Below, in pieces: positions 1-64,000 of a DNA stretch of 64,000 nucleotides (positions within the stretch are counted from its first letter, which is position 1; each line of letters begins with the position of its first letter). The stretch is taken from NCBI GenBank assembly GCA_902792905.1, contig CADBBH010000003.1, positions 62,001 to 126,000 on the forward strand. The letters run 5' to 3'. The stretch is from Oscillospiraceae bacterium. GTDB lineage: Bacteria > Bacillota > Clostridia > Oscillospirales > Acutalibacteraceae. The position numbers and the translations under genes are program-made. The notes beneath the pieces were generated by a model. It had not been told where the DNA came from. It ran no database searches and saw only the letters and a program-made list of their open reading frames with translations.

Positions 1-308
1 CAAGCGATATCGGAATCAATCCGCAGAATGACGGCGTTGTTATCCGCCTGATTTTCCCGCAGCTCACCGAGGAGCGCCGCAAGGAGCTGAGCAAGGATGT
101 CCGCAACATGGCGGAGAGCTCGAGAGTAGCCATCCGCTCCATCAGAAGAGACGCTATCGAAAAGGCGAAGAAGATGGAGAAGGCTTCGGAAATCACCGAG
201 GACGATCTTGAGGATCTCGAAGAGGAAATCCAGGATCTGACCGATAAATACATCAAGCAGATCGATGAAGCCGCAAAAGAAAAAGAACAGGAAATAATGA
301 CGGTATAA
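1..308 (+). CDS. frr: Ribosome recycling factor, C-terminal part (5' end outside window)
   Basis: This is the C-terminal part of ribosome recycling factor, which with EF-G splits the post-termination ribosome. The frame is open from base 3, so the gene begins before the window. The visible residues include the family signatures [27 protein letters not shown] and the [10 protein letters not shown] helix, followed by the usual acidic and lysine-rich coiled-coil tail. About 101 residues are seen of a protein that is normally near 185. The TAA stop shares its last A with the ATG of uppS, so the two are probably translationally coupled. Position ahead of uppS-cdsA-dxr is the standard bacterial order. 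The internal ATG at 108 is not the start. Confidence 0.96.
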
Positions 309-1039
309 TGACTCAGGAACAGCTTGACGGCATTATCTTGCCTAAGCATATAGGCATAATAATGGACGGCAACGGCAGATGGGCAACCAAGCGCGGTCTT
401 GAGCGCAGCGAGGGTCATAAAGCCGGAGCCGAGGTCTTTCGCAGAATATGTGATTACGCAGCTGATATCGGCATAGAATGCATGACATTCTATGCCTTTT
501 CCACCGAAAACTGGCGCAGACCCCCGAAGGAGGTCGCCGCCATAATGAAGATATTCCGCAGCTTTCTCAAAGAGGCGAAAGACAGAGAAAAAGAAAACGA
601 AGCGAGGGGTCTGCAGTTTCACCTCATAGGTGAGAGACAGGGCCTGCCGGCAGATATCGTTAAGAATATCGACACGCTCGAGAAGGATTCTGCCGATAAA
701 AAAGTTATGCAGGTCAACCTTGCGATAAATTACGGCGGCAGGGATGAGATAGTTCACTCTGTCAGAAAAATAGCGGAAAAGGTCAAAAAGGGTGAACTGA
801 ATCCCGCGGATATTTCCGAGGATACAATCTCCTCCTTTCTTTTCACGGCGGGTCAGCCGGACCCGGATCTGATAATCAGACCGAGCGGAGAATACCGCCT
901 GTCCAATTTTATGATTTGGCAGTCGGCTTATTCCGAATTCTGGTTTGATGATATATTATGGCCGGATTTCACAACAGATGACCTCGACAGAGCGATTCTC
1001 GATTACTGCTCGCGCCACAGGCGATTCGGCGGAGTTTGA
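308..1039 (+). CDS. uppS: Undecaprenyl diphosphate synthase (cis-prenyltransferase)
   Basis: Condenses isopentenyl diphosphate units onto farnesyl diphosphate to make the C55 lipid carrier for peptidoglycan and wall polymers; it is cytosolic and membrane-associated. At 243 residues it has the normal family length. The substrate-binding and catalytic motif MDGNGRWA is at residues 19-26, with Asp20 the expected catalytic aspartate; FYAFSTENWRRP and the C-terminal DLIIRPSGEYRLSNF and YSEFWFDDILWPDF motifs are all present. The ATG overlaps the frr stop by one base, and cdsA follows after a 19-base gap. No anomaly is seen. Confidence 0.97.
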   Translation: MTQEQLDGIILPKHIGIIMDGNGRWATKRGLERSEGHKAGAEVFRRICDYAADIGIECMTFYAFSTENWRRPPKEVAAIMKIFRSFLKEAKDREKENEARGLQFHLIGERQGLPADIVKNIDTLEKDSADKKVMQVNLAINYGGRDEIVHSVRKIAEKVKKGELNPADISEDTISSFLFTAGQPDPDLIIRPSGEYRLSNFMIWQSAYSEFWFDDILWPDFTTDDLDRAILDYCSRHRRFGGV

Positions 1040-1058
1040 CCGGCAGGGAGTTTTTGGT

Positions 1059-1928
1059 ATGAAAGTCAGAATAGCGGTAGGCCTTGCGCTTGCCATTTTT
1101 GCAATAGGTATGCTCGTTTGCGCGGGCTACGGATATGAGGAAGTAATGACAATTCCGGCGGCGCTGCTCTCGGGTCTGTGCGTTCATGAGATTATGGGCG
1201 TTTCGGGCTGTAAGAACAAAGCGCTCACGCGTATTATGGTAACCTTCTCGGTCTGCCTGTGCGCCTACGCCTGCCTCGACCTCGGGAAATATATTCCGGT
1301 CGCGGGGCTTGTCATAGTTGCAGTCTTCGTGCTCGCGATTCTGATACTGATGCTTAAAATGTACAGCGTCACAAGATTTGAGCACGTGGCAATCGGAGTA
1401 TTCTCTTCGGTCACGGTTCCCCTCGCGATGGGCTCGGTTGTTATGACAATTCATTATCTTGAGCGCTTCCCCGTATTATTCTGCCGCTCGAATATCATAT
1501 TCCTGCTGCTCATGCCGATGTTCTGCGCCTGGCTTTGCGACACCTTCGCCCTCTTCTTCGGCAAGGCATTCGGAAAGCATAAGCTCGCTCCCACAATCAG
1601 CCCCAATAAATCGGTTGAGGGCGCTGTTGCAGGCGTGGTCGGAACGACGGTTTCCTCTCTCATAGCATTCTTTGTATGCGACAGATTCTTCTTCGGCACC
1701 GATACAATCCGCTGGTGGATGGTTCTCGCCTATATCCCCGTTCTCTGCATAATGGGAATGTGCGGCGATCTTGCGGCGAGCGTAATCAAGAGGAACTACG
1801 GAGTCAAGGATTTCGGCACCCTCTTCCCCGAGCACGGCGGAGCGATGGACAGAGTCGATTCCTTCCTGTTCACGATGCCCTCAATGTATCTTACGCTGAG
1901 AATTCTTCTTTCGATTCTCGTTAAATAA
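1059..1928 (+). CDS. cdsA: Phosphatidate cytidylyltransferase (CDP-diglyceride synthase)
   Basis: Makes CDP-diacylglycerol from phosphatidic acid and CTP, the branch point of phospholipid synthesis. The 289-residue product is almost entirely hydrophobic, with about eight membrane segments. The diagnostic C-terminal signature SVIKRNYGVKDFGTLFPEHG, continuing into GAMDRVDS, is intact. An open frame extends upstream to 945 inside uppS, but the ATG at 1059 is preferred: it has a GGGAG ribosome site 8 bases upstream and begins directly with the first membrane helix (MKVRIAVGLALAIF). Member of the frr-polC operon; a small hairpin separates it from dxr. Confidence 0.95.
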   Translation: MKVRIAVGLALAIFAIGMLVCAGYGYEEVMTIPAALLSGLCVHEIMGVSGCKNKALTRIMVTFSVCLCAYACLDLGKYIPVAGLVIVAVFVLAILILMLKMYSVTRFEHVAIGVFSSVTVPLAMGSVVMTIHYLERFPVLFCRSNIIFLLLMPMFCAWLCDTFALFFGKAFGKHKLAPTISPNKSVEGAVAGVVGTTVSSLIAFFVCDRFFFGTDTIRWWMVLAYIPVLCIMGMCGDLAASVIKRNYGVKDFGTLFPEHGGAMDRVDSFLFTMPSMYLTLRILLSILVK

Positions 1929-1934
1929 CTCTGC

Positions 1935-1960
1935 GAAAACGCCGCAAGGCGTTTTCTTTG
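1935..1960 (+). terminator. Terminator-like hairpin between cdsA and dxr
   Basis: GAAAACGCC, a GCAA tetraloop and GGCGTTTTC form a perfect 9-bp stem followed by TTTG. The U-run is short and dxr follows with only a ribosome binding site between, so it is more likely an attenuator or processing site than a full stop. Confidence 0.55.
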
Positions 1961-1976
1961 ACCCGGAGGATAAATC

Positions 1977-3119
1977 ATGATTAAAACTCTCACCATACTG
2001 GGTTCAACAGGCTCAATAGGCGTGCAGGCACTGGATGTCGCAAGGCTTATGGGCCTTGAAATCCTTGCCCTCACCTCCAATGTGAGAACGGATATCCTCG
2101 AAAACCAGATAAGGGAGTTTCATCCGAAATATGCGGCTGTAGCCGATGAGGCAAAGGCGGCTGAATTGAAAACAAAAGTTGCCGATACCGGGACCGTGAT
2201 TCTCTCCGGAAGCGAAGGCGTTGCCGAATGCGCGGGCATAAAAGCGGACTGCGTGCTGAATTCCCTTGTCGGAATAGCAGGTCTCGCGCCCACCGTCGCC
2301 GCAATCGAAGCGGGAAACAATATCGCCCTCGCCAATAAAGAGACTATGGTGGCGGGCGGTGTGCTCGTAAACCGCCTCGCGAAGGAACGCGGCGTTTCGA
2401 TTCTCCCCGTTGACAGCGAGCATTCGGCAATTTTTCAGTCCCTTCAGGGATGCGTGGATAAAAAACAGGTAAAGAAGCTTATTCTCACGGCCTCGGGCGG
2501 TCCGTTCTTCGGAAAAAAAGCCGCGGAACTCGAAAATGTAACCGCGGATCAGGCGCTTAAACATCCGAACTGGTCGATGGGCGCAAAAATTACCATCGAT
2601 TCAGCTACAATGATGAACAAGGGTCTCGAGATTATAGAGGCGGTGCGTCTTTTCGATATGCCGGAGGATAAGATTGAGGTGCTCGTCCACAGGCAGAGCA
2701 TCGTTCATTCGATGGTTGAATATACAGATAATTCGGTCATAGCACAGCTCGGGGTGCCCGATATGAGGATTCCGATTCAGTATGCGCTCACTTACCCCGA
2801 CAGATTCATAAGCCCCGTCAAGGAGCTTGATCTCGCGGAAATCGCGACCCTTACTTTTTCAAAGCCCGATAACGAGACCTTCAGATGCCCGGATTACTGC
2901 CGCGAGGCGCTGAGAAAGGGCGGCCTTTTCACCGCCGCGGTCAACGCCGCTAACGAGAAGGCAAACGAACTTTTCAGGCAGGGCAGGATTAAATTCGGCG
3001 ACATTGCGAAATGCGTAGAAAAAGCTCTCTCGTATCCCGCGGATATTGAAGACTATACTCTTGAAGATATACTCTCGCTTGACAGAGAAATAAGAATGAG
3101 AACGGAGGCGGATAAATGA
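1977..3119 (+). CDS. dxr: 1-deoxy-D-xylulose 5-phosphate reductoisomerase
   Basis: NADPH-dependent reductoisomerase that makes 2-C-methyl-D-erythritol 4-phosphate, the committed step of the MEP isoprenoid pathway. The 380 residues match family length. The N-terminal nucleotide-binding motif ILGSTGSIG is at residues 7-15; ALANKETMVAGG, PVDSEHSAIFQ (metal-binding Asp and Glu) and ILTASGGPF, MNKGLEIIEA and VHRQSIVHSMVEY are intact. A strong GGAGG site precedes the ATG. The stop overlaps rseP by four bases (ATGA). With uppS upstream and ispG downstream, three isoprenoid-linked genes share this operon. Confidence 0.97.
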   Translation: MIKTLTILGSTGSIGVQALDVARLMGLEILALTSNVRTDILENQIREFHPKYAAVADEAKAAELKTKVADTGTVILSGSEGVAECAGIKADCVLNSLVGIAGLAPTVAAIEAGNNIALANKETMVAGGVLVNRLAKERGVSILPVDSEHSAIFQSLQGCVDKKQVKKLILTASGGPFFGKKAAELENVTADQALKHPNWSMGAKITIDSATMMNKGLEIIEAVRLFDMPEDKIEVLVHRQSIVHSMVEYTDNSVIAQLGVPDMRIPIQYALTYPDRFISPVKELDLAEIATLTFSKPDNETFRCPDYCREALRKGGLFTAAVNAANEKANELFRQGRIKFGDIAKCVEKALSYPADIEDYTLEDILSLDREIRMRTEADK

Positions 3120-4225
3120 CAAATAATATATTACCGCTTATTACTGCAGGCGCAATATGGAGCAAGGTCTGGCCGATACTCATAGCGATTCTTTTCTTCG
3201 GCCTGCTGATTTTCTTTCACGAGCTCGGTCATTTCACCGTCGCCAAGATATTCAAGATTAAAATCAATGAATTCTCGATGGGAATGGGCCCTGTCCTTTT
3301 CAAAAAGAAAAAGGGCGAAACTCAGTATTCAATCCGTCTTTTCCCGATCGGCGGATTTGTCTCAATGGAGGGCGAAAGCACCGAGAGTGATGACGAGCGC
3401 GCCTTCTGCAACCAAAAGGCATGGAAGCGATTTTTCGTAATCATCGCCGGCGGCACGGTCAATTTGATTATGGGTATCATTATAGTAATGATAATGCTCG
3501 CGACCACGAATAATCTTATCTCAACGACCGAAATCCATTCCTTCTCAAAGGATGCCACCAGCCCCTCCTACGGGCTTAAAGAGGGCGACGAATTCTATAA
3601 AATCAACGGCCGCAGAGTTTTCTCGGGCGAGGATGTCACCTTCCTTATGCAGAGAGACGATGACGGCGTATTCGATATCGTCGTAAAGCGCGACGGCAAA
3701 AAGGTCGAGTGCAAAAACGTCGCTTTCAAGACCGAATACAGAGAAGTCAAAGGCAGGCAGTTTTTCACGATTATCTATGATTTCGTGATAGTCGGCGTCA
3801 AGCCGAGTGTAAAAAGCGTGCTCAAAAACACAGTCACGGAATCCCTGACCTATTCCCGCCTTGTGTATCTTTCGCTCTTTGACCTTATCACCGGCCATTA
3901 TAAAGTCAGCGACCTCTCCGGTCCGATAGGCACCGTCTCGTTCATAGCTGATGCCGCGCAGACCGCGACTCAGAGCGCAAACTGGGATTATGTGCTTATG
4001 CTTATGGCGCTGATTGCCATTAACATCGGCCTTTTCAATCTCCTTCCCCTTCCCGCGCTCGACGGCGGCCACCTCCTTTTCATACTTGTTGAGATGATAT
4101 TCAGGAAGCCGATTCCGCGCAAGTTCGAGGGCCTTGTTCACGCGATAGGAATGATTCTCCTGCTCGCGCTCATGGCCGTGATTTCATTCAGCGATATCTG
4201 GAAGCTGATAAAAGGAACCTGGTAA
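3116..4225 (+). CDS. rseP: Site-2 type intramembrane zinc metalloprotease (RseP/RasP family)
   Basis: Membrane-embedded protease that cleaves anti-sigma factors or leftover signal peptides within the bilayer (family role; the substrate here is unknown). The zinc-binding HELGH motif is at residues 35-39 inside the first hydrophobic segment. A PDZ-like domain lies in the middle (about residues 130-210, GLKEGDEFYKINGRRV). The second metal-ligand motif NLLPLPALDGGH lies in a C-terminal membrane region. Length, 369 residues, is typical of Firmicutes. The start overlaps dxr by four bases and the end is one base from ispG. Confidence 0.95.
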   Translation: MTNNILPLITAGAIWSKVWPILIAILFFGLLIFFHELGHFTVAKIFKIKINEFSMGMGPVLFKKKKGETQYSIRLFPIGGFVSMEGESTESDDERAFCNQKAWKRFFVIIAGGTVNLIMGIIIVMIMLATTNNLISTTEIHSFSKDATSPSYGLKEGDEFYKINGRRVFSGEDVTFLMQRDDDGVFDIVVKRDGKKVECKNVAFKTEYREVKGRQFFTIIYDFVIVGVKPSVKSVLKNTVTESLTYSRLVYLSLFDLITGHYKVSDLSGPIGTVSFIADAAQTATQSANWDYVLMLMALIAINIGLFNLLPLPALDGGHLLFILVEMIFRKPIPRKFEGLVHAIGMILLLALMAVISFSDIWKLIKGTW

Positions 4226-4226
4226 T

Positions 4227-5291
4227 ATGGAACGCAGAAAATCCCGTAAAATAAAAGCCGGGAATGTATATATCGGCGGCGGCGCACCCGTATCGGTGCA
4301 GTCGATGCTGAATAAACCGGCTCACGATATCGAAGGCAGCGTCGCTCAGGCGCTCGCGCTCGAGCAGGCGGGCTGTGAAATCATACGCGCCGCGATTCCC
4401 GATGAGGAAGCGGTTGCGCTGATTCCCGCACTCAAAAAGAAACTGAGCATACCCGTTGTGGCGGATATCCATTTCGATTACCGCCTCGCGCTCGCGAGCA
4501 TTGACGCGGGCGTTGACAAAATCAGGATAAACCCCGGCAATATCGGCTCCGATGACCGTGTGAAAGCGGTCGCGGATGCCTGCAGAAATAATAATATTCC
4601 CATCCGCGTCGGCGTGAATTCCGGCTCGGTTGAAAAAAATATTCTCGCGAAATACGGCTCTCCATGCGCCGAAGCGCTGGTTGAGTCCGCAATGTATCAT
4701 GTGTCGCTTCTCGAAAAATTCGATTTTTACGATACGGTGATTTCAATAAAATCCTCCGATGTAAAAACGATGATTGAGGCATACCGCCTCGCGGCCGGAA
4801 GATGCGATTATCCCCTGCATCTCGGCGTAACGGAAGCAGGCACTTACAATTCATCACTGATTAAATCCTCGATAGGCATCGGCTCGCTTCTTGCCGACGG
4901 CATCGGGGATACGATAAGAGTATCGATAACCGACGACCCGGTTAAGGAAATAACGGCGGCGCAGGATATACTCCACGCGCTCTCGCTCGGAAAGCCACAC
5001 CCCGAAATCGTCTCCTGCCCGACCTGCGGCAGGACTAAAATCGATCTTATCTCCCTTGCAAAAGAAGTCGAGGAAAGGCTGCGCTCCTGCGACAAGCCGC
5101 TCAAGGTGGCGGTTATGGGCTGCGCAGTGAACGGACCCGGCGAAGCCAGAGAGGCGGATATAGGCATCGCGGGCGGTGACGGCTGCGCGCTGATATTCAG
5201 AAAAGGCGAAATAATCTGCAAGGTCGGCGAAGAAGAAGCAGTTGACAGATTGATTGAAGAAATAGGAAAAATTGACAATGAAAAACAATGA
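4227..5291 (+). CDS. ispG: 4-hydroxy-3-methylbut-2-enyl-diphosphate synthase (flavodoxin)
   Basis: Iron-sulfur enzyme of the MEP pathway that converts methylerythritol cyclodiphosphate to HMBPP. The 354-residue protein is the short bacterial form: an N-terminal TIM-barrel (VSVQSMLNKPAHD, VADIHFDYRLAL, KIRINPGNIG) and a C-terminal cluster-binding domain with SCPTCGRT and MGCAVNGPGEA supplying the three cysteines. The GPGEA-containing motif and a final glutamate are present. It lies immediately after rseP, and its end overlaps the start of polC by 14 bases. Confidence 0.97.
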   Translation: MERRKSRKIKAGNVYIGGGAPVSVQSMLNKPAHDIEGSVAQALALEQAGCEIIRAAIPDEEAVALIPALKKKLSIPVVADIHFDYRLALASIDAGVDKIRINPGNIGSDDRVKAVADACRNNNIPIRVGVNSGSVEKNILAKYGSPCAEALVESAMYHVSLLEKFDFYDTVISIKSSDVKTMIEAYRLAAGRCDYPLHLGVTEAGTYNSSLIKSSIGIGSLLADGIGDTIRVSITDDPVKEITAAQDILHALSLGKPHPEIVSCPTCGRTKIDLISLAKEVEERLRSCDKPLKVAVMGCAVNGPGEAREADIGIAGGDGCALIFRKGEIICKVGEEEAVDRLIEEIGKIDNEKQ

Positions 5292-8200
5292 GCTCATTCA
5301 TTTTATAGGTGAACACATCTCCGGCGAGGTGCGGGAAGCCCTTTCGGGCGGTACCGTGCGCAAGATTCTCTATGACGAAGCCGGCGATTCGCTGAATATA
5401 GAAGCAAATTTCAAAAAATATATCGAATCCGATTTTATAGAGGATGCCTGCAGCCAGGTAAAAAACGGGCTCGGCATCCGCAAGGCGGTCATTGAGCCGT
5501 TTTATCCCCCGGAAGTTTTTGACGAGGAGTGTATGGAGGGCGCGTTCAAGGCGCTCAAGGCCGATAACGCCGCGGCAAACGGCTATTTCGACACAGCTAA
5601 GGTCAGTATCGACGATGACAGCAAAACCATCTGCATCACCGTTGACAGCGGAGTCGGCGTGCTCAAGGATACGGGCGCCGATATATTCCTTTCGAAATAT
5701 ATTGAAAAACACTATTCCCTCAGATATGAGGTCGCCCTGACAGGCAACAGGGAAATCGATATAAATTCCCCCGAGTATATCGAAATGCAGGCGAGGAATA
5801 TCACGGTCGAGATTCCCAAAGAGGAGGAGGCAAAGCCCAAAAAAGCGAAGAAGGAGTGGAATGACCTCCCCATTTCGCTCACTCACGCCGAAGTCATCTA
5901 CGGCAGGGGAACAAAGACCAGACCGAAGCCCATAAAGGAAATCTCCGTTGAGGACGGAAACGTAACCGTCTGGGGCACTGTTTTCAAGCTTGATTTAAGA
6001 ACAACCAAAGACGGCAAGAGAAAAATCATTTCTTTCAATATAACCGATAAAACAAGCTCATTCTCCGTAAAAATCTTTGATGAGGCAGTAAACTGCACGC
6101 GCCTTGAGAGAAAGCTCGCGGACGGTCTCGCGGTCATCGTCAGGGGCCATATCGAGTATGACGCCTATATGAAGAAGGAAATCATCAAGGCAAATTCAGT
6201 GACCGCGGTCGAAGTGATTCAGATTGAGGATACCGCTCCCGAAAAGAGAGTTGAGCTTCACCTGCATACGAATATGTCCCAGCTTGACGGTATGACAAGC
6301 GCTGAAAAACTCGTCAAGAGAGCCGCGAAATGGGGCCACAAGGCGATTGCGATTACCGACCACGGCGTGGTTCAGGCATTTCCCGAGGCGGCGGCTGCCG
6401 CCAAGAAAGCGGGCATAAAGATTCTCTACGGTATGGAGGGCTATTATGTCGATGATTCCGAGACTCCGGTCGTCGGAAATCAGACCATGCCCCTCGACGG
6501 CAAATTCATCATATTTGACCTTGAAACAACCGGTCTGCGCACGGGCTTCAACCGCATAATCGAAATCGGCGCCGTGAAATATGACGGCGGCCACGAGGTC
6601 GGTTCATTCCAGACCTTCGTCAACCCCGGCGTGCATATTCCCGAAAAAATCGAAAAACTCACGCATATAACAGACGCCATGGTTGCCGGCGCCCCCGCCG
6701 AGGCCGAGGCAATCCGCAAATTCTTTGATTTCGCAGACGGCGGAATTCTCGTCGCGCATAACGCGACCTTTGATACGGATACCCTGCGCGCGGCATGCGA
6801 GAGAAATTCGATTGAATATAATTTCACGCATATTGATACGCTTATGCTCAGCCAGGTGCTTGTGACCGAGGCAAAGAGATTCTCGCTCGACGCTGTTCAG
6901 AAAGCGCTCAAGCTCCCCGATTTCGACCATCACAGAGCGGATGAGGATGCGAGAATTCTCGCGATGATTTTTGAAAAGCTCGTTCTGAGAATGAAGGAGC
7001 AGGGCATAGAATCCGTTGAGCAGATAAACTCCGTAATCAAAGCCAATCCCCTCAGATGCACGAGCTGGCATATAATCCTGCTCGCAAAGAACAAGACCGG
7101 CCTCAAGAATCTCTATCAGCTCATCACCAAATCAAATCTCGATTATTTCTACCGCCAGCCGAGAATACCCCTGAGCGAGCTTATGAAACACAGAGAGGGG
7201 CTGATTATCGGCTCGGCCTGTCAGGCAGGTCAGCTCTATGACGCCGTTCTCTATGGAAAGCCGCACGACAGGCTCGTGAAATACGCCTCGCTCTATGACT
7301 ATATTGAAATTCAGCCCAAGGGCAACAATCTTTTCCTCGTCCACGGCGAAAAACCCGTGCTCGACAGCGAGGATGAACTCTATGAGGTCGACAGGAATCT
7401 CATCGCCCTTGCCGACGAGCTCGGTAAACCCGTCGTCGCGACCGGAGACGTTCACTTTATGGATAAGGATGACTCGATTTACAGAGAAATTCTTATGACC
7501 GTACAGGGCTTCGGCGACGCGGAGCACCAGGCACCGCTCTATTTCAGGACCACTCAGGATATGCTCGATGAATTCTCCTGGCTCGGCGATAGAGCGAAGG
7601 AGATAGTAGTTGACAATCCCAATAAAATTGCGGATATGTGCGAGGAAATCAAGCCCATTCCCGACGGCACCTATCCTCCTCATATTGACGGAGCGGACGA
7701 AACGCTCAAGGAAATCTGCTACGGCAGAATGAAGGAATACTACGGCGACCCCCTGCCCGAATATGTGGCGGCGCGCCTCGACAAGGAACTTGAATCCATC
7801 ATCAAAAACGGTTTCGCCGTGCTCTATATGATCGCGCAGAAGCTTGTCAAGGATTCAATGGACCACGGCTACTATGTCGGCTCGCGTGGTTCGGTCGGCT
7901 CATCATTCGTCGCTTTCGCGGCGGGAATTTCTGAAGTAAATCCCCTTGCGCCGCATTATCTCTGCCCCAAGTGCAGACAGAGCGAATTCTTCCTGAACGG
8001 TGAATTCGGCAGCGGCTTCGATATGCCCCCCAAAACCTGCCCGCACTGCGGAGCGGATATGATCAGGGACGGCCACGATATCCCGTTTGAAACCTTCCTC
8101 GGTTTCCACGGCGACAAGGCGCCCGATATCGATCTCAATTTCTCAAGCGAATATCAGTTCTACGCTCACAGATATACTGAGGAGCTCTTCGGTAAGTCCA

Positions 8201-9621
8201 AGGTTTTCAAGGCAGGAACCATCGGCACAATCGCCGAGAAAACTGCTTTCGGTTTCGTCAAAAAATGGATGGAGCTCACGGATAAACCCGATTTGCCCGA
8301 AGCGGAGATTGACCGCCTGACTCTCGGCTGCGTAGGCGTAAAGCGCACCACAGGCCAGCATCCCGGCGGCATGGTTGTCATTCCGAACGATATGGATGCC
8401 GAGGATTTCACTCCCATTCAGCATCCGGCTGATGACGCGAATTCCATTCACCGCACTACTCACTTCGACTTCCATTCGCTTCACGATACAATCCTCAAGC
8501 TCGATAATCTCGGCCACGAAGTTCCGACGCTCTACAAGCATCTTGAGGACCTGACCGGTACCTCGGTAATGGATGCGGATGTCTGCGATCCCAAGCTCTA
8601 TGAGATGCTGACCTCAACCGCTCCTCTCGGAGTGAAGAGCGAGGAAATAGACTGCCCGACCGGCACTCTCGGCCTGCCCGAGCTCGGCACTCCCTTTGTT
8701 CTCGGAATGCTGACCGAAGCCCAGCCGAAGAATTTCTCCGATATGCTCCAGATTTCGGGCCTCTCCCACGGCACAGACGTCTGGCTCGGCAACGCGCAGG
8801 ACCTTATCAAGGCCGGCACCTGTACTATTTCCAACGTTATCGGAACCCGTGACAGCATTATGGTCTATCTCATCCACAAGGGCCTCGAAAACAGTATGGC
8901 GTTCAAAATAATGGAAATTGTCAGAAAGGGCAAGGCAACCAAGGAGCTCACCGACGAGCATATCAACGCGATGAAGGAGCACGATGTGCCCCAGTGGTAT
9001 ATCGATTCCTGCTTCAAGATTAAATATATGTTCCCGAAGGCACATGCCGCGGCCTATGTCATTGCCGCTATGCGCCTTGCATGGTATAAGCTCTATTATC
9101 CGATTGAGTATTATGCCACCTATTTCACCGTCAGAGGCAAAGACCTTGAGGTTGATACAATTCTTGAGGGCAGGAGCGCCGTCAAGCGCAGAATGCGTGA
9201 TATTACCGAAAAAGCGGCGTCAAAGAACGCCTCAGATAAAGAGCTCGATACATACGGAGTGCTCCAGATAGTCAATGAGATGATGGCGCGCGGTTTTGAG
9301 TTCCTTCCGATTGATATCTATAAATCAACCGCAACGAATTACATCGTTGAAGACGGAAAAATCCGCCTTCCCTTCTCGGCTATGGCCGGCTGCGGCGATG
9401 CGGCCGCGAAGCAGCTCGAGGATGCGAAATTCAAAAAGAGCGATGATGATGAAATCGTCAGAGATGAAAACGGCAACCCCGTAATTGATGAGTTCCTCTC
9501 AATAGAGGATGCCCAGCTGCGCTCACGCGCCCCTCAGACGCTCGTCGATAAACTCAAAGCCCTCGGCGCTTTCGCATCTCTCCCCGATACAACTCAGCTC
9601 AACCTCTTTGATATGATGTAA
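5278..9621 (+). CDS. polC: DNA polymerase III PolC-type alpha subunit with proofreading exonuclease
   Basis: Main replicative polymerase of low-GC Gram-positives. The order is typical: N-terminal and OB-fold domain (about 1-320), PHP domain beginning at VELHLHTNMSQLDG (about residue 325), a DEDD exonuclease inserted with FDLETTGL near 413, the rest of PHP, and the C-terminal polymerase with KAPDIDLNFSSEYQ and a four-cysteine zinc module (CPKC...CPHCG) near 896-925. Length is about 1447 residues, as expected. I place the start at ATG 5278, with AGGAA about 10 bases upstream; a TTG at 5272 in the same frame would add two residues. Last gene of the frr operon. Confidence 0.97.
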   Translation: MKNNELIHFIGEHISGEVREALSGGTVRKILYDEAGDSLNIEANFKKYIESDFIEDACSQVKNGLGIRKAVIEPFYPPEVFDEECMEGAFKALKADNAAANGYFDTAKVSIDDDSKTICITVDSGVGVLKDTGADIFLSKYIEKHYSLRYEVALTGNREIDINSPEYIEMQARNITVEIPKEEEAKPKKAKKEWNDLPISLTHAEVIYGRGTKTRPKPIKEISVEDGNVTVWGTVFKLDLRTTKDGKRKIISFNITDKTSSFSVKIFDEAVNCTRLERKLADGLAVIVRGHIEYDAYMKKEIIKANSVTAVEVIQIEDTAPEKRVELHLHTNMSQLDGMTSAEKLVKRAAKWGHKAIAITDHGVVQAFPEAAAAAKKAGIKILYGMEGYYVDDSETPVVGNQTMPLDGKFIIFDLETTGLRTGFNRIIEIGAVKYDGGHEVGSFQTFVNPGVHIPEKIEKLTHITDAMVAGAPAEAEAIRKFFDFADGGILVAHNATFDTDTLRAACERNSIEYNFTHIDTLMLSQVLVTEAKRFSLDAVQKALKLPDFDHHRADEDARILAMIFEKLVLRMKEQGIESVEQINSVIKANPLRCTSWHIILLAKNKTGLKNLYQLITKSNLDYFYRQPRIPLSELMKHREGLIIGSACQAGQLYDAVLYGKPHDRLVKYASLYDYIEIQPKGNNLFLVHGEKPVLDSEDELYEVDRNLIALADELGKPVVATGDVHFMDKDDSIYREILMTVQGFGDAEHQAPLYFRTTQDMLDEFSWLGDRAKEIVVDNPNKIADMCEEIKPIPDGTYPPHIDGADETLKEICYGRMKEYYGDPLPEYVAARLDKELESIIKNGFAVLYMIAQKLVKDSMDHGYYVGSRGSVGSSFVAFAAGISEVNPLAPHYLCPKCRQSEFFLNGEFGSGFDMPPKTCPHCGADMIRDGHDIPFETFLGFHGDKAPDIDLNFSSEYQFYAHRYTEELFGKSKVFKAGTIGTIAEKTAFGFVKKWMELTDKPDLPEAEIDRLTLGCVGVKRTTGQHPGGMVVIPNDMDAEDFTPIQHPADDANSIHRTTHFDFHSLHDTILKLDNLGHEVPTLYKHLEDLTGTSVMDADVCDPKLYEMLTSTAPLGVKSEEIDCPTGTLGLPELGTPFVLGMLTEAQPKNFSDMLQISGLSHGTDVWLGNAQDLIKAGTCTISNVIGTRDSIMVYLIHKGLENSMAFKIMEIVRKGKATKELTDEHINAMKEHDVPQWYIDSCFKIKYMFPKAHAAAYVIAAMRLAWYKLYYPIEYYATYFTVRGKDLEVDTILEGRSAVKRRMRDITEKAASKNASDKELDTYGVLQIVNEMMARGFEFLPIDIYKSTATNYIVEDGKIRLPFSAMAGCGDAAAKQLEDAKFKKSDDDEIVRDENGNPVIDEFLSIEDAQLRSRAPQTLVDKLKALGAFASLPDTTQLNLFDMM

Positions 9622-9660
9622 TACTGAAGAAAAACACCGCATTCGGGCGTGTGTCTCAAG

Positions 9661-9712
9661 AAAAACGACTGTGTCAGAGTGAAAACTCCCGCATGGTCGT
9701 TTTTGCTTTTAT
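9661..9712 (+). terminator. Probable terminator of the frr-polC operon
   Basis: AAAAACGAC (9661-9669) pairs with GTCGTTTTT (9696-9704), followed by GCTTTTAT. The large loop holds a second small stem, GAGT-GAAA-ACTC. It is the first strong hairpin after the polC stop. Confidence 0.6.
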
Positions 9713-9792
9713 ACTACAGATAATAAACTGAGCGCGGCAGACGAATTATAAATATACTATTCTCTTTTTGCAGAATAAATGTTAATATATAT

Positions 9793-9819
9793 GTTGAGAA
9801 ACGCTCAACACAACTCAAC
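9793..9819 (+). promoter_or_regulatory. Candidate operator: GTTGAG palindrome plus extra half-site
   Basis: GTTGAG (9793-9798), five bases, CTCAAC (9804-9809), then a second CTCAAC at 9814-9819. It lies 60-90 bases upstream of the gene at 9880 and close to an AT-rich candidate -10. The XRE-family regulator encoded two genes downstream is the obvious candidate binder, which is inference only. Confidence 0.4.
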
Positions 9820-9879
9820 CGCGGGTATATGTGATTTTCCTCTTCTAAGGTGTATCATACAGACAAAGGGGGAATGACA

Positions 9880-10215
9880 ATGAGAAAGCATAAAAAAAGA
9901 TGCAGGGCATTTGACCTCAGAGACCCGGTACTGCAATACCGCCATCTGAAAAACCTCGTGCCCGTCGAAAGATACGGCAGCTTCTGCGGCGAAAACATGC
10001 TTTTCACCTGGGATGACGGCTACCGCATACTCTCCCGCTGCCCGGAGTGCGACGCGCTTGTGCTCATTCAGCATTCCGAATATCACGGGGCCAACGACAG
10101 TTACTATTCGGATTATTTCGCGGTTGATTCGGTTGAAGAGGCTCATATGCTCAATAAAAAATACAACGGCTGGGATATTGAAACAAAATACAAAGGCGAA
10201 CGCATTTACCTTTAA
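9880..10215 (+). CDS. Hypothetical protein with Cys-pair motif
   Basis: I do not recognise a named family. The 111-residue protein has a basic N-terminus (MRKHKKRCR), a middle segment with SFCGENMLFTWDDGYR and a CPEC motif (SRCPECDALVLIQHSEYHG), and a tyrosine-rich stretch. One CPEC pair plus two other cysteines could bind metal, but there is no complete zinc ribbon. Start: ATG at 9880, because AAAGGGGGA sits about 6-7 bases before it; the ATG at 9874 abuts that site and a GTG at 9850 lacks one. The XRE-HD gene begins 16 bases after the stop with its own GGAGG, so the two are probably cotranscribed. Confidence 0.7.
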   Translation: MRKHKKRCRAFDLRDPVLQYRHLKNLVPVERYGSFCGENMLFTWDDGYRILSRCPECDALVLIQHSEYHGANDSYYSDYFAVDSVEEAHMLNKKYNGWDIETKYKGERIYL

Positions 10216-10231
10216 AATACGGAGGGTTATT

Positions 10232-11080
10232 ATGGATATGCAGTCAACCGGCAGAAAAATAAGCGAACAGCGCAAAAAACTCGGGCTCACACAGGAACAG
10301 CTCGCGGAAAAAGTCGGCGTTTCCGCGCAGGCGGTCAGCAAGTGGGAAAACGGCCACAACCTGCCCGACATTGAAAACCTCATCGCAATAGCGGATATTC
10401 TCAAACTTCCGCACTCAATGCTGATAACAGATGAAAAAAGCGGCTATCCTCTCGATTTCAGACAACGGCTTTTCAATGAGAACAATATGTTTACAAGAGT
10501 CAAAACCATCGCCCAGATGGAAAATCTCGGCAACACTCTCACCGCGCTCGGCTATATGCGCGAAAAACACAGCGGTCAATACAGAAAGGGCTACGCCTAT
10601 GCCACCGAAAAGGTCGAATACATAAACCATCCGCTTATGATGGCTTGCCACGCCCACGCAATGGGAATAAAAGACGACGCCGTGCTTGCGGCGATTCTGC
10701 TTCACGATGTTGTCGAAGACACATCTGCCGATGTCGGCGACCTGCCCGTCAGCGACGAAATAAAAGAGATTGTCTCCCTTCTCACTTTCAGACAGCTTCC
10801 CGGCAAAACAAAAGCGGAAAGTAAAGAAATATATTACTCGAAAATAATCGAAAATAAAAAAGCCTGCATGGTCAAAGTAATTGACCGATGCAGCAACGTT
10901 TCCACAATGGCGGGCTGCTTCAAACGCGAAAAAATCGTCGATTACATAAACGAAACGGAGAAGTATATTATTCCGCTTCTCACAACTCTCAAAAACAGAT
11001 ATCCCGAATACGGCGACCCGGCATTCCTCGTCAAATACCACATTATCAGTCTCCTCGAAAGCATCAAAGCCCTGCTGTAA
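10232..11080 (+). CDS. XRE-type DNA-binding domain fused to SpoT/MESH1-like HD hydrolase domain
   Basis: Two-domain protein of 282 residues. Residues about 5-62 form a classic XRE helix-turn-helix (SEQRKKLGLTQEQLAEKVGV, then VSAQAVSKWENG). Residues about 115-280 match the RelA/SpoT HD hydrolase fold: H133 (NHPLMMA), the pair H158-D159 (LLHDVVEDT), E162-D163, and D218 in KVIDRCSNVSTM, which is the spacing known for (p)ppGpp hydrolases such as SpoT and MESH1. No synthetase domain is present. Inferred role: a DNA-binding regulator that hydrolyses or senses an alarmone-like nucleotide. The start is ATG 10232 behind GGAGGG; the longer open frame from 10013 overlaps the upstream gene and is rejected. 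Confidence 0.85.
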   Translation: MDMQSTGRKISEQRKKLGLTQEQLAEKVGVSAQAVSKWENGHNLPDIENLIAIADILKLPHSMLITDEKSGYPLDFRQRLFNENNMFTRVKTIAQMENLGNTLTALGYMREKHSGQYRKGYAYATEKVEYINHPLMMACHAHAMGIKDDAVLAAILLHDVVEDTSADVGDLPVSDEIKEIVSLLTFRQLPGKTKAESKEIYYSKIIENKKACMVKVIDRCSNVSTMAGCFKREKIVDYINETEKYIIPLLTTLKNRYPEYGDPAFLVKYHIISLLESIKALL

Positions 11081-11344
11081 CAACCTCAAAAGCCCTTTTT
11101 TGCTCTTTCATCCCGAAAATATTTTTAGTTTTTTCCGGATTTGTATCCTTTTTGTCACCCTTTGTGTGATATTATGATTCTGCAAAAAGGAAAAAATCTC
11201 TTTTTGAAAGCGGAATTCAAAAGAATTCTGCGGTAAATTCAATAATATAATCCCGTTATCCGGCGTTTCAGTATCGTGAACCGTGGAGTTGTATCTGTTA
11301 ATATTGCGGCTGTTTTTGCACTCGGATGCGGGAATATATAATTG
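11081..11344. other. Intergenic region without recognised gene
   Basis: About 260 AT-rich bases between the XRE-HD gene and a strong terminator. It holds a GAATTC-AAAA-GAATTC hairpin (11213-11228) and a TATAAT at 11246-11251 without a convincing -35. No open frame with a ribosome site was found. An untranslated RNA ending at the following terminator is possible but unsupported. Confidence 0.5.
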
Positions 11345-11386
11345 CCGGACCCACAGGAAAATCCTGCGGGTCCGGTGTTTCTTTTT
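11345..11386 (+). terminator. Strong intrinsic terminator between convergent genes
   Basis: CCGGACCC-A-CAGG, AAAAT loop, CCTG-C-GGGTCCGG forms a 12-bp stem with one internal mismatch, followed on the + strand by TGTTTCTTTTTATT. The minus-strand side lacks a U-run, so it acts mainly on + transcripts, although it also lies at the end of the GH5 gene. Confidence 0.8.
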
Positions 11387-11387
11387 A

Positions 11388-12860
11388 TTATTTGTATTCT
11401 ATTCTGATTTCGTTTCTGCCCGGAGCCGTTTTCAGCTTGAGCGTTCTGCCGTCGATTTCATATTCGCCCGACGCGGTAATATTCTTCGGCTCTTTGTGAA
11501 GATAAATCTCGGTCGGCTCATCGAATTCCCTGTCCTGATTATACGCGAGAGTGAAAATCTCATTCTCTCTGTCGAATGAGTAACTCTCTATATCGCCCGT
11601 GACGGCTACAGGCGAGGTCCGCACGAGGTCGCGCATAATCGGGTTTTCAAGCAGTCCGTCATAATAGCACCAGTAGGTCTGTCCCCAGTGATATGAATCA
11701 AATTTGTCGAGCAGGTATTCGATATGGTCGAGCCACTCTGTGCCCTCGCTCTGGCCGCCCCATTCGCCGACAAGAAGCGGCACTCCTATACGCTCCTGCG
11801 AGCGGCGGTGCTCATCGAATATTCCGCCTACTCTGGTATTGCTCGCGTATTTGTATTCGGGCGTATCGACCATCAGGTCATAGGCGTGCGGAGCGAAGCA
11901 GAGCTGTTCCTCCCTCTTGCCGTTGACCGTTACCGCAGGGGTCGAATAGGGGATGCCGAGATTGGAATAATAGCTGTTTTCCATCATGATTATTCCGTTG
12001 CCGGTAACCTCTCTGATTGCCGAGGCGGTGCGGTTGACAAATTCCGAATAATAACCCGTATCAAATTTATAAATAAGCTTGTCCGCATTCGAAGTCACTC
12101 TGCGAAGAAGCGAATAATCCGTGAACGGCTCGAGGCATCTGATTACATTGCCGGAGAAGAGCTGCTTTGCGAGAAACGTGATTTTGCAGCGCTTATCAAA
12201 GAGAACGGTCTTTGCTATTCCGCCGATAAGCTTGCGGAAAACCTTTCCACCGTCGGTGCCGGGGAAGGGCTCGTTGAGCATATCGAAACCGAAAAGGGCG
12301 GGATGGTCCATGAATTCCTCGGCCACGTGCTTCCACATATTGCAGAAATAGGTCTGAAGCGGAATACCGTTATATTCCCTGTTCTGCCAGAAGGAGTCGA
12401 AAGCTCTGTGTACCGCCTTGCCCCAGAAATATCCCTCCGCCCAGACGAATCTCGTCGGGTGCTGCTTCGCGCCGTCGGTCAGGCACGCCCAGTCGGGAGC
12501 GCCGTCGCCCGCGCATTCCTTCGCGCCGGAATATAAATCCTGATGCATATCAAGATAGAAATACATCCCGTATTTCGCGAGGCGGTCGGCAACCGTATGT
12601 ATTTTCGCGAGGTATTCCTCATTGTATTTTCCGGGCTCGGGCTCAACCGCGTCCCAGGTAAGGCCGAGACGCACTATATTGAAGCCGCCCTCTGCGAGAG
12701 TCTTTATGACTTCCTCGCTGAAGTATTCATCGGGTTTGTAGAGGCGCTCGTCGTTGCCCTCTTCGTAACAGCCCTTGTCGCAGAGATTAATGCCGTTGAA
12801 TATTCTCTCTCTGCCGGCAGAGTCAACGAATCTGAGCCCCGAAACGGAAATCTTTTTCAT
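11388..12860 (-). CDS. Glycoside hydrolase family 5, endoglycoceramidase-like
   Basis: A (beta/alpha)8 glycosidase of 490 residues. GH5 landmarks are FNIVRLGLTWDAVEPEPG, FYLDMHQDLYS, GDGAPDWA, the acid/base glutamate in FDMLNEPFPG, and the nucleophile glutamate in LLVGEWGG. The DMHQD and GDGAPDWA motifs resemble the endoglycosylceramidase branch of GH5 more than cellulases. A C-terminal beta-sandwich-like segment follows (EIYLHKEPKN, GRTLKLKTAPG). There is no signal peptide, so it is probably intracellular and acts on imported glycosides. It follows the GH127 gene after four bases and ends the gltX-led minus-strand run. The true substrate cannot be read from the sequence. Confidence 0.85.
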   Translation of the reverse strand: MKKISVSGLRFVDSAGRERIFNGINLCDKGCYEEGNDERLYKPDEYFSEEVIKTLAEGGFNIVRLGLTWDAVEPEPGKYNEEYLAKIHTVADRLAKYGMYFYLDMHQDLYSGAKECAGDGAPDWACLTDGAKQHPTRFVWAEGYFWGKAVHRAFDSFWQNREYNGIPLQTYFCNMWKHVAEEFMDHPALFGFDMLNEPFPGTDGGKVFRKLIGGIAKTVLFDKRCKITFLAKQLFSGNVIRCLEPFTDYSLLRRVTSNADKLIYKFDTGYYSEFVNRTASAIREVTGNGIIMMENSYYSNLGIPYSTPAVTVNGKREEQLCFAPHAYDLMVDTPEYKYASNTRVGGIFDEHRRSQERIGVPLLVGEWGGQSEGTEWLDHIEYLLDKFDSYHWGQTYWCYYDGLLENPIMRDLVRTSPVAVTGDIESYSFDRENEIFTLAYNQDREFDEPTEIYLHKEPKNITASGEYEIDGRTLKLKTAPGRNEIRIEYK

Positions 12861-12864
12861 TTCA

Positions 12865-14709
12865 TTATCCCTTTCTCAGCCATACCGCCATATCGCTCTC
12901 GCCGTGATTGGCGTAGGCGAAATAGGGCAGCATTCTGATTTTTCTGTTTACTCTCTCAGACTTTGCGCATTCATAATAGAGTTCATCCGAGGGCGCATCC
13001 TCAAAGGCATCCGCCTCGGCGGCATAAACACCGGCCTCCTCATCGAAGGTCAGACCGACGGTGCCGTTAACATCAAGCGAAATATCGCTCAGGCGAACCC
13101 CGTCATTGAGTACGCTTTCGGAGCAATAGACAAGCGGGCCTCTGCAAAGGCATACTTTACCCGCGTCATAGCCGATTTTCGGATTTGCGCAGACAAAACG
13201 CGGCTTCATTTCAAACCAGAAATCGAGAGTTTCCTCATTCGATTTAATATCTATATAAGCATAGCCCTTCTCAACGGGCGCATTCAGCTTTTCACCGCCG
13301 AGCGAAACGAATTCGCACCAGCCGGGTATTCTCACGGCAAGGCGTTTGCCCGCCATATTCCGCACGGTAATTCTTACTCCGCCTTCATTCGGATACGCAG
13401 TCTGCTGCTTTATATATATGCCGTCATATTCGGTTTCACTCTCTGCGAAATGGTGAACATAGACGGTGCTATCATCATAAGAATATAGAAAATCCGCAAT
13501 CGAGGCAACAAATCTCGCGATATTCGGCGGACAGCAGGAGCAGTCGAAAACCTCCACGCGCTGAGTAATCGGCGCATAGGTCTTATCGAAATAATAGTGT
13601 TCTTTATTCCTGCGTCGGTCCTCAAGATTGATTTCAAGCGGATTTATATAGAAAAATGAGCGGCCGTCAAGAGAAACGCCGGCAAGCGAGCCGTTGTAAA
13701 TCGCGATTTCCGCGACGTCGGCATATTTTGAATCGGGGATAATTCCGCTCATTCTGCGGGTAAAGAGAGCCAGCGCTATCGCCGCGCAGGTCTCCGCATA
13801 CGCGAGATCGTTTGAGAGCACATAATCTTCGGTAAATCTCTCGCCGCTTGAAGTCGCTCCTATTCCGCCGGTAATATACATCTGGCGGTTTCTCACATTT
13901 TCAAACACTCTCTCGCAGGTATCGAGAAGCTCTTTATCGCCGGTTTTTTCAGCGAGATCCGCCATACCGCTGTAGAGATACATTGCCCTGACAGCGTGAC
14001 CCTCGGCAAATGTGAACTCCCTCACGGGGATATCGGACTGATAGTATTCGGGCTCTGCCCAGCTCGGGATATTCTTGTCTTTTTCACTCGTTCCGCGCGT
14101 ATCGATGAAATATTTGCAGAGTTTCAGATATCTCTCCTCGCCCGTGCATTCCCAGAGCTTAATCAACGCGAGCTCTATTTCCTCATGGCCTGGGGTGTCG
14201 AATTCGGCAGAATGCTCTAAGGCAAAAACCCTCTCGATAAGGTCGATGTATCTGCACATTATCTTGAGGAATTTATCCTTTCCCGTCGCTTTATAATAAG
14301 CGACTGCCGCCTCGGTAAGATGTCCCGCGCAGTAGAGTTCATGATAATCCCTTATCGTGAAGCGTTTTCCCGGCTCGACAACCGTGAAATATATATTGAA
14401 ATAGCCGTCTTCCTGCTGATTCTTTTCAATCAGCTCAACCGTGTCATCGATGATTCTTTCAAGTTCTTTGTCGGGATGAAGAGCAAGCGAATAAGCCGCC
14501 GCTTCAATCCATTTGGCAATATCGCTGTCCCAGAAGAAGTGGGGCTTCGGAAGGTCGCTCCCTTCCTTCCAGTTGAACCTGAACGCCTCAAATCTGCCGG
14601 TGTCGGTAAATCTGTCATATACGGTAGGAATAGTCGCGGTGCGGTTGATTTCAAGGCGTCTGCCCCAGAAACCGCCGAGTTTAACCGCGCTGAAAGGAAT
14701 CGTTTTCAT
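12865..14709 (-). CDS. GH127-type beta-L-arabinofuranosidase (DUF1680 family)
   Basis: Retaining glycosidase family known for removing beta-L-arabinofuranose from plant glycoproteins and pectin. The 614 residues form the (alpha/alpha)6 barrel plus C-terminal beta domains. Family features: FFWDSDIAKWIEAAAYSLA, EDGYFNIYF, ELYCAGHLTEAAVAY, ITGGIGATSSGERF, YAETCAA, and the zinc-cysteine motif FDCSCCPPN at residues 388-396, which contains the predicted cysteine nucleophile and metal ligands. No signal peptide is seen, so action in the cytoplasm on imported oligosaccharides is likely. The ATG is preceded by AGAGGTG. It sits 25 bases after the membrane-protein gene and 4 before GH5. Confidence 0.9.
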   Translation of the reverse strand: MKTIPFSAVKLGGFWGRRLEINRTATIPTVYDRFTDTGRFEAFRFNWKEGSDLPKPHFFWDSDIAKWIEAAAYSLALHPDKELERIIDDTVELIEKNQQEDGYFNIYFTVVEPGKRFTIRDYHELYCAGHLTEAAVAYYKATGKDKFLKIMCRYIDLIERVFALEHSAEFDTPGHEEIELALIKLWECTGEERYLKLCKYFIDTRGTSEKDKNIPSWAEPEYYQSDIPVREFTFAEGHAVRAMYLYSGMADLAEKTGDKELLDTCERVFENVRNRQMYITGGIGATSSGERFTEDYVLSNDLAYAETCAAIALALFTRRMSGIIPDSKYADVAEIAIYNGSLAGVSLDGRSFFYINPLEINLEDRRRNKEHYYFDKTYAPITQRVEVFDCSCCPPNIARFVASIADFLYSYDDSTVYVHHFAESETEYDGIYIKQQTAYPNEGGVRITVRNMAGKRLAVRIPGWCEFVSLGGEKLNAPVEKGYAYIDIKSNEETLDFWFEMKPRFVCANPKIGYDAGKVCLCRGPLVYCSESVLNDGVRLSDISLDVNGTVGLTFDEEAGVYAAEADAFEDAPSDELYYECAKSERVNRKIRMLPYFAYANHGESDMAVWLRKG

Positions 14710-14734
14710 CGGCTCACCTCTGAATTACTGTTCT

Positions 14735-15484
14735 TTATGCCTCTGCTTTTTCCGCTCTGGCCGCTTTCTTTTCGGCCTTTTTCTTTGCCTTTGCCTCTTT
14801 TTCGGCCTGAGCCGCCTCTTTTGCTTTCGGGTCGCCGAGGTCAACAAGATAGTTTATCCCCGCCCAGAGAATAACTCCGATGAAGAGGAAGAGAAAGGCA
14901 TTCTGCAGACCGCAGAGCGAGAAAACGAATTTTATCGCGCTGCCGGCGAGCGAGCCCAGCAGGGTCGTGAATACACCCGTGCCGAGTAGCCTGTCAATCA
15001 GGTAGCCGGAAAGGTCAACCTTGCCGGTATAAATATCCGTTGCCGCCGAGCGGAAAGCCACCATCATTACTATATCGGCGATTACTCCGGCGGCGCCCGC
15101 TATAAACGGTGCGAGCCTGTTCTTGGAGCAAATTGAGAATATGAGCAGGAATAACGCCACCGCTATCATAAATACGAAGCATACGGCCACCGTGATAATA
15201 CGGGAATTGAGCACATGCAGTTCGGGAGGCCAGTAAATCGGACCTTTCGATTCAAAAACCGGTGACAGATCATCCTTGCCCCTGACGATGTCAATCGCTC
15301 TCTTGACCGATATATCCTCATAGACCGCCGCACCCTCGGCTGCATCCTTGCTCAGAGTCTTGAACAGCTCCGCGAGCTCGTCGGTGGTTTCCATTTTGAC
15401 TTCCACGAAATTTACAAAATACGCGGAGAAGAGTATCAGCACCGCGAGAATAACAGTACCGATACGAAAACCGAGTTTTTTCAT
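14735..15484 (-). CDS. Hypothetical multi-pass membrane protein with Lys/Ala-rich tail
   Basis: No family recognised. The 249-residue protein starts with a hydrophobic helix (GTVILAVLILFSAYFVNF), has an outer segment of about 75 residues, then three or four further membrane helices (ITVAVCFVFMIAVALFLLI, FIAGAAGVIADIVMMV, NAFLFLFIGVILWAG), and ends in a charged cytoplasmic tail of about 30 residues repeating AKEAAQAEKEAKAKKKAEK-type units. GAAGGGG lies 7 bases before the ATG. It lies 21 bases after glnS and 25 before GH127, so it is probably cotranscribed with both. A role in lipid or wall biology, or as a scaffold, would be a guess. Confidence 0.8.
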   Translation of the reverse strand: MKKLGFRIGTVILAVLILFSAYFVNFVEVKMETTDELAELFKTLSKDAAEGAAVYEDISVKRAIDIVRGKDDLSPVFESKGPIYWPPELHVLNSRIITVAVCFVFMIAVALFLLIFSICSKNRLAPFIAGAAGVIADIVMMVAFRSAATDIYTGKVDLSGYLIDRLLGTGVFTTLLGSLAGSAIKFVFSLCGLQNAFLFLFIGVILWAGINYLVDLGDPKAKEAAQAEKEAKAKKKAEKKAARAEKAEA

Positions 15485-15505
15485 ATATAAACCCCTTCTT
15501 TCCGT

Positions 15506-17155
15506 TTATTTCCAGGAGGACTTGAGATCAACCGTCCTGTTGAAAACAAGCTTTTCAGGTGTGGAATTCTTATCGACGCAGAAGTATCCCTGCCTCATGA
15601 ACTGGAAGGTATCGCCCGGCTTTGCCGAGGCGAGGCTGCCTTCAAGCAGACAGTTGTCGAGAATCTTCAGCGAATCGGGATTGAGATTATCGAGGAAATT
15701 CTCGCTGTCACCGGGATTTTCAGTCTTGAACAGGCGGTCATAGAGGCGAACTTCGCATTTCACGCAGTCCGCGGCGCTGACCCAGTGGAGAGTACCCTTG
15801 ACCTTCCTGCCGTCCGCCGAATCTCCGCCCTTCGTGGCGGGGTCATAGGTGCAGTGAAGGCAGGTGACTTCTCCGTTTTCATCGGTGTCATAGGAATTGC
15901 AGGTCACATAGTATGCGCCTTTGAGGCGGACCTCATTGCCGGGATAGAGGCGGAAATACTTCTTGACGGGCTCCGCCATAAAATCCTCGCGCTCAACATA
16001 GATTTCTCTTGAGAATTTAACAATTCTCTTGCCGAGCTCCGGCTTGTCGGGGTTATTCTCAACCTCGATTTCCTCTGCCTCTCCCTCGGGATAATTGTCA
16101 ATTACGACCTTGAGGGGATTGAGGACTGCCATCGCTCTCGGGGCGTTCGCGTTGAGATTATCTCTCACGCAGGCTTCAAGCAGGCCGTAATCGACGACGC
16201 TGTATGCCTTTGAAACGCCGACTCTGTTTATGAAATCCCTGACCGCGGCGGCGGGGTAGCCCCTTCTTCTCATACCGCAGAGGGTAACCATTCTCGGGTC
16301 GTCCCAGCCGTCAACGACTCCGCTCTGCACCATATCGAGGCATTTTCTCTTGCTCGTAACGCAGTAGTTTATGTTGAGGCGGGCAAATTCTATCTGTCTG
16401 GGCGGCTCCTCAAAGCCGATTTCGTTGATAAACCAGTCATAGAGCGGCCTGTGGTTCTCGAATTCGAGCGAGCAGAGCGAATAGGTGACTCCCTCTCTCG
16501 CATCGGAGAGCGGATGCGCGAAATCATACATCGGATAAACGCACCATTTATCGCCGGTCTGATGATGGGTAACGTGCGCGATTCTGTAAATTACGGGGTC
16601 GCGCATATTTATATTGGGCGAAGACATATCGATTTTTGCCCTGAGGGTTTTTTCGCCGTCTTTGAACTCGCCCTTCGTCATTCTTTCAAATAAATCGAGG
16701 TTTTCTTCAACAGAGCGCTCTCTGTAGGGGCTGTTTTTACCCGGCTCGGTCAGAGTGCCTCTGTATTCTCTTATTTCATCGGCGGTCAGATCGCAGACAT
16801 ATGCCTTGCCCGCCTTGATAAGCTTGATTGCGCAGTCATAGATGAAATCAAAATAGCTTGACGCATAGAGGCATTTATTCCACTTGTAGCCGAGCCACTC
16901 GATATCCTCCTTGATGGCGTCAACATATTCGACATCCTCTTTTGAGGGGTTGGTGTCGTCAAGGCGCAGATTGCATTCGCCGCCGTATTTCTCGGCGGTT
17001 GAGAAATCAATGCAGATGGCCTTCGCGTGGCCGATATGAAGGTATCCGTTCGGCTCGGGCGGAAATCTCGTCTGAACTCTTGAATTCACGCCCGCGGCGA
17101 GGTCCTCATCTATAAAATCATGAATGAAATTTGAGCTTGTGTTTAATTCTTCCAT
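15506..17155 (-). CDS. glnS: Glutaminyl-tRNA synthetase
   Basis: Class I aminoacyl-tRNA synthetase charging tRNA-Gln. The class I HIGH motif lies in [16 protein letters not shown] (H40-H43), and the KMSKS-equivalent is in [10 protein letters not shown]. The PPEPNG form and the C-terminal anticodon-binding beta-barrels ([11 protein letters not shown] near the end) separate GlnRS from GluRS. I place the start at 17155 (MEELNTSS) because AAAGGA lies about 10 bases upstream; an ATG at 17164 would be almost on that site. It follows gltX after five bases. Many Firmicutes lack this enzyme and use GatCAB transamidation, so the gene may be an old acquisition. Confidence 0.95.
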
Positions 17156-17160
17156 TGCAA

Positions 17161-18840
17161 TCATATCCTTTCGTAAGCTGCGGCGGCTTCCGCGAGGCGG
17201 CGCTGAATCTCCCCATCGCCGAGAATACCCATAATAGAATATAAATCCGGCGTATTTCTGCGCGAGGTCAGCGCAATTCTTATAACTGTTGAAACATCGC
17301 CGACATGACCCTTGAACGCGTCCGGATTCTGCTTGAATTCCTTGACATTCGGCGTGAAGCCGAGCGGAGCGCAGAGATCCTTTATCTTCCGGAACCAGGT
17401 GTCCTTGTCGTCATCGAGCGAATATACCTTTGAATACGCTTCGAGTATCGCCTTCGCGTCTGCGGGGGAAATATTCCCGGGCAGAGCGTAATCCGCCTGA
17501 TAGTATTCATTGAAGAAATATGAGATATAATCCTTTACCTCGCTCCATTTTGCAATATCCTTGCGCGGTTTCGGATTCTCTCTGTCTATATTGAGGATTG
17601 CTTTTGACCTTGCGGGGTCGGCAGTAAGAACGCCGTAAAACTCCCCGTCAAATTCCTTCGCCCATTCGCAGACTCTCTCATAAACCGTTTCCGCGTTCAT
17701 GACGGAAATCACGTTTTTGCTGACATCGTTGAGTTTTACTAGGTCAAAGAGGCAGCCGCTCGAGCTCATCTTCTTGAGGTTGAAGGGATAATCCATAGCG
17801 GGAACTCCGGGATTTGCCCTGCGCCAGTCCTCAAAACCCGAGCTGATAAGCGTCAGCAGGTATTCAATCAGACTCTCCTTCGGGAAACCCTCCACTACAA
17901 AATAGCTGACCGCCGCCTCGGGGTCCTTTCTCTTTGAGAGCTTGCGCTTGTCGCCCGTCTCATCATCGAATTTCATGACCTGCGGAGTGTGTGCGTATTT
18001 TGGAACCTTATAGCCGCACGCCTTGAAAAGCGCTATATGCTTGGGAACGGATGAAATCCATTCCTCGCCCCTGATAACGTGGGTGGTATGCATAAAATGA
18101 TCGTCGCAGACATGCGCGAAATGATAGGTCGGAACACCGTCCGATTTGAGAAGCACTTCGTCAATGATGTTCTCGGGCATCTCGATTTTGCCCCTAATCA
18201 TATCCTCAAATGTGATTCTCTTATCCTCGCTGCCGTCGGAGCGGAAGCGGAGTACCCAGGGCTTGCCGGCATCGAGATTCGCCTTGATTTCGTCAAGAGT
18301 AAGGTCGCGGCATTTCGCGTATTTGCCGAAGTATCCGGTAATCGCCGCGCCGTCCGCCTCCTGCTTTTCACGCAGGGTTGAAAGCTCGTCGGCGGTGCAG
18401 AAGCAGGGATAGGCGAGCCCTTTTTCCACAAGGGATTTCGCGATTGTCTGATAAATCTCAACCCTTTGACTCTGCGTATAGGGGCCGTAGCTTCCCTTCT
18501 CGGTGCCGAAACCGGTTACGCCCTCGTCAAACTCCACTCCGAAGGCCTTCATTCCGTTTGTTATCGCGGAAACGCCGTCGTCAATCTCGCGCTTTTTATC
18601 GGTATCTTCGATTCTCAGATATGCGAGCCCGCCCGAAACCTTTGCTGTCAGCACATCCACGAGCGCGCCGAAAAGGCCGCCGATATGCAGGTAGCCGGTC
18701 GGCGAAGGCGCAAACCTTGTCACCCTCGCGCCCTCGGCGAGACCGCGTTCGGGATATAATTCTTCATAGTATCCGGGAGTTTTGTCAATATGCGGGAAAA
18801 GCAGCTGCGCAAGCGCCGCATTGAAATCGGTATTATCCAA
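17161..18840 (-). CDS. gltX: Glutamyl-tRNA synthetase
   Basis: Charges tRNA-Glu with glutamate. The class I motif occurs as [14 protein letters not shown] (residues 42-55) and the KMSKS loop as KLSKRKD. At 559 residues it is somewhat longer than the usual 480-500, with about 40 residues ahead of the first motif. The start appears to be TTG at 18840: GGAG sits seven bases upstream, and there is no ATG before the catalytic motif. A TTTACA-17-TATAAT promoter lies 50-75 bases upstream. First gene of a minus-strand run with glnS, a membrane protein, GH127 and GH5. Confidence 0.94.
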
Positions 18841-18886
18841 AATGTTTCTCCTTTGCTGCGATTATAAAAATATTTATACAGAATAT

Positions 18887-18915
18887 ATTATATAAGAAAA
18901 AACTGCAGGTGTAAA
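18887..18915 (-). promoter_or_regulatory. Promoter of gltX-glnS operon
   Basis: Read on the minus strand: TTTACA (18910-18915), 17-base spacer, TATAAT (18887-18892), about 47 bases upstream of the gltX start. Confidence 0.7.
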
Positions 18916-19018
18916 GAGAAAAATTATGAATAAAACAGAAAGAAAAAATCAAAGCCCCCCTCCGTCCGGGGAGAGGGCATCGAATGGAATGTTTTATTGT
19001 ATATGCTCCTTTTATTGC

Positions 19019-19095
19019 GGTCCTTCGCTGCGCTCAGGATGACAGGCAAAATAATAAACATTGTCATTCTGAGGCGCCTGCGCCGAAGAATCGCA
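19019..19095. repeat. Interspersed repeat B, head-to-head pair
   Basis: Reverse copy GTCCTTCGC...CAGGATGACA (19019-19044) and forward copy TTGTCATTCTGAGGCGCC...GAAGAATCGCA (19060-19095) of one short palindromic element in opposite orientations. The same unit recurs at 19257-19282, 28827-28865 and 28886-28912. Frames read through it give the HPERSEGS-like artefact peptides familiar from many genomes. Confidence 0.8.
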
Positions 19096-19111
19096 GGTTT
19101 AATTTATATTA

Positions 19112-19155
19112 TTTATGCTCCGCATATCCTGTTTGCGGGCGGATGATATCCGGTC
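19112..19155. repeat. Interspersed repeat A, copy 1
   Basis: TTTATGCTCCGCATATCCT followed by GCGGGCGGATGATATCCG. Related copies are at 19492-19543 and 28757-28811, and the core GGGGCGGATATTATCCGCCC is inverted at 19370-19395. Confidence 0.75.
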
Positions 19156-19256
19156 TCGCCTGTCGGCTCGGTCGGCGCTTCTGCCTTCGGCAGAGGTCTC
19201 CACCGGAGACCCGCGCCCCTACGTTGGTGTGTTAATTACAATATGCCTTTTATTGC

Positions 19257-19282
19257 GATCCTTCGCTGCGCTCAGGATGACA
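19257..19282. repeat. Interspersed repeat B, reverse copy
   Basis: GATCCTTCGCTGCGCTCAGG followed by ATGACA, almost identical to 19019-19044 and preceded by the same TTTTATTGCG context, so the duplicated unit reaches slightly beyond the palindrome. Confidence 0.75.
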
Positions 19283-19369
19283 GGAAGTGTTTTTATATTT
19301 TCGCGCACATACAGTTGTGTTGTGTTTGCCCGGTTTACTCAGAAAGCAGTGCTTTGAATATACTGAGAC

Positions 19370-19395
19370 CGTAGGGGCGGATATTATCCGCCCGC
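19370..19395. repeat. Interspersed repeat A core, inverted
   Basis: GTAGGGGCGGATATTATCCG then CCCGC: the reverse-oriented core of repeat A, itself a near-perfect hairpin. Confidence 0.65.
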
Positions 19396-19442
19396 TTTGC
19401 GCAGGTCAGTTTTCAGAATCACATATTATTATCGGAACATTG

Positions 19443-19474
19443 AAACGCCGCCCGATGAACGGGCGGCGTTTTGT
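19443..19474 (-). terminator. GC-rich hairpin downstream of the secreted repeat protein
   Basis: AAACGCCGCCCG, ATGAA loop, CGGGCGGCGTTT: a perfect 12-bp stem flanked by A and T runs, so it can work in both directions. It lies about 95 bases after the minus-strand stop at 19568 and is the nearest strong stem. Confidence 0.6.
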
Positions 19475-19491
19475 AATTGTCAGTATTCGGT

Positions 19492-19543
19492 TTTATGCTC
19501 CGCATATCCTTGGGCGGGCGGATGATATCCGCCCCTACGATAG
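19492..19543. repeat. Interspersed repeat A, copy 2
   Basis: TTTTATGCTCCGCATATCCT, then TGGGCGGGCGGATGATATCC and GCCCCTACGATAG. Close to the copy at 28757-28811, about 9.3 kb away. Confidence 0.8.
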
Positions 19544-19567
19544 TGCGATCATTATAATGCGCTGTTT

Positions 19568-21835
19568 TCAGCAGGTTTTGATTATGGCGTCGATGACTGC
19601 CTTGAAGATATTGTTCCAGAAGTCGCTGAAGAACCATTTGAGTTTATCCATGAAACCGTTTCTGACCTTGACGGCTTGAACCTGCGTTTCATCGAGTGTG
19701 TTGCCGTCTTTGTCAACGGCCTTTGCCTGAATGGTGTAGTCGTCGGTCGGGTCTTCGACTGTGTAGCTCTCACCCGTGCCGACATCCTCGCCGTTCACGA
19801 ACCAGTGAATTTCGGCTCCTTCGGGCAGATTTTCGGCGTTCACCGTAAATGTTCTGTCCTCTCTGTAGCCGCTTTCGCTGCTGTCGGTATAATCTTCAAT
19901 TTCAATCGAGGATATATTCGCGTAAACGGGTCTGACGGTGATTCCGCCGATGGTGAGTTCATATTCCTCCCACTCGCCTGCGTATCCCTGTTTCTCGGGA
20001 ACGGCGGGCTCGTCGAGTTTTTCGGTTTTAACGGTGAACTTTACTTCCTTGACTGTATTACCGTCTTCGTCAACGAATTTTGCGGTGTATTCAATCGGGG
20101 TGAATTCGCCTTTGATTGTTACATCTTCCGCGGGCATTGTTGCGGGTATATCATCAACCCATTCGAAAGTATAGCCCTCTTTTACGGGATCGTCGGGCTT
20201 GGTTATTTCCGTGCCGAAGGGAACGGTCTCGTTCTTGTATGATTCTCCGTCAACAGTCCAGGTGAGTTTATAATCAACGGGAGTTTCGGTGTAGGTCGCC
20301 GTGTAGGTCGCTTCACCTGTAACTTCGCTGATTTCGGGAGACCAGCCCGCGAATGTGTAGGTATACTCTGCGGTTGCGGTCTTGGTCGGCGTTTCGCCCG
20401 TGTATTTGGGAGTTTCACCGTAGGCAACATCGCCGCTCTGAAGCTCTGTGCCGTCTTCGTTTACGAATTTGATTTCGTATTTTCTTGGTGCTTGTGTGAA
20501 GGTTGCCGTGTAGGTTGCATCAGTCGTTACGCTTGTTATTTCGGGAGACCAGCCCGCGAATGTATATACATATTGATCTGACTGCTCTTTTGTCGGCGTT
20601 TCACCTGTATATACAGGAGTTTCACCGTAGGCAACATCGCCGCTCTGAAGCTCGGAGCCGTCTTCGTTTACGAATTTGATTTCGTATTCTCTCGGTGTCT
20701 GTGTGTAGGTTGCCTTGTAAGTTGCGTCATCCGTTACCGGAACGATTGCGGGTGTCCACGCGAGGAACGAATATGTATATTGCGCCGTTGCTTCTTTTGT
20801 CGGCATTTCACCTGTATATGCAGGAGTTCCGCCGTAGATAACCTGTCCGCTCTGAAGCTCTGTGCCGTCATAGTTTACGAATTGAACAGTAAATTTCTGT
20901 ATTTCAAAATTTGCGACAAGCTCACGGTCGCCCGTGACTGTGAACGAGTATTCGGCGTCCGTGCTGACTTCATCGCCGTTCTCGGTCCAGTTGACGAAAT
21001 TGTAATGTTCATTTGGCGTTGCGGTTACGGTTGCCGTGCTTCCGCTGTGATATAATCCGCCGCCCGAAACGGTTCCGCATTCTGTCGGATTTGCGGAAAG
21101 ATTTACTGAATATGGCGGCTGAATAACTGCTTTTTGAACATTTTGACCGTTCAGTGTTATCATTTTTCCGCTGTTCTGTCCGCCCAACGGTTCTGTAATA
21201 CCGAGTCCCTCGCCCAGAACCAGCGGATGGGCAAATATGCAAACGTTAGTTGCTTCCGCAGAAACATAACTGTTTGTTATGGTCAAAGCAGCGTCACTGA
21301 AAAATGAATAATAACCGTTTGAATTTGAAATAACAGTGGCGTTTTCAATAGCAATATCTCCACTTGACTCAATAGAATAAGCACCGTCTGATTTTGCAAC
21401 AACAGAGGCGTTTTCAATAGTCAAAGTTCCGCTTGAAGAAATTGAATATGCGCTGCCGGAAACATCAAGAGTCCCGTTTCCCGTAATTGTCAATTTTCCA
21501 ACATTATTATAAAATATACCTGAACCACGTTCATTGGGAATCAAATTATCTCCAATAAGAACAATGGTAAGATTCGAGACACTCGACCAGATTCTGGTAT
21601 TTGAATAACTGCCGGTGATTGTCGCGTTGTTAAGCGTGAGCGTGCTGGAAACAGGATCATAGCTTACTGTGCCGTCACCGAGCACATCATCCTTATTGTC
21701 ATCTGTTACACGCACGCCGCCGACCCAGAGATTATATTCCTCTGCCGCCGACGCGCTCATTCCCCCGACCGCAACCGCGCCGAGCACGAGCATAAGCGAG
21801 AGCAGAATTGAAAGAACTTTCTTAGTCATCTTCAT
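19568..21835 (-). CDS. Large secreted protein with InlB/Flg_new-type beta repeats
   Basis: A 755-residue exported protein of unknown role. It has a clear signal peptide (KVLSILLSLMLVLGAVAVGG, cleaved near ASAAEE). Residues about 36-240 look like a beta-solenoid rich in short T/S/N/I repeats (GTLTIENASVVAKSDG, GDIAIENATVISNSNG). About 240-315 is a bacterial repeat (CGTVSGGGLYHSGSTATVTA). Then come at least three ~72-residue repeats (EIKFVNEDGSELQSGDVAYG, GETPTK, FAGWSPEI) of the Listeria-Bacteroides type, more divergent repeats, and an Ig-like segment. The C-terminus is an aromatic amphipathic helix (MDKLKWFFSDFWNNIFKAV). There is no LPXTG. Inferred adhesin or surface glycan binder. GGAGGA precedes the ATG. 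Confidence 0.85.
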   Translation of the reverse strand: MKMTKKVLSILLSLMLVLGAVAVGGMSASAAEEYNLWVGGVRVTDDNKDDVLGDGTVSYDPVSSTLTLNNATITGSYSNTRIWSSVSNLTIVLIGDNLIPNERGSGIFYNNVGKLTITGNGTLDVSGSAYSISSSGTLTIENASVVAKSDGAYSIESSGDIAIENATVISNSNGYYSFFSDAALTITNSYVSAEATNVCIFAHPLVLGEGLGITEPLGGQNSGKMITLNGQNVQKAVIQPPYSVNLSANPTECGTVSGGGLYHSGSTATVTATPNEHYNFVNWTENGDEVSTDAEYSFTVTGDRELVANFEIQKFTVQFVNYDGTELQSGQVIYGGTPAYTGEMPTKEATAQYTYSFLAWTPAIVPVTDDATYKATYTQTPREYEIKFVNEDGSELQSGDVAYGETPVYTGETPTKEQSDQYVYTFAGWSPEITSVTTDATYTATFTQAPRKYEIKFVNEDGTELQSGDVAYGETPKYTGETPTKTATAEYTYTFAGWSPEISEVTGEATYTATYTETPVDYKLTWTVDGESYKNETVPFGTEITKPDDPVKEGYTFEWVDDIPATMPAEDVTIKGEFTPIEYTAKFVDEDGNTVKEVKFTVKTEKLDEPAVPEKQGYAGEWEEYELTIGGITVRPVYANISSIEIEDYTDSSESGYREDRTFTVNAENLPEGAEIHWFVNGEDVGTGESYTVEDPTDDYTIQAKAVDKDGNTLDETQVQAVKVRNGFMDKLKWFFSDFWNNIFKAVIDAIIKTC

Positions 21836-21878
21836 AATTCTTCCTCCAATAGAAATTTTATGAAATACCTACCTAATT

Positions 21879-21908
21879 ATTTTAACATAATGATACAGTG
21901 AAATACAA
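21879..21908 (-). promoter_or_regulatory. Candidate promoter of secreted repeat protein
   Basis: Minus strand: TTGTAT (21903-21908), 18 bases, TAAAAT (21879-21884), ending 43 bases before the ATG. Confidence 0.45.
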
Positions 21909-21940
21909 TAGATTTATAAAAAATATATTTTCCTTAAGTG

Positions 21941-21969
21941 TTGAAAAATGTTTCTCCGGCCTGTATAAT
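21941..21969 (+). promoter_or_regulatory. Promoter of rhaA-rhaD
   Basis: TTGAAA (21941-21946), 17 bases, TATAAT (21964-21969). The expected start is about 33 bases ahead of the rhaA ATG, which has AAAGGAG at 21997-22003. No obvious operator palindrome is seen. Confidence 0.8.
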
Positions 21970-22009
21970 AATTCCGTATGATTTTATTCCATAATCAAAG
22001 GAGAATACT

Positions 22010-23248
22010 ATGAGCAGATACGAGAGCGCAAAAGAGATTTACGCTTCCTATGGAGTTGATACCGAGGCGGCGCTTGAAAAAATGAATTCGATTCCCCTTT
22101 CGGTTCACTGCTGGCAGGGCGACGATGTCATCGGCTTTGATTCAACCGGTTCGCTCAGCGGCGGAATCCAGACCACCGGCAATTATCCCGGCAGGGCAAG
22201 GACTCCGGAGGAGCTGATGGCGGATATCGACAAGGCGTTTTCGCTGATTCCGGGCGTTAAAAAATTAAATCTTCACGCCTGCTACGCGATATTCGACGGC
22301 AATTCTGCCGACAGGGACAGCATCCGCCCCGAGCATTTCAGAAAGTGGGTTGATTTCGCAAAAGAGAGAGGCATCGGCCTCGATTTCAACCCGACCTATT
22401 TCTCGCATCCCATGGTAAAGGACGGCCTCACCCTGACCTCCCCCGATGAAACGGTCCGCAGATTCTGGGTTGAGCACGGCAGGCGCTGCATCGAGATTTC
22501 GCAGTATTTCGCCGAGGAGACGGGAATTCCCTGCCTGATGAATATCTGGATTCCCGACGGCTTCAAGGATATCCCCGCCGACCGTCTCTCCCCGAGAATG
22601 AGATATAAAAAATCGCTCGATGAGATTCTCTCAATCCCCTACGATAAGAGCAAGGTATATATCTCGGTCGAGTCAAAGGTATTCGGCATCGGCCTCGAGA
22701 GCTACACCGCAGGCAGCGCGGAATTCACAATGGGCTACACGATGAAGAACGGCCTCGTTCCTCTGATGGATAACGGCCATTATCATCCGACCGAGCTCGT
22801 CTCCGATAAGATTTCATCGCTGCTCTGCTTCAATGAGAAGGTTGCCCTTCACGTGACGCGCGGCGTGCGCTGGGACAGCGACCATGTAATTCTTCTCGAT
22901 GACGAAACAAAAGAGATTATGCGCGAGATAGTCAGAAACGACGCGCTTGACAGAGTATTCATCGCGACCGACTATTTTGACGCTTCGATAAACAGAATTT
23001 CCGCCTGGGTAACGGGCACAAGGAATGTGCGCAAGGCGCTTCTCGGCGCTCTGCTTGAGCCCTCGGCAAATAAGAAGGCGCTTCAGGAGAGCGGAGATTT
23101 CACCGCCCTTATGGCTCTCGGCGAGGAGGAGAAAACCCTTCCCTTCGGCGATATCTGGGAGGAATATCTCAGCAGGAATTCAATGAAAAACAGCTACATA
23201 GCGGATATTAAAGAATACGAAGAAAAGGTGCTGGTGAACAGAAAATGA
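22010..23248 (+). CDS. rhaA: L-rhamnose isomerase
   Basis: Converts L-rhamnose to L-rhamnulose in the cytoplasm, using a divalent metal in a TIM barrel. The 412 residues match RhaA length. Recognised stretches are SVHCWQGDDVIGF, GGIQTTGNYPGRARTPEEL, KLNLHACYA, LDFNPTYFSHP, PCLMNIWIPDG and VESKVFGIGLESYTAGSAEF, with later metal-ligand residues in LMDNGHYHPTE and HVTRGVRWDSDHV. It begins after a good promoter and ribosome site and overlaps rhaD by four bases. A rhamnulokinase gene (rhaB) is not present in this window. Confidence 0.96.
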   Translation: MSRYESAKEIYASYGVDTEAALEKMNSIPLSVHCWQGDDVIGFDSTGSLSGGIQTTGNYPGRARTPEELMADIDKAFSLIPGVKKLNLHACYAIFDGNSADRDSIRPEHFRKWVDFAKERGIGLDFNPTYFSHPMVKDGLTLTSPDETVRRFWVEHGRRCIEISQYFAEETGIPCLMNIWIPDGFKDIPADRLSPRMRYKKSLDEILSIPYDKSKVYISVESKVFGIGLESYTAGSAEFTMGYTMKNGLVPLMDNGHYHPTELVSDKISSLLCFNEKVALHVTRGVRWDSDHVILLDDETKEIMREIVRNDALDRVFIATDYFDASINRISAWVTGTRNVRKALLGALLEPSANKKALQESGDFTALMALGEEEKTLPFGDIWEEYLSRNSMKNSYIADIKEYEEKVLVNRK

Positions 23249-24060
23249 AAGATATAATGAAAGCCCCGTTCATGATTGAAATGATGCGCACAACCGCGAA
23301 TATGTACCGCCTGGGCTACGATGAGAGGAACGGCGGCAATATCAGTTGGATGCTCGACGAGAGCGAGGTCGGCGAATATCTTGATCTCAATAACGTTATC
23401 CGCACTATAGACACCGGCTTTGACGCGACGGCGCTCGCGGGCAAAATATTCATCGTCACCGGCACCGGCAAATACTTCAAGAATGTTGAATTCGATCCCG
23501 AAAACAATCTCGGAATCATCAGAATAGCGGCGGACGGAAGAACCGCAGAGCTCCTCTGGGGCTACAGCGACGGCGGCAAATTCACGAGCGAGCTCCCCGC
23601 CCACCTTATGAGCCATATCGCGCGCCTTTCCATCGACCCCGAAAACAGAATCATCATGCACTGCCATCCCGATTACACTCTCACGATGACGCAGGTCCAC
23701 GAGGCGGATGAGAGAGCGATTACCCGCACTCTCTGGAAGCAGATGACCGAGAGCATCGTCGTTTTCCCCGAGGGAGTCGGCGTGCTCCCCTGGATGGTCT
23801 GCGGCACCAACGAAATCGGCGAGGCGACCGCCGAAAAGATGAAGCAATACAGAATAGTCCTCTGGACTCTTCACGGCATCTACGGCTGCGGCAGGGATAT
23901 GGACGAGGCTTTCGGACTTATCGAAACAGTTGAAAAGGCGGCTAAGCAGTATATCCTGACCGCAAATCTCCCCAAAGCAAACGAAATCACCGACGAAAAT
24001 CTTCTCGCTCTCACGAAGCGTTTTGACCTCAATTACAGAAAAGATTTTCTCGATATCTGA
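23245..24060 (+). CDS. rhaD: Rhamnulose-1-phosphate aldolase
   Basis: Zinc-dependent class II aldolase splitting L-rhamnulose 1-phosphate into dihydroxyacetone phosphate and L-lactaldehyde. The 271 residues fit the family. Metal-ligand histidines are seen in MHCHPDYTLTM and in WTLHGIYGCG; NERNGGNISW-type N-terminal (DERNGGNISWML) and SELPAHLMSH motifs are typical. The start overlaps the rhaA stop (ATGA), indicating translational coupling. A perfect hairpin with TTTTAT follows ten bases after the stop, so the operon contains only these two genes. Confidence 0.95.
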   Translation: MKDIMKAPFMIEMMRTTANMYRLGYDERNGGNISWMLDESEVGEYLDLNNVIRTIDTGFDATALAGKIFIVTGTGKYFKNVEFDPENNLGIIRIAADGRTAELLWGYSDGGKFTSELPAHLMSHIARLSIDPENRIIMHCHPDYTLTMTQVHEADERAITRTLWKQMTESIVVFPEGVGVLPWMVCGTNEIGEATAEKMKQYRIVLWTLHGIYGCGRDMDEAFGLIETVEKAAKQYILTANLPKANEITDENLLALTKRFDLNYRKDFLDI

Positions 24061-24069
24061 TTATTTCAG

Positions 24070-24099
24070 GCGGCGTGATTACGGTCACGCCGCTTTTAT
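24070..24099 (+). terminator. Terminator of rhaA-rhaD
   Basis: GCGGCGTGA, TTACGG loop, TCACGCCGC, then TTTTAT: a perfect 9-bp stem. Confidence 0.85.
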
Positions 24100-24221
24100 C
24101 CGGGAATTTCAGCGGAGACGAAATCCCTTGATATTACGGCTTCCCGGCATTTTTCCGCCACATAAATCGAAATAAAATTTTCCCCGAATTAATATCAAAA
24201 AAGAAATTTTGAAAAAAATAC

Positions 24222-24250
24222 TTGACAAATCGGGAATCGGGTATTATAAT
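24222..24250 (+). promoter_or_regulatory. Consensus promoter of isolated 5S rRNA
   Basis: TTGACA (24222-24227), 17 bases, TATAAT (24245-24250): a perfect sigma-A consensus. The preceding 35 bases are A/T-rich (AAAAAAGAAATTTTGAAAAA), like an UP element. Confidence 0.9.
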
Positions 24251-24284
24251 AATCGAGCATTCAGAAAAACGCACACAGCGTTTT

Positions 24285-24398
24285 CAGTTGGTGTTGATGA
24301 CATTGAGGGTCCACCCGTTCCCATCCCGAACACGGTAGTTAAGCTCAATAGTGCCGAAAATACTTGGGCGGCAGCGCCCCGGGAAGATCGCCAACACA
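24285..24398 (+). rRNA. rrf: 5S ribosomal RNA (isolated gene)
   Basis: Matches bacterial 5S: the loop A-B core GGTCCACCCGTTCCCATCCC, then GAACACGG and GTTAAGCTC, and the domain with TACTTGGGCGGC...CCCCGGGAAGAT. Helix I pairs GTTGGTG (24287-24293) with CGCCAAC (24389-24395), with one G-U. It has its own consensus promoter and terminator. No 16S, 23S or tRNA is nearby, so this is a stand-alone 5S unit between rhaD and the DUF559 cassette. Ends are estimated to a few bases. Confidence 0.93.
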
Positions 24399-24403
24399 AA
24401 CGG

Positions 24404-24435
24404 CAACCGCCCAATAGGGCGGTTGTTTTGCTTTT
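24404..24435 (+). terminator. Terminator of 5S rRNA
   Basis: CAACCGCCC, AATA loop, GGGCGGTTG, then TTTTGCTTTT: a perfect 9-bp GC-rich stem. Confidence 0.9.
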
Positions 24436-24482
24436 CGGGGAGATTTATTCTCCTTCTTTTTTATTACCCTTTCAAAATGCAG

Positions 24483-24511
24483 TTGACCGGATGAGTAATT
24501 TTGTTTATAAT
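24483..24511 (+). promoter_or_regulatory. Near-consensus promoter upstream of the DUF559 cassette
   Basis: TTGACC (24483-24488), 17 bases, TATAAT (24506-24511). Transcription would begin near 24518, outside the inverted repeat, and run through the left repeat before reaching the DUF559 gene about 157 bases later. Confidence 0.65.
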
Positions 24512-24563
24512 ACTAAGTGTGAGAATGCTGTTACCCATACCCAAAGAATTACGGTCATGATAA

Positions 24564-24630
24564 TGGCCCTCTCCGAGAACGGAGAGGGTGGCACGGCAAT
24601 AAGGATATAAGCCGTGACGGGTGTGGCGAT
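24564..24630 (+). repeat. Left compound inverted repeat of DUF559 cassette
   Basis: Outer block of 33 bases starting TGGCCCTCTCCGAGAACGGA and ending GGCACGG, a 15-base variable middle, then an inner block CCGTGACGGGTGTGGCGAT. The outer block folds by itself (CCCTCTCCG-AGAA-CGGAGAGGG). Both blocks recur exactly, inverted, at 25031-25095. Confidence 0.93.
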
Positions 24631-24674
24631 AAACAGAATTGTCAATCGACTGAAAGCCTTATGAGGACTGACGA

Positions 24675-25022
24675 ATGAATAATCTGACAAAAATGGCGCA
24701 GGCGCTTCGTAAGGAAGCGACGCCATGGGAAAACAAGCTCTGGTATGAGTTCCTGCGCGATTATGAGACACCGGTTCACAGGCAGATTGTCAAAGGCAGA
24801 TACATACTTGATTTCTATTGCAGCAAGGCTAAACTTGCGATTGAACTTGACGGCAGCGGCCATTATACCGATAAGCAGAGAATGCTTGATGCCGAAAGAA
24901 CCGCCGAGCTTAACAGAAAAGGCATCGAAGTTCTTCGCTTCAGCAATCTCGATGTTGATACAAATTTTTACGGAGTGTGCACGGAAATTGATACGAGAAT
25001 AAAAGAAAGAATCAAATCGTAA
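24675..25022 (+). CDS. DUF559 / Vsr-like endonuclease-domain protein
   Basis: A 115-residue single-domain protein of the DUF559 family, related to very-short-patch-repair (Vsr) and other PD-(D/E)XK nucleases. The N-terminal helix has the hallmark KEATPWENKLWYEFLRD; the core has VHRQIVKGRYILDFYC and then LAIELDGSGHY, in which the Asp of ILDF and the E-x-D of IELDG are the expected metal-binding residues, followed by D-A-ERTAELNRKGIEVLRFSN. GAGG lies 9 bases before the ATG. It is the only gene inside the inverted-repeat cassette. Its biochemical role is not established for the family. Confidence 0.88.
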   Translation: MNNLTKMAQALRKEATPWENKLWYEFLRDYETPVHRQIVKGRYILDFYCSKAKLAIELDGSGHYTDKQRMLDAERTAELNRKGIEVLRFSNLDVDTNFYGVCTEIDTRIKERIKS

Positions 25023-25030
25023 TTCTCCGT

Positions 25031-25095
25031 ATCGCCACACCCGTCACGGGTTGCTTCGCAACACCGTGCCACCCTCTCCGTTCTCGGAGAGGGCC
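25031..25095 (-). repeat. Right compound inverted repeat of DUF559 cassette
   Basis: Reverse complement of the left end: ATCGCCACACCCGTCACGG (inner block), a small TTGC-TTC-GCAA stem in the variable middle, then CCGTGCCACCCTCTCCGTTC and on to GAGAGGGCCA. It begins eight bases after the DUF559 stop. Confidence 0.93.
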
Positions 25096-25116
25096 ACAAA
25101 AGGTTTTTGTTGATTA

Positions 25117-25135
25117 TATATGCTCTGCGTATCCT
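25117..25135. repeat. Fragment of interspersed repeat A
   Basis: TATATGCTCTGCGTATCCT resembles the start of repeat A (TTTATGCTCCGCATATCCT) with a few changes. It lies just outside the right end of the DUF559 cassette and 33 bases before lacZ. Confidence 0.5.
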
Positions 25136-25167
25136 TGAAATACACATAACCGGAAGGAGTTATCCCT

Positions 25168-28100
25168 ATGAACGAACTGAAATACTGGGAAAATCCGTAT
25201 ATCATAAAAGAGAACAAGGAGGACGGGCACAATAACGCCCTGCCCCGCAAAACGGTGAAGGACGCTGTCTCGGGCGCTCCCGCTCCCGATTATCTCTCGC
25301 TCAACGGCATCTGGAAATTCTGGTGGCAGACCGGAGTTGACGATGTTCGCACCGATTACTACGCCGACGGCTATGACGACAGCGGCTGGGACGATATCGA
25401 AGTGCCCTCGCTCTGGCAGTTAAAGGGATATGGCAAGCCGATATATCTCTGCGCCTTTTTCCCGAAGGCGATTTCGACAGTAAAATCCGAAATTCCCAAA
25501 ATCAACCATTCGCTCAATGAAATCGGCGTTTACCGCCGCACATTCACCCTGCCCGAATCCTTTGAAGGCAAGGAGATTTTTCTTAATTTCGGCGCGGTTA
25601 AAGCGGGATTTTTCGTCTATCTCAACGGCCGCAAGGTCGGCTATTCGCAGGGTTCCATGACCCCCGCCGAGTTTGACGTCACGGACTATGTGAAGCCCGG
25701 CGAAAATCAGCTCACCTGCGAGGTTTTCCGCTATACGGACGGCACCTATCTCGAGGATCAGGATATGTGGTTCCTCAGCGGCATTTACAGGGATGTTTAT
25801 CTCTACGCGGAGGAGAAGGTCTGCGTGCGCGATTTCTTCGCCGACGCCTCACTCTCCGATGATTATAAGGACGGCATTCTCAACCTTGAGGTAACGCTTG
25901 AAAACTACGGCGACGAGGCCGAAAAAGTCGCTCTCGAAATCGCTATAATCGAAAACGGCAAACCCAAGAAGGTCGCCGCGGAAACCGCTGAAATCAAGGC
26001 GGGCAGAAGCGTATTCCGCTTTAAGTATACCGAAGAAAATGTCAGAAAATGGAGCGCTGAAACGCCGGAGCTCTATCAGCTTGTCTTCGCTCTGCGCAAG
26101 GGCAAAAAGATTCTCTCTGCAAAGGCAATCAGAATCGGTTTCAAAAAAGTTGAAATCAAAGGCAATGTCTTCTATATCAACGGCGAGAAGGTCATCATCA
26201 AGGGCGTCAACCGCCACGATTTCGATCCCGACAACGGATGGGCAACTCCGCTCTCCCGCTACGCCGAGGATTTGTATCTTATGAAGCGCGCGAATATCAA
26301 CGCGATAAGAACCAGCCACTATCCGAATAAGGAAATTCTCTACGATATGGCCGACGAGCTCGGCTTCTATGTGATGGACGAGGCGGATGTTGAATCCCAC
26401 GGAGTCCGCCGCAAGAACTGCCCCGGCGACAATCCCGATTTCAAGGAAGCGGTCATCGACAGGGCAGAGAGAATGGTCCTGCGTGACAGAAGCCACGCCT
26501 GCGTCTGTTTCTGGTCTCTCGGCAACGAGGCCGGCGACGGCACGAATTTCGGCTACGAAAAAGAGGCGATTCTCGCTCTCGACAGGAGCAGACCCATTCA
26601 CTATGAGGGCGATTTCGATTTCACCAAATCAGATTTCATTTCAAGAATGTATCCGACCGAGAATATAGTCGAGAATCTCCGCAATCAGCAGGCCGTAAAG
26701 ACTTCGCTCTATGATAATGTTGCAAACACCCTCGCTGCTGATAACAAGCCCGTTCCGCAGGAGGTTTACGCAACCCATCCGGTCATTTACTGCGAATATG
26801 CTCACGCGATGGAAAACAGTCTCGGCAATTTCAAGGAATATGTCGATGATTTTGAGAAATACGACCATATGGCCGGCGGCTTCATCTGGGACTATGTGGA
26901 CCAGAGCATAAGAAAGACCGAAAACGGCGAGGAAAAATGGCTCTACGGCGGCGACTTCGACGAGGGCAACACCAGCTATTACTTCTGCGCAAACGGAATC
27001 ATCACCGCGGACCGTCAGGAGCAGCCCTCATACTGGGAAGTAAAGAAAGTATATTCGAATCTCGAAGCCGTTGACGCCGACGCTCAGAGCGGCAAAATTA
27101 CAATCAGAAACAAGAACTATTTTGTCGATACCTCCGATTGGACCTTCGCGTGGTCCCTCGCGGTTGACGGAGAGACAGTTGAAAGCGGCGAAATTGACAA
27201 TCTCGTTATTCCGCCGATGACCGACGAAACAATAGTTCTTCCGTATAAAGCTGCGAAATATACCGACGGCGAGCTGATTCTGACCGTTTCGTTCAGACTT
27301 AAAACCGCGAAACCCTGGGCGGATGCCGGCTATGAGACAAGCTTTTCACAGATAATTCTCAGAGAAAAAACGGCCGCGGCGGTAAAACCCGCGAACGGCT
27401 CGCTCAAATACAAGCAGGCAGGCAGAAGCGTTTCGCTCAAGGGCGACGCTTTCACCGCGGAGATAAAGGACGGCGCTCTCGCCTCGCTCAAATATGACGG
27501 CAGAGAGTATATTCTCAAGCCCATGAAACCCGATTTCTTCCGCGCGCTGACCGATAATGATATTGAATATCTGAATTTTGTCCCCGCTCTTTCAGGAATT
27601 CACCCGCTCTATCAGTGGAAACGCACGACTGCGATGACCCACGCCGCCTCAGTAAAGGCCGCCTCGACCCCCTCGGGCGTTGAGGTTAAGGTAAAATGGA
27701 CTGCGCCGTTTGTTTCGGGAGTTGAGACAAAATATCTGTTCTCCCCCGAGGGTGATATCACCGTTTCACACACCGCAAAAGGACTTTTCCTGCCGATGCT
27801 CAAGGTTGGCATGCGCCTCGGTATTATCAAGGATTTACGCAACGCCGAATGGTACGGCAGAGGCCCGCAGGAAACATATATTGACCGCAAAACCGGCGCG
27901 AGAATCGCTATTCACAAGGCGGATGTGGATGAACTTGAACACAGATACATGCGCCCGCAGGAAAACGGACACCGCACCGATGTCAGAAATCTCACAATAA
28001 CCGACGATGACGGCAACGGCATCAGAATTGACGCGATGGACATTCCCTTCGGCTTCAATCTCGGCAAATATACCCCCGAGAAACTTGACAAAACCAAGCA

Positions 28101-28260
28101 TCTCTTTGAATTGAAAGAGGATGATTTCCTCACTCTCTGCATCGACGGAGCGCAGAGGGGCGTCGGCGGGGATATGCCGGGCGCCGCATACCTTCACAAG
28201 CCCTATAAACTGCAGAGTTTCAAGGAATATTCCTTCTCGTTCAGAATTTCGAAAAAATGA
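25168..28260 (+). CDS. lacZ: Beta-galactosidase, GH2 (LacZ type)
   Basis: Cytoplasmic beta-galactosidase of 1030 residues with all LacZ domains: jelly-roll (about 45-220, LSLNGIWKFWWQTG), two Ig-like domains, a TIM barrel (about 335-630) and the C-terminal beta-sandwich. The acid/base glutamate is E454 in WSLGNEAGDG and the nucleophile E543 in YCEYAHAMENSLG; GVNRHDFDPDNG, RTSHYPNKEILYDMADELGF and MGGFIWDYVDQ-like (AGGFIWDYVDQSI) motifs are intact. No signal peptide is seen. AAGGAG precedes the ATG. The stop overlaps ybaK by four bases. No permease or regulator is adjacent. Confidence 0.96.
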   Translation: MNELKYWENPYIIKENKEDGHNNALPRKTVKDAVSGAPAPDYLSLNGIWKFWWQTGVDDVRTDYYADGYDDSGWDDIEVPSLWQLKGYGKPIYLCAFFPKAISTVKSEIPKINHSLNEIGVYRRTFTLPESFEGKEIFLNFGAVKAGFFVYLNGRKVGYSQGSMTPAEFDVTDYVKPGENQLTCEVFRYTDGTYLEDQDMWFLSGIYRDVYLYAEEKVCVRDFFADASLSDDYKDGILNLEVTLENYGDEAEKVALEIAIIENGKPKKVAAETAEIKAGRSVFRFKYTEENVRKWSAETPELYQLVFALRKGKKILSAKAIRIGFKKVEIKGNVFYINGEKVIIKGVNRHDFDPDNGWATPLSRYAEDLYLMKRANINAIRTSHYPNKEILYDMADELGFYVMDEADVESHGVRRKNCPGDNPDFKEAVIDRAERMVLRDRSHACVCFWSLGNEAGDGTNFGYEKEAILALDRSRPIHYEGDFDFTKSDFISRMYPTENIVENLRNQQAVKTSLYDNVANTLAADNKPVPQEVYATHPVIYCEYAHAMENSLGNFKEYVDDFEKYDHMAGGFIWDYVDQSIRKTENGEEKWLYGGDFDEGNTSYYFCANGIITADRQEQPSYWEVKKVYSNLEAVDADAQSGKITIRNKNYFVDTSDWTFAWSLAVDGETVESGEIDNLVIPPMTDETIVLPYKAAKYTDGELILTVSFRLKTAKPWADAGYETSFSQIILREKTAAAVKPANGSLKYKQAGRSVSLKGDAFTAEIKDGALASLKYDGREYILKPMKPDFFRALTDNDIEYLNFVPALSGIHPLYQWKRTTAMTHAASVKAASTPSGVEVKVKWTAPFVSGVETKYLFSPEGDITVSHTAKGLFLPMLKVGMRLGIIKDLRNAEWYGRGPQETYIDRKTGARIAIHKADVDELEHRYMRPQENGHRTDVRNLTITDDDGNGIRIDAMDIPFGFNLGKYTPEKLDKTKHLFELKEDDFLTLCIDGAQRGVGGDMPGAAYLHKPYKLQSFKEYSFSFRISKK

Positions 28261-28727
28261 TAAAGACCAATGTAATGCGCCTGCTCGACGCGGCGGACAT
28301 TGAATACGAAGCGGTCGAATATGCGGTTGACGAGAGCGATTTATCGGGCGCGCATATAATTGACGAAACGGGAATTGATAAGGATATCGTTTTCAAAACC
28401 CTTGTGGTAACAGGCGAAAAGAACGGTTTCGGAGTCTGCTGCATTCCCGCGATGGACGAGCTGGACCTGAAAAAAGCCGCAAAACATTTCGGCGAAAAAA
28501 AGGTTGAGATGATTCATGTCAAAGACATTCTCAAAACCACCGGTTATATCCGCGGAGGATGCTCGCCTGTCGGAATGAAAAAGCAGTTCCCGACCGTAAT
28601 CGACGAAACGGCGACGCTTTTTGATAAAATTTACGTAAGCGGAGGTCAGCGCGGGCTGATGCTCGGACTGAATCCTCTCGCTCTCGCTCAATATACCGGC
28701 GCGGGGTTCGAAGATATAACTGTATAA
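28257..28727 (+). CDS. ybaK: Cys-tRNA(Pro)/Cys-tRNA deacylase, YbaK/EbsC family
   Basis: Trans-editing enzyme that removes cysteine from mischarged tRNA-Pro. The 156-residue product is family length and has the expected core: DESDLSGAHIIDETGIDKD, VFKTLVVTGE with the lysine, VCCIPAMDELDLKKAAKHFG, TTGYIRGGCSPVGMKKQFPT and the closing SGGQRGLMLGLNP. Its ATG overlaps the lacZ stop, so it is likely translated by coupling to lacZ, an odd pairing. It is followed by a strong terminator. Confidence 0.92.
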   Translation: MIKTNVMRLLDAADIEYEAVEYAVDESDLSGAHIIDETGIDKDIVFKTLVVTGEKNGFGVCCIPAMDELDLKKAAKHFGEKKVEMIHVKDILKTTGYIRGGCSPVGMKKQFPTVIDETATLFDKIYVSGGQRGLMLGLNPLALAQYTGAGFEDITV

Positions 28728-28730
28728 CAA

Positions 28731-28761
28731 AAAGGCACGGATGATTTCCGTGCCTTTATTT
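28731..28761 (+). terminator. Terminator of lacZ-ybaK
   Basis: AAAGGCACGG, ATGATTT loop, CCGTGCCTTT, then ATTT: a perfect 10-bp stem four bases after the ybaK stop. It runs directly into repeat A. Confidence 0.85.
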
Positions 28762-28811
28762 ATGCTCCGCATATCCTTTTGGCGGGCGGATGATATCCGC
28801 CCCTACGATGC
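28757..28811. repeat. Interspersed repeat A, copy 3
   Basis: TTTATGCTCCGCATATCCTT, TTGGCGGGCGGATGATATCC, GCCCCTACGATG: nearly the same as 19492-19543. Confidence 0.8.
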
Positions 28812-28826
28812 TCAGTAAACCAAACC

Positions 28827-28912
28827 TTGTCATTCTGAGGCGCTTGCGACGAAGAATCGCATATCTGCAGCAAGTTCGTAATTGAGATCCTTCGCTCCGC
28901 TCAGGATGACAT
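28827..28912. repeat. Interspersed repeat B, forward and reverse copies
   Basis: Forward TTGTCATTCTGAGGCGCTTG...GAAGAATCGC (28827-28860) and reverse GATCCTTCGCTCCGCTCAGG ATGACATT (28886-28912). The same A-then-B arrangement occurs around 19.0-19.5 kb. A short GGCTCGACAAGCTC...GTCGGCGCTTCC segment follows (28922-28951) and is echoed at about 19160-19185. Confidence 0.8.
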
Positions 28913-28966
28913 TCTTTCGCATGGCTCGACAAGCTCATCTGTCGGCGCTTCCTTTTGTTCCATTCT

Positions 28967-30100
28967 TTATAACCCGAAAAATGCCTCTATTTCCGCCTTT
29001 GTCGCGCTGACGGTGCCGGTCACCATTTCGGGCTTTCCGCCGCCCCTGCCGTTAAGTGCGGCATTGATTGCTTTGCCCTTTTCCCGCGCGTCGCCGTCTC
29101 TGACAACCACAGCATATTTATATCCGTTTTCGTCATCGCCCGAAAAGGCGATGCCCGTGCCGAATTTATCCGCGAGCATATCCGCAATCATTCTCGCGTC
29201 ATCAGCAGAGCCCGAGTCATCAAAAATCACGGCGTTTCCGGCATCTGAACTCTCGATTTTCAGCTCATAGTATTTTTTCTTCAGCTCATTGTATTTAAGA
29301 TGCTCGCGTGACATTCTGTCCTTCAGCTTTGCGACAGCATCCGCAACCTCGCCTGTTTTTGCGCAGAGCTGAGCCGAAATATCATATACGCTTTCATTCT
29401 TTTCCCTGTAATCCGCCAGCGCGTGAGCACCGATTTTCAGCCAGATTCTCACACCCTGCTTGTATTTCATCATATTGACGGCTTTTACCGTCCCGACCTC
29501 GCCGGTGCGGGCGGTGTGAGTGCCGCAGCAGGCACAGAGATCGACTCCCTCGATTTTAATAAGGCGCACCTGCCCCGTGAGATCTTTCTTGCTTCTGTAG
29601 TCATAGTTTTCAAGCTCGTCGTCACCGGGCAGAACCTCTTCAACAGCAATATTTTTCCAGATTGCTTCATTAGCTCTTTTTTCAACAATATCAAGCGTTT
29701 CGGAGCTTACCGGACCGTTGAAATCAACAGTAACATCATTTTCGCTCATATGAAAACCGACGTTGTCGAAGCCTGTTTCGGCGTGCATGATCCCCGAGAA
29801 AATATGTTCGCCCGTATGCTGCTGCATATTCAGAAATCTGAAATTCCAGTCAATTTCGCAGTTAACTTCTCCGGAAACTTCGCCCTCGCAGATATGAATT
29901 ATCTCCCCGCTTTTTTCAACGGTATCAATTACTTTTGCATTGCCGATAATTCCTCTGTCGCCCGGCTGGCCGCCGCCCTCGGGGAAGAAGGCGGTTTTAT
30001 CCAGAACGACCTCATATTTATCCCCGTTTTTCACGCAGGAGAGGACGTTTGCTGTGAATTTTATAATGTATTGATCTTTGTAATAGAGTTTTTCTGTCAT
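28967..30100 (-). CDS. Alanyl-tRNA editing protein, AlaX-L type (AlaRS editing plus DHHA1 domain)
   Basis: Free-standing editing enzyme that deacylates mischarged Ser/Gly-tRNA-Ala. The 377-residue protein has the AlaRS second-additional domain with zinc-binding HTGEHIFSGIM and CCGTHTARTGEVG, a coiled-coil middle (LKDRMSREHLKYNELKKKYYE), and a C-terminal DHHA1 domain ending GRGGGKPEMVTGTV. The start MTEKLYYKDQ at 30100 has GGAG about 8 bases upstream; an extension to 30142 lacks a ribosome site. It is single, divergent from the SRP RNA and convergent with ybaK across the repeat block. Confidence 0.9.
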   Translation of the reverse strand: MTEKLYYKDQYIIKFTANVLSCVKNGDKYEVVLDKTAFFPEGGGQPGDRGIIGNAKVIDTVEKSGEIIHICEGEVSGEVNCEIDWNFRFLNMQQHTGEHIFSGIMHAETGFDNVGFHMSENDVTVDFNGPVSSETLDIVEKRANEAIWKNIAVEEVLPGDDELENYDYRSKKDLTGQVRLIKIEGVDLCACCGTHTARTGEVGTVKAVNMMKYKQGVRIWLKIGAHALADYREKNESVYDISAQLCAKTGEVADAVAKLKDRMSREHLKYNELKKKYYELKIESSDAGNAVIFDDSGSADDARMIADMLADKFGTGIAFSGDDENGYKYAVVVRDGDAREKGKAINAALNGRGGGKPEMVTGTVSATKAEIEAFFGL

Positions 30101-30209
30101 GATTTTTCTCCGTGTTTTTTCTCCTCTAAATAATAGCACCAAAAGCGCATTTAATCAACCGCAGCTTTCAATAAAATATGAAATATTTTGCAAAATAATG
30201 AATTTTTAC

Positions 30210-30238
30210 TTGATATTGAGAAATGTATATATTATAAT
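30210..30238 (+). promoter_or_regulatory. Promoter of SRP RNA
   Basis: TTGATA (30210-30215), 17 bases, TATAAT (30233-30238) followed by AATAATAAAG; a start near 30246-30253 fits the 5' end of the RNA. Confidence 0.8.
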
Positions 30239-30252
30239 AATAAAGATTAAAG

Positions 30253-30392
30253 GGCTCTTCTTTAATCATGTGGCGTGTGGGTCCTGTGCGACAGGGCGCC
30301 GTGAACCATGTCAGGCGGGTGAACCGAGCAGCATTAAGCGGTCAGTCTTGTGCGCCACAGTCTGCCTGCCGCCATATGATTAAGGGAGAGCC
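30253..30392 (+). ncRNA. ffs: Signal recognition particle RNA (small bacterial type)
   Basis: RNA scaffold of SRP that binds Ffh. The apical domain IV is clear: GTGAACC, ATGTCAGG, and GAGCAGCATTAAGCGG, matching the conserved Ffh-binding loops. The long closing helix pairs CTCTTCTTTAATC (30255-30267) with GATTAAGGGAGAG (30378-30390) with G-U pairs, and TGGCG with CGCCA inside. Length is about 139 nt. It lies just upstream of dnaX as in Bacillus (scr-dnaX), with its own promoter. Confidence 0.92.
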
Positions 30393-30426
30393 GAATAATT
30401 AATAATGAAAAACAGGAGGTGTGAGA

Positions 30427-32112
30427 ATGGCACAATACAGAGCGCTTTACCGCAAGTGGAGACCGCAGACTTTTGATGATGTTTACGGTCAGCCTCATGT
30501 TACCCGCACTCTTATGACCGAGCTCGCGACGGGCAGGGTTTCTCACGCCTATCTTTTCACCGGCTCGAGAGGAACGGGCAAGACCACCTGCGCAAAGATT
30601 CTCTCAAAGGCCGTAAACTGCCTTCATCCCGTTGACGGCAATCCCTGCAACGAGTGTGAAATCTGCAAGGCGATTGACAACGGATCAATCCTCGATGTAA
30701 TCGAAATTGACGCCGCTTCAAATAACGGCGTTGACAATATCAGGGACCTGCGTGAGGAAGCAAATTTCCTGCCGGCGACCGCAAAATACAGAGTCTATAT
30801 CATCGACGAGGTTCATATGCTCTCGACGGGCGCGTTCAACGCCCTCTTAAAGACTCTCGAAGAGCCTCCCGCACACGTCATTTTCATTCTCGCGACCACC
30901 GATCTCCAGAAACTTCCGGCAACCATTCTCTCGCGCTGCCAGCGTTTTGATTTCAAGAGAATATCGGCAGGCGAAATAGTCCGCCGCCTTCAGTATGTTG
31001 CCGAGCGCGAAGGAGTAACAATTACCGAAGAGGCCGCGAATCTTATAGCAAATCTCGCAGAGGGCGGCATGCGTGACGCTCTGTCGATTATGGACAGATG
31101 CCTTTCCGTCACCGAAAATATCGATGAGAATACGGTCAGCGATGTGGCGGGAATTGCGAATAATTCATATATGTTCAGATTCTCGGACTGCATCGCAAAG
31201 CGCGATTTCACTGCCGTGCTTCAGCTTGTGGATGAGCTTTACAACGGCTTCTGCGATGTTGACAGAATCTGCTCCCGCCTCGCAGACCATTTCAGAAATC
31301 TTATGGTCGCTCTCAGCGTCAATAACTGCAAGGATCTTATTATCTGCTCCGAAAATGAGCTTGAAAAATACAAGGCGGAAGCCAAAAAATTCAAATTGTC
31401 AAAGATTCTCGAATGCATTGATATAATCAACAGCACCTCGAAGACTCTCAGGGGCGCGACCGATAAGAGAATTCAGTTTGAAGCGGCCGTTATCAGAATG
31501 TGCGCCTCGAACGGCGGCAGTATAAGTCTTACCGATACGGACGCGAAATTTGCGGAGCTTGAGGCAAAGATAAATCAGATTTTAAGCGGCGCGGTCGCTG
31601 TTAAATCTGCCGGGACAGAAACAGAGAAAACCCCCGCTCCTGCGGCAGAACCCGTCAAAGAAACAAAACAGGAAGCGGCGGCGGAAGAAAAATCTAAGCC
31701 CATCGCTCCCCCCGTAATTTCATCTTCTCCTCAGGAGAGCTCATCTCAGGAACCGACCGTACCCGTACTTTCCGGGTTTGATGACGGTCCTTTTACCGAC
31801 TGGCCCGAGATTATAGAAAAAATCGGCGAGAAGGATATCGTTTTTTACGGCCTTTTATCCGATACAACCGCCTCGGTCAAGGACGGCAAGCTTGTTATCA
31901 AAACAGGCAACCCTGCACTCTATGATTTCATCGTTACCAAAGATAATGACAGACAGCATTATAAAGATCTGAAGAAGGCAATAGTCGAAATCACCGGCAG
32001 GGATATCAAGATAGTAATCAATACCGTAGCGGATAAGGAAGAAAAAAAGGATGATTCCCCGCTTGCGAATATGATAAGCAAAATCAACGAATTCAACAGC
32101 GAAGGAGAATAA
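30427..32112 (+). CDS. dnaX: DNA polymerase III subunit gamma/tau
   Basis: Clamp-loader ATPase that loads the beta sliding clamp. AAA+ features: Walker A in TGSRGTGKTT (residues 45-54), a four-cysteine zinc module (CLHPVDGNPCNECEIC), Walker B VYIIDEVHML, sensor ILATTDLQKLP and the SRC arginine finger (SRCQRF). Residues about 385-450 form an E/K/A/P/S-rich linker before a C-terminal tau-like domain. AGGAGGT six bases upstream supports ATG 30427; a GTG at 30421 is inside that spacing. A total of 561 residues. I see no obvious slippery A-run for gamma frameshifting. Confidence 0.96.
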   Translation: MAQYRALYRKWRPQTFDDVYGQPHVTRTLMTELATGRVSHAYLFTGSRGTGKTTCAKILSKAVNCLHPVDGNPCNECEICKAIDNGSILDVIEIDAASNNGVDNIRDLREEANFLPATAKYRVYIIDEVHMLSTGAFNALLKTLEEPPAHVIFILATTDLQKLPATILSRCQRFDFKRISAGEIVRRLQYVAEREGVTITEEAANLIANLAEGGMRDALSIMDRCLSVTENIDENTVSDVAGIANNSYMFRFSDCIAKRDFTAVLQLVDELYNGFCDVDRICSRLADHFRNLMVALSVNNCKDLIICSENELEKYKAEAKKFKLSKILECIDIINSTSKTLRGATDKRIQFEAAVIRMCASNGGSISLTDTDAKFAELEAKINQILSGAVAVKSAGTETEKTPAPAAEPVKETKQEAAAEEKSKPIAPPVISSSPQESSSQEPTVPVLSGFDDGPFTDWPEIIEKIGEKDIVFYGLLSDTTASVKDGKLVIKTGNPALYDFIVTKDNDRQHYKDLKKAIVEITGRDIKIVINTVADKEEKKDDSPLANMISKINEFNSEGE

Positions 32113-32115
32113 TAA

Positions 32116-32454
32116 ATGAAGGCAAGAATTCCCGGCGCTCCTCAGGGCGGCGCAAACAATATGATGAAAAAAATCCAGGAAATGCAGGAAAATATGGAAA
32201 AGGTTCAGGCCGAGATTGAAGCGAGCGAATTTACTTCATCAGTCGGCGGCGGTGCCGTAGAGGTTACCGTCACCGGAGCCCATGAGGTTACCGCTGTCAC
32301 TCTCAAGCCCGAGATAGTAGACCCCGACGATATCGAAATGCTTCAGGATTTGATCATTTCCGCAACCAATGAATCCATCCGCAAGGCAACCGAAGCCATG
32401 GAGCAGGGTATGGAAAAAGCCAAGGGCGGCCTTTCAATCCCGGGTCTCTTCTGA
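32116..32454 (+). CDS. ybaB: YbaB/EbfC nucleoid-associated protein
   Basis: Small DNA-binding dimer that accompanies dnaX-recR in most bacteria. The 112 residues include [20 protein letters not shown] coiled coil, the beta core [19 protein letters not shown] and the family segment [19 protein letters not shown]. It starts three bases after dnaX, and its TGA overlaps the recR ATG. Confidence 0.95.
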
Positions 32455-33053
32455 TGGCGGGATTTACACCTTCTCTCGAAAATCTGATAGATAAATTTGC
32501 CTCTCTCCCATCAGTCGGCAGAAAAAGCGCTCAGCGCCTCGCCTTCCGCATACTTGATATGGATAAGGATGAAGTGAATTCATTTATCGATGCGATAAAC
32601 AACGCCCGCTCAAGCGTTCACAGATGCAGCATCTGCTGTAATTTTACTGATGACGATGTCTGCTCAATCTGTTCTTCAAAGGAACGCGATAAAAGTGTTA
32701 TCTGCGTGGTTGAAGATCCGCGAGATGTTATTGCTTTTGAAAAAACGCACGAATTTGCGGGTCTGTATCATGTTCTTCACGGCGTTATTTCACCGATGAA
32801 CGATATCAGTCCCGAAGATATATGCATCAAAGAGCTGATTGCCCGCCTCGGCGACGGTACTGTCAAAGAAGTAATTATGGCAACCGATCCTACCGTTGAG
32901 GGAGAAGCTACTTCAATGTATATTTCAAAGCTTATTAAACCTCTCGGCATCAAGGTAACGCGCCTTGCCTACGGAATCCCCGTCGGCGCGGAATTGGAAT
33001 TTGCCGATGAATTTACTCTTATCAGGGCAATGGAAGGCAGAAAAGACATTTAG
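32454..33053 (+). CDS. recR: Recombination mediator protein RecR
   Basis: Ring-forming clamp that works with RecO/RecF in loading RecA at gaps. At 199 residues it is full length: helix-hairpin-helix [19 protein letters not shown], the zinc finger [16 protein letters not shown], the Toprim domain [31 protein letters not shown] and the Walker-B-like end [17 protein letters not shown]. Last gene of the SRP-dnaX-ybaB-recR block; a 326-base gap follows. Confidence 0.97.
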
Positions 33054-33379
33054 TTTTCTACAAACCTTTCACCCGGCATTGTGAATGCTTTGTTTTATAA
33101 AACCGTCAGTTTATGAATTCACATAAGATTCACGTGAGTTTTGTGAACGGATAATTTACTCAAATTTTCACTATTTTTTCAGCAAAATTCACTCTCTGCA
33201 CCCAAATCTGATTTACTCACAATGCTGACATTTCATTCAAATTGCGCCGTTAAATTCTGACGGCTTAAAAGTTCAGTATTATCAAGGGTTTCAGGCGTTA
33301 TACCTCATTTTCACGCCCCCTACTATTAATACTAAACTATATATATTTATTATTTGATTGAATAACCGGAGGTCTTATT
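33054..33379. other. AT-rich recR-dnaN intergenic region with repeated TTCAC motifs
   Basis: 326 bases without a gene. TTCAC occurs at 33068, 33118, 33129, 33167, 33188 and 33310, with GTGAA at 33081 and 33143; several are 11 or 21 bases apart. An A/T-only tract (33330-33357) precedes the dnaN ribosome site CCGGAGG. In most Firmicutes dnaA and oriC lie directly before dnaN. No exact DnaA box (TTATNCACA) is present. It could be the dnaN promoter and operator, or a remnant or divergent origin. Confidence 0.5.
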
Positions 33380-34489
33380 ATGAAATTTACCTGTAACTCA
33401 TTTGATTTATCCGATGCCTGCCAGATAGTCCAGAGAGCCACTTCGGCAAAAACAGCTTTCCCGTCGGTGGAGGGTATTCTTCTTGCTGCCGAAAACGGAG
33501 CGCTGACTCTGACTGGCTATGATCTTGAGATGGGAATCACCACGACCATTCCCTGCAATATTGAGGAAGCGGGTAAAGTGGTAGTCAATGCTCATATGTT
33601 CAGCGAAACAATCAGGAAGCTTCCCGATAAGCCCGTGCATATTGATTCGGATGCGAGACAGATTGCCGAGATTGAGTGCGGTGAATTCAAAACCAAGATT
33701 ATCGGTATGAGCGCCGAGGAATATCCCGAGCTGCCTTCAATTACCGCCGGCTATGATCTTGAGCTCAGTCAGCCGCTTATTAAGGATATGATAAAGAAAA
33801 CCATATTCTCGGCTGCTGTCAAAGACGCAAAAGTTATTCACACCGGTGTGAAATTTGAAATAGAAGAGAATCATATCCGTCTTATTGCCGTTGACGGCGT
33901 ACGTCTGGCTATAAGAAATGAAAATATAGATTATTCCGGCGAGGCTCTTTCATTTGTAGTTCCCGCAAAAACTCTCAACGAAGTTATGAAGCTTCTCTCC
34001 GACGGTGAGGAAAACGTCAGTATTTCAGTCGGCAAGAGACACATTATATTCAAAGTCGGCGGCTATGATATTATCTCCCGCCTGCTTGACGGCGATTTTC
34101 TCAATTATAAATCGGCTATCCCGTCATCCACAAAGACTGTTGTCAGCGTCGATACAATGGCTTTGCTCGAAAGTATAGACAGAACATCACTTATCCTCGC
34201 GGATCGCCTCAAGAGCCCCATAAAGTGCGTATTTGCGAATAATACAATCTCTCTTTCAAGTAATGCTTCTATCGGAGCTTCAAGCGACAAGCTCAGCGTT
34301 GAGATTCAGGGCGATGACTGCACCATCGGTTTTAATAATAAATATATGCTCGATGTTCTCAGAGTATGCGATACCGATAAGGTCAGAATTATGCTCAACG
34401 GCCCGGTAGCTCCGATTCTCGTTGTTCCGAGTGAAGGCGACAGCTTCATATTCCTTATCCTTCCCGTGAGGCTCAAGAATGAAGATTAA
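33380..34489 (+). CDS. dnaN: DNA polymerase III beta sliding clamp
   Basis: Ring clamp tethering PolC to DNA. The 369 residues comprise the three repeated clamp domains; typical segments are [12 protein letters not shown] at the N-terminus, the [11 protein letters not shown] and SAEEYPELP motifs, [18 protein letters not shown], the LAIRNENI region, [13 protein letters not shown] and the C-terminus [20 protein letters not shown] followed by ILPVRL. GGAGG eight bases before the ATG. It overlaps the S4 gene by 11 bases. dnaA is not upstream. Confidence 0.96.
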
Positions 34490-34718
34490 GGTCCGTCTTG
34501 CGGAAAAAACGCAGGTAAACAGAAAAATAGATACGGAATTCATCCGGCTCGACGCTTTTCTGAAGCTCGTTGACGCGGTTCAGTCCGGAGGACACGCAAA
34601 AATAGTGGTGCAGGAAGGCGAAGTTAAGGTCAATAACGAAGTCTGCACGCAGCGCGGTAAGAAACTGAGACCCGGCGACAGCGTTGAATTCAACAATACA
34701 ATATATAATGTAGTATAA
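34479..34718 (+). CDS. S4-domain RNA-binding protein (YaaA type)
   Basis: Small S4-like protein of 79 residues conserved between dnaN and recF in Firmicutes. The S4 core is visible: [40 protein letters not shown] and LRPGDSVEF. The start overlaps the dnaN end by 11 bases. It probably binds RNA or contributes to ribosome assembly; the role is not established. recF follows 18 bases later with AGGAGG. Confidence 0.9.
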
Positions 34719-34736
34719 ATAAAGGAGGAATGGAAG

Positions 34737-35834
34737 ATGAAAATTACCGACCATTCCTCTTTTGATTTTCGCAATATTGAATCGGTTCATATTGTTCCTC
34801 ACGATGAAATGAATATCATCTACGGCGAAAACGGGCAGGGCAAAACCAATCTGATTGAAAGCATCTGGATGATGACCGGCTTTTACAGCTTCAGAGCGAG
34901 GAAGAATATTCAGCTTATTAAAAAAGACCGCGATGAGGCAAGAATCGAGACGAAATTCATTTCACACGGAAGGGAACAGAACGCCGAATTAAAAATCAAT
35001 CAGAAAAAAGAGCTGATATTGAACGGCGTTAAAGAAGAATCACCGCGTGCGCTTATGGGTTCATTCTATGCGGTAGTATTTTCGCCCGTTACTCTCGGAA
35101 TAGTTCAGGACGGTCCTTCGGAGCGCCGCAAGCTGCTCGATGTCGCCCTGAGTCTTATGAAGCCGAATTACGCGCTGATTATGTCGAAATATATCCGCGC
35201 TCTCAATCAGAGAAACAATCTTTTCAAAAAACTCGGCGAAAAGAGCAGGGAAAACAGATTCTATTTTGAACCCTGGGAAGAGGAACTCATAAAACTCGGC
35301 TCAAAGATAGTCAAATACCGTCTCGATTATACGGAAAAGCTCAATGAACTCGCTTCTGAAATTTACAGTGAAGTGAGCTCGGGCAGAGAGACATTTGATT
35401 TTTACTATGATTTCTCGCCTGAAAATATGAGCATTGATGATATAGCGGAGAAACTGCGTGCGAATACAGACCGCTCGTGGGAATCGGATATAAGAAAGCT
35501 GTATACAACCTCCGGCCCGCACGCCGATGATCTGATATTGAAGATAAACGGCAGCGACGCGAAGATTTACGGCTCGCAGGGTCAGCAGCGCTCCTGCGCC
35601 CTCGCTCTCAAACTTGCCGAGGCATCAATGATTGAGAAGACCGCCGGAGAGGCGCCTGTTGTTCTGCTCGATGACGTAATGAGCGAGCTTGACGAAAAAC
35701 GCCAGACCTTTATTCTCAACTATCTTGATAATCGTCAGGTATTTATAACCTGCTGTGAGCCGTCCACTCTGCTAAGAAAAGAAAAGGGTAAAATATTTGA
35801 AATAAAAAACGGAAAAGCGGAGGAAATCGGCTGA
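34737..35834 (+). CDS. recF: DNA replication and repair protein RecF
   Basis: SMC-like ATPase for RecFOR gap repair. The 365-residue protein has Walker A IYGENGQGKTN near residue 30, the ABC signature in YGSQGQQRSCALALKLAEA and Walker B VVLLDDVMSELDEKRQ. GPSERRKLLDVALS and TSGPHADDL are typical RecF segments. It is translated from an ATG after AAAGGAGG, and the stop overlaps remB by one base. Confidence 0.96.
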   Translation: MKITDHSSFDFRNIESVHIVPHDEMNIIYGENGQGKTNLIESIWMMTGFYSFRARKNIQLIKKDRDEARIETKFISHGREQNAELKINQKKELILNGVKEESPRALMGSFYAVVFSPVTLGIVQDGPSERRKLLDVALSLMKPNYALIMSKYIRALNQRNNLFKKLGEKSRENRFYFEPWEEELIKLGSKIVKYRLDYTEKLNELASEIYSEVSSGRETFDFYYDFSPENMSIDDIAEKLRANTDRSWESDIRKLYTTSGPHADDLILKINGSDAKIYGSQGQQRSCALALKLAEASMIEKTAGEAPVVLLDDVMSELDEKRQTFILNYLDNRQVFITCCEPSTLLRKEKGKIFEIKNGKAEEIG

Positions 35835-36109
35835 TGTATCTTTATCTGAGCGCTGAAAAAGCCGTGAAAACCGATGAAATAATAGGTATATTCGACCTCG
35901 ATACGACCACGGTCGCAAAATCAACCGCCGCAATAACCAACGATTATCTATCAAAGGCTTCAAAGGCGGGTGAAATCGAGGATTACAGCACCGATTTGCC
36001 GAAATCTTTCGTCGTCTGCGAAAAGGACGGAAAACAGAAGGTCTATATAACGCAGGTTTCATCCTCAACGTTGCTTAAAAGAATTGAAGAAAAATACAGC
36101 AGATTATAA
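35834..36109 (+). CDS. remB: RemB-like regulator (DUF370 / extracellular matrix regulator family)
   Basis: Small DNA-binding protein family that follows recF in Bacillus (YaaB/RemB) and influences biofilm matrix genes. The 91-residue product shows the family start MYLYLSAEKAVKTDEIIGIF with FDLDT, the segment PKSFVVCEKDGKQKVYITQV and the terminal SSSTLLKRIEEK. Overlap with recF indicates coupling. In the canonical order gyrB comes next; here a terminator and convergent genes follow. Confidence 0.9.
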   Translation: MYLYLSAEKAVKTDEIIGIFDLDTTTVAKSTAAITNDYLSKASKAGEIEDYSTDLPKSFVVCEKDGKQKVYITQVSSSTLLKRIEEKYSRL

Positions 36110-36113
36110 AATA

Positions 36114-36146
36114 AAGACCGCCTTCATTGAAGGCGGTCTTCTTTAT
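36114..36146 (+). terminator. Bidirectional terminator between remB and convergent gene
   Basis: AAGACCGCCTTC, ATT, GAAGGCGGTCTT, then CTTTAT; on the minus side the stem is followed by TTATTTT. A perfect 12-bp stem between converging stops. Confidence 0.9.
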
Positions 36147-36421
36147 CGAATATCGGTGTCTTTTCCGCAATAGGGGCAGGTTCTGACGGAATAGTACAGT
36201 TTAAGATGCAGTAGTTTTCCGCAATGCGGGCATCTGACTTTTCTGATCATCCATACTGTTGATATGATACAGATGATAATGCCTGCGGTGCATAAAGCGT
36301 AACCGGCTGTGTCTTTATGAGATGTATTGTTTAAGAAACATCCCAGGGCAAAGCACAGTATTCCGGCAGATAATATGCCATACCCTTTAATACGGTTTCT
36401 TGTAGGATTGTTCCTGTTCAT
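36143..36421 (-). CDS. Small membrane protein with C-terminal zinc ribbon
   Basis: No named family. The 92-residue protein has two membrane segments (YGILSAGILCFALGCFL and YALCTAGIIICIISTVWMI) and a cytoplasmic four-cysteine zinc ribbon, CPHCGK...CPYCGK. The basic N-terminus (MNRNNPTRNRIK) suggests positive-inside topology. No clear ribosome site stands out. It lies 42 bases after the next minus-strand gene and ends at the shared terminator. Confidence 0.75.
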   Translation of the reverse strand: MNRNNPTRNRIKGYGILSAGILCFALGCFLNNTSHKDTAGYALCTAGIIICIISTVWMIRKVRCPHCGKLLHLKLYYSVRTCPYCGKDTDIR

Positions 36422-36463
36422 AGTAAATTCTCTTTTAGCAAATAACAGTTTGTCTTTTGAATT

Positions 36464-36847
36464 TTATTGTTCTTTTTCGTTTAATAATTTATTTATTCTT
36501 TCAACAGGAAAATTGTCTTCAATATCAATTATTTCATATACATCTGCGGGGAGAGCGGTCAATCCTTTTATTTCAGTTAATTCATTGACTGCTCTTCTGT
36601 CAACCATAATCTTTCCGTGACCTGCCCAGTGGCGGTTGCTTTCGTTCTTTTTGATACCTGAAATCCAGTATTCATCACCGTTTTCAATATCCTCATAATT
36701 TGCATTGCCGCTGTTGAATTTTTGAAAAGCATGGTTGTTGAAGTATATGGTCTTATAGCTTTTTGAGGTTTTAACATAACCTATCCAGGCGGGTCCGTCA
36801 TCATGATAACCCGTCTTTAATTCAATATACATTAAATCTTTAATCAT
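36464..36847 (-). CDS. Hypothetical conserved-looking protein
   Basis: A 127-residue soluble protein I cannot assign. Visible pattern: MIKDLMYIELKTGYHDDGPA, WIGYVKTSKSYKTIYFNNHA, ENGDEYWISGIKKNESNRHW and then an Ala-Gly-His segment. The strong beta pattern with many aromatic residues suggests a small beta-barrel. No signal peptide or membrane helix is seen. It lies ten bases after the CapA-like gene's stop on the same strand, but base use is AT-richer than its neighbours, which could mean separate origin. Confidence 0.7.
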   Translation of the reverse strand: MIKDLMYIELKTGYHDDGPAWIGYVKTSKSYKTIYFNNHAFQKFNSGNANYEDIENGDEYWISGIKKNESNRHWAGHGKIMVDRRAVNELTEIKGLTALPADVYEIIDIEDNFPVERINKLLNEKEQ

Positions 36848-36857
36848 AGTTTTTTTC

Positions 36858-38210
36858 TTAGTTATTCTCTGTTATTACTCCGTCATCATCGATAGTAACT
36901 TTATTGAAAGGCTGATAGCGTTCAAGCTCATCATAGAGTGCGCGGCGCGCGGCGGCATCGGCCATATAGTGAGTTTCGCTGCCCGCCTGCCTGCCGGGAA
37001 CAAAAACGGTTTTCATCCCGTCCCTGCCGATAATCAGCTTCAAAAGTCCTGTCGGCTGATATCTGGTATTGAACCAGAAATTTCCGAGCGAATATATAAC
37101 GGGAACTCCTCTGTAGAATTCGAATCCCTGTAAAATATGCGGATGCCCTCCGACTACTGCGTCTGCTCCGGCGTCAATCCATTTTTTACTGTTTGTTAGC
37201 TGGGCATTTGTCAGCGAGGTTGTGCTTTCAATTCCCCAGTGCGGATACGCGATGACATAGTCGCAGGTTGTCTTCGCTTTGCGGATTGCTTCCTCCATTC
37301 CCCTGCCGTTGTCGTAGGAGCCGAGAATTCCGTAGGAATCTTCGGTCGCGACAGGTGTTTTGATGGGCGATTCAACTCCGCAGCAGGCAAGGTAACCGAC
37401 CTTGTATCCGTTTATGATGAAAGTCACGGGGCGTGAGGCCTCTTCGTAATTCATACCGGCGCCTACATAGGGTATGCCCGCGTTTTTGAGTGTGGAAACC
37501 GTGTCCTCAAATGACTCTGGACCGTAATCGCTGGCGTGATTATTGGCGAGAGAAACGAGGTCAACTCCGAGATCGACCATGTATCTGACATATTCGGGAT
37601 TTGCGTGAAATGTATATTTCTTGCCGGGAGTCGGCGCTCCCCTGTTTGTATATGGAAATTCGTTATTGACGAGCATAATGTCAGCCGAGCGCATTTCCTC
37701 CTGAAATGTTTCATCGATGCAGTCGAGAACGCCGTTCGGCATATTCTTCGCGTGAGTCATCACATAGCCCGTTTCGGTGAAGTTTATATCGCCGGTAAAG
37801 CCGAGAGTGAATTCATCTTTTCCGTTATTGCCGAGATCCTTGCTTGCGAGAGTGATATATTTATCAATCAGCGAATTCAGGGTATATCCGGTCAGCTCGT
37901 GCCAAAGTGAGTCGGTATAATTCCCCTCTTCGGCAGCGGTTTTCAGAGAATTCAGCTGTTCCTTATCGAGATTTGAAAGCAGGTCCGCCGTAATCTCTTT
38001 TTTGCTCAGGTTTGACAGATCCTGCGCGAGCTTATCAATATTTATGTTCGCAGAGCGGGATTTTGTCTGCGCGGGGACATTCCCGGACGGCGAATCAGGA
38101 GAAGTGAAGGTAGGTACCGAACGGTGAAGAGTGACCGAAACAATAACCGCAATCACGGTCAGAATCGCGAGCGCAAAACAGATTGCCGCCGCAGTATTCT
38201 TTTTCTTCAA
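36858..38210 (-). CDS. CapA-family (PGA_cap) membrane-anchored metallophosphatase-like protein
   Basis: A 450-residue protein with an N-terminal anchor (ICFALAILTVIAVIVSVTL), a spacer of about 130 residues, and a calcineurin-like CapA domain: FTLGFTGDINFTE, VNNEFPYTNRGAPT, VSLANNHASDYG, VGAGMNYEEASRP, IAYPHWGIE and VVGGHPHILQGFE, whose histidines and aspartates form the metal site. CapA proteins take part in poly-gamma-glutamate export or wall-linked chemistry; no other pgs/cap gene is here, so that specific function is not supported. It starts three bases after parB and may be part of the parA-parB transcript. Confidence 0.85.
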   Translation of the reverse strand: MKKKNTAAAICFALAILTVIAVIVSVTLHRSVPTFTSPDSPSGNVPAQTKSRSANINIDKLAQDLSNLSKKEITADLLSNLDKEQLNSLKTAAEEGNYTDSLWHELTGYTLNSLIDKYITLASKDLGNNGKDEFTLGFTGDINFTETGYVMTHAKNMPNGVLDCIDETFQEEMRSADIMLVNNEFPYTNRGAPTPGKKYTFHANPEYVRYMVDLGVDLVSLANNHASDYGPESFEDTVSTLKNAGIPYVGAGMNYEEASRPVTFIINGYKVGYLACCGVESPIKTPVATEDSYGILGSYDNGRGMEEAIRKAKTTCDYVIAYPHWGIESTTSLTNAQLTNSKKWIDAGADAVVGGHPHILQGFEFYRGVPVIYSLGNFWFNTRYQPTGLLKLIIGRDGMKTVFVPGRQAGSETHYMADAAARRALYDELERYQPFNKVTIDDDGVITENN

Positions 38211-38213
38211 TTT

Positions 38214-39089
38214 TTAATCCTCCAGAGCCGAAAGAGCTTTTGCTATCGCGCCGAGATCCTCTTTGCTGTTGAATGCTATCTCGAGAGTTCCCGATTCATT
38301 TTTACCTTTTGTAATGACTCTGGCCTTACGTCCGAGAGCACTTGATAATGCCAGTTCCACCTCATCAAAATAGGCAATGCGCTTTGAAGCCGGTTTTTCT
38401 GCAGCCTGTTTCTTTTCTTTTCCGAATGATTTTGCGAGTTTTTCGGCTTCTCTGACCGATAAACCCTTCTCAACTATAATTTCAGCGGCGGCGATTATAT
38501 TCTTATCGCCCTCAATGCCCGCTATCGCCTTCGCGTGACCTGCCGAAAGACGACCGTCGCGCAGCATTTCTATTACTTTTTTGGGTAATTTTATGATTCT
38601 GAGCGCATTCGTGACCGCAACTCTGGATTTTCCGACCTTTTTGGCGGCCTCCTCCTGAGTCAGACCGTATTTCCTGATGAGCTCCTCATAGCCGTATGCC
38701 TCTTCAACAGGATTGAGATTCTCTCTCTGCAAATTCTCGATAAGAGAGATAACAGCCGTTTCCTCATCGGTCAGCGCCTTTATGATTACGGGAACCTCGG
38801 TCAGCCCCGCTATTCTTGCGGCTCTGTATCTTCTCTCGCCCGCGATAAGCTGGTAACCGCCGTTTACGAGCGGACGAACAAGCAGCGGCTGAAGAATACC
38901 GTGCTGTGATATAGAATCGGCAAGTCCCGAAATAGCGTCCTCGTCGAAATCCTTTCTCGCCTGCGCCTTATTGGGCTTTATCTCCGATATTTTTAATGTA
39001 ATTGCAGATGAATTGTCCGCGCTCTGTGCGGAATTGTCGCCGAATAATTCTTCAAGTCCCCTGCCGAGACCGCCTTTTTTTGCTGCCAT
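38214..39089 (-). CDS. parB: Chromosome-partitioning protein ParB (Spo0J)
   Basis: CTP-dependent clamp that loads at parS and spreads to organise the origin region. The 291 residues include the N-terminal GGLGRGLEELFGD segment, the ParB/CTPase motif GERRYRAARIAGL with the following LTDEETAVISLIENLQRENL, the helix-turn-helix LTQEEAAKKVGKSRVAVTNA, and a C-terminal dimer domain. Two matching parS sites lie at 39979 and 41085. It follows parA after 11 bases. No noc paralog is present. Confidence 0.96.
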   Translation of the reverse strand: MAAKKGGLGRGLEELFGDNSAQSADNSSAITLKISEIKPNKAQARKDFDEDAISGLADSISQHGILQPLLVRPLVNGGYQLIAGERRYRAARIAGLTEVPVIIKALTDEETAVISLIENLQRENLNPVEEAYGYEELIRKYGLTQEEAAKKVGKSRVAVTNALRIIKLPKKVIEMLRDGRLSAGHAKAIAGIEGDKNIIAAAEIIVEKGLSVREAEKLAKSFGKEKKQAAEKPASKRIAYFDEVELALSSALGRKARVITKGKNESGTLEIAFNSKEDLGAIAKALSALED

Positions 39090-39100
39090 ATCAATTCTCC

Positions 39101-39865
39101 TTATCTGTTGTTCTTCAGAAATTCCTCGGCGAGCTTGGCATAAGCCTTCGCACCTTTTGAGGATTTATCGTAATACATTACCGGCTCTCCGAAGCTCGGC
39201 GCCTCCGACAGGCGGACATTTCTCGGGATAAATGTGGAATAGACCTTTTTCGGGAAGCATTTCTTGACTTCGTCAACGACCTGCTGGGTAAGATTCAGAC
39301 GGGAATCATACATGGTCAGCAGAATTCCCTCTATATCAATATAGGGATTATACATTCTTTTTACTGTGCGGACGGTCGAAATCAGCTGTGACAGTCCTTC
39401 GAGAGCATAGAATTCGCACTGAATAGGTACAAGCACGGTCTGCGATGCGCACAGGCAGTTGAGGGTAATCAGACCGAGCGAGGGGGGACAGTCGATAATT
39501 ATATAATCATACTCCCCTCCTATCAGCACCAGCGCGTTTTTGAGACGGCTCTCGCGCTTTTCAATTTCTGCAAGCTCGATTTCGGCTCCGGCGAGATCCA
39601 TTCCCGAAGGAATTACCGATACGCCTTTGAACTTTGTTTCGATAACGGCATCCTTTGCGGCGCAGTTGCCGATGATTATATCATAAGAGGTTTTTTCAAC
39701 CTCTCTCTTGTTGATACCGTAGCCGCTGGTCGAATTTCCCTGCGGATCGGAGTCAACGAGCAGTATTTTCTTTCCTTTTGCGCCGAGAGCGGCTGCGAGA
39801 TTGACGGCGGTAGTTGTTTTACCGACTCCGCCCTTCTGATTTGCGACTGCGACGATTTTTGCCAT
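39101..39865 (-). CDS. parA: Chromosome-partitioning ATPase ParA (Soj)
   Basis: Walker-type ATPase partner of ParB that also controls replication initiation in Bacillus. The deviant Walker A KGGVGKTT is at residues 11-18 of MAKIVAVANQ; VDSDPQGNST, IIDCPPSLG and VLVPIQCEFYALEG are intact. I use ATG 39865 (254 residues) because AGGGGG lies seven bases upstream; a 34-residue upstream extension is AT-rich and hydrophobic and lies over the TATAAT at 39897-39902 (minus), so it is promoter DNA. The -35 is weak. Confidence 0.95.
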   Translation of the reverse strand: MAKIVAVANQKGGVGKTTTAVNLAAALGAKGKKILLVDSDPQGNSTSGYGINKREVEKTSYDIIIGNCAAKDAVIETKFKGVSVIPSGMDLAGAEIELAEIEKRESRLKNALVLIGGEYDYIIIDCPPSLGLITLNCLCASQTVLVPIQCEFYALEGLSQLISTVRTVKRMYNPYIDIEGILLTMYDSRLNLTQQVVDEVKKCFPKKVYSTFIPRNVRLSEAPSFGEPVMYYDKSSKGAKAYAKLAEEFLKNNR

Positions 39866-39956
39866 TTTTATTCCCCCTAAGGTGTTACTGCAAGTGATTA
39901 TAACATAATGAATAATAAAATAAAAGTATTTTTTATAAATATAAAGGGTATATATC

Positions 39957-39984
39957 AAAAGGAACACCCCGGAAGGAGTGTTCC
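39957..39984 (-). terminator. Terminator of rsmG operon, overlapping parS
   Basis: On the minus strand GGAACACTCC, TTCC loop, GGGGTGTTCC, then TTTTGATAT: a 10-bp stem with one G-U pair. The first six bases of the stem are also the last six bases of the parS site. Confidence 0.8.
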
Positions 39985-39994
39985 ACGTGAAACA
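39979..39994. promoter_or_regulatory. parS centromere site 1
   Basis: TGTTCCACGTGAAACA, one base from the perfect palindrome TGTTTCACGTGAAACA and the same as a known Bacillus parS variant. It lies between parA and rsmG, as expected for a ParB loading site near the origin. Confidence 0.95.
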
Positions 39995-40000
39995 TATTTA

Positions 40001-40714
40001 TCAAAGAGGCTGTTTTGCAATCTGAGCGGACGGTCTCGGGTATTTTGCGGGAGTCGGAGCGACTTTTTTGATTATAACCAGCTTTCTGGTCGCGCCGTCT
40101 GTCAGCTCGATATCCTTGATGAGCTCGAGCTCTCCGCCGAGGGTTTTGATTGCGTTTGCCGCTGCGGCGACCTCTTCCTCTGTCTTTTCGCTCTTCATCG
40201 CTATAAACTTTCCGCCGACCTTGACGAATGGCAGGCAGTATTCGCAGAGAGTGCCGAGCGAGGCGACTGCGCGGGAGACTGCATAATCATACTGCTCTCT
40301 CTCGGAATGCTTTGAAGCAATATCCTCGGCTCTGCCGTGGACAACTCTGGCTTTGAGGCCGAGAGCGTTGACCGCATCGTTGACATAATTAAGCTTTTTA
40401 TTGGTTGAATCAAGCAGGGTGAGGTTTATATCGGGGCTCATGATAAGAAGGGGAATTCCCGGAAATCCTGCGCCGGTGCCGATATCGATTATTTTTGTGC
40501 CCGGTTTCAGGTCTGCGGCTGCGGTTATGCTGATACTGTCCGCAAAATGCTTGACCGCGATGCCGTCTGGGTCTGTTATCGCAGTGAGGTTGAGAACCTT
40601 GTTCCTGTCAGTGAGCATGCCTGCAAGTTTGTCAAACATTTCAATCTGCTTATCGGTGAATACCATTTCAAGCTTCTCTGCGTTCTGCAGGAATAACTCC
40701 GCATTAAATCTCAT
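40001..40714 (-). CDS. rsmG: 16S rRNA (guanine-N7) methyltransferase RsmG
   Basis: Methylates G527 of 16S rRNA (E. coli numbering) using SAM. The 237 residues contain the family motifs [20 protein letters not shown], the SAM loop [30 protein letters not shown] and the [16 protein letters not shown] segment. Start at 40714 (MRFNAELF) with GGAGTAG upstream; a longer start at 40732 is inside mnmG without a ribosome site. It overlaps mnmG by 11 bases and ends at the terminator that shares bases with parS. Confidence 0.95.
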
Positions 40715-42581
40715 TGCGTCTACTCCTTTCAAGCCATATTATAAGGACATTTATGTCGGCAGGGGAGACGCCGGAAATTCTCGATGCCTGCCCCACTGTC
40801 TCCGGTCTGGTTGCGCCCAGTTTTTCTATCGCTTCAAGGCGGAGTCCCGTAATCTGTGTGTAATCGGTATCTTCGGGAATTCTCTGCACCTCAAGGCGCT
40901 TCATTTCGGCTATCTGTTGCTGCTGTCTTTTCAGGTAGCCCTCATATTTTATATCTATCTCTACCTGCTCGCAGACTTCATCGGGTAAATCCGGTCTGTC
41001 AGGGTCGAAAGGTTTAAGCAAGTCGTAATCGACCAGCGGGCGCTTGAGAAGCTCCGCCATTTTCATCCCTTTTTCGAGCGGGACTGTTCCACGTGAAACA
41101 AGCGCCGCGTCCAGTTCGGGCGATTTTCTGATTGAAACCTCTTTTACACGCTCATGCTCGGCCTCAATCATTTCGAGTTTCTTTTTGAATTTTTCATATC
41201 TTTCCTCAGAAATCAGGCCGGCTCTGTAGCCGTATTCGGTCAATCTGCGGTCGGCGTTATCCTGCCTGAGAATAAGGCGATATTCGCTACGGCTCGTCAT
41301 CATTCTGTAAGGGTCCTTGCAGCCCTTGGTGACGAGATCATCAATCAGCGTGCCTATATATGAGGTTGTGCGGTCAAGAATCATCGGCTCTTTGCCGAGA
41401 ATTTTAAGCGCCGCGTTGACGCCCGCGACAAGCCCCTGGGCAGCAGCCTCCTCATAGCCGCTCGAGCCGTTGAACTGCCCCGCGCCGTAAAGACCGGGGA
41501 AATCCTTGAATTCGAGAGTCTGCCTCAGGGCAAGCGGATCGACGCAGTCGTATTCAATCGCATAGGCGGTGCGCAGGAATTCTGCTTTTTCGAGACCGGG
41601 TATGCTGTGAACTATTTTAAGCTGGACATCCTCGGGGAGCGAGGACGAAAGGCCCTGAAGATACATCTCATCAGTTTTCATTCCGCAGGGCTCAACAAAT
41701 ATCTGATGCCTCTCCTTATCGGAGAAGCGGACTATCTTATCCTCAATGCTCGGACAGTATCTTGGCCCGACGCCGTCGATTTTTCCCGAATAGAGAGGGG
41801 AGCGGTGAAGATTTTCGAGAATTATCCGCTTGGTTTCTTCGCCCGTATATGCTATATAACAGGGCTGTTTGTTTTCAACCTCACATAATTCTAAAAAAGA
41901 AAAATGAGTAATTTTTTCATCGCCGTATTGCGGTTCAAGTGAATCGGTGTCAACGCTTCTGCGGTTTACACGCGGGGGAGTGCCTGTCTTGAATCTGCGG
42001 GTGGGTATTCCGAGCTTTTTGAGCGCCTCTGCGAGTTTTGTCGCAGGGAACATCCCGTCGGGACCGCTCTCGTATGAAACATCGCCCACATAGACTTTGC
42101 CGGCGAGGAAGGTGCCTGTCGCGATTATGACCGCCTTCGCGCGGTGAACGGCTTCAAGATTGGTTATCAGCACCCATTCGTCGTCTTCTTTATAAAGGTC
42201 GCAGATTTCCGCCTGACGCAGGAACAGATTTTCCTGCCTTTCGAGCGTGCCTTTCATATAGTCCGAATAGGCGCGGCGGTCAATCTGCGCTCTGAGAGAG
42301 TGAACGGCGGGGCCTTTACCGAGATTGAGCATACGGGATTGAATCGTATTATAATCTGCCGCGATTCCCATTTCGCCGCCGAGAGCGTCGATTTCACGCA
42401 CCAGATGACCCTTGGAAGTGCCGCCGATTGACGGATTGCAGGGCATATTGCCGACCCAGTCAAGATTTATCGTGAATACGGCGGTTTTGCATCCGAGGCG
42501 CGCAGAGGCAAGCCCCGCCTCAATTCCGGCGTGACCCGCTCCGATAACGGCTATATCGAAATTTTCTCCGTCATATTTCAT
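40704..42581 (-). CDS. mnmG: tRNA uridine-5-carboxymethylaminomethyl modification enzyme MnmG
   Basis: FAD-dependent half of the MnmE-MnmG complex that modifies wobble uridine 34. The 625 residues show the dinucleotide fold [79 protein letters not shown] and the C-terminal tRNA-binding segment. mnmE is not adjacent, although it is the usual neighbour. It overlaps rsmG and the uracil-DNA glycosylase gene by 11 bases each. A parS site is embedded at 41085. Confidence 0.97.
41085..41100. promoter_or_regulatory. parS centromere site 2, inside mnmG
   Basis: TGTTCCACGTGAAACA, identical in sequence and orientation to the site at 39979, about 1.1 kb away. It lies within codons of the MnmG C-terminal part. 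Confidence 0.93.
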
Positions 42582-43149
42582 AGGTGTGTTTGCAGACCTC
42601 TTTTATTTTTTCCTGAAGCGCGAGGAAATCCTCGAGCGCCGCAGGCTTGTTATTTGGATTTCTCAGCAGGGCGGCGGGGTGGAAGGTTCCCATAAAGAGA
42701 ATTCCGCCCTTTTCAATGAACTGCCCGTGCTGAACGGTTACCTTGAAATCCTTGGAAATCAGGCGTTTCGCGGATATTCTGCCGAGGCAGACCATGATTT
42801 TGGGGCGTATCAGCCTCGTCTGCTCGCGCAGCCAGTCGATACAGCAATCCTGCTCCTCTTCGCTCGGATCCCTGTTTTCGGGCGGGCGGCATTTAACCAT
42901 ATTGGCGATATAGATATTCTTATGCCTGTCGAGATTTATATGCTCAAGGTATTTGTCGAGAAGCTGACCGCCTCTGCCGACGAAAGGCTCGCCCTGCATA
43001 TCCTCGTTGTAGCCGGGTCCTTCGCCGATAAACATAACCTCCGCCTTTTCGTTTCCGACTCCGAAAACGAGATTTGTCCTCGTATCGGCAAGCGCGCACT
43101 TGCGGCAGGCGCTGCAGTCCTTTTTGAGTGATTCCCAGTCTTTATACAT
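42571..43149 (-). CDS. Uracil-DNA glycosylase, family 4 (iron-sulfur type)
   Basis: Base-excision enzyme that removes uracil from DNA. The 192 residues show the family 4 pattern: the cluster pair CSAC at residues 12-15, [35 protein letters not shown] with the further cysteines KC and DCC, and the late active-site segment [13 protein letters not shown]. The N-terminus of thermophilic-type UDGs is retained. It overlaps mnmG and ribF. It is a mesophile-compatible member found in many Clostridia. Confidence 0.92.
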
Positions 43150-44044
43150 TTTCTCTGTTCCTCCGCCTGAATATTCGCCTGCTCTCTGCGGCGTCGAGCT
43201 GAATCTGATTGCTCAGCGCCTCATCGGAATTGAATCTCTTTTCATCTCTGATGCGGTCGAGAAGCCGCACCTCGAGATTCTGCCCGTAAAGGTTGCCGTC
43301 AAAGCCGATTATGCAGGTTTCGCTCCTGAAATCGTTATTTTCATAAGTCGGACGGTAACCGATATTCGTAACCGACGGATATTCTCTGCCGTCGATAATC
43401 GTTACCGAAGCGTAAACGCCCGGTTTCGGTATGCAGAAGCCCTCGTCAAAGTATTGATTGATTGTGGGCGCTCCGAGAAGGCGTCCGCGCTGAAAACCGC
43501 TCCTGACAACGCTCCTGTATCTGAATTCATAGCCGAGCAGACGGTTTGCCTCGCGGATATTCCCGGTTTGAATACATTTTCTCACTCTCGATGAATTAAC
43601 CGGTGAATTCCTGTATTTCACGAGCGGGACGCATTCAAATCCAATGCCGTGCTTCCTGCATAGTTTTTCAAGAGTTTCACAGGTGCCTGCTCCGTATCTG
43701 CCGAAGGTGTAGTTTTCGCCGCAGCAGACAAAGCCGGCATTAAGCTTTTTTATAACGATTTTTTCAAAGAATTCCTCGGGAGTGAAATCTTTTATTTCCG
43801 AAAAAGAAATAACCTCCGCCTTTGCTCCGGTGTTTTCGAGCATTTCGGTCCGTAAATCATCCTGTAAAATCATATCGGGTGCTTTGCCCGTGAGAGCAAG
43901 AAGGGGATGGGCATCAAAAAGCATCACAAGAGGAATAAGCCCACGCTCTTTTTTTGAAAGAGCGCAGGCGATAACGGCTTTATGACCTTTGTGAAGACCG
44001 TCAAAGGTGCCGAGCGCCAGAGCGGTTTTAGCTTTCCGAGCCAT
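43142..44044 (-). CDS. ribF: Bifunctional riboflavin kinase/FAD synthetase
   Basis: Makes FMN then FAD. The N-terminal adenylyltransferase domain has ALGTFDGLHKGHKAVI and CGENYTFGRYGAG; the C-terminal kinase domain has GAPTINQYFDEGFCIPKPGV, YPSVTNIGYRPTYENND and the GFDGNLYGQNLEVRLLDRIR segment. The 300 residues fit. It lies 12 bases after typA and overlaps the next gene by eight. Supplying FAD next to the FAD enzyme MnmG is a sensible neighbourhood. Confidence 0.95.
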   Translation of the reverse strand: MARKAKTALALGTFDGLHKGHKAVIACALSKKERGLIPLVMLFDAHPLLALTGKAPDMILQDDLRTEMLENTGAKAEVISFSEIKDFTPEEFFEKIVIKKLNAGFVCCGENYTFGRYGAGTCETLEKLCRKHGIGFECVPLVKYRNSPVNSSRVRKCIQTGNIREANRLLGYEFRYRSVVRSGFQRGRLLGAPTINQYFDEGFCIPKPGVYASVTIIDGREYPSVTNIGYRPTYENNDFRSETCIIGFDGNLYGQNLEVRLLDRIRDEKRFNSDEALSNQIQLDAAESRRIFRRRNRENV

Positions 44045-44056
44045 TTTTCACTTCCG

Positions 44057-45877
44057 TTATTTCTTTTTGAACTGCTGCTTCATTCTCTGCTCCTTGGAGA
44101 GAATTCTCTTGCGAAGGCGCAGGGATTTGGGCGTGACTTCAAGCAGCTCGTCATCCTTGATGAATTCCATGCACTGCTCAAGGCTGAGAGTGCTGGGCGG
44201 AACAAGGCGCAGAGCTTCGTCCGAGCCGCTTGCGCGGGTATTCGTCAGATGCTTCAGCTTGCAGACGTTGCAGGTGACATCTTCGTTCTTGGCGCATTCG
44301 CCGATTATCATACCCTCGTAAACGTCCACGCCGGGGCCGATGAAGAGACGGCCTCTGTCCTGAGTGTTGAAAAGTCCGTATGCCGAGGAGACGCCCGTCT
44401 CGTGAACAACTATCGAGCCGCGCTCCCTGGTCTGTATATCGCCTTTCCAGGGCTCATAACCGTTGAAAAGCTGATTCATAATGCCGTTGCCGTTGGTGTC
44501 TGTCATAAATTCCGAGCGGTAGCCGATGAGACCGCGTGAAGGAATCTTGAATTCGAGATGGGATGAACCGCCCTCGCGCGAGCCCATATTCTCAAGCTCG
44601 CCCTTGCGGGAGCCGAGTTTTTCAATGACGATGCCGACATACTGCTCGGGAACTTCAACAATCAGAAGCTCCATCGGCTCGTAGGTCTTGCCGTCGATTT
44701 CCTTGAGAATTACCTTCGGGCGCGAGACCTGGAATTCATATCCCTGACGGCGCATCGTCTCGATAAGAATAGAGAGCGAGAGCTCGCCTCTGCCCGAAAC
44801 CTTGAAGGTATCGGTTGTCTCTGTTTCCTCAACGCGCATGCTCACGTTGGTTTCGACCTCCTTGAAGAGGCGGTCTCGGATATTTCTCGATGTGACGAAT
44901 TTGCCCTCTTTGCCCGCGAAGGGGCTGTCGTTTACGATGAAATTCATCGCGATTGTGGGCTCGTCTATTTTGATGAACGGCAGAGGCTCGATACATTCGG
45001 GGTCACAGAGCGTTTCGCCGATATTGAGTCCCTCTATACCGCTCACGCAGATGATGTCGCCTGCCTCCGCCTCGTCGCATTCGACTCTTCTGAGGCCTTC
45101 AAATTGATACAGGCGCGATATCTTCACATTCTGCTGAGTGCCGTCTGTTTTGCAGAGTACGCAGTTTTCGTTTTTCTTTATCCTGCCGCGCTCCATTCTG
45201 CCGATGCCGATTCTGCCGATATAATCATCGTAATCAAGCGAGGAGAAAAGGCACTGCAGAGCGCCGTCAGCGTCGCCTCCGGGCGGGTCGATATGCTCGA
45301 GGATTGCGTCAAAGAGAGGACGCATATCGCCTTCTCTTGCGGCGGGATCGAGTGAGGAATAGCCGTCTCTCGCGCTGGCATAGACCACCGGGAATTCAAG
45401 CTGGTCCTCCTCCGCGCCGAGGTCAATGAAAAGGTCAAGCACCTCGTCCACAACTTCGTCGGGGCGGGCGTTGGGTCTGTCAATCTTATTGATGACGACG
45501 AGTATCTCCTTCTTGAGATTAAGCGCCTTTTTAAGCACGAATCTCGTCTGGGGCATACAGCCCTCAAACGCATCAACAAGGAGCAGAACGCCGTCAACCA
45601 TCATCAGGATACGCTCAACCTCGCCTCCGAAATCGGCGTGGCCGGGAGTGTCAACTATATTGATTTTTGTATTCTTATAGTGAATTGATGTGTTTTTGGA
45701 TAATATCGTGATGCCTCTCTCGCGCTCGAGGTCGTTTGAATCCATGACTCTCTCGGCTACCTGCTCATTCTCCCTGAAGGTACCGCTTTGGCGGAGCATC
45801 TGGTCGACGAGGGTGGTCTTGCCGTGGTCAACGTGCGCGATGATGGCTATATTTCTTAAATCTTTTTTCTGGGACAT
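44057..45877 (-). CDS. typA: Translational GTPase TypA/BipA
   Basis: Ribosome-binding GTPase that aids 50S assembly and stress growth. The 606 residues show G1 [16 protein letters not shown]2/G3 [11 protein letters not shown] and [15 protein letters not shown], and [13 protein letters not shown], plus the TypA C-terminal domain ([40 protein letters not shown]). Start: ATG 45877 with AGGTGAT upstream; a GTG at 45886 would add three residues. It is 25 bases after the transporter gene and probably begins the operon typA-ribF-UDG-mnmG-rsmG, or is read through from upstream. Confidence 0.96.
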
Positions 45878-45902
45878 GGGTATCACCTGGTTTGGATTTT
45901 GA

Positions 45903-47396
45903 TTATTCTTCGATTACTATACCTTCGGCTTCGCGTTTCGCTTTGAGCTCGCTGACTATTCTCTCCTTCTCCTTGCCGGAAATCTTATAGAAGAACATCG
46001 GCAGGGCGCAGAGCAGCAGGCTTACGCCGGGGATGACGGAAACGAGCGAGAACACTGCGAAATTCTGGGCGTGCGTGAGGTCGGTGGCAGCCTTGATTGC
46101 CGTGGATGAAAGCATCTCGGCGGGCTGGAAGCCGATAATCATATACATTACGATAATGCCGCTGGTTGAGAGGGCATTGCCGATTTTGTTGATGAATCCG
46201 CTGATTGCGGAGCCGAGGCCGTTGTCTCTGAAGCCGGTCGTGAGCTCCATATAGTCGAGGCAGTCGCAGATCATCGCGAATGTCAGGACGTTGATAACGC
46301 CGAGCGGAATGCAGGAGATGATGATGAACGGAATGCAGATATAGAGATTGCTTGTGAACCAGCCGATGAGGGTGGTGCCGACGCTGGCAACCGCGCCTGC
46401 GAGGCAGGTCGTGATGAGAATTTTCTTATAGTCGAATTTCTTCATCATCTTGGGCATGAACAGCATCGCGCCGAACATACCGACTATTGCGCAGACCTGG
46501 AAAATGGTCTTGACCGAGGAGACGCTCGCCGAAATGGCGGCCGTTCTCTCCTCGAGAGTCATTCCGGTAAGATCCGGGCCGATATAGAAAGCGTAACGGG
46601 CAACGTGGATTGCCGCCGCCTGAACCATATATCTGCCGCTTGAGAGAACGCCCATAAGCAGAACGAGCATAAGGGGCTTGCAGGTGAAAACTCTCCTGAG
46701 CTGAGAGGGATCGCCGGGCTGACGTTTTTTGACGGGAGGAACGATTCTCTCTTTAACGTGGAAATAGGAATTGATATACATGATTATGCCGATGCCGACA
46801 GTGACAATCGCGATAATAAGATATCTCTTCTTGTCATAGGCGAGCGGATCGGCAGTGCTGATGATTTTGGGAAGGAGGAAGCCCGCCGCAAGGAAGAATA
46901 TTTCGGGCAGGGCTGAGCCGATGGAGTTGATAATCTTTGTGAAGGAGATTACCGAGCCGCGCTCCTTCGCGTCGGGAGTCATTACATTCGGCAGACACCA
47001 GAACGGAACATCCGCCATTGTGTAGGTCATACCCCAGAGCACATAGACGACTGCCGCGAACACCATGAGAGCGGTTGAGCTCTTTATGTCCGGGCTCGAA
47101 TACATGAGGATAGTCAGAACAGCTATCGGAACTGAGGCGAAGAGAATATAGGGTTTCATTTTGCCCCATCTGGTGGTCTTATGGTCAACTATCATACCCA
47201 TAAGCGGGTCGTTGATGGCGTCCCAGACTCTCGCGAGCAGCATAAGCAGCAGCACGAAAATCAGCGGAAGCTGGAGTATATTTACATAATAGTCGCTGAT
47301 GTAGCTCGACATCATAGCGTAAATCATACCCTGACCGCCGGCGCCGAGAGCATACATCCACAGCTCTTTTTTGCCTACATATCTTTTATCTTCCAT
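45903..47396 (-). CDS. GPH-family (MelB-like) sugar:cation symporter
   Basis: A 497-residue transporter of the glycoside-pentoside-hexuronide:cation family, 12 predicted helices. The first helices carry ELWMYALGAGGQGMIYAMMS and the family loop DAINDPLMGMIVDHKTTRWG, which continues into the KMKPYILFAS helix, similar to MelB. The long charged loop KKRQPGDPSQLRRVF is central. The substrate cannot be told. GAGGAGT precedes the ATG. It comes after a hairpin that follows the epimerase gene and directly before typA. Confidence 0.88.
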   Translation of the reverse strand: MEDKRYVGKKELWMYALGAGGQGMIYAMMSSYISDYYVNILQLPLIFVLLLMLLARVWDAINDPLMGMIVDHKTTRWGKMKPYILFASVPIAVLTILMYSSPDIKSSTALMVFAAVVYVLWGMTYTMADVPFWCLPNVMTPDAKERGSVISFTKIINSIGSALPEIFFLAAGFLLPKIISTADPLAYDKKRYLIIAIVTVGIGIIMYINSYFHVKERIVPPVKKRQPGDPSQLRRVFTCKPLMLVLLMGVLSSGRYMVQAAAIHVARYAFYIGPDLTGMTLEERTAAISASVSSVKTIFQVCAIVGMFGAMLFMPKMMKKFDYKKILITTCLAGAVASVGTTLIGWFTSNLYICIPFIIISCIPLGVINVLTFAMICDCLDYMELTTGFRDNGLGSAISGFINKIGNALSTSGIIVMYMIIGFQPAEMLSSTAIKAATDLTHAQNFAVFSLVSVIPGVSLLLCALPMFFYKISGKEKERIVSELKAKREAEGIVIEE

Positions 47397-47445
47397 AAGT
47401 AACTCCTCTTCAGTATTCTTTGCAGGGGAATCTCTTTATCAAGAA

Positions 47446-47469
47446 CGGAGCTGTTATAAAACAGCTCCG
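47446..47469 (-). terminator. Hairpin between epimerase and transporter genes
   Basis: CGGAGCTGTT, ATAA, AACAGCTCCG: a perfect 10-bp stem; the minus strand continues TTCTTGAT. The short U-run makes it a weak terminator or an mRNA end protector. Confidence 0.55.
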
Positions 47470-47487
47470 GATAATCACAACCGATAA

Positions 47488-48519
47488 TTATTCGCCTTTC
47501 ATACCCAGCAGCTCAACAGTTCCCTCAAAGGAGGCAACGCTGACCTTGATGGAATCGAAAATAGCCGCTTTGATATCGTCCTCGGTCGCGCCGAGCATTT
47601 CGCTGTATTTACGGTCTATGAAGAGATTTAAATCCATAATTGAGGGAAGAACCAGCGGATTGATACCGGGATCGACACCCTTTTCTTTATACTCCTTGAT
47701 TACCGAGCCCATACCCATTTTCATAACCGCCGGGGGAATGCTGATAATCTTTCTGCCCTTCATTCCTCTCGCGTCATAGACGATGGCGAGGAATTCTTTC
47801 CATGTCTGGTTATACATTGAAATCGGGAACGCCTCATACTTGGGAACGCTCTCGTCAAGGCAGCGCTCGGTCGCTCCGCAGATAACCTCGCCGACCTGAC
47901 GGCAGGTGAGCATTGCGGTTCCGCCGCCCGGATACATGGTGAACGGGAGCTTGTCCATTCTTGAAAGCTGCTCGATGAGAATGGTCCAGACGGGCTTTCT
48001 GCCGGGCTGGGTACCGAAGATATAAGGAAGCTCGAGAACTTTTACGCTGAAATTATCATCGCAGGCCTCTTCGCAGACTTTCTCCTGATCGAGACGGGCT
48101 CTGAAGTAGGGGTTTGCATCCTCAAAATGTTTCTCGGGCATCTCCTTTGCGAGATAGGAGAAATAAGAGCCGAGCACAACAGCGCCCTTTACGCCCGCTT
48201 TCTTGCAGAGAGGGAATATTCTCTCAAGGGGAGCGATATTGAATTTTTTATATGCATCGTAAACGGGGGCGGGGAATTCAACTCTCTCGTCAACGCCCGC
48301 GGCGAAGATGAAAACATCCTTGCCGTTGAGCATCTCAAGAATCTCGTCATCGGATTTCTTATTGATGTCGCCGAAAACAAGCTCCATCTCCTCGGGAATT
48401 GGTGCGCCCTGCGGGAGCGGGGGCAGAGCCGCGGAAGAAACCTTGTGACCTTTTTTAATAAGCTGAGTGGCCGCTTCGCAGCCGAGCAGTCCGGTGCCGC
48501 CGATCATAAATACGTTCAT
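47488..48519 (-). CDS. NAD-dependent epimerase/dehydratase (extended SDR)
   Basis: Rossmann-fold protein of 343 residues. Residues 1-15 have MNVFMIGGTGLLGCEAATQL with the SDR GxxGxxG pattern; DVFIFAAGVDERVEF, VVLGSYFSYLAKEMPEKHFE (where the usual YxxxK is seen as YLAKE-like spacing) and VLELPYIFGTQPGR follow. The catalytic tyrosine-lysine pair is not certain, so activity is undecided. GGAGGA seven bases upstream fixes the ATG at 48519, dropping a 22-residue extension. It has a TTGACT-17-TATTAT promoter and precedes a sugar transporter, suggesting sugar metabolism. Confidence 0.85.
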   Translation of the reverse strand: MNVFMIGGTGLLGCEAATQLIKKGHKVSSAALPPLPQGAPIPEEMELVFGDINKKSDDEILEMLNGKDVFIFAAGVDERVEFPAPVYDAYKKFNIAPLERIFPLCKKAGVKGAVVLGSYFSYLAKEMPEKHFEDANPYFRARLDQEKVCEEACDDNFSVKVLELPYIFGTQPGRKPVWTILIEQLSRMDKLPFTMYPGGGTAMLTCRQVGEVICGATERCLDESVPKYEAFPISMYNQTWKEFLAIVYDARGMKGRKIISIPPAVMKMGMGSVIKEYKEKGVDPGINPLVLPSIMDLNLFIDRKYSEMLGATEDDIKAAIFDSIKVSVASFEGTVELLGMKGE

Positions 48520-48593
48520 TATACTTCCTCCAGAATTCTTTATTCGGGTTTCCCCGTAAAACGGCGCGGAAACCGCCGTTTCCATACATAGTT

Positions 48594-48622
48594 ATAATAT
48601 TACAAAAATAATAAATAGTCAA
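48594..48622 (-). promoter_or_regulatory. Promoter of epimerase gene
   Basis: Minus strand: TTGACT (48617-48622), 17 bases, TATTAT (48594-48599). The leader that follows carries an AAACGGCG/CGCCGTTT hairpin before the ribosome site. Confidence 0.75.
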
Positions 48623-48639
48623 GTTTTTTATATTTAAAA

Positions 48640-48663
48640 CACCCGTCGCAAAACCGACGGGTG
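48640..48663 (-). terminator. Terminator of STAS gene
   Basis: CACCCGTCG, CAAAAC loop, CGACGGGTG: a perfect 9-bp stem; the minus strand continues TTTTAAATATAAAA. It lies 12 bases after the STAS stop. Confidence 0.85.
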
Positions 48664-48675
48664 AAAACCTTTTAT

Positions 48676-48981
48676 TTAAGATTTTTCAATATCGAGTATA
48701 TCCGAGAAACCTGTTACATCGAAAATCTCGCTGACAATTTCGTTGGGATTGAGAATCTTCATCTTTCCGCCCGCGGCCATCATCTTCTTCTGGGCGAAGA
48801 GAACGACTCTGAGACCGGCGGAGGATATGTAGTCAAGCTCCGTAAAATCAAGAGTGAGCCCGGCAATGCCGTCAAGACCGGTTTTGAGCGCTTCTTCGAG
48901 CTCGGGGGCCGTTATTGTTTCAAGTCTGCCCGAAACGGCATAGACTGCCTGATTTCCGTTAATTGTTTTATTGATAGTCAT
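48676..48981 (-). CDS. STAS-domain protein, anti-sigma factor antagonist type
   Basis: A 101-residue single STAS domain like SpoIIAA or RsbV. It begins MTINKTINGNQAVYAVSGRL, has the SGRLETITAPELEEAL segment and the conserved phosphorylation region LDYISSAGLRVVLFAQKKM, with Ser53-Ser54 as candidate phosphoacceptors. AGGAG seven bases before ATG 48981. No anti-sigma kinase or sigma gene is adjacent, so the partner is encoded elsewhere. Monocistronic between a candidate promoter and terminator. Confidence 0.9.
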   Translation of the reverse strand: MTINKTINGNQAVYAVSGRLETITAPELEEALKTGLDGIAGLTLDFTELDYISSAGLRVVLFAQKKMMAAGGKMKILNPNEIVSEIFDVTGFSDILDIEKS

Positions 48982-49123
48982 ATACTCTCTCCTCAAATGA
49001 ATCTTTGTAATCCGGCGGCATTCAGAATTAAGAATACTTCGCGAATATTCAATTTATGTTATCATAAAAAATATTTAATATCAATACCTAAAAAGGGCAA
49101 TTTTTGGCGCGTAATCATTGAAG

Positions 49124-49152
49124 TTTTCAATCCGATATGTTAAAATTATAAT
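49124..49152 (+). promoter_or_regulatory. Candidate promoter of WG/SH3 gene
   Basis: TTTTCA (49124-49129), 17 bases, TATAAT (49147-49152), 35 bases before the ATG. An alternative reading is TTGAAG-17-TAAAAT overlapping it. Confidence 0.5.
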
Positions 49153-49187
49153 CTAAACAAAAATTTTACCCGACGGGAAGATATAAA

Positions 49188-50333
49188 ATGAAAAAACTCA
49201 CCAAATCAGACAAGAGAAAACTGATCCTTGTCGCGGGTGCGGCGCTGATACTTGTGCTCTTCATCCTGCTTGTTTCCGCGATAGTAAAAGGCGTGAAATC
49301 AAAGAAGGAAGATAAGGATTCCGGATACAGTTTTTCGGTTTCCGCGCTCAAGGATGTAAAAAACGCGGAATGCCTTAACGAAGAAATCTGCGTATTCACC
49401 GATTCTTCGGGAAAGAAGGGGCTTATGACCCTTGACGGCACAGTAACCGAAAAGGCGGGAAACTATGAATTCAGGGTGGTCAGCGACGAATGGCTCAGTT
49501 CAAAAGTCATCGCCAGGACACCGGACTCCGAATATCCCCTGATAGTTGACACCGAAACCGGAAAAATCGGCAAGAAGCAGTATAACAAGCCCGACAACCC
49601 CGAAAAAATCGCCTACTGGAACGATGAATCCGGCGAACTCTGCTGGTACGGCGCAGACGGTTACATTGACCGCGTTTCGCCCGCCGAGCTCAAGCCCGGA
49701 GTAAAGCTCATGCCCGTTGCCCAATCCGATGAGCCGGGCGCAAAATACGGCTACGTCAACGACAGTCTTACGGTCGCGATAGATTTCAGCTATGACAGAG
49801 CGGGCAAATTCAGCGAAGGTCTTGCCGCGGTCAGCCAGAGCGGAAAATTCGGATATATCAGTGAAAACGGCAGCGTTGAGATTCCGTTTGAATATGACAG
49901 CGCGGGTGAAAATCCCTATTCCTTCAGAAACGGGCTTGTTCCCGTCACCAAGAACGCGAAATTCGGTATTCTCGACCGCCGCGGCAGAGAGGTTGTCAGC
50001 TTCGATTTCGATAAAATCCTGCAGGGCAAAGACGGCAAATATATCGCCAACAAGGGCGGAAAATGGGGAATCCTGACCGTCAATGAGGATTTGTTCAACG
50101 CCGCGAACACAACAACTGCGCCGCAGACCGGATTGGTTGAAAACTACAGAGTCACCACAAACGGAAGCACGCTGAATATGCGCGCCGAGCCGAGCATCTA
50201 CGCCGAAAAACTAACGGAAATTCCAAACGGAACTTCAATTATCGTAGAATCGGTTGACGGCGAATGGGCAAAGATAAAATACGGCGCCTATTCGGGATAC
50301 GTCAGCACAAAATACATAACTCAGATTCAGTAA
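49188..50333 (+). CDS. Membrane-anchored WG-repeat protein with C-terminal SH3b domain
   Basis: A 381-residue surface protein. The N-terminus is a type II anchor (LILVAGAALILVLFILLVSA). Residues about 170-300 contain WG-like repeats (KYGYVNDSLTVAIDFSYDRA, GLAAVSQSGKFGYISENGSV, GLVPVTKNAKFGILDRRGRE). Residues about 318-381 are a bacterial SH3 domain (GSTLNMRAEPSIYAEKLTEI, GEWAKIKYGAYSGYV), which often binds peptidoglycan. No enzyme domain is present, so a structural or sensing role at the wall is inferred. It is followed by the LURP-one gene after 22 bases, with AGGAGAAGAG between, suggesting cotranscription. Confidence 0.85.
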   Translation: MKKLTKSDKRKLILVAGAALILVLFILLVSAIVKGVKSKKEDKDSGYSFSVSALKDVKNAECLNEEICVFTDSSGKKGLMTLDGTVTEKAGNYEFRVVSDEWLSSKVIARTPDSEYPLIVDTETGKIGKKQYNKPDNPEKIAYWNDESGELCWYGADGYIDRVSPAELKPGVKLMPVAQSDEPGAKYGYVNDSLTVAIDFSYDRAGKFSEGLAAVSQSGKFGYISENGSVEIPFEYDSAGENPYSFRNGLVPVTKNAKFGILDRRGREVVSFDFDKILQGKDGKYIANKGGKWGILTVNEDLFNAANTTTAPQTGLVENYRVTTNGSTLNMRAEPSIYAEKLTEIPNGTSIIVESVDGEWAKIKYGAYSGYVSTKYITQIQ

Positions 50334-50355
50334 AAACAATGAGGAGAAGAGTATT

Positions 50356-50880
50356 ATGAAACTTTATCTTAAGCAGAAGGTTTTTTCATGGAAAGACAAA
50401 AGCAACGTTAAGGACGAGCTCGGCAACGACAAATATTACATAGAGGGCAAGGTTCTCTCCGTCGGCAAGAAGCTGACAGTCTATGACGCGCAGCAGAACG
50501 AGGTTGCGTTCATCAGGCAGAAGGTAGTTACATTTATGCCGAAGTTCTTTGTTGAAATCGGCGGAGAACAGGTAGCCGAAATCACAAAGAAACTTTCGTT
50601 CCTCAAGCCCAAATATGTTGTGAACGGACCGGACTGGACCGTACAGGGCAATTTCACGGCTCACGATTATTCTCTTTATGACGGCGAAAAGGAAATCGCA
50701 GGTATTCACAAGAAATGGATGAGCTGGGGCGACGCCTTTGAGATTGAAATCGCCAGCGAAAAGGACGAGGTGCTTGTGCTGGCTGTGGTTCTCGCCATCG
50801 ACGCGGTTATGGATGCCTCTGATAACGCCGCGGCAGGAGGTATAGCCGGCGGAGCTGCCTCCTTCGGTTCCAACGGCTGA
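50356..50880 (+). CDS. LURP-one-related / YxjI-type protein
   Basis: A 174-residue protein of the LURP-one-related superfamily (tubby-like beta-barrel fold). Visible: LYLKQKVFSWKDKSNVKDEL, the YYIEGKVLSVGKKLTVYDAQ strand pair, EVAFIRQKVVTFMPKFFVEI, VVNGPDWTVQGNFTAHDYS and VLVLAVVLAIDAVMDA near the C-terminus, then a Gly/Ala-rich tail. The family is thought to bind phospholipid or serve as a scaffold; no function is established in bacteria. It ends before a strong terminator. Confidence 0.85.
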   Translation: MKLYLKQKVFSWKDKSNVKDELGNDKYYIEGKVLSVGKKLTVYDAQQNEVAFIRQKVVTFMPKFFVEIGGEQVAEITKKLSFLKPKYVVNGPDWTVQGNFTAHDYSLYDGEKEIAGIHKKWMSWGDAFEIEIASEKDEVLVLAVVLAIDAVMDASDNAAAGGIAGGAASFGSNG

Positions 50881-50897
50881 AAGATAATAAAAAACCA

Positions 50898-50925
50898 AGC
50901 AGGGAAAGGTTTCCCTGCTTTTTAT
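50898..50925 (+). terminator. Terminator of WG/SH3-LURP operon
   Basis: AGCAGGGAA, AGGT loop, TTCCCTGCT, then TTTTATT: a perfect 9-bp stem 18 bases after the stop. Confidence 0.88.
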
Positions 50926-50940
50926 TATTATCGGCCGACT

Positions 50941-50971
50941 CCATTAATATTCTAAATTAGAATATTAATGG
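50941..50971. repeat. Perfect 31-bp AT-rich palindrome
   Basis: CCATTAATATTCTAA, one central A, TTAGAATATTAATGG: a 15-bp perfect inverted repeat with a single-base centre. It is too AT-rich and tightly closed for an ordinary terminator; it could be a protein-binding site. It lies just past the end of the small RNA. Confidence 0.75.
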
Positions 50972-50973
50972 AC

Positions 50974-51012
50974 GATAAAAGACGGAGAACATAACATTCT
51001 CCGTCTTTTATC
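50974..51012 (-). terminator. Terminator of small RNA, also fits + strand
   Basis: GATAAAAGACGGAGAA, CATAACA loop, TTCTCCGTCTTTTATC: a perfect 16-bp inverted repeat whose outer A/T bases act as U-run on either strand. Confidence 0.8.
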
Positions 51013-51073
51013 GGATGGCTCTGTAATTGTTGCTCACAAATTGCAGATGCATAATATTAGCTGGATACTATGC
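50974..51073 (-). ncRNA. Putative ~100-nt structured small RNA
   Basis: An open-frame-free stretch read on the minus strand from a perfect TTGACA-17-TATAAT promoter (51080-51108) to a 16-bp terminator stem. Predicted start is near 51073, beginning GCATAGTATCC. Two more stems can form: TGCATA...TATGCA, and CTGCAATT...AATTACAG around GAGCA. No known Rfam-type family is recognised by eye. Expression is inferred from the promoter-terminator pair and not seen directly. Confidence 0.6.
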
Positions 51074-51079
51074 ACCTAT

Positions 51080-51108
51080 ATTATAGCCGCGGGTATGGGC
51101 TTTGTCAA
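51080..51108 (-). promoter_or_regulatory. Consensus promoter of putative small RNA
   Basis: Minus strand: TTGACA (51103-51108), 17 bases, TATAAT (51080-51085), upstream of which lies an A/T-rich UP-like tract (51110-51137). Perfect sigma-A consensus. No protein gene lies downstream within reach before the terminator. Confidence 0.8.
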
Positions 51109-51188
51109 GGCTTTTTTGAAAAAATTTTTTGAAAAAACCGTTCAGAACACGCGATACACAATATATTGTGGTTGTTACATCCTGCATA

Positions 51189-51217
51189 TTGAATTTGTGT
51201 GATTCCGGTGCTATAAT
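51189..51217 (+). promoter_or_regulatory. Promoter of GH16 gene
   Basis: TTGAAT (51189-51194), 17 bases, TATAAT (51212-51217), followed by GCGGAGGGA and the ATG at 51250. Divergent from the small-RNA promoter. Confidence 0.8.
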
Positions 51218-51249
51218 TTTTTTGAAAAAATTGTCTGCGGAGGGATAAT

Positions 51250-52158
51250 ATGCTAGAAAATCTTATGAATTCCCTGAATCTGGCTTTCAGGCAGCAGGAT
51301 GCCGTTCTCCGTATCGGCAGATTTGTTTCGGCGCTTTTTGAAGGCGGTTTTTCGTTTAAGAAACTCGCCGCGATTTTTATCGCGTTTTTTGAGATGTTCG
51401 GCTGTGTGATTTCCGATCTGCCGGTTACACCGCTCGGCGAAGAACTTTCGCTCGACGGCTATTCGCTCGTATTTGAGGATGAATTCGACGGCGACGCTCT
51501 CGATACCGAAGTCTGGGAATTCCGCGCGGAAGGCGGCGGAAACGGAAGATTCTGGAGCTCAGACCAGGCAAAGGTTGAGGGCGGAAACCTGATAATGACC
51601 GGCGAATACAAGTCGGACGGCAGATACGGAGAGGGTTGGTATTCCTGCGATCTTCAGCTGAAAAAGACCTACTGCAAGGGATATTTTGAAATAAAATGCA
51701 AATGCAGCGATACTGCGGATTTCTGGAGCGCCTTCTGGATTCAGGCTGAGCACCCTTATGACCACGACATCTCAAAGGGCGGACCCGGCGGAGCGGAGCT
51801 TGATATATTTGAATCCTGCGACTCGGGAAGCTCAAGCGCATTGCGCAGAAATTCGGTAGTCCAGACAATTCACTGCAACGGCTATGACGATAACCCCGAT
51901 AAGCTCGATTCGCGCATACTCGGTAAATTCAAAACAGGCGATATTTATAATGAATACGCAACCTTCGGCCTGAAATGGACCGATGACGAATATATCTTCT
52001 ATATAAACGGCGTTGAGTCCGCCCGCTCGAGCTTCGGAAACGGCGTCTCGCAGGAGGAGGAATATATCTGCGTTTCGCTCTGTATGCCCGCCGAAATAAC
52101 GCTCGATACCGGCGCCAAAGCTGTCTTCACCGTTGATTACGTAAAAATCTGGCAGTAA
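51250..52158 (+). CDS. Glycoside hydrolase family 16 (beta-glucanase/laminarinase type)
   Basis: A 302-residue protein whose residues about 70-302 form the GH16 jelly-roll. The catalytic E-x-D-x-x-E signature is in GAELDIFES (E183, D185, E188), with LVFEDEFDGDALDTEVWEF, DFWSAFWIQAE and the ending VFTVDYVKIWQ typical. The first 55 residues contain a hydrophobic segment (LAAIFIAFFEMFGCVIS) that is not a standard signal peptide and may anchor the enzyme as a short amphipathic or membrane helix. It has its own promoter and a strong terminator. The expected substrate is a beta-1,3/1,4-glucan; the exact specificity is not readable. Confidence 0.9.
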   Translation: MLENLMNSLNLAFRQQDAVLRIGRFVSALFEGGFSFKKLAAIFIAFFEMFGCVISDLPVTPLGEELSLDGYSLVFEDEFDGDALDTEVWEFRAEGGGNGRFWSSDQAKVEGGNLIMTGEYKSDGRYGEGWYSCDLQLKKTYCKGYFEIKCKCSDTADFWSAFWIQAEHPYDHDISKGGPGGAELDIFESCDSGSSSALRRNSVVQTIHCNGYDDNPDKLDSRILGKFKTGDIYNEYATFGLKWTDDEYIFYINGVESARSSFGNGVSQEEEYICVSLCMPAEITLDTGAKAVFTVDYVKIWQ

Positions 52159-52171
52159 GAGAAAACAATAC

Positions 52172-52207
52172 AAAAAGGGAAACGCTCCGGCGTTTCCCTT
52201 TTTTTAT
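52172..52207. terminator. Bidirectional terminator after GH16
   Basis: AAAAAGGGAAACGC, TCCG, GCGTTTCCCTTTTT, with flanking A and T runs; between converging genes, so it serves both strands. Confidence 0.9.
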
Positions 52208-53058
52208 GCTGCTTTTGAGATCGGTTCGGGAATCGGTGCGTTGGTTGAAAACTCGATAGTCTGAATCATCGCTATGAAACCGCCGGCGTCGGGCTTCATA
52301 ATATTGTACCCGATGAACATTACGCCGCCGAAGAAGAAGATATTCTCGGCTTCGTTTACGGTATCGGGCAGAACCGCGTACCCCTGCGGATTGCCCTGCA
52401 GATCATATTTATAAATGATATTCGGATTGTAGAAGAGCGAATAGAGATATTCGCCGTCCGAAGCGAGACTCTGGCGGGTATAGTTATTTTCGGGATTGTC
52501 AATCACGCCGAGCGAGTTGAAATTTTCATCATAACGAACAATATCGCAGGAATTAGAGATGCCCGCGTACCAGCATTTGCCGGTGCCGACATAGGCAATC
52601 GAATAAATCTTGCGGTCAAGTGTTTTTGTTCCCTTGATTTCCAGCTTTTCCGGATCGACAAAGGTGATGGTGGTGAAATTCGGTTTATTGTTGCTGATGA
52701 CGAGCAGTTTATTCTCCTCGTCATAGGTCATATCGTTCGCGTGGTCGATTCTAAGTTCGTCGCTAGCTTCTATGACCTGACGCTTTTCGGGATCGATTTT
52801 GATAATCCTGCAGGGGACCTCGTTTTCCTCCGCGTCAGGATTAATCATGATCTGATAGAAGAATCTGCCGTCGGTGCATCCTCCCTCAACTGTTCTTATC
52901 TGCTCGAAGGGCTCAAATGTAATGACCGTAGCTTGCGTTACTTTGGGAACCTCGGGCGGTTTCTCGGGAGTCATAATTCCGAGAGCTGTCAGAATCGCCG
53001 TAAAAATTGCGGCAAAATTCCTGAAGAAGCTCATAATCGCTTCAAAGAAGTTTTCCAT
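52204..53058 (-). CDS. Beta-propeller-like hypothetical protein with N-terminal amphipathic helix
   Basis: A 284-residue protein of unknown role. The N-terminus is aromatic and amphipathic (MENFFEAIMSFFRNFAAIFT), then a Pro-rich linker (MTPEKPPEVPKV) and repeats of about 45 residues with strand-turn patterns (GGCTDGRFFYQIMI, HANDMTYDEENKLLVISNNK, IYSIAYVGTGKCWYAGISNS, SLASDGEYLYSLFYNPN) typical of a propeller such as NHL/YncE. It has no signal peptidase motif. It converges with GH16 and its N-terminus resembles that of GH16. Function cannot be assigned. Confidence 0.75.
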   Translation of the reverse strand: MENFFEAIMSFFRNFAAIFTAILTALGIMTPEKPPEVPKVTQATVITFEPFEQIRTVEGGCTDGRFFYQIMINPDAEENEVPCRIIKIDPEKRQVIEASDELRIDHANDMTYDEENKLLVISNNKPNFTTITFVDPEKLEIKGTKTLDRKIYSIAYVGTGKCWYAGISNSCDIVRYDENFNSLGVIDNPENNYTRQSLASDGEYLYSLFYNPNIIYKYDLQGNPQGYAVLPDTVNEAENIFFFGGVMFIGYNIMKPDAGGFIAMIQTIEFSTNAPIPEPISKAA

Positions 53059-53201
53059 AATTTAGTTTTCCCCGTTTCATAATCTGCCTGTATGGCGAGG
53101 CACGCCGTTTGCGCATTACGGGCTGTTCCGCGGCCCGCGCAAAATCGGAGTAATTATATACCTTTTATATATAAATATCATTAACAAATTGTAAATTTCG
53201 G

Positions 53202-53234
53202 AAAAGCCGCCCTCTCCGTTCAGGAGAAGGCGGC
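53202..53234 (-). terminator. Terminator of ABC transporter operon
   Basis: Minus strand: GCCGCCTTCTCC, TGAAC, GGAGAGGGCGGC, then TTTTCC; 12-bp stem with one mismatch, about 19 bases after the stop. Confidence 0.85.
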
Positions 53235-53252
53235 GTAGAGTTTTTGATCGTT

Positions 53253-56200
53253 TTATTCTGTCCTCAGAGCCACGACAGGATCTTTCTTCGATGCGATGCG
53301 GGCGGGAATGAGGCCTGCGACGAAGGTCAGGAACATACTGATAATTATCAGAATAATCGCGCCGTTCATAGGCAACTGCGCCACATGGGGCAGAGAGGTC
53401 AGATATTTGATTATGATATTTATCGGGATAATCAGCAGCAGGGTTACCCCTATGCCGATGGCTCCCGAAACGAAGCCGACAGTCAAAGTTTCGGCGTTGA
53501 ACACGCGGGAAACATCCCTCTTGCTCGCGCCGATAGCGCGGAGGATACCGATCTCCTTCGTCCTTTCAAGAACAGAGATATAAGTGATTATGCCTATCAT
53601 AATCGATGAAACGACGAGCGAAATCGCGACAAATGCGATAAGGACATAGGAAATGATATTGACTATCTTGGTGACCGATTTGAGCATAATTCCGATGAAA
53701 TCGGTGTATTTAATGGATTTTTCCTCGCCCTTGGATTCGTTGTATCCTTTGATTATATCCGAAATGGCATCCTTGGATTCAAAATCCTTGGGATAAATGT
53801 TTATCTGCTTGGGAGTACTGAGATCGGCAACGCCGAGAATACCGAGTGCCTCATCATAGCTGCCGGCGAGCGGCTCGGGTTCGGGTTCCGGTTCCGGTTC
53901 GGGCTCTGCGGGAGTTTCCTCTTCCTCTTTGCCCTGCTCACCGGGGTTTTCGTCCTCTCCGCCCGGAGTATCGTCTCCGGGATTCACGGGAGCACCCATA
54001 TTGTCATAGGCGCCGGAAACCATTGCGTTGAGCATCTTGAGCTTGGTCTGCTTATCCATCATCGAGAGGTAGGTGAGCGCCTGCTCGCCGGAGATGGTGC
54101 CGTAACCGGGAATTTCATAACCCGAAAGCATTTCATTGAGATTTGCGGAGAGTTCCCTGCGCTCTGATATAGTCAGCACCGACTTCAGCATAAGCTCGAC
54201 CGTGCGCTTCATTTTTGCGGCTTCTGCGCCGCTGTATTTCTCATCTATCTTCGCATAAATCTCTTCTTCCGTAGCGGAAGGAAGCTGCGACATATCGGGC
54301 AGGGCGGTCGCCGTGAAGCCTGCCTGCGGAGCTTCGCCGGAAAATGCTAGTGACGAAACGACGGGCTTTTCAAACGCCGCGGCGGGTTTTGCCTTCGCGG
54401 AGGTCTTTTCCGCTTCGGTTGTCTTTTCTTCGGATTTTTTATCCTCTGTCTTCTTTTCTTCCTTTGAGTCCTTCTTCTCTTCCGTTTCATCCTTCGGGAA
54501 GGGGATGCCTGTGAAGACGTCGACTTCGGGATTTGCCTTCTGCTGTTTTACTATCTCGGCCTCATCGGTTTTCTTTGCCGTATGCTCAATCAGCGAGGGG
54601 AGGTAACCGATTGTTCCCATAGTGGCAACCGCCACGGAATCCTCGGCAGGTCTTATAATGCCGACTATGGTGATATCCTCGCCGCCTGCGATGGTCTTCT
54701 TTACAAAGTCCTCGTCGCCGCTGTTATCGACCCATTCCTTGTTTTCTTCATCATAACTGAAGAATTCGGGCTCGGTAACAAGCTTGAACTTCCTGCCGAT
54801 TATTTCGCTGTAATCCAGCGCAAAGGTTTTGGTTTCAACCTCTTCACCCTTCATAATCGCCATCATCATATCCATAATATCTTTGGAGCTCATCAGGCCG
54901 AGACCCTGGATGGTGAGGTCGCTTATCTCGTTGTTCTTATCGATAATGAGAACTATTTCGTTATATTTCTGAGGCCACTTGCCGTCAATCAGGTCATACT
55001 GATTCTTGAGGAGCTCCTGATTGTCTATAAGCTCCTGCCAGGAATTGTAGTATTTGGAATAGCTCTCCATTGTGGAGGTATCAATTCCCATTGCGCCGAG
55101 ATTCATGCCGCCCATCATGGAGGTCATCATATCGATAACGGGGCTCGGATAGACCTGGTTTGCGCCGTCATCGGTGTTCTCGGCATAGATTGTCATCTTG
55201 CCGCCGTATTGATACTGAATCGACGAAACATATTGCTTGATTTCTTCGTTTGTTTCCAGGAAATTCTTGAATTCTTTAAGATCATTGAACCAGACGCCCG
55301 AAGAATATGACTTGAGCATATTCTGTGACATAGCGTTGGAATAGACCTTATCAAGTTCATGGTCCGCCTTATCGGAGCCGAAGTTTGACAGTGCGCCGAG
55401 CATTGAGTTCATATCCATTGTCGCCGCGTCAACCGTCATCGGATAGGAGGTCAGCGTCTCCTGCTGAATAGAATCTATATATGCCTGAAAACCGTTCGAG
55501 AGCGAGAGAATCAGGGCGATGCCGATGATTCCGATGCTGCCCGCAAACGAGGTCAGGAAGGTTCTCATCTTTTTGGTGAGCAGGTTGTTGAGCGAGAGGG
55601 AAAGAGCCGTGAAGAATGACATCGACGGCTTTTTCTCTTTTTTGCCCGAACTCTTATCGGCGTAATCGGATAACTCCTCCTCGTCGCTGTAGGGAGCGGA
55701 ATCGTCGATTACCTTACCGTCGAGCAGGCGGATGATTCTCGTCGAATACTCCTGAGCGAGATCGGGATTGTGAGTAACCATTACAACGAGGCGATCCTTG
55801 CTTATTTCGCGCAGAATATCCATTACCTGAACACTCGTCTCGCTGTCGAGAGCGCCGGTCGGTTCATCCGCTAGCAGAATTTCGGGATCGTTCACCAGCG
55901 CGCGGGCAATCGCGACTCTCTGCATCTGACCGCCCGAGAGCTGATTCGGTTTTTTGCTCAGCTGGTCGGATAGACCGACTCTGTCCAGCGCTTCCTTAGC
56001 CCTCTTTTTGCGCTCTGCTTTTGAGACGCCCGAGAGAGTCAGGGCGAGCTCGACGTTTGCGAGCACAGTCTGATGGGGAATCAGATTATAGCTCTGAAAA
56101 ACGAAACCGACTCGGTGATTTCTGTAGTTATCCCAGTCGGAATCCTTGAAATCCTTGGTTGATTTGCCCTCTATGACCAGATCGCCGACGGTATACTGAT

Positions 56201-56363
56201 CAAGGCCGCCGATAATATTCAGCAGCGTGGTTTTGCCGCAACCGGACTGGCCGAGAATCGAGACGAATTCGCTCTTTCTGAAATTGAGGCTGACGCCCTT
56301 GAGTGCGACAACCTTCTCGGAGCCGGTCGGGTATTCTTTTACGATGTCTTTTAATTTCAGCAT
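53253..56363 (-). CDS. Fused ABC exporter: MacB/LolD-type ATPase plus FtsX-type permease
   Basis: A single 1036-residue chain. Residues 1-230 are the ATPase: Walker A GQSGCGKTT (38-46), Q-loop FQSYNLIP, signature LSGGQMQRVAIARAL, Walker B ILLADEPTGALD. A membrane helix near 275-295 (SIGIIGIALILSLSNGFQAY) opens a very large outer domain (about 300-870) with acidic and lysine-rich stretches, including a run of E-P repeats near the membrane (PAEPEPEPEPEPEP). FtsX helices end the protein (INIISYVLIAFVAISLVVSS, TVGFVSGAIGIGVTLLLI). Substrate unknown; peptide, lipid or lipoprotein export is the family norm. It follows a phosphatase gene by 18 bases. Confidence 0.92.
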   Translation of the reverse strand: MLKLKDIVKEYPTGSEKVVALKGVSLNFRKSEFVSILGQSGCGKTTLLNIIGGLDQYTVGDLVIEGKSTKDFKDSDWDNYRNHRVGFVFQSYNLIPHQTVLANVELALTLSGVSKAERKKRAKEALDRVGLSDQLSKKPNQLSGGQMQRVAIARALVNDPEILLADEPTGALDSETSVQVMDILREISKDRLVVMVTHNPDLAQEYSTRIIRLLDGKVIDDSAPYSDEEELSDYADKSSGKKEKKPSMSFFTALSLSLNNLLTKKMRTFLTSFAGSIGIIGIALILSLSNGFQAYIDSIQQETLTSYPMTVDAATMDMNSMLGALSNFGSDKADHELDKVYSNAMSQNMLKSYSSGVWFNDLKEFKNFLETNEEIKQYVSSIQYQYGGKMTIYAENTDDGANQVYPSPVIDMMTSMMGGMNLGAMGIDTSTMESYSKYYNSWQELIDNQELLKNQYDLIDGKWPQKYNEIVLIIDKNNEISDLTIQGLGLMSSKDIMDMMMAIMKGEEVETKTFALDYSEIIGRKFKLVTEPEFFSYDEENKEWVDNSGDEDFVKKTIAGGEDITIVGIIRPAEDSVAVATMGTIGYLPSLIEHTAKKTDEAEIVKQQKANPEVDVFTGIPFPKDETEEKKDSKEEKKTEDKKSEEKTTEAEKTSAKAKPAAAFEKPVVSSLAFSGEAPQAGFTATALPDMSQLPSATEEEIYAKIDEKYSGAEAAKMKRTVELMLKSVLTISERRELSANLNEMLSGYEIPGYGTISGEQALTYLSMMDKQTKLKMLNAMVSGAYDNMGAPVNPGDDTPGGEDENPGEQGKEEEETPAEPEPEPEPEPEPLAGSYDEALGILGVADLSTPKQINIYPKDFESKDAISDIIKGYNESKGEEKSIKYTDFIGIMLKSVTKIVNIISYVLIAFVAISLVVSSIMIGIITYISVLERTKEIGILRAIGASKRDVSRVFNAETLTVGFVSGAIGIGVTLLLIIPINIIIKYLTSLPHVAQLPMNGAIILIIISMFLTFVAGLIPARIASKKDPVVALRTE

Positions 56364-56381
56364 TCTTTTTCTCTTTCTCTT

Positions 56382-57056
56382 TTACGGCAGGTGCCGTGTA
56401 TCGTTTATATAATCAAAAACCGTATCGCCGAATTCATAGGTACCCGGCGCGTAGAACACGATTTTCGTAATTCCCGTATTTGTCAGGCGGAAATCATAAT
56501 TCGGCTCTTTATCCCTGTAGCCGATAATATAAAAAATGACATAGGTAAGGAACGCGGCGTGGGATACGAGTGCGATTTTTTCGCCGTTTTCGAATCTTGA
56601 GGCGAGGTAATCGAGCAGCTTTGCCGCCCTTTCAAAGTATCTTGTCTCGTTTTCTCCCGGAGTTTCGTCATTGATAATGAGTCTCTCAGAGTCTTCATAC
56701 CCTTCGGCGACAACGGCTCCGGGGCAGATTGACCGCAGTTCTTCTAAGGTCTGACCCTGATATTCGACCTCAACGCCTGTTTCGCACAGGTCGGGCAGGA
56801 TATTGAGAACATTGACCGGACCGTTGCGGATTATGCCCGCAGCAGTTCCGACTGCTCTGCGCAGGCCGCTTGAATATACCGCGTCAAAGCCGTAATCCTT
56901 AACGAGCTTACCGAGTCTGTCCGCCTGGTCCTCCCCTTTGGGAGAGAGAACGGGATCAAAGCCGTCAAGCGGGGTCTGCGCCTCAATACCCGCGTTACCT
57001 GTGCTCTCGCCGTGCCTTATCAGATATAATTCTCTGAGAACAGTTCCTTCCGCCAT
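56382..57056 (-). CDS. Histidine phosphatase family protein
   Basis: A 224-residue phosphoglycerate-mutase-like phosphatase. The catalytic RHG motif is in LYLIRHGESTGNAG, and the second histidine is in IALVSHAAFLTY; DAVYSSGLRRAVGTAAGI completes the branched phosphate pocket. It is not an obvious true phosphoglycerate mutase. It lies nine bases after a small zinc-ribbon gene and 18 before the ABC gene, probably one transcript. Confidence 0.85.
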   Translation of the reverse strand: MAEGTVLRELYLIRHGESTGNAGIEAQTPLDGFDPVLSPKGEDQADRLGKLVKDYGFDAVYSSGLRRAVGTAAGIIRNGPVNVLNILPDLCETGVEVEYQGQTLEELRSICPGAVVAEGYEDSERLIINDETPGENETRYFERAAKLLDYLASRFENGEKIALVSHAAFLTYVIFYIIGYRDKEPNYDFRLTNTGITKIVFYAPGTYEFGDTVFDYINDTRHLP

Positions 57057-57065
57057 CGTTTTCCT

Positions 57066-57293
57066 CTAAAACATTTCGTCTTTATCTCTTCTGTCTTTCT
57101 TTTTCAGCAGCTTTTCGGGGTCCTTTACATAACTGCGCAGGACGCTCCCGCAGTTTCTGCAGACCGAATGGTATAAATCGGCGCCGTGAAGCTTATTGTT
57201 CACGCTGCTGACAGCACCGTAATAAAACTGATACACTTCGATTGTCTCTGTCCCGCCGCAGTATGGGCAGCGGGTGACATATTTATCGGCCAT
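57066..57293 (-). CDS. Small zinc-ribbon protein
   Basis: A 75-residue protein with two CxxC knuckles (TRCPYCGGTET and HSVCRNCGSVL) spaced by about 30 residues, and a lysine-rich C-terminus (KDPEKLLKKKDRRDKDEMF). Typical zinc-ribbon fold; role not established. First in the run with the phosphatase and ABC exporter. Confidence 0.75.
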   Translation of the reverse strand: MADKYVTRCPYCGGTETIEVYQFYYGAVSSVNNKLHGADLYHSVCRNCGSVLRSYVKDPEKLLKKKDRRDKDEMF

Positions 57294-57329
57294 AATTATT
57301 CTCCGTTTAATCCCATTCGGAAATATAAT

Positions 57330-57355
57330 GGCCCGGTTAAGCGTTTAACCGGGCC
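57330..57355 (-). terminator. Hairpin downstream of the CD1247-type gene
   Basis: GGCCCGGTTAA, GCGT loop, TTAACCGGGCC: a perfect 11-bp stem, followed on the minus strand by ATTATATTTCC, 17 bases after the stop at 57372. Confidence 0.75.
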
Positions 57356-57371
57356 GCAAATTTACTGATTA

Positions 57372-57767
57372 TTAGTCGTCGGCCTCGTCATCATCGAAAT
57401 CAAGGTCGAATTCGAGCTTTTTGCCGCAGTTGGGGCAGTCCATCGCACCGTCATCAAGGATTCCGTCGTCAATGGTGATGGTCTCGCCGCAGCCGGGGCA
57501 TGTAATCTCATAGAAATCACCGCAGCAGCAGTCGTCGCCGCACTCATCGCCGTAAACGATGTCTTCAACATCTGCAAGGCATTCGTCAACCTCATCGATA
57601 TGCTCTTCGGCATCCGCAAGGTCCTCGTCGAGCTCGTCAACAAGGGCTGCCATTTCATCGAGAGTATCAATCATCGCAAGGATGAGTTTGTTTGTATCTT
57701 TATCCGCGTCGAGCTTCATGCCGTCCGCAAGGCCTTTGAGATATGAAACTTTTTCGCTGATAGCCAT
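57372..57767 (-). CDS. Acidic zinc protein, CD1247 N-terminal-domain type
   Basis: A 131-residue very acidic protein. The N-terminal coiled coil ISEKVSYLKGLADGMKLDAD continues to ETIDELDEDLADAEEHIDE-type leucine-rich acidic repeats; a four-cysteine cluster (GDECGDDCCCGDF) and a zinc ribbon (CPGCGETI...CPNCGKKLEF) follow, then an aspartate tail. The family is known only as a conserved domain in Clostridia. It follows efp after 12 bases and has its own terminator. Role unknown; metal binding is supported by the cysteine pattern. Confidence 0.8.
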   Translation of the reverse strand: MAISEKVSYLKGLADGMKLDADKDTNKLILAMIDTLDEMAALVDELDEDLADAEEHIDEVDECLADVEDIVYGDECGDDCCCGDFYEITCPGCGETITIDDGILDDGAMDCPNCGKKLEFDLDFDDDEADD

Positions 57768-57779
57768 AATGAATCCTCC

Positions 57780-58337
57780 TTATGCTCTGCTGAGATACTC
57801 GCCGGTGCGGGTATCGATGGTAATCATTTCGCCCTCGTCGATGAAGAGAGGAACCTTGACCTCTGCGCCTGTCTCAACAACAGCGGGCTTGGTCGCGTTG
57901 GTGGCGGTGTTGCCTGCGAAACCGGGATCGGTCTTGGTGACCTGAAGATCAACGGTGGTCGGGGGCTCTACGCCGAATACATTGCCCTTATAGGAAAGGA
58001 TGCGGCAGGTAACGTTTTCCTTGACAAACTTGAAGTTTTCGGGAAGGGTGTCCTTGCCGATGGGAACCATGTCATAGGTTTCGGGATCCATGAAATAATA
58101 AAGGTCGCCGTCAACGTATGAGAATTCCATATCCTTGCGCTCGATATAAGCGGTGGGGAACTTGTCGGTCGGGTTGAAGGTGCGCTCTGTTACGGCGCCT
58201 CCGATGACGTTTCTGATTTTGGTTCTGACGAATGCGGCGCCCTTGCCGGGTTTAACATGCTGGAACTCGATGATCTGGTAAACCTGACCGTCCATTTCGA
58301 AAGTTACGCCGTTTCTGAAATCGCCTGCTGATACCAT
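57780..58337 (-). CDS. efp: Translation elongation factor P
   Basis: Relieves ribosomal stalling at polyproline. At 185 residues it has the EF-P domains: N-terminal KOW (MVSAGDFRNGVTFEMDGQVY, FQHVKPGKGAAFVRTK with the modifiable lysine in KPGKG), the middle OB domain and the C-terminal OB ending in DTRTGEYLSRA. A TTGAAA-17-TAGAAT promoter precedes it, and the acidic zinc gene follows. It is the usual neighbour of an M24 peptidase, which lies just upstream here. Confidence 0.96.
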   Translation of the reverse strand: MVSAGDFRNGVTFEMDGQVYQIIEFQHVKPGKGAAFVRTKIRNVIGGAVTERTFNPTDKFPTAYIERKDMEFSYVDGDLYYFMDPETYDMVPIGKDTLPENFKFVKENVTCRILSYKGNVFGVEPPTTVDLQVTKTDPGFAGNTATNATKPAVVETGAEVKVPLFIDEGEMITIDTRTGEYLSRA

Positions 58338-58380
58338 AGAAATTTCTCCTTAATTCAGTGAATTTATGATTAACAAATCT

Positions 58381-58409
58381 ATTCTATACTATAAGTATGC
58401 ATTTTTCAA
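58381..58409 (-). promoter_or_regulatory. Promoter of efp
   Basis: Minus strand: TTGAAA (58404-58409), 17 bases, TAGAAT (58381-58386), about 43 bases before the efp start, giving efp transcription independent of the upstream peptidase. Confidence 0.6.
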
Positions 58410-58426
58410 GATTTTTTTATATTTGT

Positions 58427-59485
58427 TTACAAAATAATGAGTGATTTTTCACATTTGGTGAGATTCTCATATCCGTTGCCGGTTATGAAAGCCATATCCT
58501 CTATGCGCACTCCGAATTCGCCGGGTATATATATGCCGGGCTCGTCCGTCACGATATCGCCCGCCTCAAGGACCGCTTCGCTTCTTGTTGAGAGCGACGG
58601 AGCCTCGTGAATATCAACGCCGACACCGTGCCCTGTGGAGTGGGTGAAATAACTGCCGTAACCCGCTTTTTCAATGACATCCCTCGCCGCCTTGTCGGCA
58701 TCCCTGCAGGGGAGCCCGGGGCGGAGGACATCAAAGCACGCCTGCTGCGCCGCGAGCACGGTATTATAGACCTGCGCCATTTTATCCGTGACCGGGCCGA
58801 CCGCGACCGTCCTTGTCATATCGCTGTGATAACCGCCGAGCAGAGCGCCGTAGTCCATTGTGACGAATTCGCCGTTCTCAACCTTTTTATCGGTTGGTAC
58901 GCCGTGTGGCATTGAGGTGTTCGCGCCGCTGATCGCAATCGTTTCAAACGACAGACCGTCCGCGCCGTTTTTAAGCATAAAGAATTCGAGCTCAAGCCGG
59001 ATATCCTTTTCGCTGACTCCCGGCTTTATGAAGGTCAGAATATGCTCAAAAGCCTTCTCGGCGATTCTCTGCGCCGAGATTACTCTCTGCTTTTCATAAT
59101 CCTTCTTGTGTCTGCGAAGATCGGAAACCGCGTCGTCGGTTTTCTGAGGGGTGACCTCAAAATCAAACATCTTTGAAAGCTTTGAAAAATCGGCAACCGT
59201 GAGGTTTTCCGCTTCGGTATATATCTTATTGACACCGAGCCTTGCGGCGAGGGCGGGAAGGTCCTCGTCCGCTTTTTTCAGGAGTAAAACTTCGTCGCAG
59301 TTTTTCGCATTCTTTTCAGCCGCTTCGATATATCTGCCGTCGGTCAGAAACACGGCCTTTTCCTTTGTAATCAAAAGAAAACCGTCCGATGTCTCAAAAT
59401 CGGTGAAATAGAATCTGTTGGCAGGGGAGACAATCAGAAACGCCTCGCCCGCCTGCAGTTTTGACTGCATTTCTCTTGTGGACAT
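58427..59485 (-). CDS. M24 family aminopeptidase (Xaa-Pro type)
   Basis: Dimetal aminopeptidase of 352 residues that removes an N-terminal residue preceding proline. The creatinase-like N-terminal domain covers about 1-125. Metal ligands of the pita-bread fold are seen in VTMDYGALLGGYHSDMTRTV (two Asp), HSTGHGVGVDIHE (His), TDEPGIYIPG (Glu) and VRIEDM (Glu). No signal peptide. It lies between maf (21 bases upstream) and efp, a common Clostridia arrangement. Confidence 0.93.
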   Translation of the reverse strand: MSTREMQSKLQAGEAFLIVSPANRFYFTDFETSDGFLLITKEKAVFLTDGRYIEAAEKNAKNCDEVLLLKKADEDLPALAARLGVNKIYTEAENLTVADFSKLSKMFDFEVTPQKTDDAVSDLRRHKKDYEKQRVISAQRIAEKAFEHILTFIKPGVSEKDIRLELEFFMLKNGADGLSFETIAISGANTSMPHGVPTDKKVENGEFVTMDYGALLGGYHSDMTRTVAVGPVTDKMAQVYNTVLAAQQACFDVLRPGLPCRDADKAARDVIEKAGYGSYFTHSTGHGVGVDIHEAPSLSTRSEAVLEAGDIVTDEPGIYIPGEFGVRIEDMAFITGNGYENLTKCEKSLIIL

Positions 59486-59506
59486 AATTATCTTCTTTCG
59501 TCTGAA

Positions 59507-60088
59507 TTACTGCCTCGCGAGCAGCTCCTTTATTCTCCTGACCGTCAGGGCGACCGGCAGGCCGACGATATTGCAGTAATCGCCGTTTATGCTCTCGACG
59601 AGCATCATTCCCTTGCCCTGAATCCCGTAAGCCCCCGCCTTATCCATCGGCTCACCGCTCGCAACATAGTGGCGGATTTCGTCATCGGTCAGCTCGTAGA
59701 ATTTCACTTTGCTCAAGCAGTGGAAGGTTTCATATTTGCCCTTGTATGCAAGGCACACGCCGGTGATTACCTCATGCTCTCTACCGGAGAGTTTTCTGAG
59801 CATATCGGCGGCATCTGCCTTATCCTTCGGCTTTCCGAGCACTTCGCCGTCAAGCACGACTATGGTATCGGCGCCGATGACGACCGCTTCGGTATTCATA
59901 AAAGCGACCGCCATTGCCTTGACGGCGGCGGTATGCTCCGCGCCCTGGGCGGGAGTCATGCCTTCGGGAACGGTCTCGTCAACGCTCTTTATGCAGATAT
60001 CGAATTTAACCTCCGCTTTCGAGAGTAACTCGCGTCTTCTCGGAGATGAGGAGGCAAGTATTATCTTCGCCTGAATATCCTTGTTCAT
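59507..60088 (-). CDS. maf: Maf-family nucleoside triphosphate pyrophosphatase
   Basis: Hydrolyses dTTP/UTP or modified nucleotides and is linked to septum arrest in Bacillus. The 193 residues hold the family start IILASSSPRRRELLSKAEV, DETVPEG, VIGADTIVVLDGEVLGKPKD, REHEVITGVCL and MDKAGAYGIQGKGMMLVESI. The start overlaps the NUDIX gene end by four bases (ATGA). Confidence 0.95.
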   Translation of the reverse strand: MNKDIQAKIILASSSPRRRELLSKAEVKFDICIKSVDETVPEGMTPAQGAEHTAAVKAMAVAFMNTEAVVIGADTIVVLDGEVLGKPKDKADAADMLRKLSGREHEVITGVCLAYKGKYETFHCLSKVKFYELTDDEIRHYVASGEPMDKAGAYGIQGKGMMLVESINGDYCNIVGLPVALTVRRIKELLARQ

Positions 60089-60630
60089 ATTTTTCCCTCT
60101 TTTATGAGATTCGCGATCTTCAGTACAAGCGTCTGTGTCTTGCCGTCGCGTATTTCATTATTCATTACCATTTCCACCGCTTTATCCAAGGGGATAGTGC
60201 TGACTTTGAGAAATTCGTCCGCATCGGGATGCATATGCGTCTTATGAAGGCCGGATGCGGCGTAGAGATGGATTATCTCGCCGCAGTAACCGGGGGAGGG
60301 ATAGAATTTGCCGCAATCGAAATAGTTGTCCGCGACACAGCCGGTCTCCTCTTCAAGCTCACGTTTGCCCGCTTCAAAAGGATCCTCGCCCTTCTCAAGC
60401 TTTCCGGCGGGAAGTTCGAGAACAACCTCGGAATAGGGGTATCTGAACTGCTCGACGAAAACCAGCTCGCCGTCCGCCGTGAGAGGAGCAATGCATACTC
60501 CCCCTGGATGTTCGACCACTTCGCGGATTGACTGTGAGCCGTCGGGCAGAAGAGCGTCATCGCGTCTGACAGTGATAATCCTGCCCTCATATATATAATT
60601 CTTTTTGAGAGTTTTTTCGGTCAGATCCAT
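60085..60630 (-). CDS. NUDIX hydrolase, ADP-ribose pyrophosphatase type
   Basis: A 181-residue ADP-sugar pyrophosphatase. The NUDIX box is GKLEKGEDPFEAGKRELEEE continuing TGC, with all catalytic glutamates present, and is followed by the proline typical of ADP-ribose pyrophosphatases. It begins the minus-strand operon NUDIX-maf-M24 peptidase, and overlaps maf by four bases. Confidence 0.92.
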   Translation of the reverse strand: MDLTEKTLKKNYIYEGRIITVRRDDALLPDGSQSIREVVEHPGGVCIAPLTADGELVFVEQFRYPYSEVVLELPAGKLEKGEDPFEAGKRELEEETGCVADNYFDCGKFYPSPGYCGEIIHLYAASGLHKTHMHPDADEFLKVSTIPLDKAVEMVMNNEIRDGKTQTLVLKIANLIKEGKI

Positions 60631-60746
60631 AATCCGGATACCTCCGTGAATTCCTTTTTACGCCTTGTATTATAACATAAAGATATTGAAAATAGATTAG
60701 GCAACCCGCACAAAAAATATGTACGCTTTTAGTTAACATTGCTATA

Positions 60747-60775
60747 TTTAATTTTATAGTTAAAAATGATATAAT
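60747..60775 (+). promoter_or_regulatory. Weak promoter candidate for MFS gene
   Basis: TTTAAT (60747-60752), 17 bases, TATAAT (60770-60775), in a very AT-rich tract with a TTAAC...GTTAA inverted pair; GGAG follows ahead of the ATG at 60819. Confidence 0.4.
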
Positions 60776-60818
60776 ATCTCTGTATTATGCGGAATTTCCG
60801 CAAAAAGGAGAAGGTTCA

Positions 60819-62198
60819 ATGAAAAATCAGTTTTACTGCGCCAAAGAAAACGGCAAGCTGAATTATCTGCACACCGCTTTCACGGGCTTCGGCTTTATGG
60901 CGGTTCAGGTAGCGTGGATTATTTACAACGCCCGCGTTCCTCTTATTCTGAAAGAGAATCCGACTATCGCAAATCTCGCCTGGTCGGGCACGGCAGTCGG
61001 TATCATAATGGTTATCGATAATATTTTCGGTGTTGTGTTCCAGCCTCTTTTCGGCAGGATTTCGGACAGAACCCATACCCGCTTCGGCAAGAGAACGCCG
61101 TTTTTGATGTACGGTATTCCGCTCTGTGCGCTGTTGTTCATATTTATCCCGAGAATTCAGACTCTAGGAATTCTGATGCTTGACATCATCGTATTCAACT
61201 TCATTATGTCCACCTGGCGTTCGCCGGTAGTAGCCCTTATGCCTGACTTCACGCCCTCCGAAATAAGAGGCGAAGGTAACGCGGTCATCAATATTATGGG
61301 CGGCGTAGGCGTTGTTCTCGGCACCGTATCGGGTTCGATTATTTCTTTCTTTGTTAAAGACGCGAGTGAGGAAGCAATAAGAAAAGACGTTTTCATCCTC
61401 GGCGCTGTCGTAATGGTTATCTGCCTGCTGGTTGTGCTCTTTGTTGTCAGAGAGCCCGATAACAGAATATCAAAGGCGGAAGCCGCTCAGCTTAAGGCCG
61501 AATATGAAAAGAACAAAAAGGCAAGCGGTAAAGATGGAGAATTCGCAGCGGGCAAGCTTACAAGAGGCGAAAAAATCAGCCTTATCTTTATGCTGATTGC
61601 TCTCTTCTTCAACTCAAACGCAACGGACTCAATCCAGACTTATTTCACCACATTTGCAAAATACGAACTCGGTTTTACAGAGTCAAACGCATCCCTTATC
61701 ATCACTCTTTTCGCAGCGGCTACCGTTGTCGGCGCTATCCCCGCGGGTAAGCTCGGCCAGAAATTCGGCAGGAAAAAGACTATTATGGCCGGCTGGATAG
61801 GAGTTCTCGCCTTCTTCCTTCTTTACGGCGTTACAAAATTCAGCCCTCTGCTCTACGTTGCAATTGTAGTCGGCGGCATCCTGATTGCGTTTGTTACAAT
61901 CAACACCCTTCCGCTTGTTCTTGAAATCGGCGGTCTCGACAGAGTCGGAACATTTACCGGTTATTATTACACCGCGACTTTCTCGGCATCGATTGTCGGC
62001 CCCGTTCTTGTCGGCGGTATGTTTGACCTTACTAAAAAATTCACCGCAACAGGTGAAGTCAATTACTGGTCGCTCTTCTTCTATGCCCCTGTCTGCTTCG
62101 CTCTTGCGCTTCTCTGCATGAGCCAGGTCAAGCACGGCGAAACACAGACCATTTCCGATGAAATGATAGATCAGATAAGAGAAGAAAACGAAGACTGA
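60819..62198 (+). CDS. MFS transporter, SLC45/GPH-like sugar transporter
   Basis: A 459-residue transporter with 12 helices. The helix-2/3 loop PLFGRISDRTHTRFGKRTPF carries the MFS signature (D-R-x-R-x-G-[KR]-R) also seen in SLC45 and GPH carriers, with a second copy in KLGQKFGRKKTIMAG. SGTAVGIIMVIDNIFGVVFQ is an early helix. Sugar uptake is the family norm; the substrate is not readable. It stands alone between a weak promoter and a terminator. Confidence 0.88.
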   Translation: MKNQFYCAKENGKLNYLHTAFTGFGFMAVQVAWIIYNARVPLILKENPTIANLAWSGTAVGIIMVIDNIFGVVFQPLFGRISDRTHTRFGKRTPFLMYGIPLCALLFIFIPRIQTLGILMLDIIVFNFIMSTWRSPVVALMPDFTPSEIRGEGNAVINIMGGVGVVLGTVSGSIISFFVKDASEEAIRKDVFILGAVVMVICLLVVLFVVREPDNRISKAEAAQLKAEYEKNKKASGKDGEFAAGKLTRGEKISLIFMLIALFFNSNATDSIQTYFTTFAKYELGFTESNASLIITLFAAATVVGAIPAGKLGQKFGRKKTIMAGWIGVLAFFLLYGVTKFSPLLYVAIVVGGILIAFVTINTLPLVLEIGGLDRVGTFTGYYYTATFSASIVGPVLVGGMFDLTKKFTATGEVNYWSLFFYAPVCFALALLCMSQVKHGETQTISDEMIDQIREENED

Positions 62199-62227
62199 TA
62201 CTGAAGACGCATATAAAAAACATAATT

Positions 62228-62267
62228 CCCGCAGGGTGTCACAACGGCTCTGCGGGTTAATTATTTC
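62228..62267 (+). terminator. Terminator of MFS gene
   Basis: CCCGCAG (62228-62234) pairs with CTGCGGG (62250-62256), followed by TTAATTATTTCTTATTTTG. The loop holds a further weak GG/CC extension. Confidence 0.65.
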
Positions 62268-62687
62268 TTATTTTGATTTTCTGATTATTTCCGCCATTTT
62301 CAGGAAATCAGAACTTTTCATCAGGGCAATGCCCGAGCCCTCGTCACCGAGCACGATCAGCCTGTCTCCCGGATTGATGGCGAAAACCTTGCGTGCTCTT
62401 GCGGGAATTACTATCTGCCCCTTTTCGCCCATTGTGACAATTCCGAATAGATGCTTGCCTTTGGGAGGCGTATCAAGTCCGAAATTGCCCTCGGAGCTGA
62501 AGTTCACAAGGTCGTCAAGCGTTACGCCGAAAACTTCGGCAATCAGTCTGCTCTTTTCAAGGTCGGGAACTGTTTCGCCGCTCTCCCATTTCGCGACCGC
62601 CTGCCTTGAAACGCCGAGCTTTTCGGCGAGGTCTTCCTGAGTCATTGAGTAACGCTTTCTTAAATTCAGCAGATTATCGGCAAACAT
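62268..62687 (-). CDS. XRE helix-turn-helix regulator with C-terminal AbrB/SpoVT domain
   Basis: A 139-residue protein joining two DNA-binding modules: XRE HTH at about 4-60 (NLRKRYSMTQEDLAEKLGVS, RQAVAKWESGE) and an AbrB-like swapped-hairpin domain at about 90-130 (GKHLFGIVTMGEKGQIVIPA, RARKVFAINPGDRLIVLGDE). Such XRE-AbrB fusions occur in Clostridia. ATG 62687 has GAGGTG upstream; five extra residues are possible to 62702. The start lies inside the end of the acyltransferase gene (14-base overlap), so the two are coupled. Confidence 0.88.
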   Translation of the reverse strand: MFADNLLNLRKRYSMTQEDLAEKLGVSRQAVAKWESGETVPDLEKSRLIAEVFGVTLDDLVNFSSEGNFGLDTPPKGKHLFGIVTMGEKGQIVIPARARKVFAINPGDRLIVLGDEGSGIALMKSSDFLKMAEIIRKSK

Positions 62688-63774
62688 CGGCAGGCACCTC
62701 ATCTTTCTTCTTTTTATTGCTCTTTATTCCGAGAACCGCCCACCTGACAAACGGTATGCGGGAGACGATTTCATTGAGGACGAATCCACCCGCAAAGCCG
62801 CAGACAAGGACAATCAGATAAACGGCAATCGCGGGAATTCGGGTATATTTTGTCAGCAGGTATGCGCTTGCCGAGAGCGGCAGATAATGGAATACATAAA
62901 GACCGAAACTGCGTTTTTTCATAAAACGTGTGAAACCGTTCTCTTTATTGCCGTATTTATACATAAGCCCGAGCTCCGCGAGGCAGAATACCCAGCCGTA
63001 AGCGATTGCGGGGATTGAATTGAAAACGGGATTCTCCGCGTAGTTGTCGCCGAAATGAAGATAAATATATAATCCCGCGAGTATTACCGAGCCGATGCAG
63101 AGAGGAATCGAGAACCTGCTTATGCGCTCAATCACTTCTTCGTGGGCAAAGACGAAATAACCGATAAAGAACGACATCGCATACAAACCGAATCTGTAGC
63201 AGACGATTACGGGCGTATTCAGCACGAAGCTTGAGCCGTAAATTGGGAGAACAAGCGCGAGGGCGACGAGAATATTCGCTTTTCCCGTCAGTCCATAAAG
63301 CTTCCCTTTTTCATATTTTCTGATAAATGCGAGCACCATCGAGAACAGCCAGAGAGTCTGGATAAACCAGAGAACTCCTATACCCGAAACGGCCATTATC
63401 GGGTAGAGAAACGCCTTCGGCGCTTCGATTTTTTCAAAAGCTCCGCTGAGCTGCATATTGAAATAACCCTGAATCCATTGAAAAACGAAAAGCCCGATTG
63501 TCGAAGGGACGAGCAGTTTTGTCGTTCTCGATCTGACGAATTCCTTTGTCGTGTGCTTTTCAAGATAATATCTCGAGCACATACCCGCAACGATAAAAAG
63601 CAGAATCATCATCCACGGATAGAGGATATACTGGACCGAGTCCTGAAATCTGAAGCGGCTTATCGGGCCGACAACGCCCGCGGACGCCTCGGCGTTGAAC
63701 ATATAAATCACATGAAAAATGACAACCGAGATTATTGTGAATGAGCGGATATTGTCGAGGTAATGTTTTCTCAT
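62674..63774 (-). CDS. Acyltransferase 3 family membrane protein
   Basis: A 366-residue integral membrane O-acyltransferase with about ten helices. The N-terminus RKHYLDNIRSFTIISVVIFH with the conserved His matches the family active-site region; the FNAEASAGVVGPISRFRFQD loop and RSRTTKLLVPSTIGLFVFQW follow, and helices such as FYLIVLVCGFAGGFVL-like end it. It may acetylate wall or secreted polysaccharide; the target is unknown. Start 63774 with AAGGTG about eight bases upstream; a longer start at 63795 lacks one. First gene of the two-gene unit with the XRE-AbrB regulator. Confidence 0.88.
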   Translation of the reverse strand: MRKHYLDNIRSFTIISVVIFHVIYMFNAEASAGVVGPISRFRFQDSVQYILYPWMMILLFIVAGMCSRYYLEKHTTKEFVRSRTTKLLVPSTIGLFVFQWIQGYFNMQLSGAFEKIEAPKAFLYPIMAVSGIGVLWFIQTLWLFSMVLAFIRKYEKGKLYGLTGKANILVALALVLPIYGSSFVLNTPVIVCYRFGLYAMSFFIGYFVFAHEEVIERISRFSIPLCIGSVILAGLYIYLHFGDNYAENPVFNSIPAIAYGWVFCLAELGLMYKYGNKENGFTRFMKKRSFGLYVFHYLPLSASAYLLTKYTRIPAIAVYLIVLVCGFAGGFVLNEIVSRIPFVRWAVLGIKSNKKKKDEVPADVCR

Positions 63775-63841
63775 AAAATCACACCTTTCATACACCTTAC
63801 AAACCGGCGGGCGGTTTCGGTCTGCCCGCTTTTACAGGCAT

Positions 63842-63870
63842 ATTATACCCCTTGCGGCGCTCATTGTCCA
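63842..63870 (-). promoter_or_regulatory. Promoter of acyltransferase-regulator unit
   Basis: Minus strand: TGGACA (63865-63870), 17 bases, TATAAT (63842-63847). The transcript leader then passes GCGGGCAGACC...CCGCCCGC, a hairpin at about 63800-63827. Confidence 0.75.
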
Positions 63871-63915
63871 CCAACTGAAGCAAACATTTTTAACATTTTT
63901 TGTTAATTACAGTTG

Positions 63916-63946
63916 CGAAAACCCCGAAGCATTCCGCTCCGGGGTT
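63916..63946 (-). terminator. Terminator of the gene cut by the window end
   Basis: Minus strand: AACCCCGGAGC, GGAAT, GCTTCGGGGTT, then TTTCGC; 11-bp stem with one G-U pair, 22 bases after the stop at 63968. Confidence 0.75.
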
Positions 63947-63967
63947 ATAATACTTTTTCGGGGATAA

Positions 63968-64000
63968 TCAGCCTTCAACCGCGGCCTTTTCGGCGGCGAG
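63968..64000 (-). CDS. C-terminal end of an unidentified gene
   Basis: The last minus-strand codons read LAAEKAAVEG followed by TGA, then a terminator stem. Only ten residues are visible, which cannot be assigned; the reading frame is inferred from the stop and the following terminator. Confidence 0.35.
   Translation of the reverse strand, partial: LAAEKAAVEG

Follow-up and report, generated by a model that had tools for sequence, protein, structure and literature searches.

REP, BIME and REPIN sequences are short palindromic repeats which occur alone and as inverted pairs, and which go with RAYTs, enzymes of the HUH Y1 type. PIT elements, another kind of dispersed bacterial repeat, were reportedly treated in papers by Hoyne and Maher. 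The TMECO motif, considered here together with PIT, occurs 3610 times in 262 proteobacterial genomes; its single-stranded form makes a stable triplex in vitro by CD and NMR, and DMS footprinting in E. coli cells did not support one (PMC4666352). REPs of the CGTC type have been reported without a dedicated transposase (PMC3733652). For DUF559 proteins, one gene has previously been assigned to the EDxHD homing-endonuclease family, E. coli YcjD has been placed in the PD-(D/E)XK superfamily with Vsr as a relative, and the authors who described a Caulobacter DUF559 protein favour a mismatch-repair nuclease. Our literature search, outside which all bioRxiv preprints and most subscription papers lay, found nothing linking DUF559 to triplex, inverted or palindromic repeats.

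The window analysed here is a stretch of 64,000 nucleotides, positions 62001-126000 of contig C3 in a 2.07-Mb draft genome which is 84% complete. Its gene order includes rhaA, rhaD, a 5S rRNA gene, the unit described below and then lacZ. This unit looks like an undescribed type of mobile DNA and has the following features:

24564-25096, + strand: whole unit, one DUF559 gene inside two inverted triplex-type elements
24564-24631, + strand: left element, 68 nt (85 bits with structure model R1), with a putative triplex motif at 24567-24626 matching the arm-tail code at 8/8 positions
24567-24588, 24592-24616 and 24619-24626: hairpin 1, hairpin 2 and G-rich tail of the left element
24675-25022, + strand: DUF559 nuclease coding sequence, 115 aa (PF04480, E = 3.2e-25)
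25030-25096, - strand: right element, inverted, 67 nt (78.8 bits with R1), with a putative triplex motif at 25035-25093 matching the code at 8/8 positions
25072-25093, 25045-25068 and 25035-25042: hairpin 1, hairpin 2 and tail of the right element
25097-25134, + strand: outer module with palindrome-like TATGCTCTGCGTATCC (compared by eye)
24483-24511, + strand: promoter-like TTGACC-17-TATAAT upstream of the unit

The outermost arms of the unit (24564-24596 and 25064-25096) are 33 nt long, 100% complementary and spaced by 467 nt, and a further inner pair of 32 nt matches at 88%. A first-pass annotation of this DNA had described the two ends as exact in two blocks. Its 33-nt block and differing middle (15 against 14 nt) were correct, while the last block is 20 nt rather than 19 and the unit ends at 25096 rather than 25095. 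It had rightly named the DUF559 gene as the only one inside and, as it also stated, no transposase was found within the unit and no target duplication was visible at it. Apart from the two ends, the best match of model R1 (built partly from both window copies) in the window scored 18.8 bits and overlapped the left end. The outer module is similar by eye to sequence beside a second unit on contig C7 and beside several solo elements, and is possibly part of the mobile unit, which would, to judge from the sequence, sit within the 5' leader of lacZ.

Each element consists of hairpin 1, with a pyrimidine arm and a purine arm, a variable hairpin 2 and a G-rich tail. In the window, hairpin 1 is CCCTCTCC-GAGAAC-GGAGAGGG, followed by TGG, hairpin 2, AC, the tail GGGTGTGG and CGATA; hairpin 2 reads CACGGC..GCCGTG in the left element and CACGG-TGTTGC-GAA-GCAAC-CCGTG in the right. 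When folded as single-stranded DNA the left and right elements reached -19.7 and -21.8 kcal/mol (z = -6.2 and -5.9) and none of 200 shuffles was as stable. Among 21 elements of family A, the family counted with R1, all 8 pairs of hairpin 1 were invariant and hairpin 2 kept 91.5% of its cells paired despite sequence change. Over the whole structure 96.7% of cells were paired (87.8% shuffled), 20 cells were changed on both sides (6.4 ± 1.9 shuffled) and the covariation score was 0.169 (0.047 shuffled), values which none of 500 shuffles reached; two of the five covariation measures were not above the shuffles (3 vs 3.3 for pairs with both members changed and 5 vs 6.6 for additional pair types), and the shortest hairpin-2 forms are imperfectly aligned in this set. 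The "free middle" of the first-pass annotation thus belongs to a stem-loop that changes its sequence and retains its pairing. Recent duplication of a single locus is disfavoured because hairpin 1 is fixed and hairpin 2 changes with its pairing kept. By eye, similar hairpin-2 modules (CACGGC..GCCGTG and others) are combined with different hairpin-1 families, as if exchanged (loci L001-L044, e.g. L041 and L044). Additional repeats, TATGCTCCGCATATCC and GTAGGGGCGGATATCATCCGCCC, adjoin the solo elements of the source genome (L005-L013).

T is tolerated opposite C-G in a purine-motif triplex. We found that the tail mirrors the purine arm when the two are read by an antiparallel triplex code, with G over G, A or T over A and T over C; the published antiparallel purine-motif rules have G opposite G-C and A or T opposite A-T (PMC4666352). 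Detecting elements by hairpin 1, TG and hairpin 2 alone, with the tail unconstrained, gave 153 elements in loci L078-L157 with 121 distinct arm/tail pairs. The mean best match of these pairs was 7.49/8, with 81 perfect and 112 at 7/8 or above, against a permuted mean of 5.92 (maximum 6.15) and 6.40 for mirror identity, although it should be noted that the code was formulated from and then tested on the same loci, with no held-out set. A tail that repeats the arm directly and pairs with the 5' arm fitted less well (5.43/8), and this reading was rejected. In 117 of the 121 pairs, arm A faced A (n = 183), T (n = 76) and C (n = 4), arm C faced T (n = 56) and A (n = 3), and arm G faced G (n = 575), A (n = 34), C (n = 2) and T (n = 1); the register was taken from the G/non-G pattern, so the absence of G opposite arm A and C is partly built in, which the split between A, T and C is not. 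For 28 distinct purine-rich arms the mean was 7.36/8 (maximum of 2000 permutations 6.14), with 6.22 under identity and 6.35 under a decoy code. All but one of the 21 family-A elements matched the code at 8/8 and the remaining one at 7/8. The triplex motif occurred twice in the 64-kb window, at the two ends of the unit and each time at 8/8, and not at all in 20 mononucleotide-shuffled windows. The code also accounts for two end types in Clostridia, arm ..GG with tail CGG.. and arm ..GC with tail CTG..; left-flank arms ended in G, C and A in 24, 9 and 1 cases and right-flank arms in 12, 16 and 2 (G vs C, P = 0.02). Taken as a reading of sequence, the element architecture and its code are well supported.

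In a 59-sequence alignment of the DUF559 protein, D46, E57, D59, H63 and R75 were invariant and D72 was conserved in at least 90%. The protein was modelled with AlphaFold2 (pLDDT 92.7, pTM 0.85). The closest solved structure was 3hrl, a gonococcal endonuclease-like protein (sequence E = 3.8e-21), and the homing endonuclease I-Bth0305I (3r3p) matched both by sequence (E = 0.0029) and by fold (E = 9.3e-05, TM 0.69). The other 12 of 14 sequence matches to solved structures were chance-like (E ≥ 0.14), and Vsr (1cw0) gave a weak fold match (E = 0.19, TM 0.58).

We also examined the flanks of DUF559 genes elsewhere, using the best 80 of 569 relatives found by protein alone; 79 were used after one with a short flank (L079) was dropped. 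Gut and rumen assemblies of Clostridia supplied most of these relatives, and there were isolated examples such as Bifidobacterium biavatii and a Ktedonobacteria genome. An inverted flank score of at least 14 was found at 51 of the 79 standalone loci, 28 being below this threshold, and at 3 of 787 control intervals from the same loci. Within the genus set, 18 of 31 DUF559 loci had inverted flanks reaching this score, the 95th percentile of mismatched pairs being 23.75, a value raised by element families which the loci share. DUF559 homologs thus do carry such flanks, the lack of which in relatives would have counted against the first-pass annotation. Own left and right ends had a mean similarity of 18.7, compared with 10.5 to the ends of other loci (permuted maximum 12.75), and at 31 loci the own right flank ranked among the best 5 of 79. 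Strict elements at the 79 loci pointed inward in 33 and 29 cases and outward in 11 and 14, and 11 loci had one at each flank; among the controls such elements occurred in 11 of 1438 window-strands. Similarity of the flanks in direct orientation was also frequent (28/79 at 14 or above, mean 25.5), and some DUF559 loci lie within tandem arrays of elements. At L026 the gene lies between direct repeats of whole elements, a layout which suggests insertion into, or amplification of, existing elements. Nuclease identity was correlated with arm identity (Mantel r = 0.48, n = 50), a correlation which shared ancestry of the gene and its flanks could produce. The source genome has three DUF559 genes, in the window unit, at C7:141377 and at C9:16452 (flank scores 43, 34 and 22); the second has elements of the same family as the window unit and the third lies between elements of another family.

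The 8/8 triplex motif was present within 300 nt of 56 of the 79 DUF559 loci and in 7 of 574 control windows. Outside Clostridia it was found at 12 of 19 hand-chosen loci and in 4 of 75 control windows; among the 54 plasmid-collection records with a match, 17 supplied 18 of these loci, the other locus is from an E. coli chromosome, and the set includes two E. coli and three Sinorhizobium loci. The association of element and nuclease thus reaches beyond the lineage of the window, and this, the triplex code at the ends and the second hairpin in the middle are what the first-pass annotation had missed. The seven loci at which the motif was missed were both E. coli loci, for which the test's demand for a perfect arm applies, and those of Synechocystis, Novosphingobium, Picosynechococcus, Geobacillus and Aliivibrio. 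Both ends of the Novosphingobium locus are nevertheless built in the same way, as GGGAGGTGGCA-hairpin-TGACGGAGGGG (score 48.5). The palindrome flanking the S. meliloti gene is dispersed: the query matched at 441 places in 139 plasmid records, and 20 of 25 among the matches listed covered only its repeat part (7-8%). Two Sinorhizobium records (K101 and C101) compared as a candidate polymorphic site showed no difference. DUF559 domains elsewhere in the phylum also occur in long open reading frames, many above 1000 aa (L053-L077), and none of 28 phylum-survey loci (L050-L077), many of them in such frames, had the 8/8 motif, this being a loose control which is not lineage-matched. One phage record (L286) had a flank score of 15 without an 8/8 motif, and another (L287) a score of 28 with outward elements, by eye, and its sole 8/8 motif about 1.4 kb away.

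Our main reading, to which we give a probability of about 0.6, is that this is a selfish unit whose nuclease recognises triplex-forming ends while the host's repair does the joining. It would be a minimal selfish element, an EDxHD/Vsr-type DUF559 nuclease between inverted ends, each of which could, as a single strand, form an intramolecular antiparallel purine-motif triplex, with hairpin 1 giving the duplex, hairpin 2 the variable connecting loop and the tail the third strand. The end would fold when single-stranded or supercoiled, the nuclease made by the unit would recognise the fold and cut at or beside it, and host repair, not the enzyme, would join or copy the broken DNA elsewhere. Such repair would account for solo elements, for spreading that leaves no target duplication and for contents lost with one hairpin left behind. 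We infer that the triplex forms and is the shape recognised, that the nuclease cuts it and that this cutting drives the spread.

The repeats are dispersed, where the first-pass annotation had allowed that they might be confined to the unit: the 68-nt query had 16 matches in its own genome, the last few weak, and R1 found 13 copies there and 53 in another genome of the genus (G044). Of 45 genus genomes searched, own included, 25 had a DUF559 match. The seven with a family-A nuclease (67-100% identity; in G041 the gene is split over two frames) had 13, 23, 14, 14, 20, 7 and 53 family-A elements (median 14), and the 38 without it had a median of 0 (Mann-Whitney P = 1e-5, Fisher P = 2.6e-6); R1 comprises 21 sequences, 11 from the source genome and 10 from five other family-A genomes, and its filters drop weak matches, so that these counts lean towards nuclease-bearing genomes. 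Elements without a detected subfamily-A gene were present in G023 (n = 19), G029 (n = 7), G040 (n = 7) and G017 (n = 6), the first three of which are drafts that are 76-87% complete. A second element family, defined by one hairpin pattern, matched in 23 of the 45 genomes, and we claim no association of this family with a nuclease clade. Many elements form inverted pairs without a nuclease gene. One genome (G042) has, in both orientations, an inverted pair of about 300 bp with tails outward, hairpins inward and inner sequence similar by eye (L239, L240, L245 and L246), a possible non-autonomous family beside the nuclease.

A query of E. coli ycjD with its downstream repeats was covered to at least 80% in 3365 of 5426 E. 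coli genomes. In 60 records taken at regular intervals from 5393, the median number of additional places resembling parts of the query was 24 where ycjD was present (n = 37) and 7 where it was absent (n = 23; P = 2e-9). In 445 of the records searched the counts are lower bounds. The records are not independent and come from few lineages, since ycjD is reported to mark phylogroups A, B1 and C as well as ST69 and ST182, and one O157:H7 genome lacking the gene (H160) had 19 such places. TMECO has been counted 29 times in strain 55989 and once in IHE3034 (PMC4666352), numbers which might fit a link to ycjD. TMECO lay beside ycjD at one of two E. coli loci examined: strain KE47 has two exact matches to the pattern downstream of the gene in opposite orientation (1840-1874 and 2046-2080 of locus L178), and at the locus of strain 18AR0366, where the stretch is degenerate, there was none. 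Strains without ycjD did not serve as a clean empty site, both of those read carrying other genes there.

The unit's presence or absence between close relatives is well supported, and the empty sites which the first-pass annotation had proposed to look for do exist. All three outcomes which it had named as refuting were checked, and none of them refuted its candidate mobile unit. One relative (G029) lacks the unit and has rhaD, the 5S gene and lacZ, the last two separated by a short spacer (flank identity 95-97%), a second (G023) has the 5S gene and lacZ, likewise without it (80-86%), and in a third (G043) the unit is present. As the spacer itself differs, the insertion here is not a clean one. 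The second unit (C7:141377) is absent from G043, in which flanks of 98-99% identity lack about 640 bp; its site is also empty in G029 (91-96%), and both flanks lie close together in many further genus genomes among those listed. The C7 insert extends roughly 100 and 40 bp past the elements, so the true ends are not fixed, and at this one clean site comparison with the empty site gave no clear target duplication. The solo element at C7:10373 was rejected as a presence/absence site, since G043 and G029 also carry an element at this position.

The best-placed alternative, though an unlikely one, is that DUF559 is a passenger and that the elements are spread in trans by a RAYT-like Y1 transposase or another enzyme. 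In favour of this, an inverted pair of the window unit's own element family encloses a gene of a different type in the source genome (C3:183454-184355, in L008:1501-2402), namely a T5orf172 gene of the GIY-YIG type (T5orf172 match above its cut-off, DUF4357 below), and homologs of that gene in G007 and G037 lack such flanks, so the contents of a unit can vary. T5orf172 was rejected as a second general partner, as only 1 of 3 close homologs has the flanks; two further T5orf172 matches (L284 and L285) are weak. At the C3 site one hairpin 1 stands without the gene in G043, and hairpin and gene are both missing in G029; loss to one hairpin and ragged junctions without duplication would be expected of a cutting enzyme combined with host repair. 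Against a passenger, DUF559 recurs with different element families, the arm going with the nuclease, and the number of elements follows the nuclease subfamily. The Y1 transposase domain (PF01797) was found once in G041 and not in the other six family-A nuclease genomes (the source genome, 84% complete, and G007, G039, G042, G043 and G044), a point weakened by several of these being incomplete drafts; a RAYT in trans is disfavoured for the high-copy genomes except G041.

Somewhat less probable still is a resident repair, control or defence nuclease acting on triplex-forming repeats, the units then persisting through mutual regulation of the nuclease and its flanking sites. The Vsr-like fold and weak, partial matches to two defence models (mREase_II, E = 1.1e-5; DpdF, E = 2.2e-5) point this way, as does the reported tie between TMECO loci and genome instability in E. 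coli, the mechanism of which is described as unclear (PMC4666352). However, trimming of repeats by such a nuclease predicts fewer elements where it is present, the opposite of what we found, and orthologous sites differ by the presence of whole units. It is highly improbable that a small accessory gene simply has ordinary transcription terminators or RNA structures round it: the G+C-rich hairpins on both sides of a short gene would fit, but no T-run follows them, the tail obeys the triplex code, inward orientation dominates with controls nearly empty, and an earlier investigation cited in PMC4666352 reported the E. coli motif to have neither promoter nor terminator activity.

If the reading as a selfish unit is correct, a nuclease-only, structure-addressed selfish element would stand beside REP/RAYT systems and homing introns. 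More tentatively, at a little short of even odds, the unit may represent a class of mobile DNA addressed by DNA shape, in which DUF559 reads its own ends through an arm-tail code with T opposite C-G. On this view intrastrand triplex repeats, across the range from gut Clostridia to the TMECO/PIT elements of E. coli, and perhaps CGTC REPs as well, would have their missing origin in the DUF559 family. Linking DUF559 to triplex repeats gives both a testable role. The arm-tail code is a covariation across many arm sequences and suggests natural selection on a DNA triplex, something which is difficult to address by laboratory work.

Among the known systems, EDxHD homing endonucleases (I-Bth0305I, a mobile-intron enzyme) and Vsr have the fold of the enzyme, the match to Vsr being weak; E57, D59, H63 and D72 are conserved in DUF559. 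The enzyme differs from the homing endonucleases in being free-standing, at 115 aa and without added DNA-binding modules; no intron or intein was seen, and triplex-type ends flank the gene. The dispersed copies with inverted ends and the empty sites found here recall insertion sequences and MITEs.

Compared by eye and description, family A in reverse reads CGTC-stem-GCCA, close to the CGTC-stem-CCA of CGTC REPs, and that report names S. meliloti, C. crescentus and Neisseria, all of which have DUF559 genes (PMC3733652). CGTC REPs are described there, as far as the available text goes, as single stems with no triplex tail, and although CGTC and CCA stand around hairpin 2, its stem does not start with AT, by eye, unlike the 8-9 bp stem of CGTC REPs.

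The elements resemble TMECO and PIT in their pyrimidine arm, purine arm and G-rich third strand, their intergenic and dispersed placement, and inverted pairs with two loop types (PMC4666352). In MG1655 type A and type B TMECO loops are combined in 5 of 5 inverted repeats (PMC4666352), which recalls the left and right end types of the Clostridia units. They differ in that no enzyme or mobile element is tied to TMECO, "DUF" and "endonuclease" being absent from the available text, and in that T opposite C is not among the triplets named there; the TMECO search was limited to loops of 1-6 nt, which leaves out the hairpin-2 form (PMC4666352).

REP/BIME/REPIN sequences and RAYTs, with which the first-pass annotation had drawn a parallel, are similar in having short palindromic repeats, alone and as inverted pairs, a nuclease gene within inverted copies, and a repeat family which goes with an enzyme family. 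The enzyme of the window unit is of the PD-(D/E)XK/EDxHD-like type and not HUH Y1, GTAG, which stands at the foot of REP palindromes, or its complement occurs in 0 of 21 family-A elements, and the elements have a triplex tail in a unit which is itself present or absent between close relatives; the parallel holds in the sense that the unit works like a REP/RAYT system.
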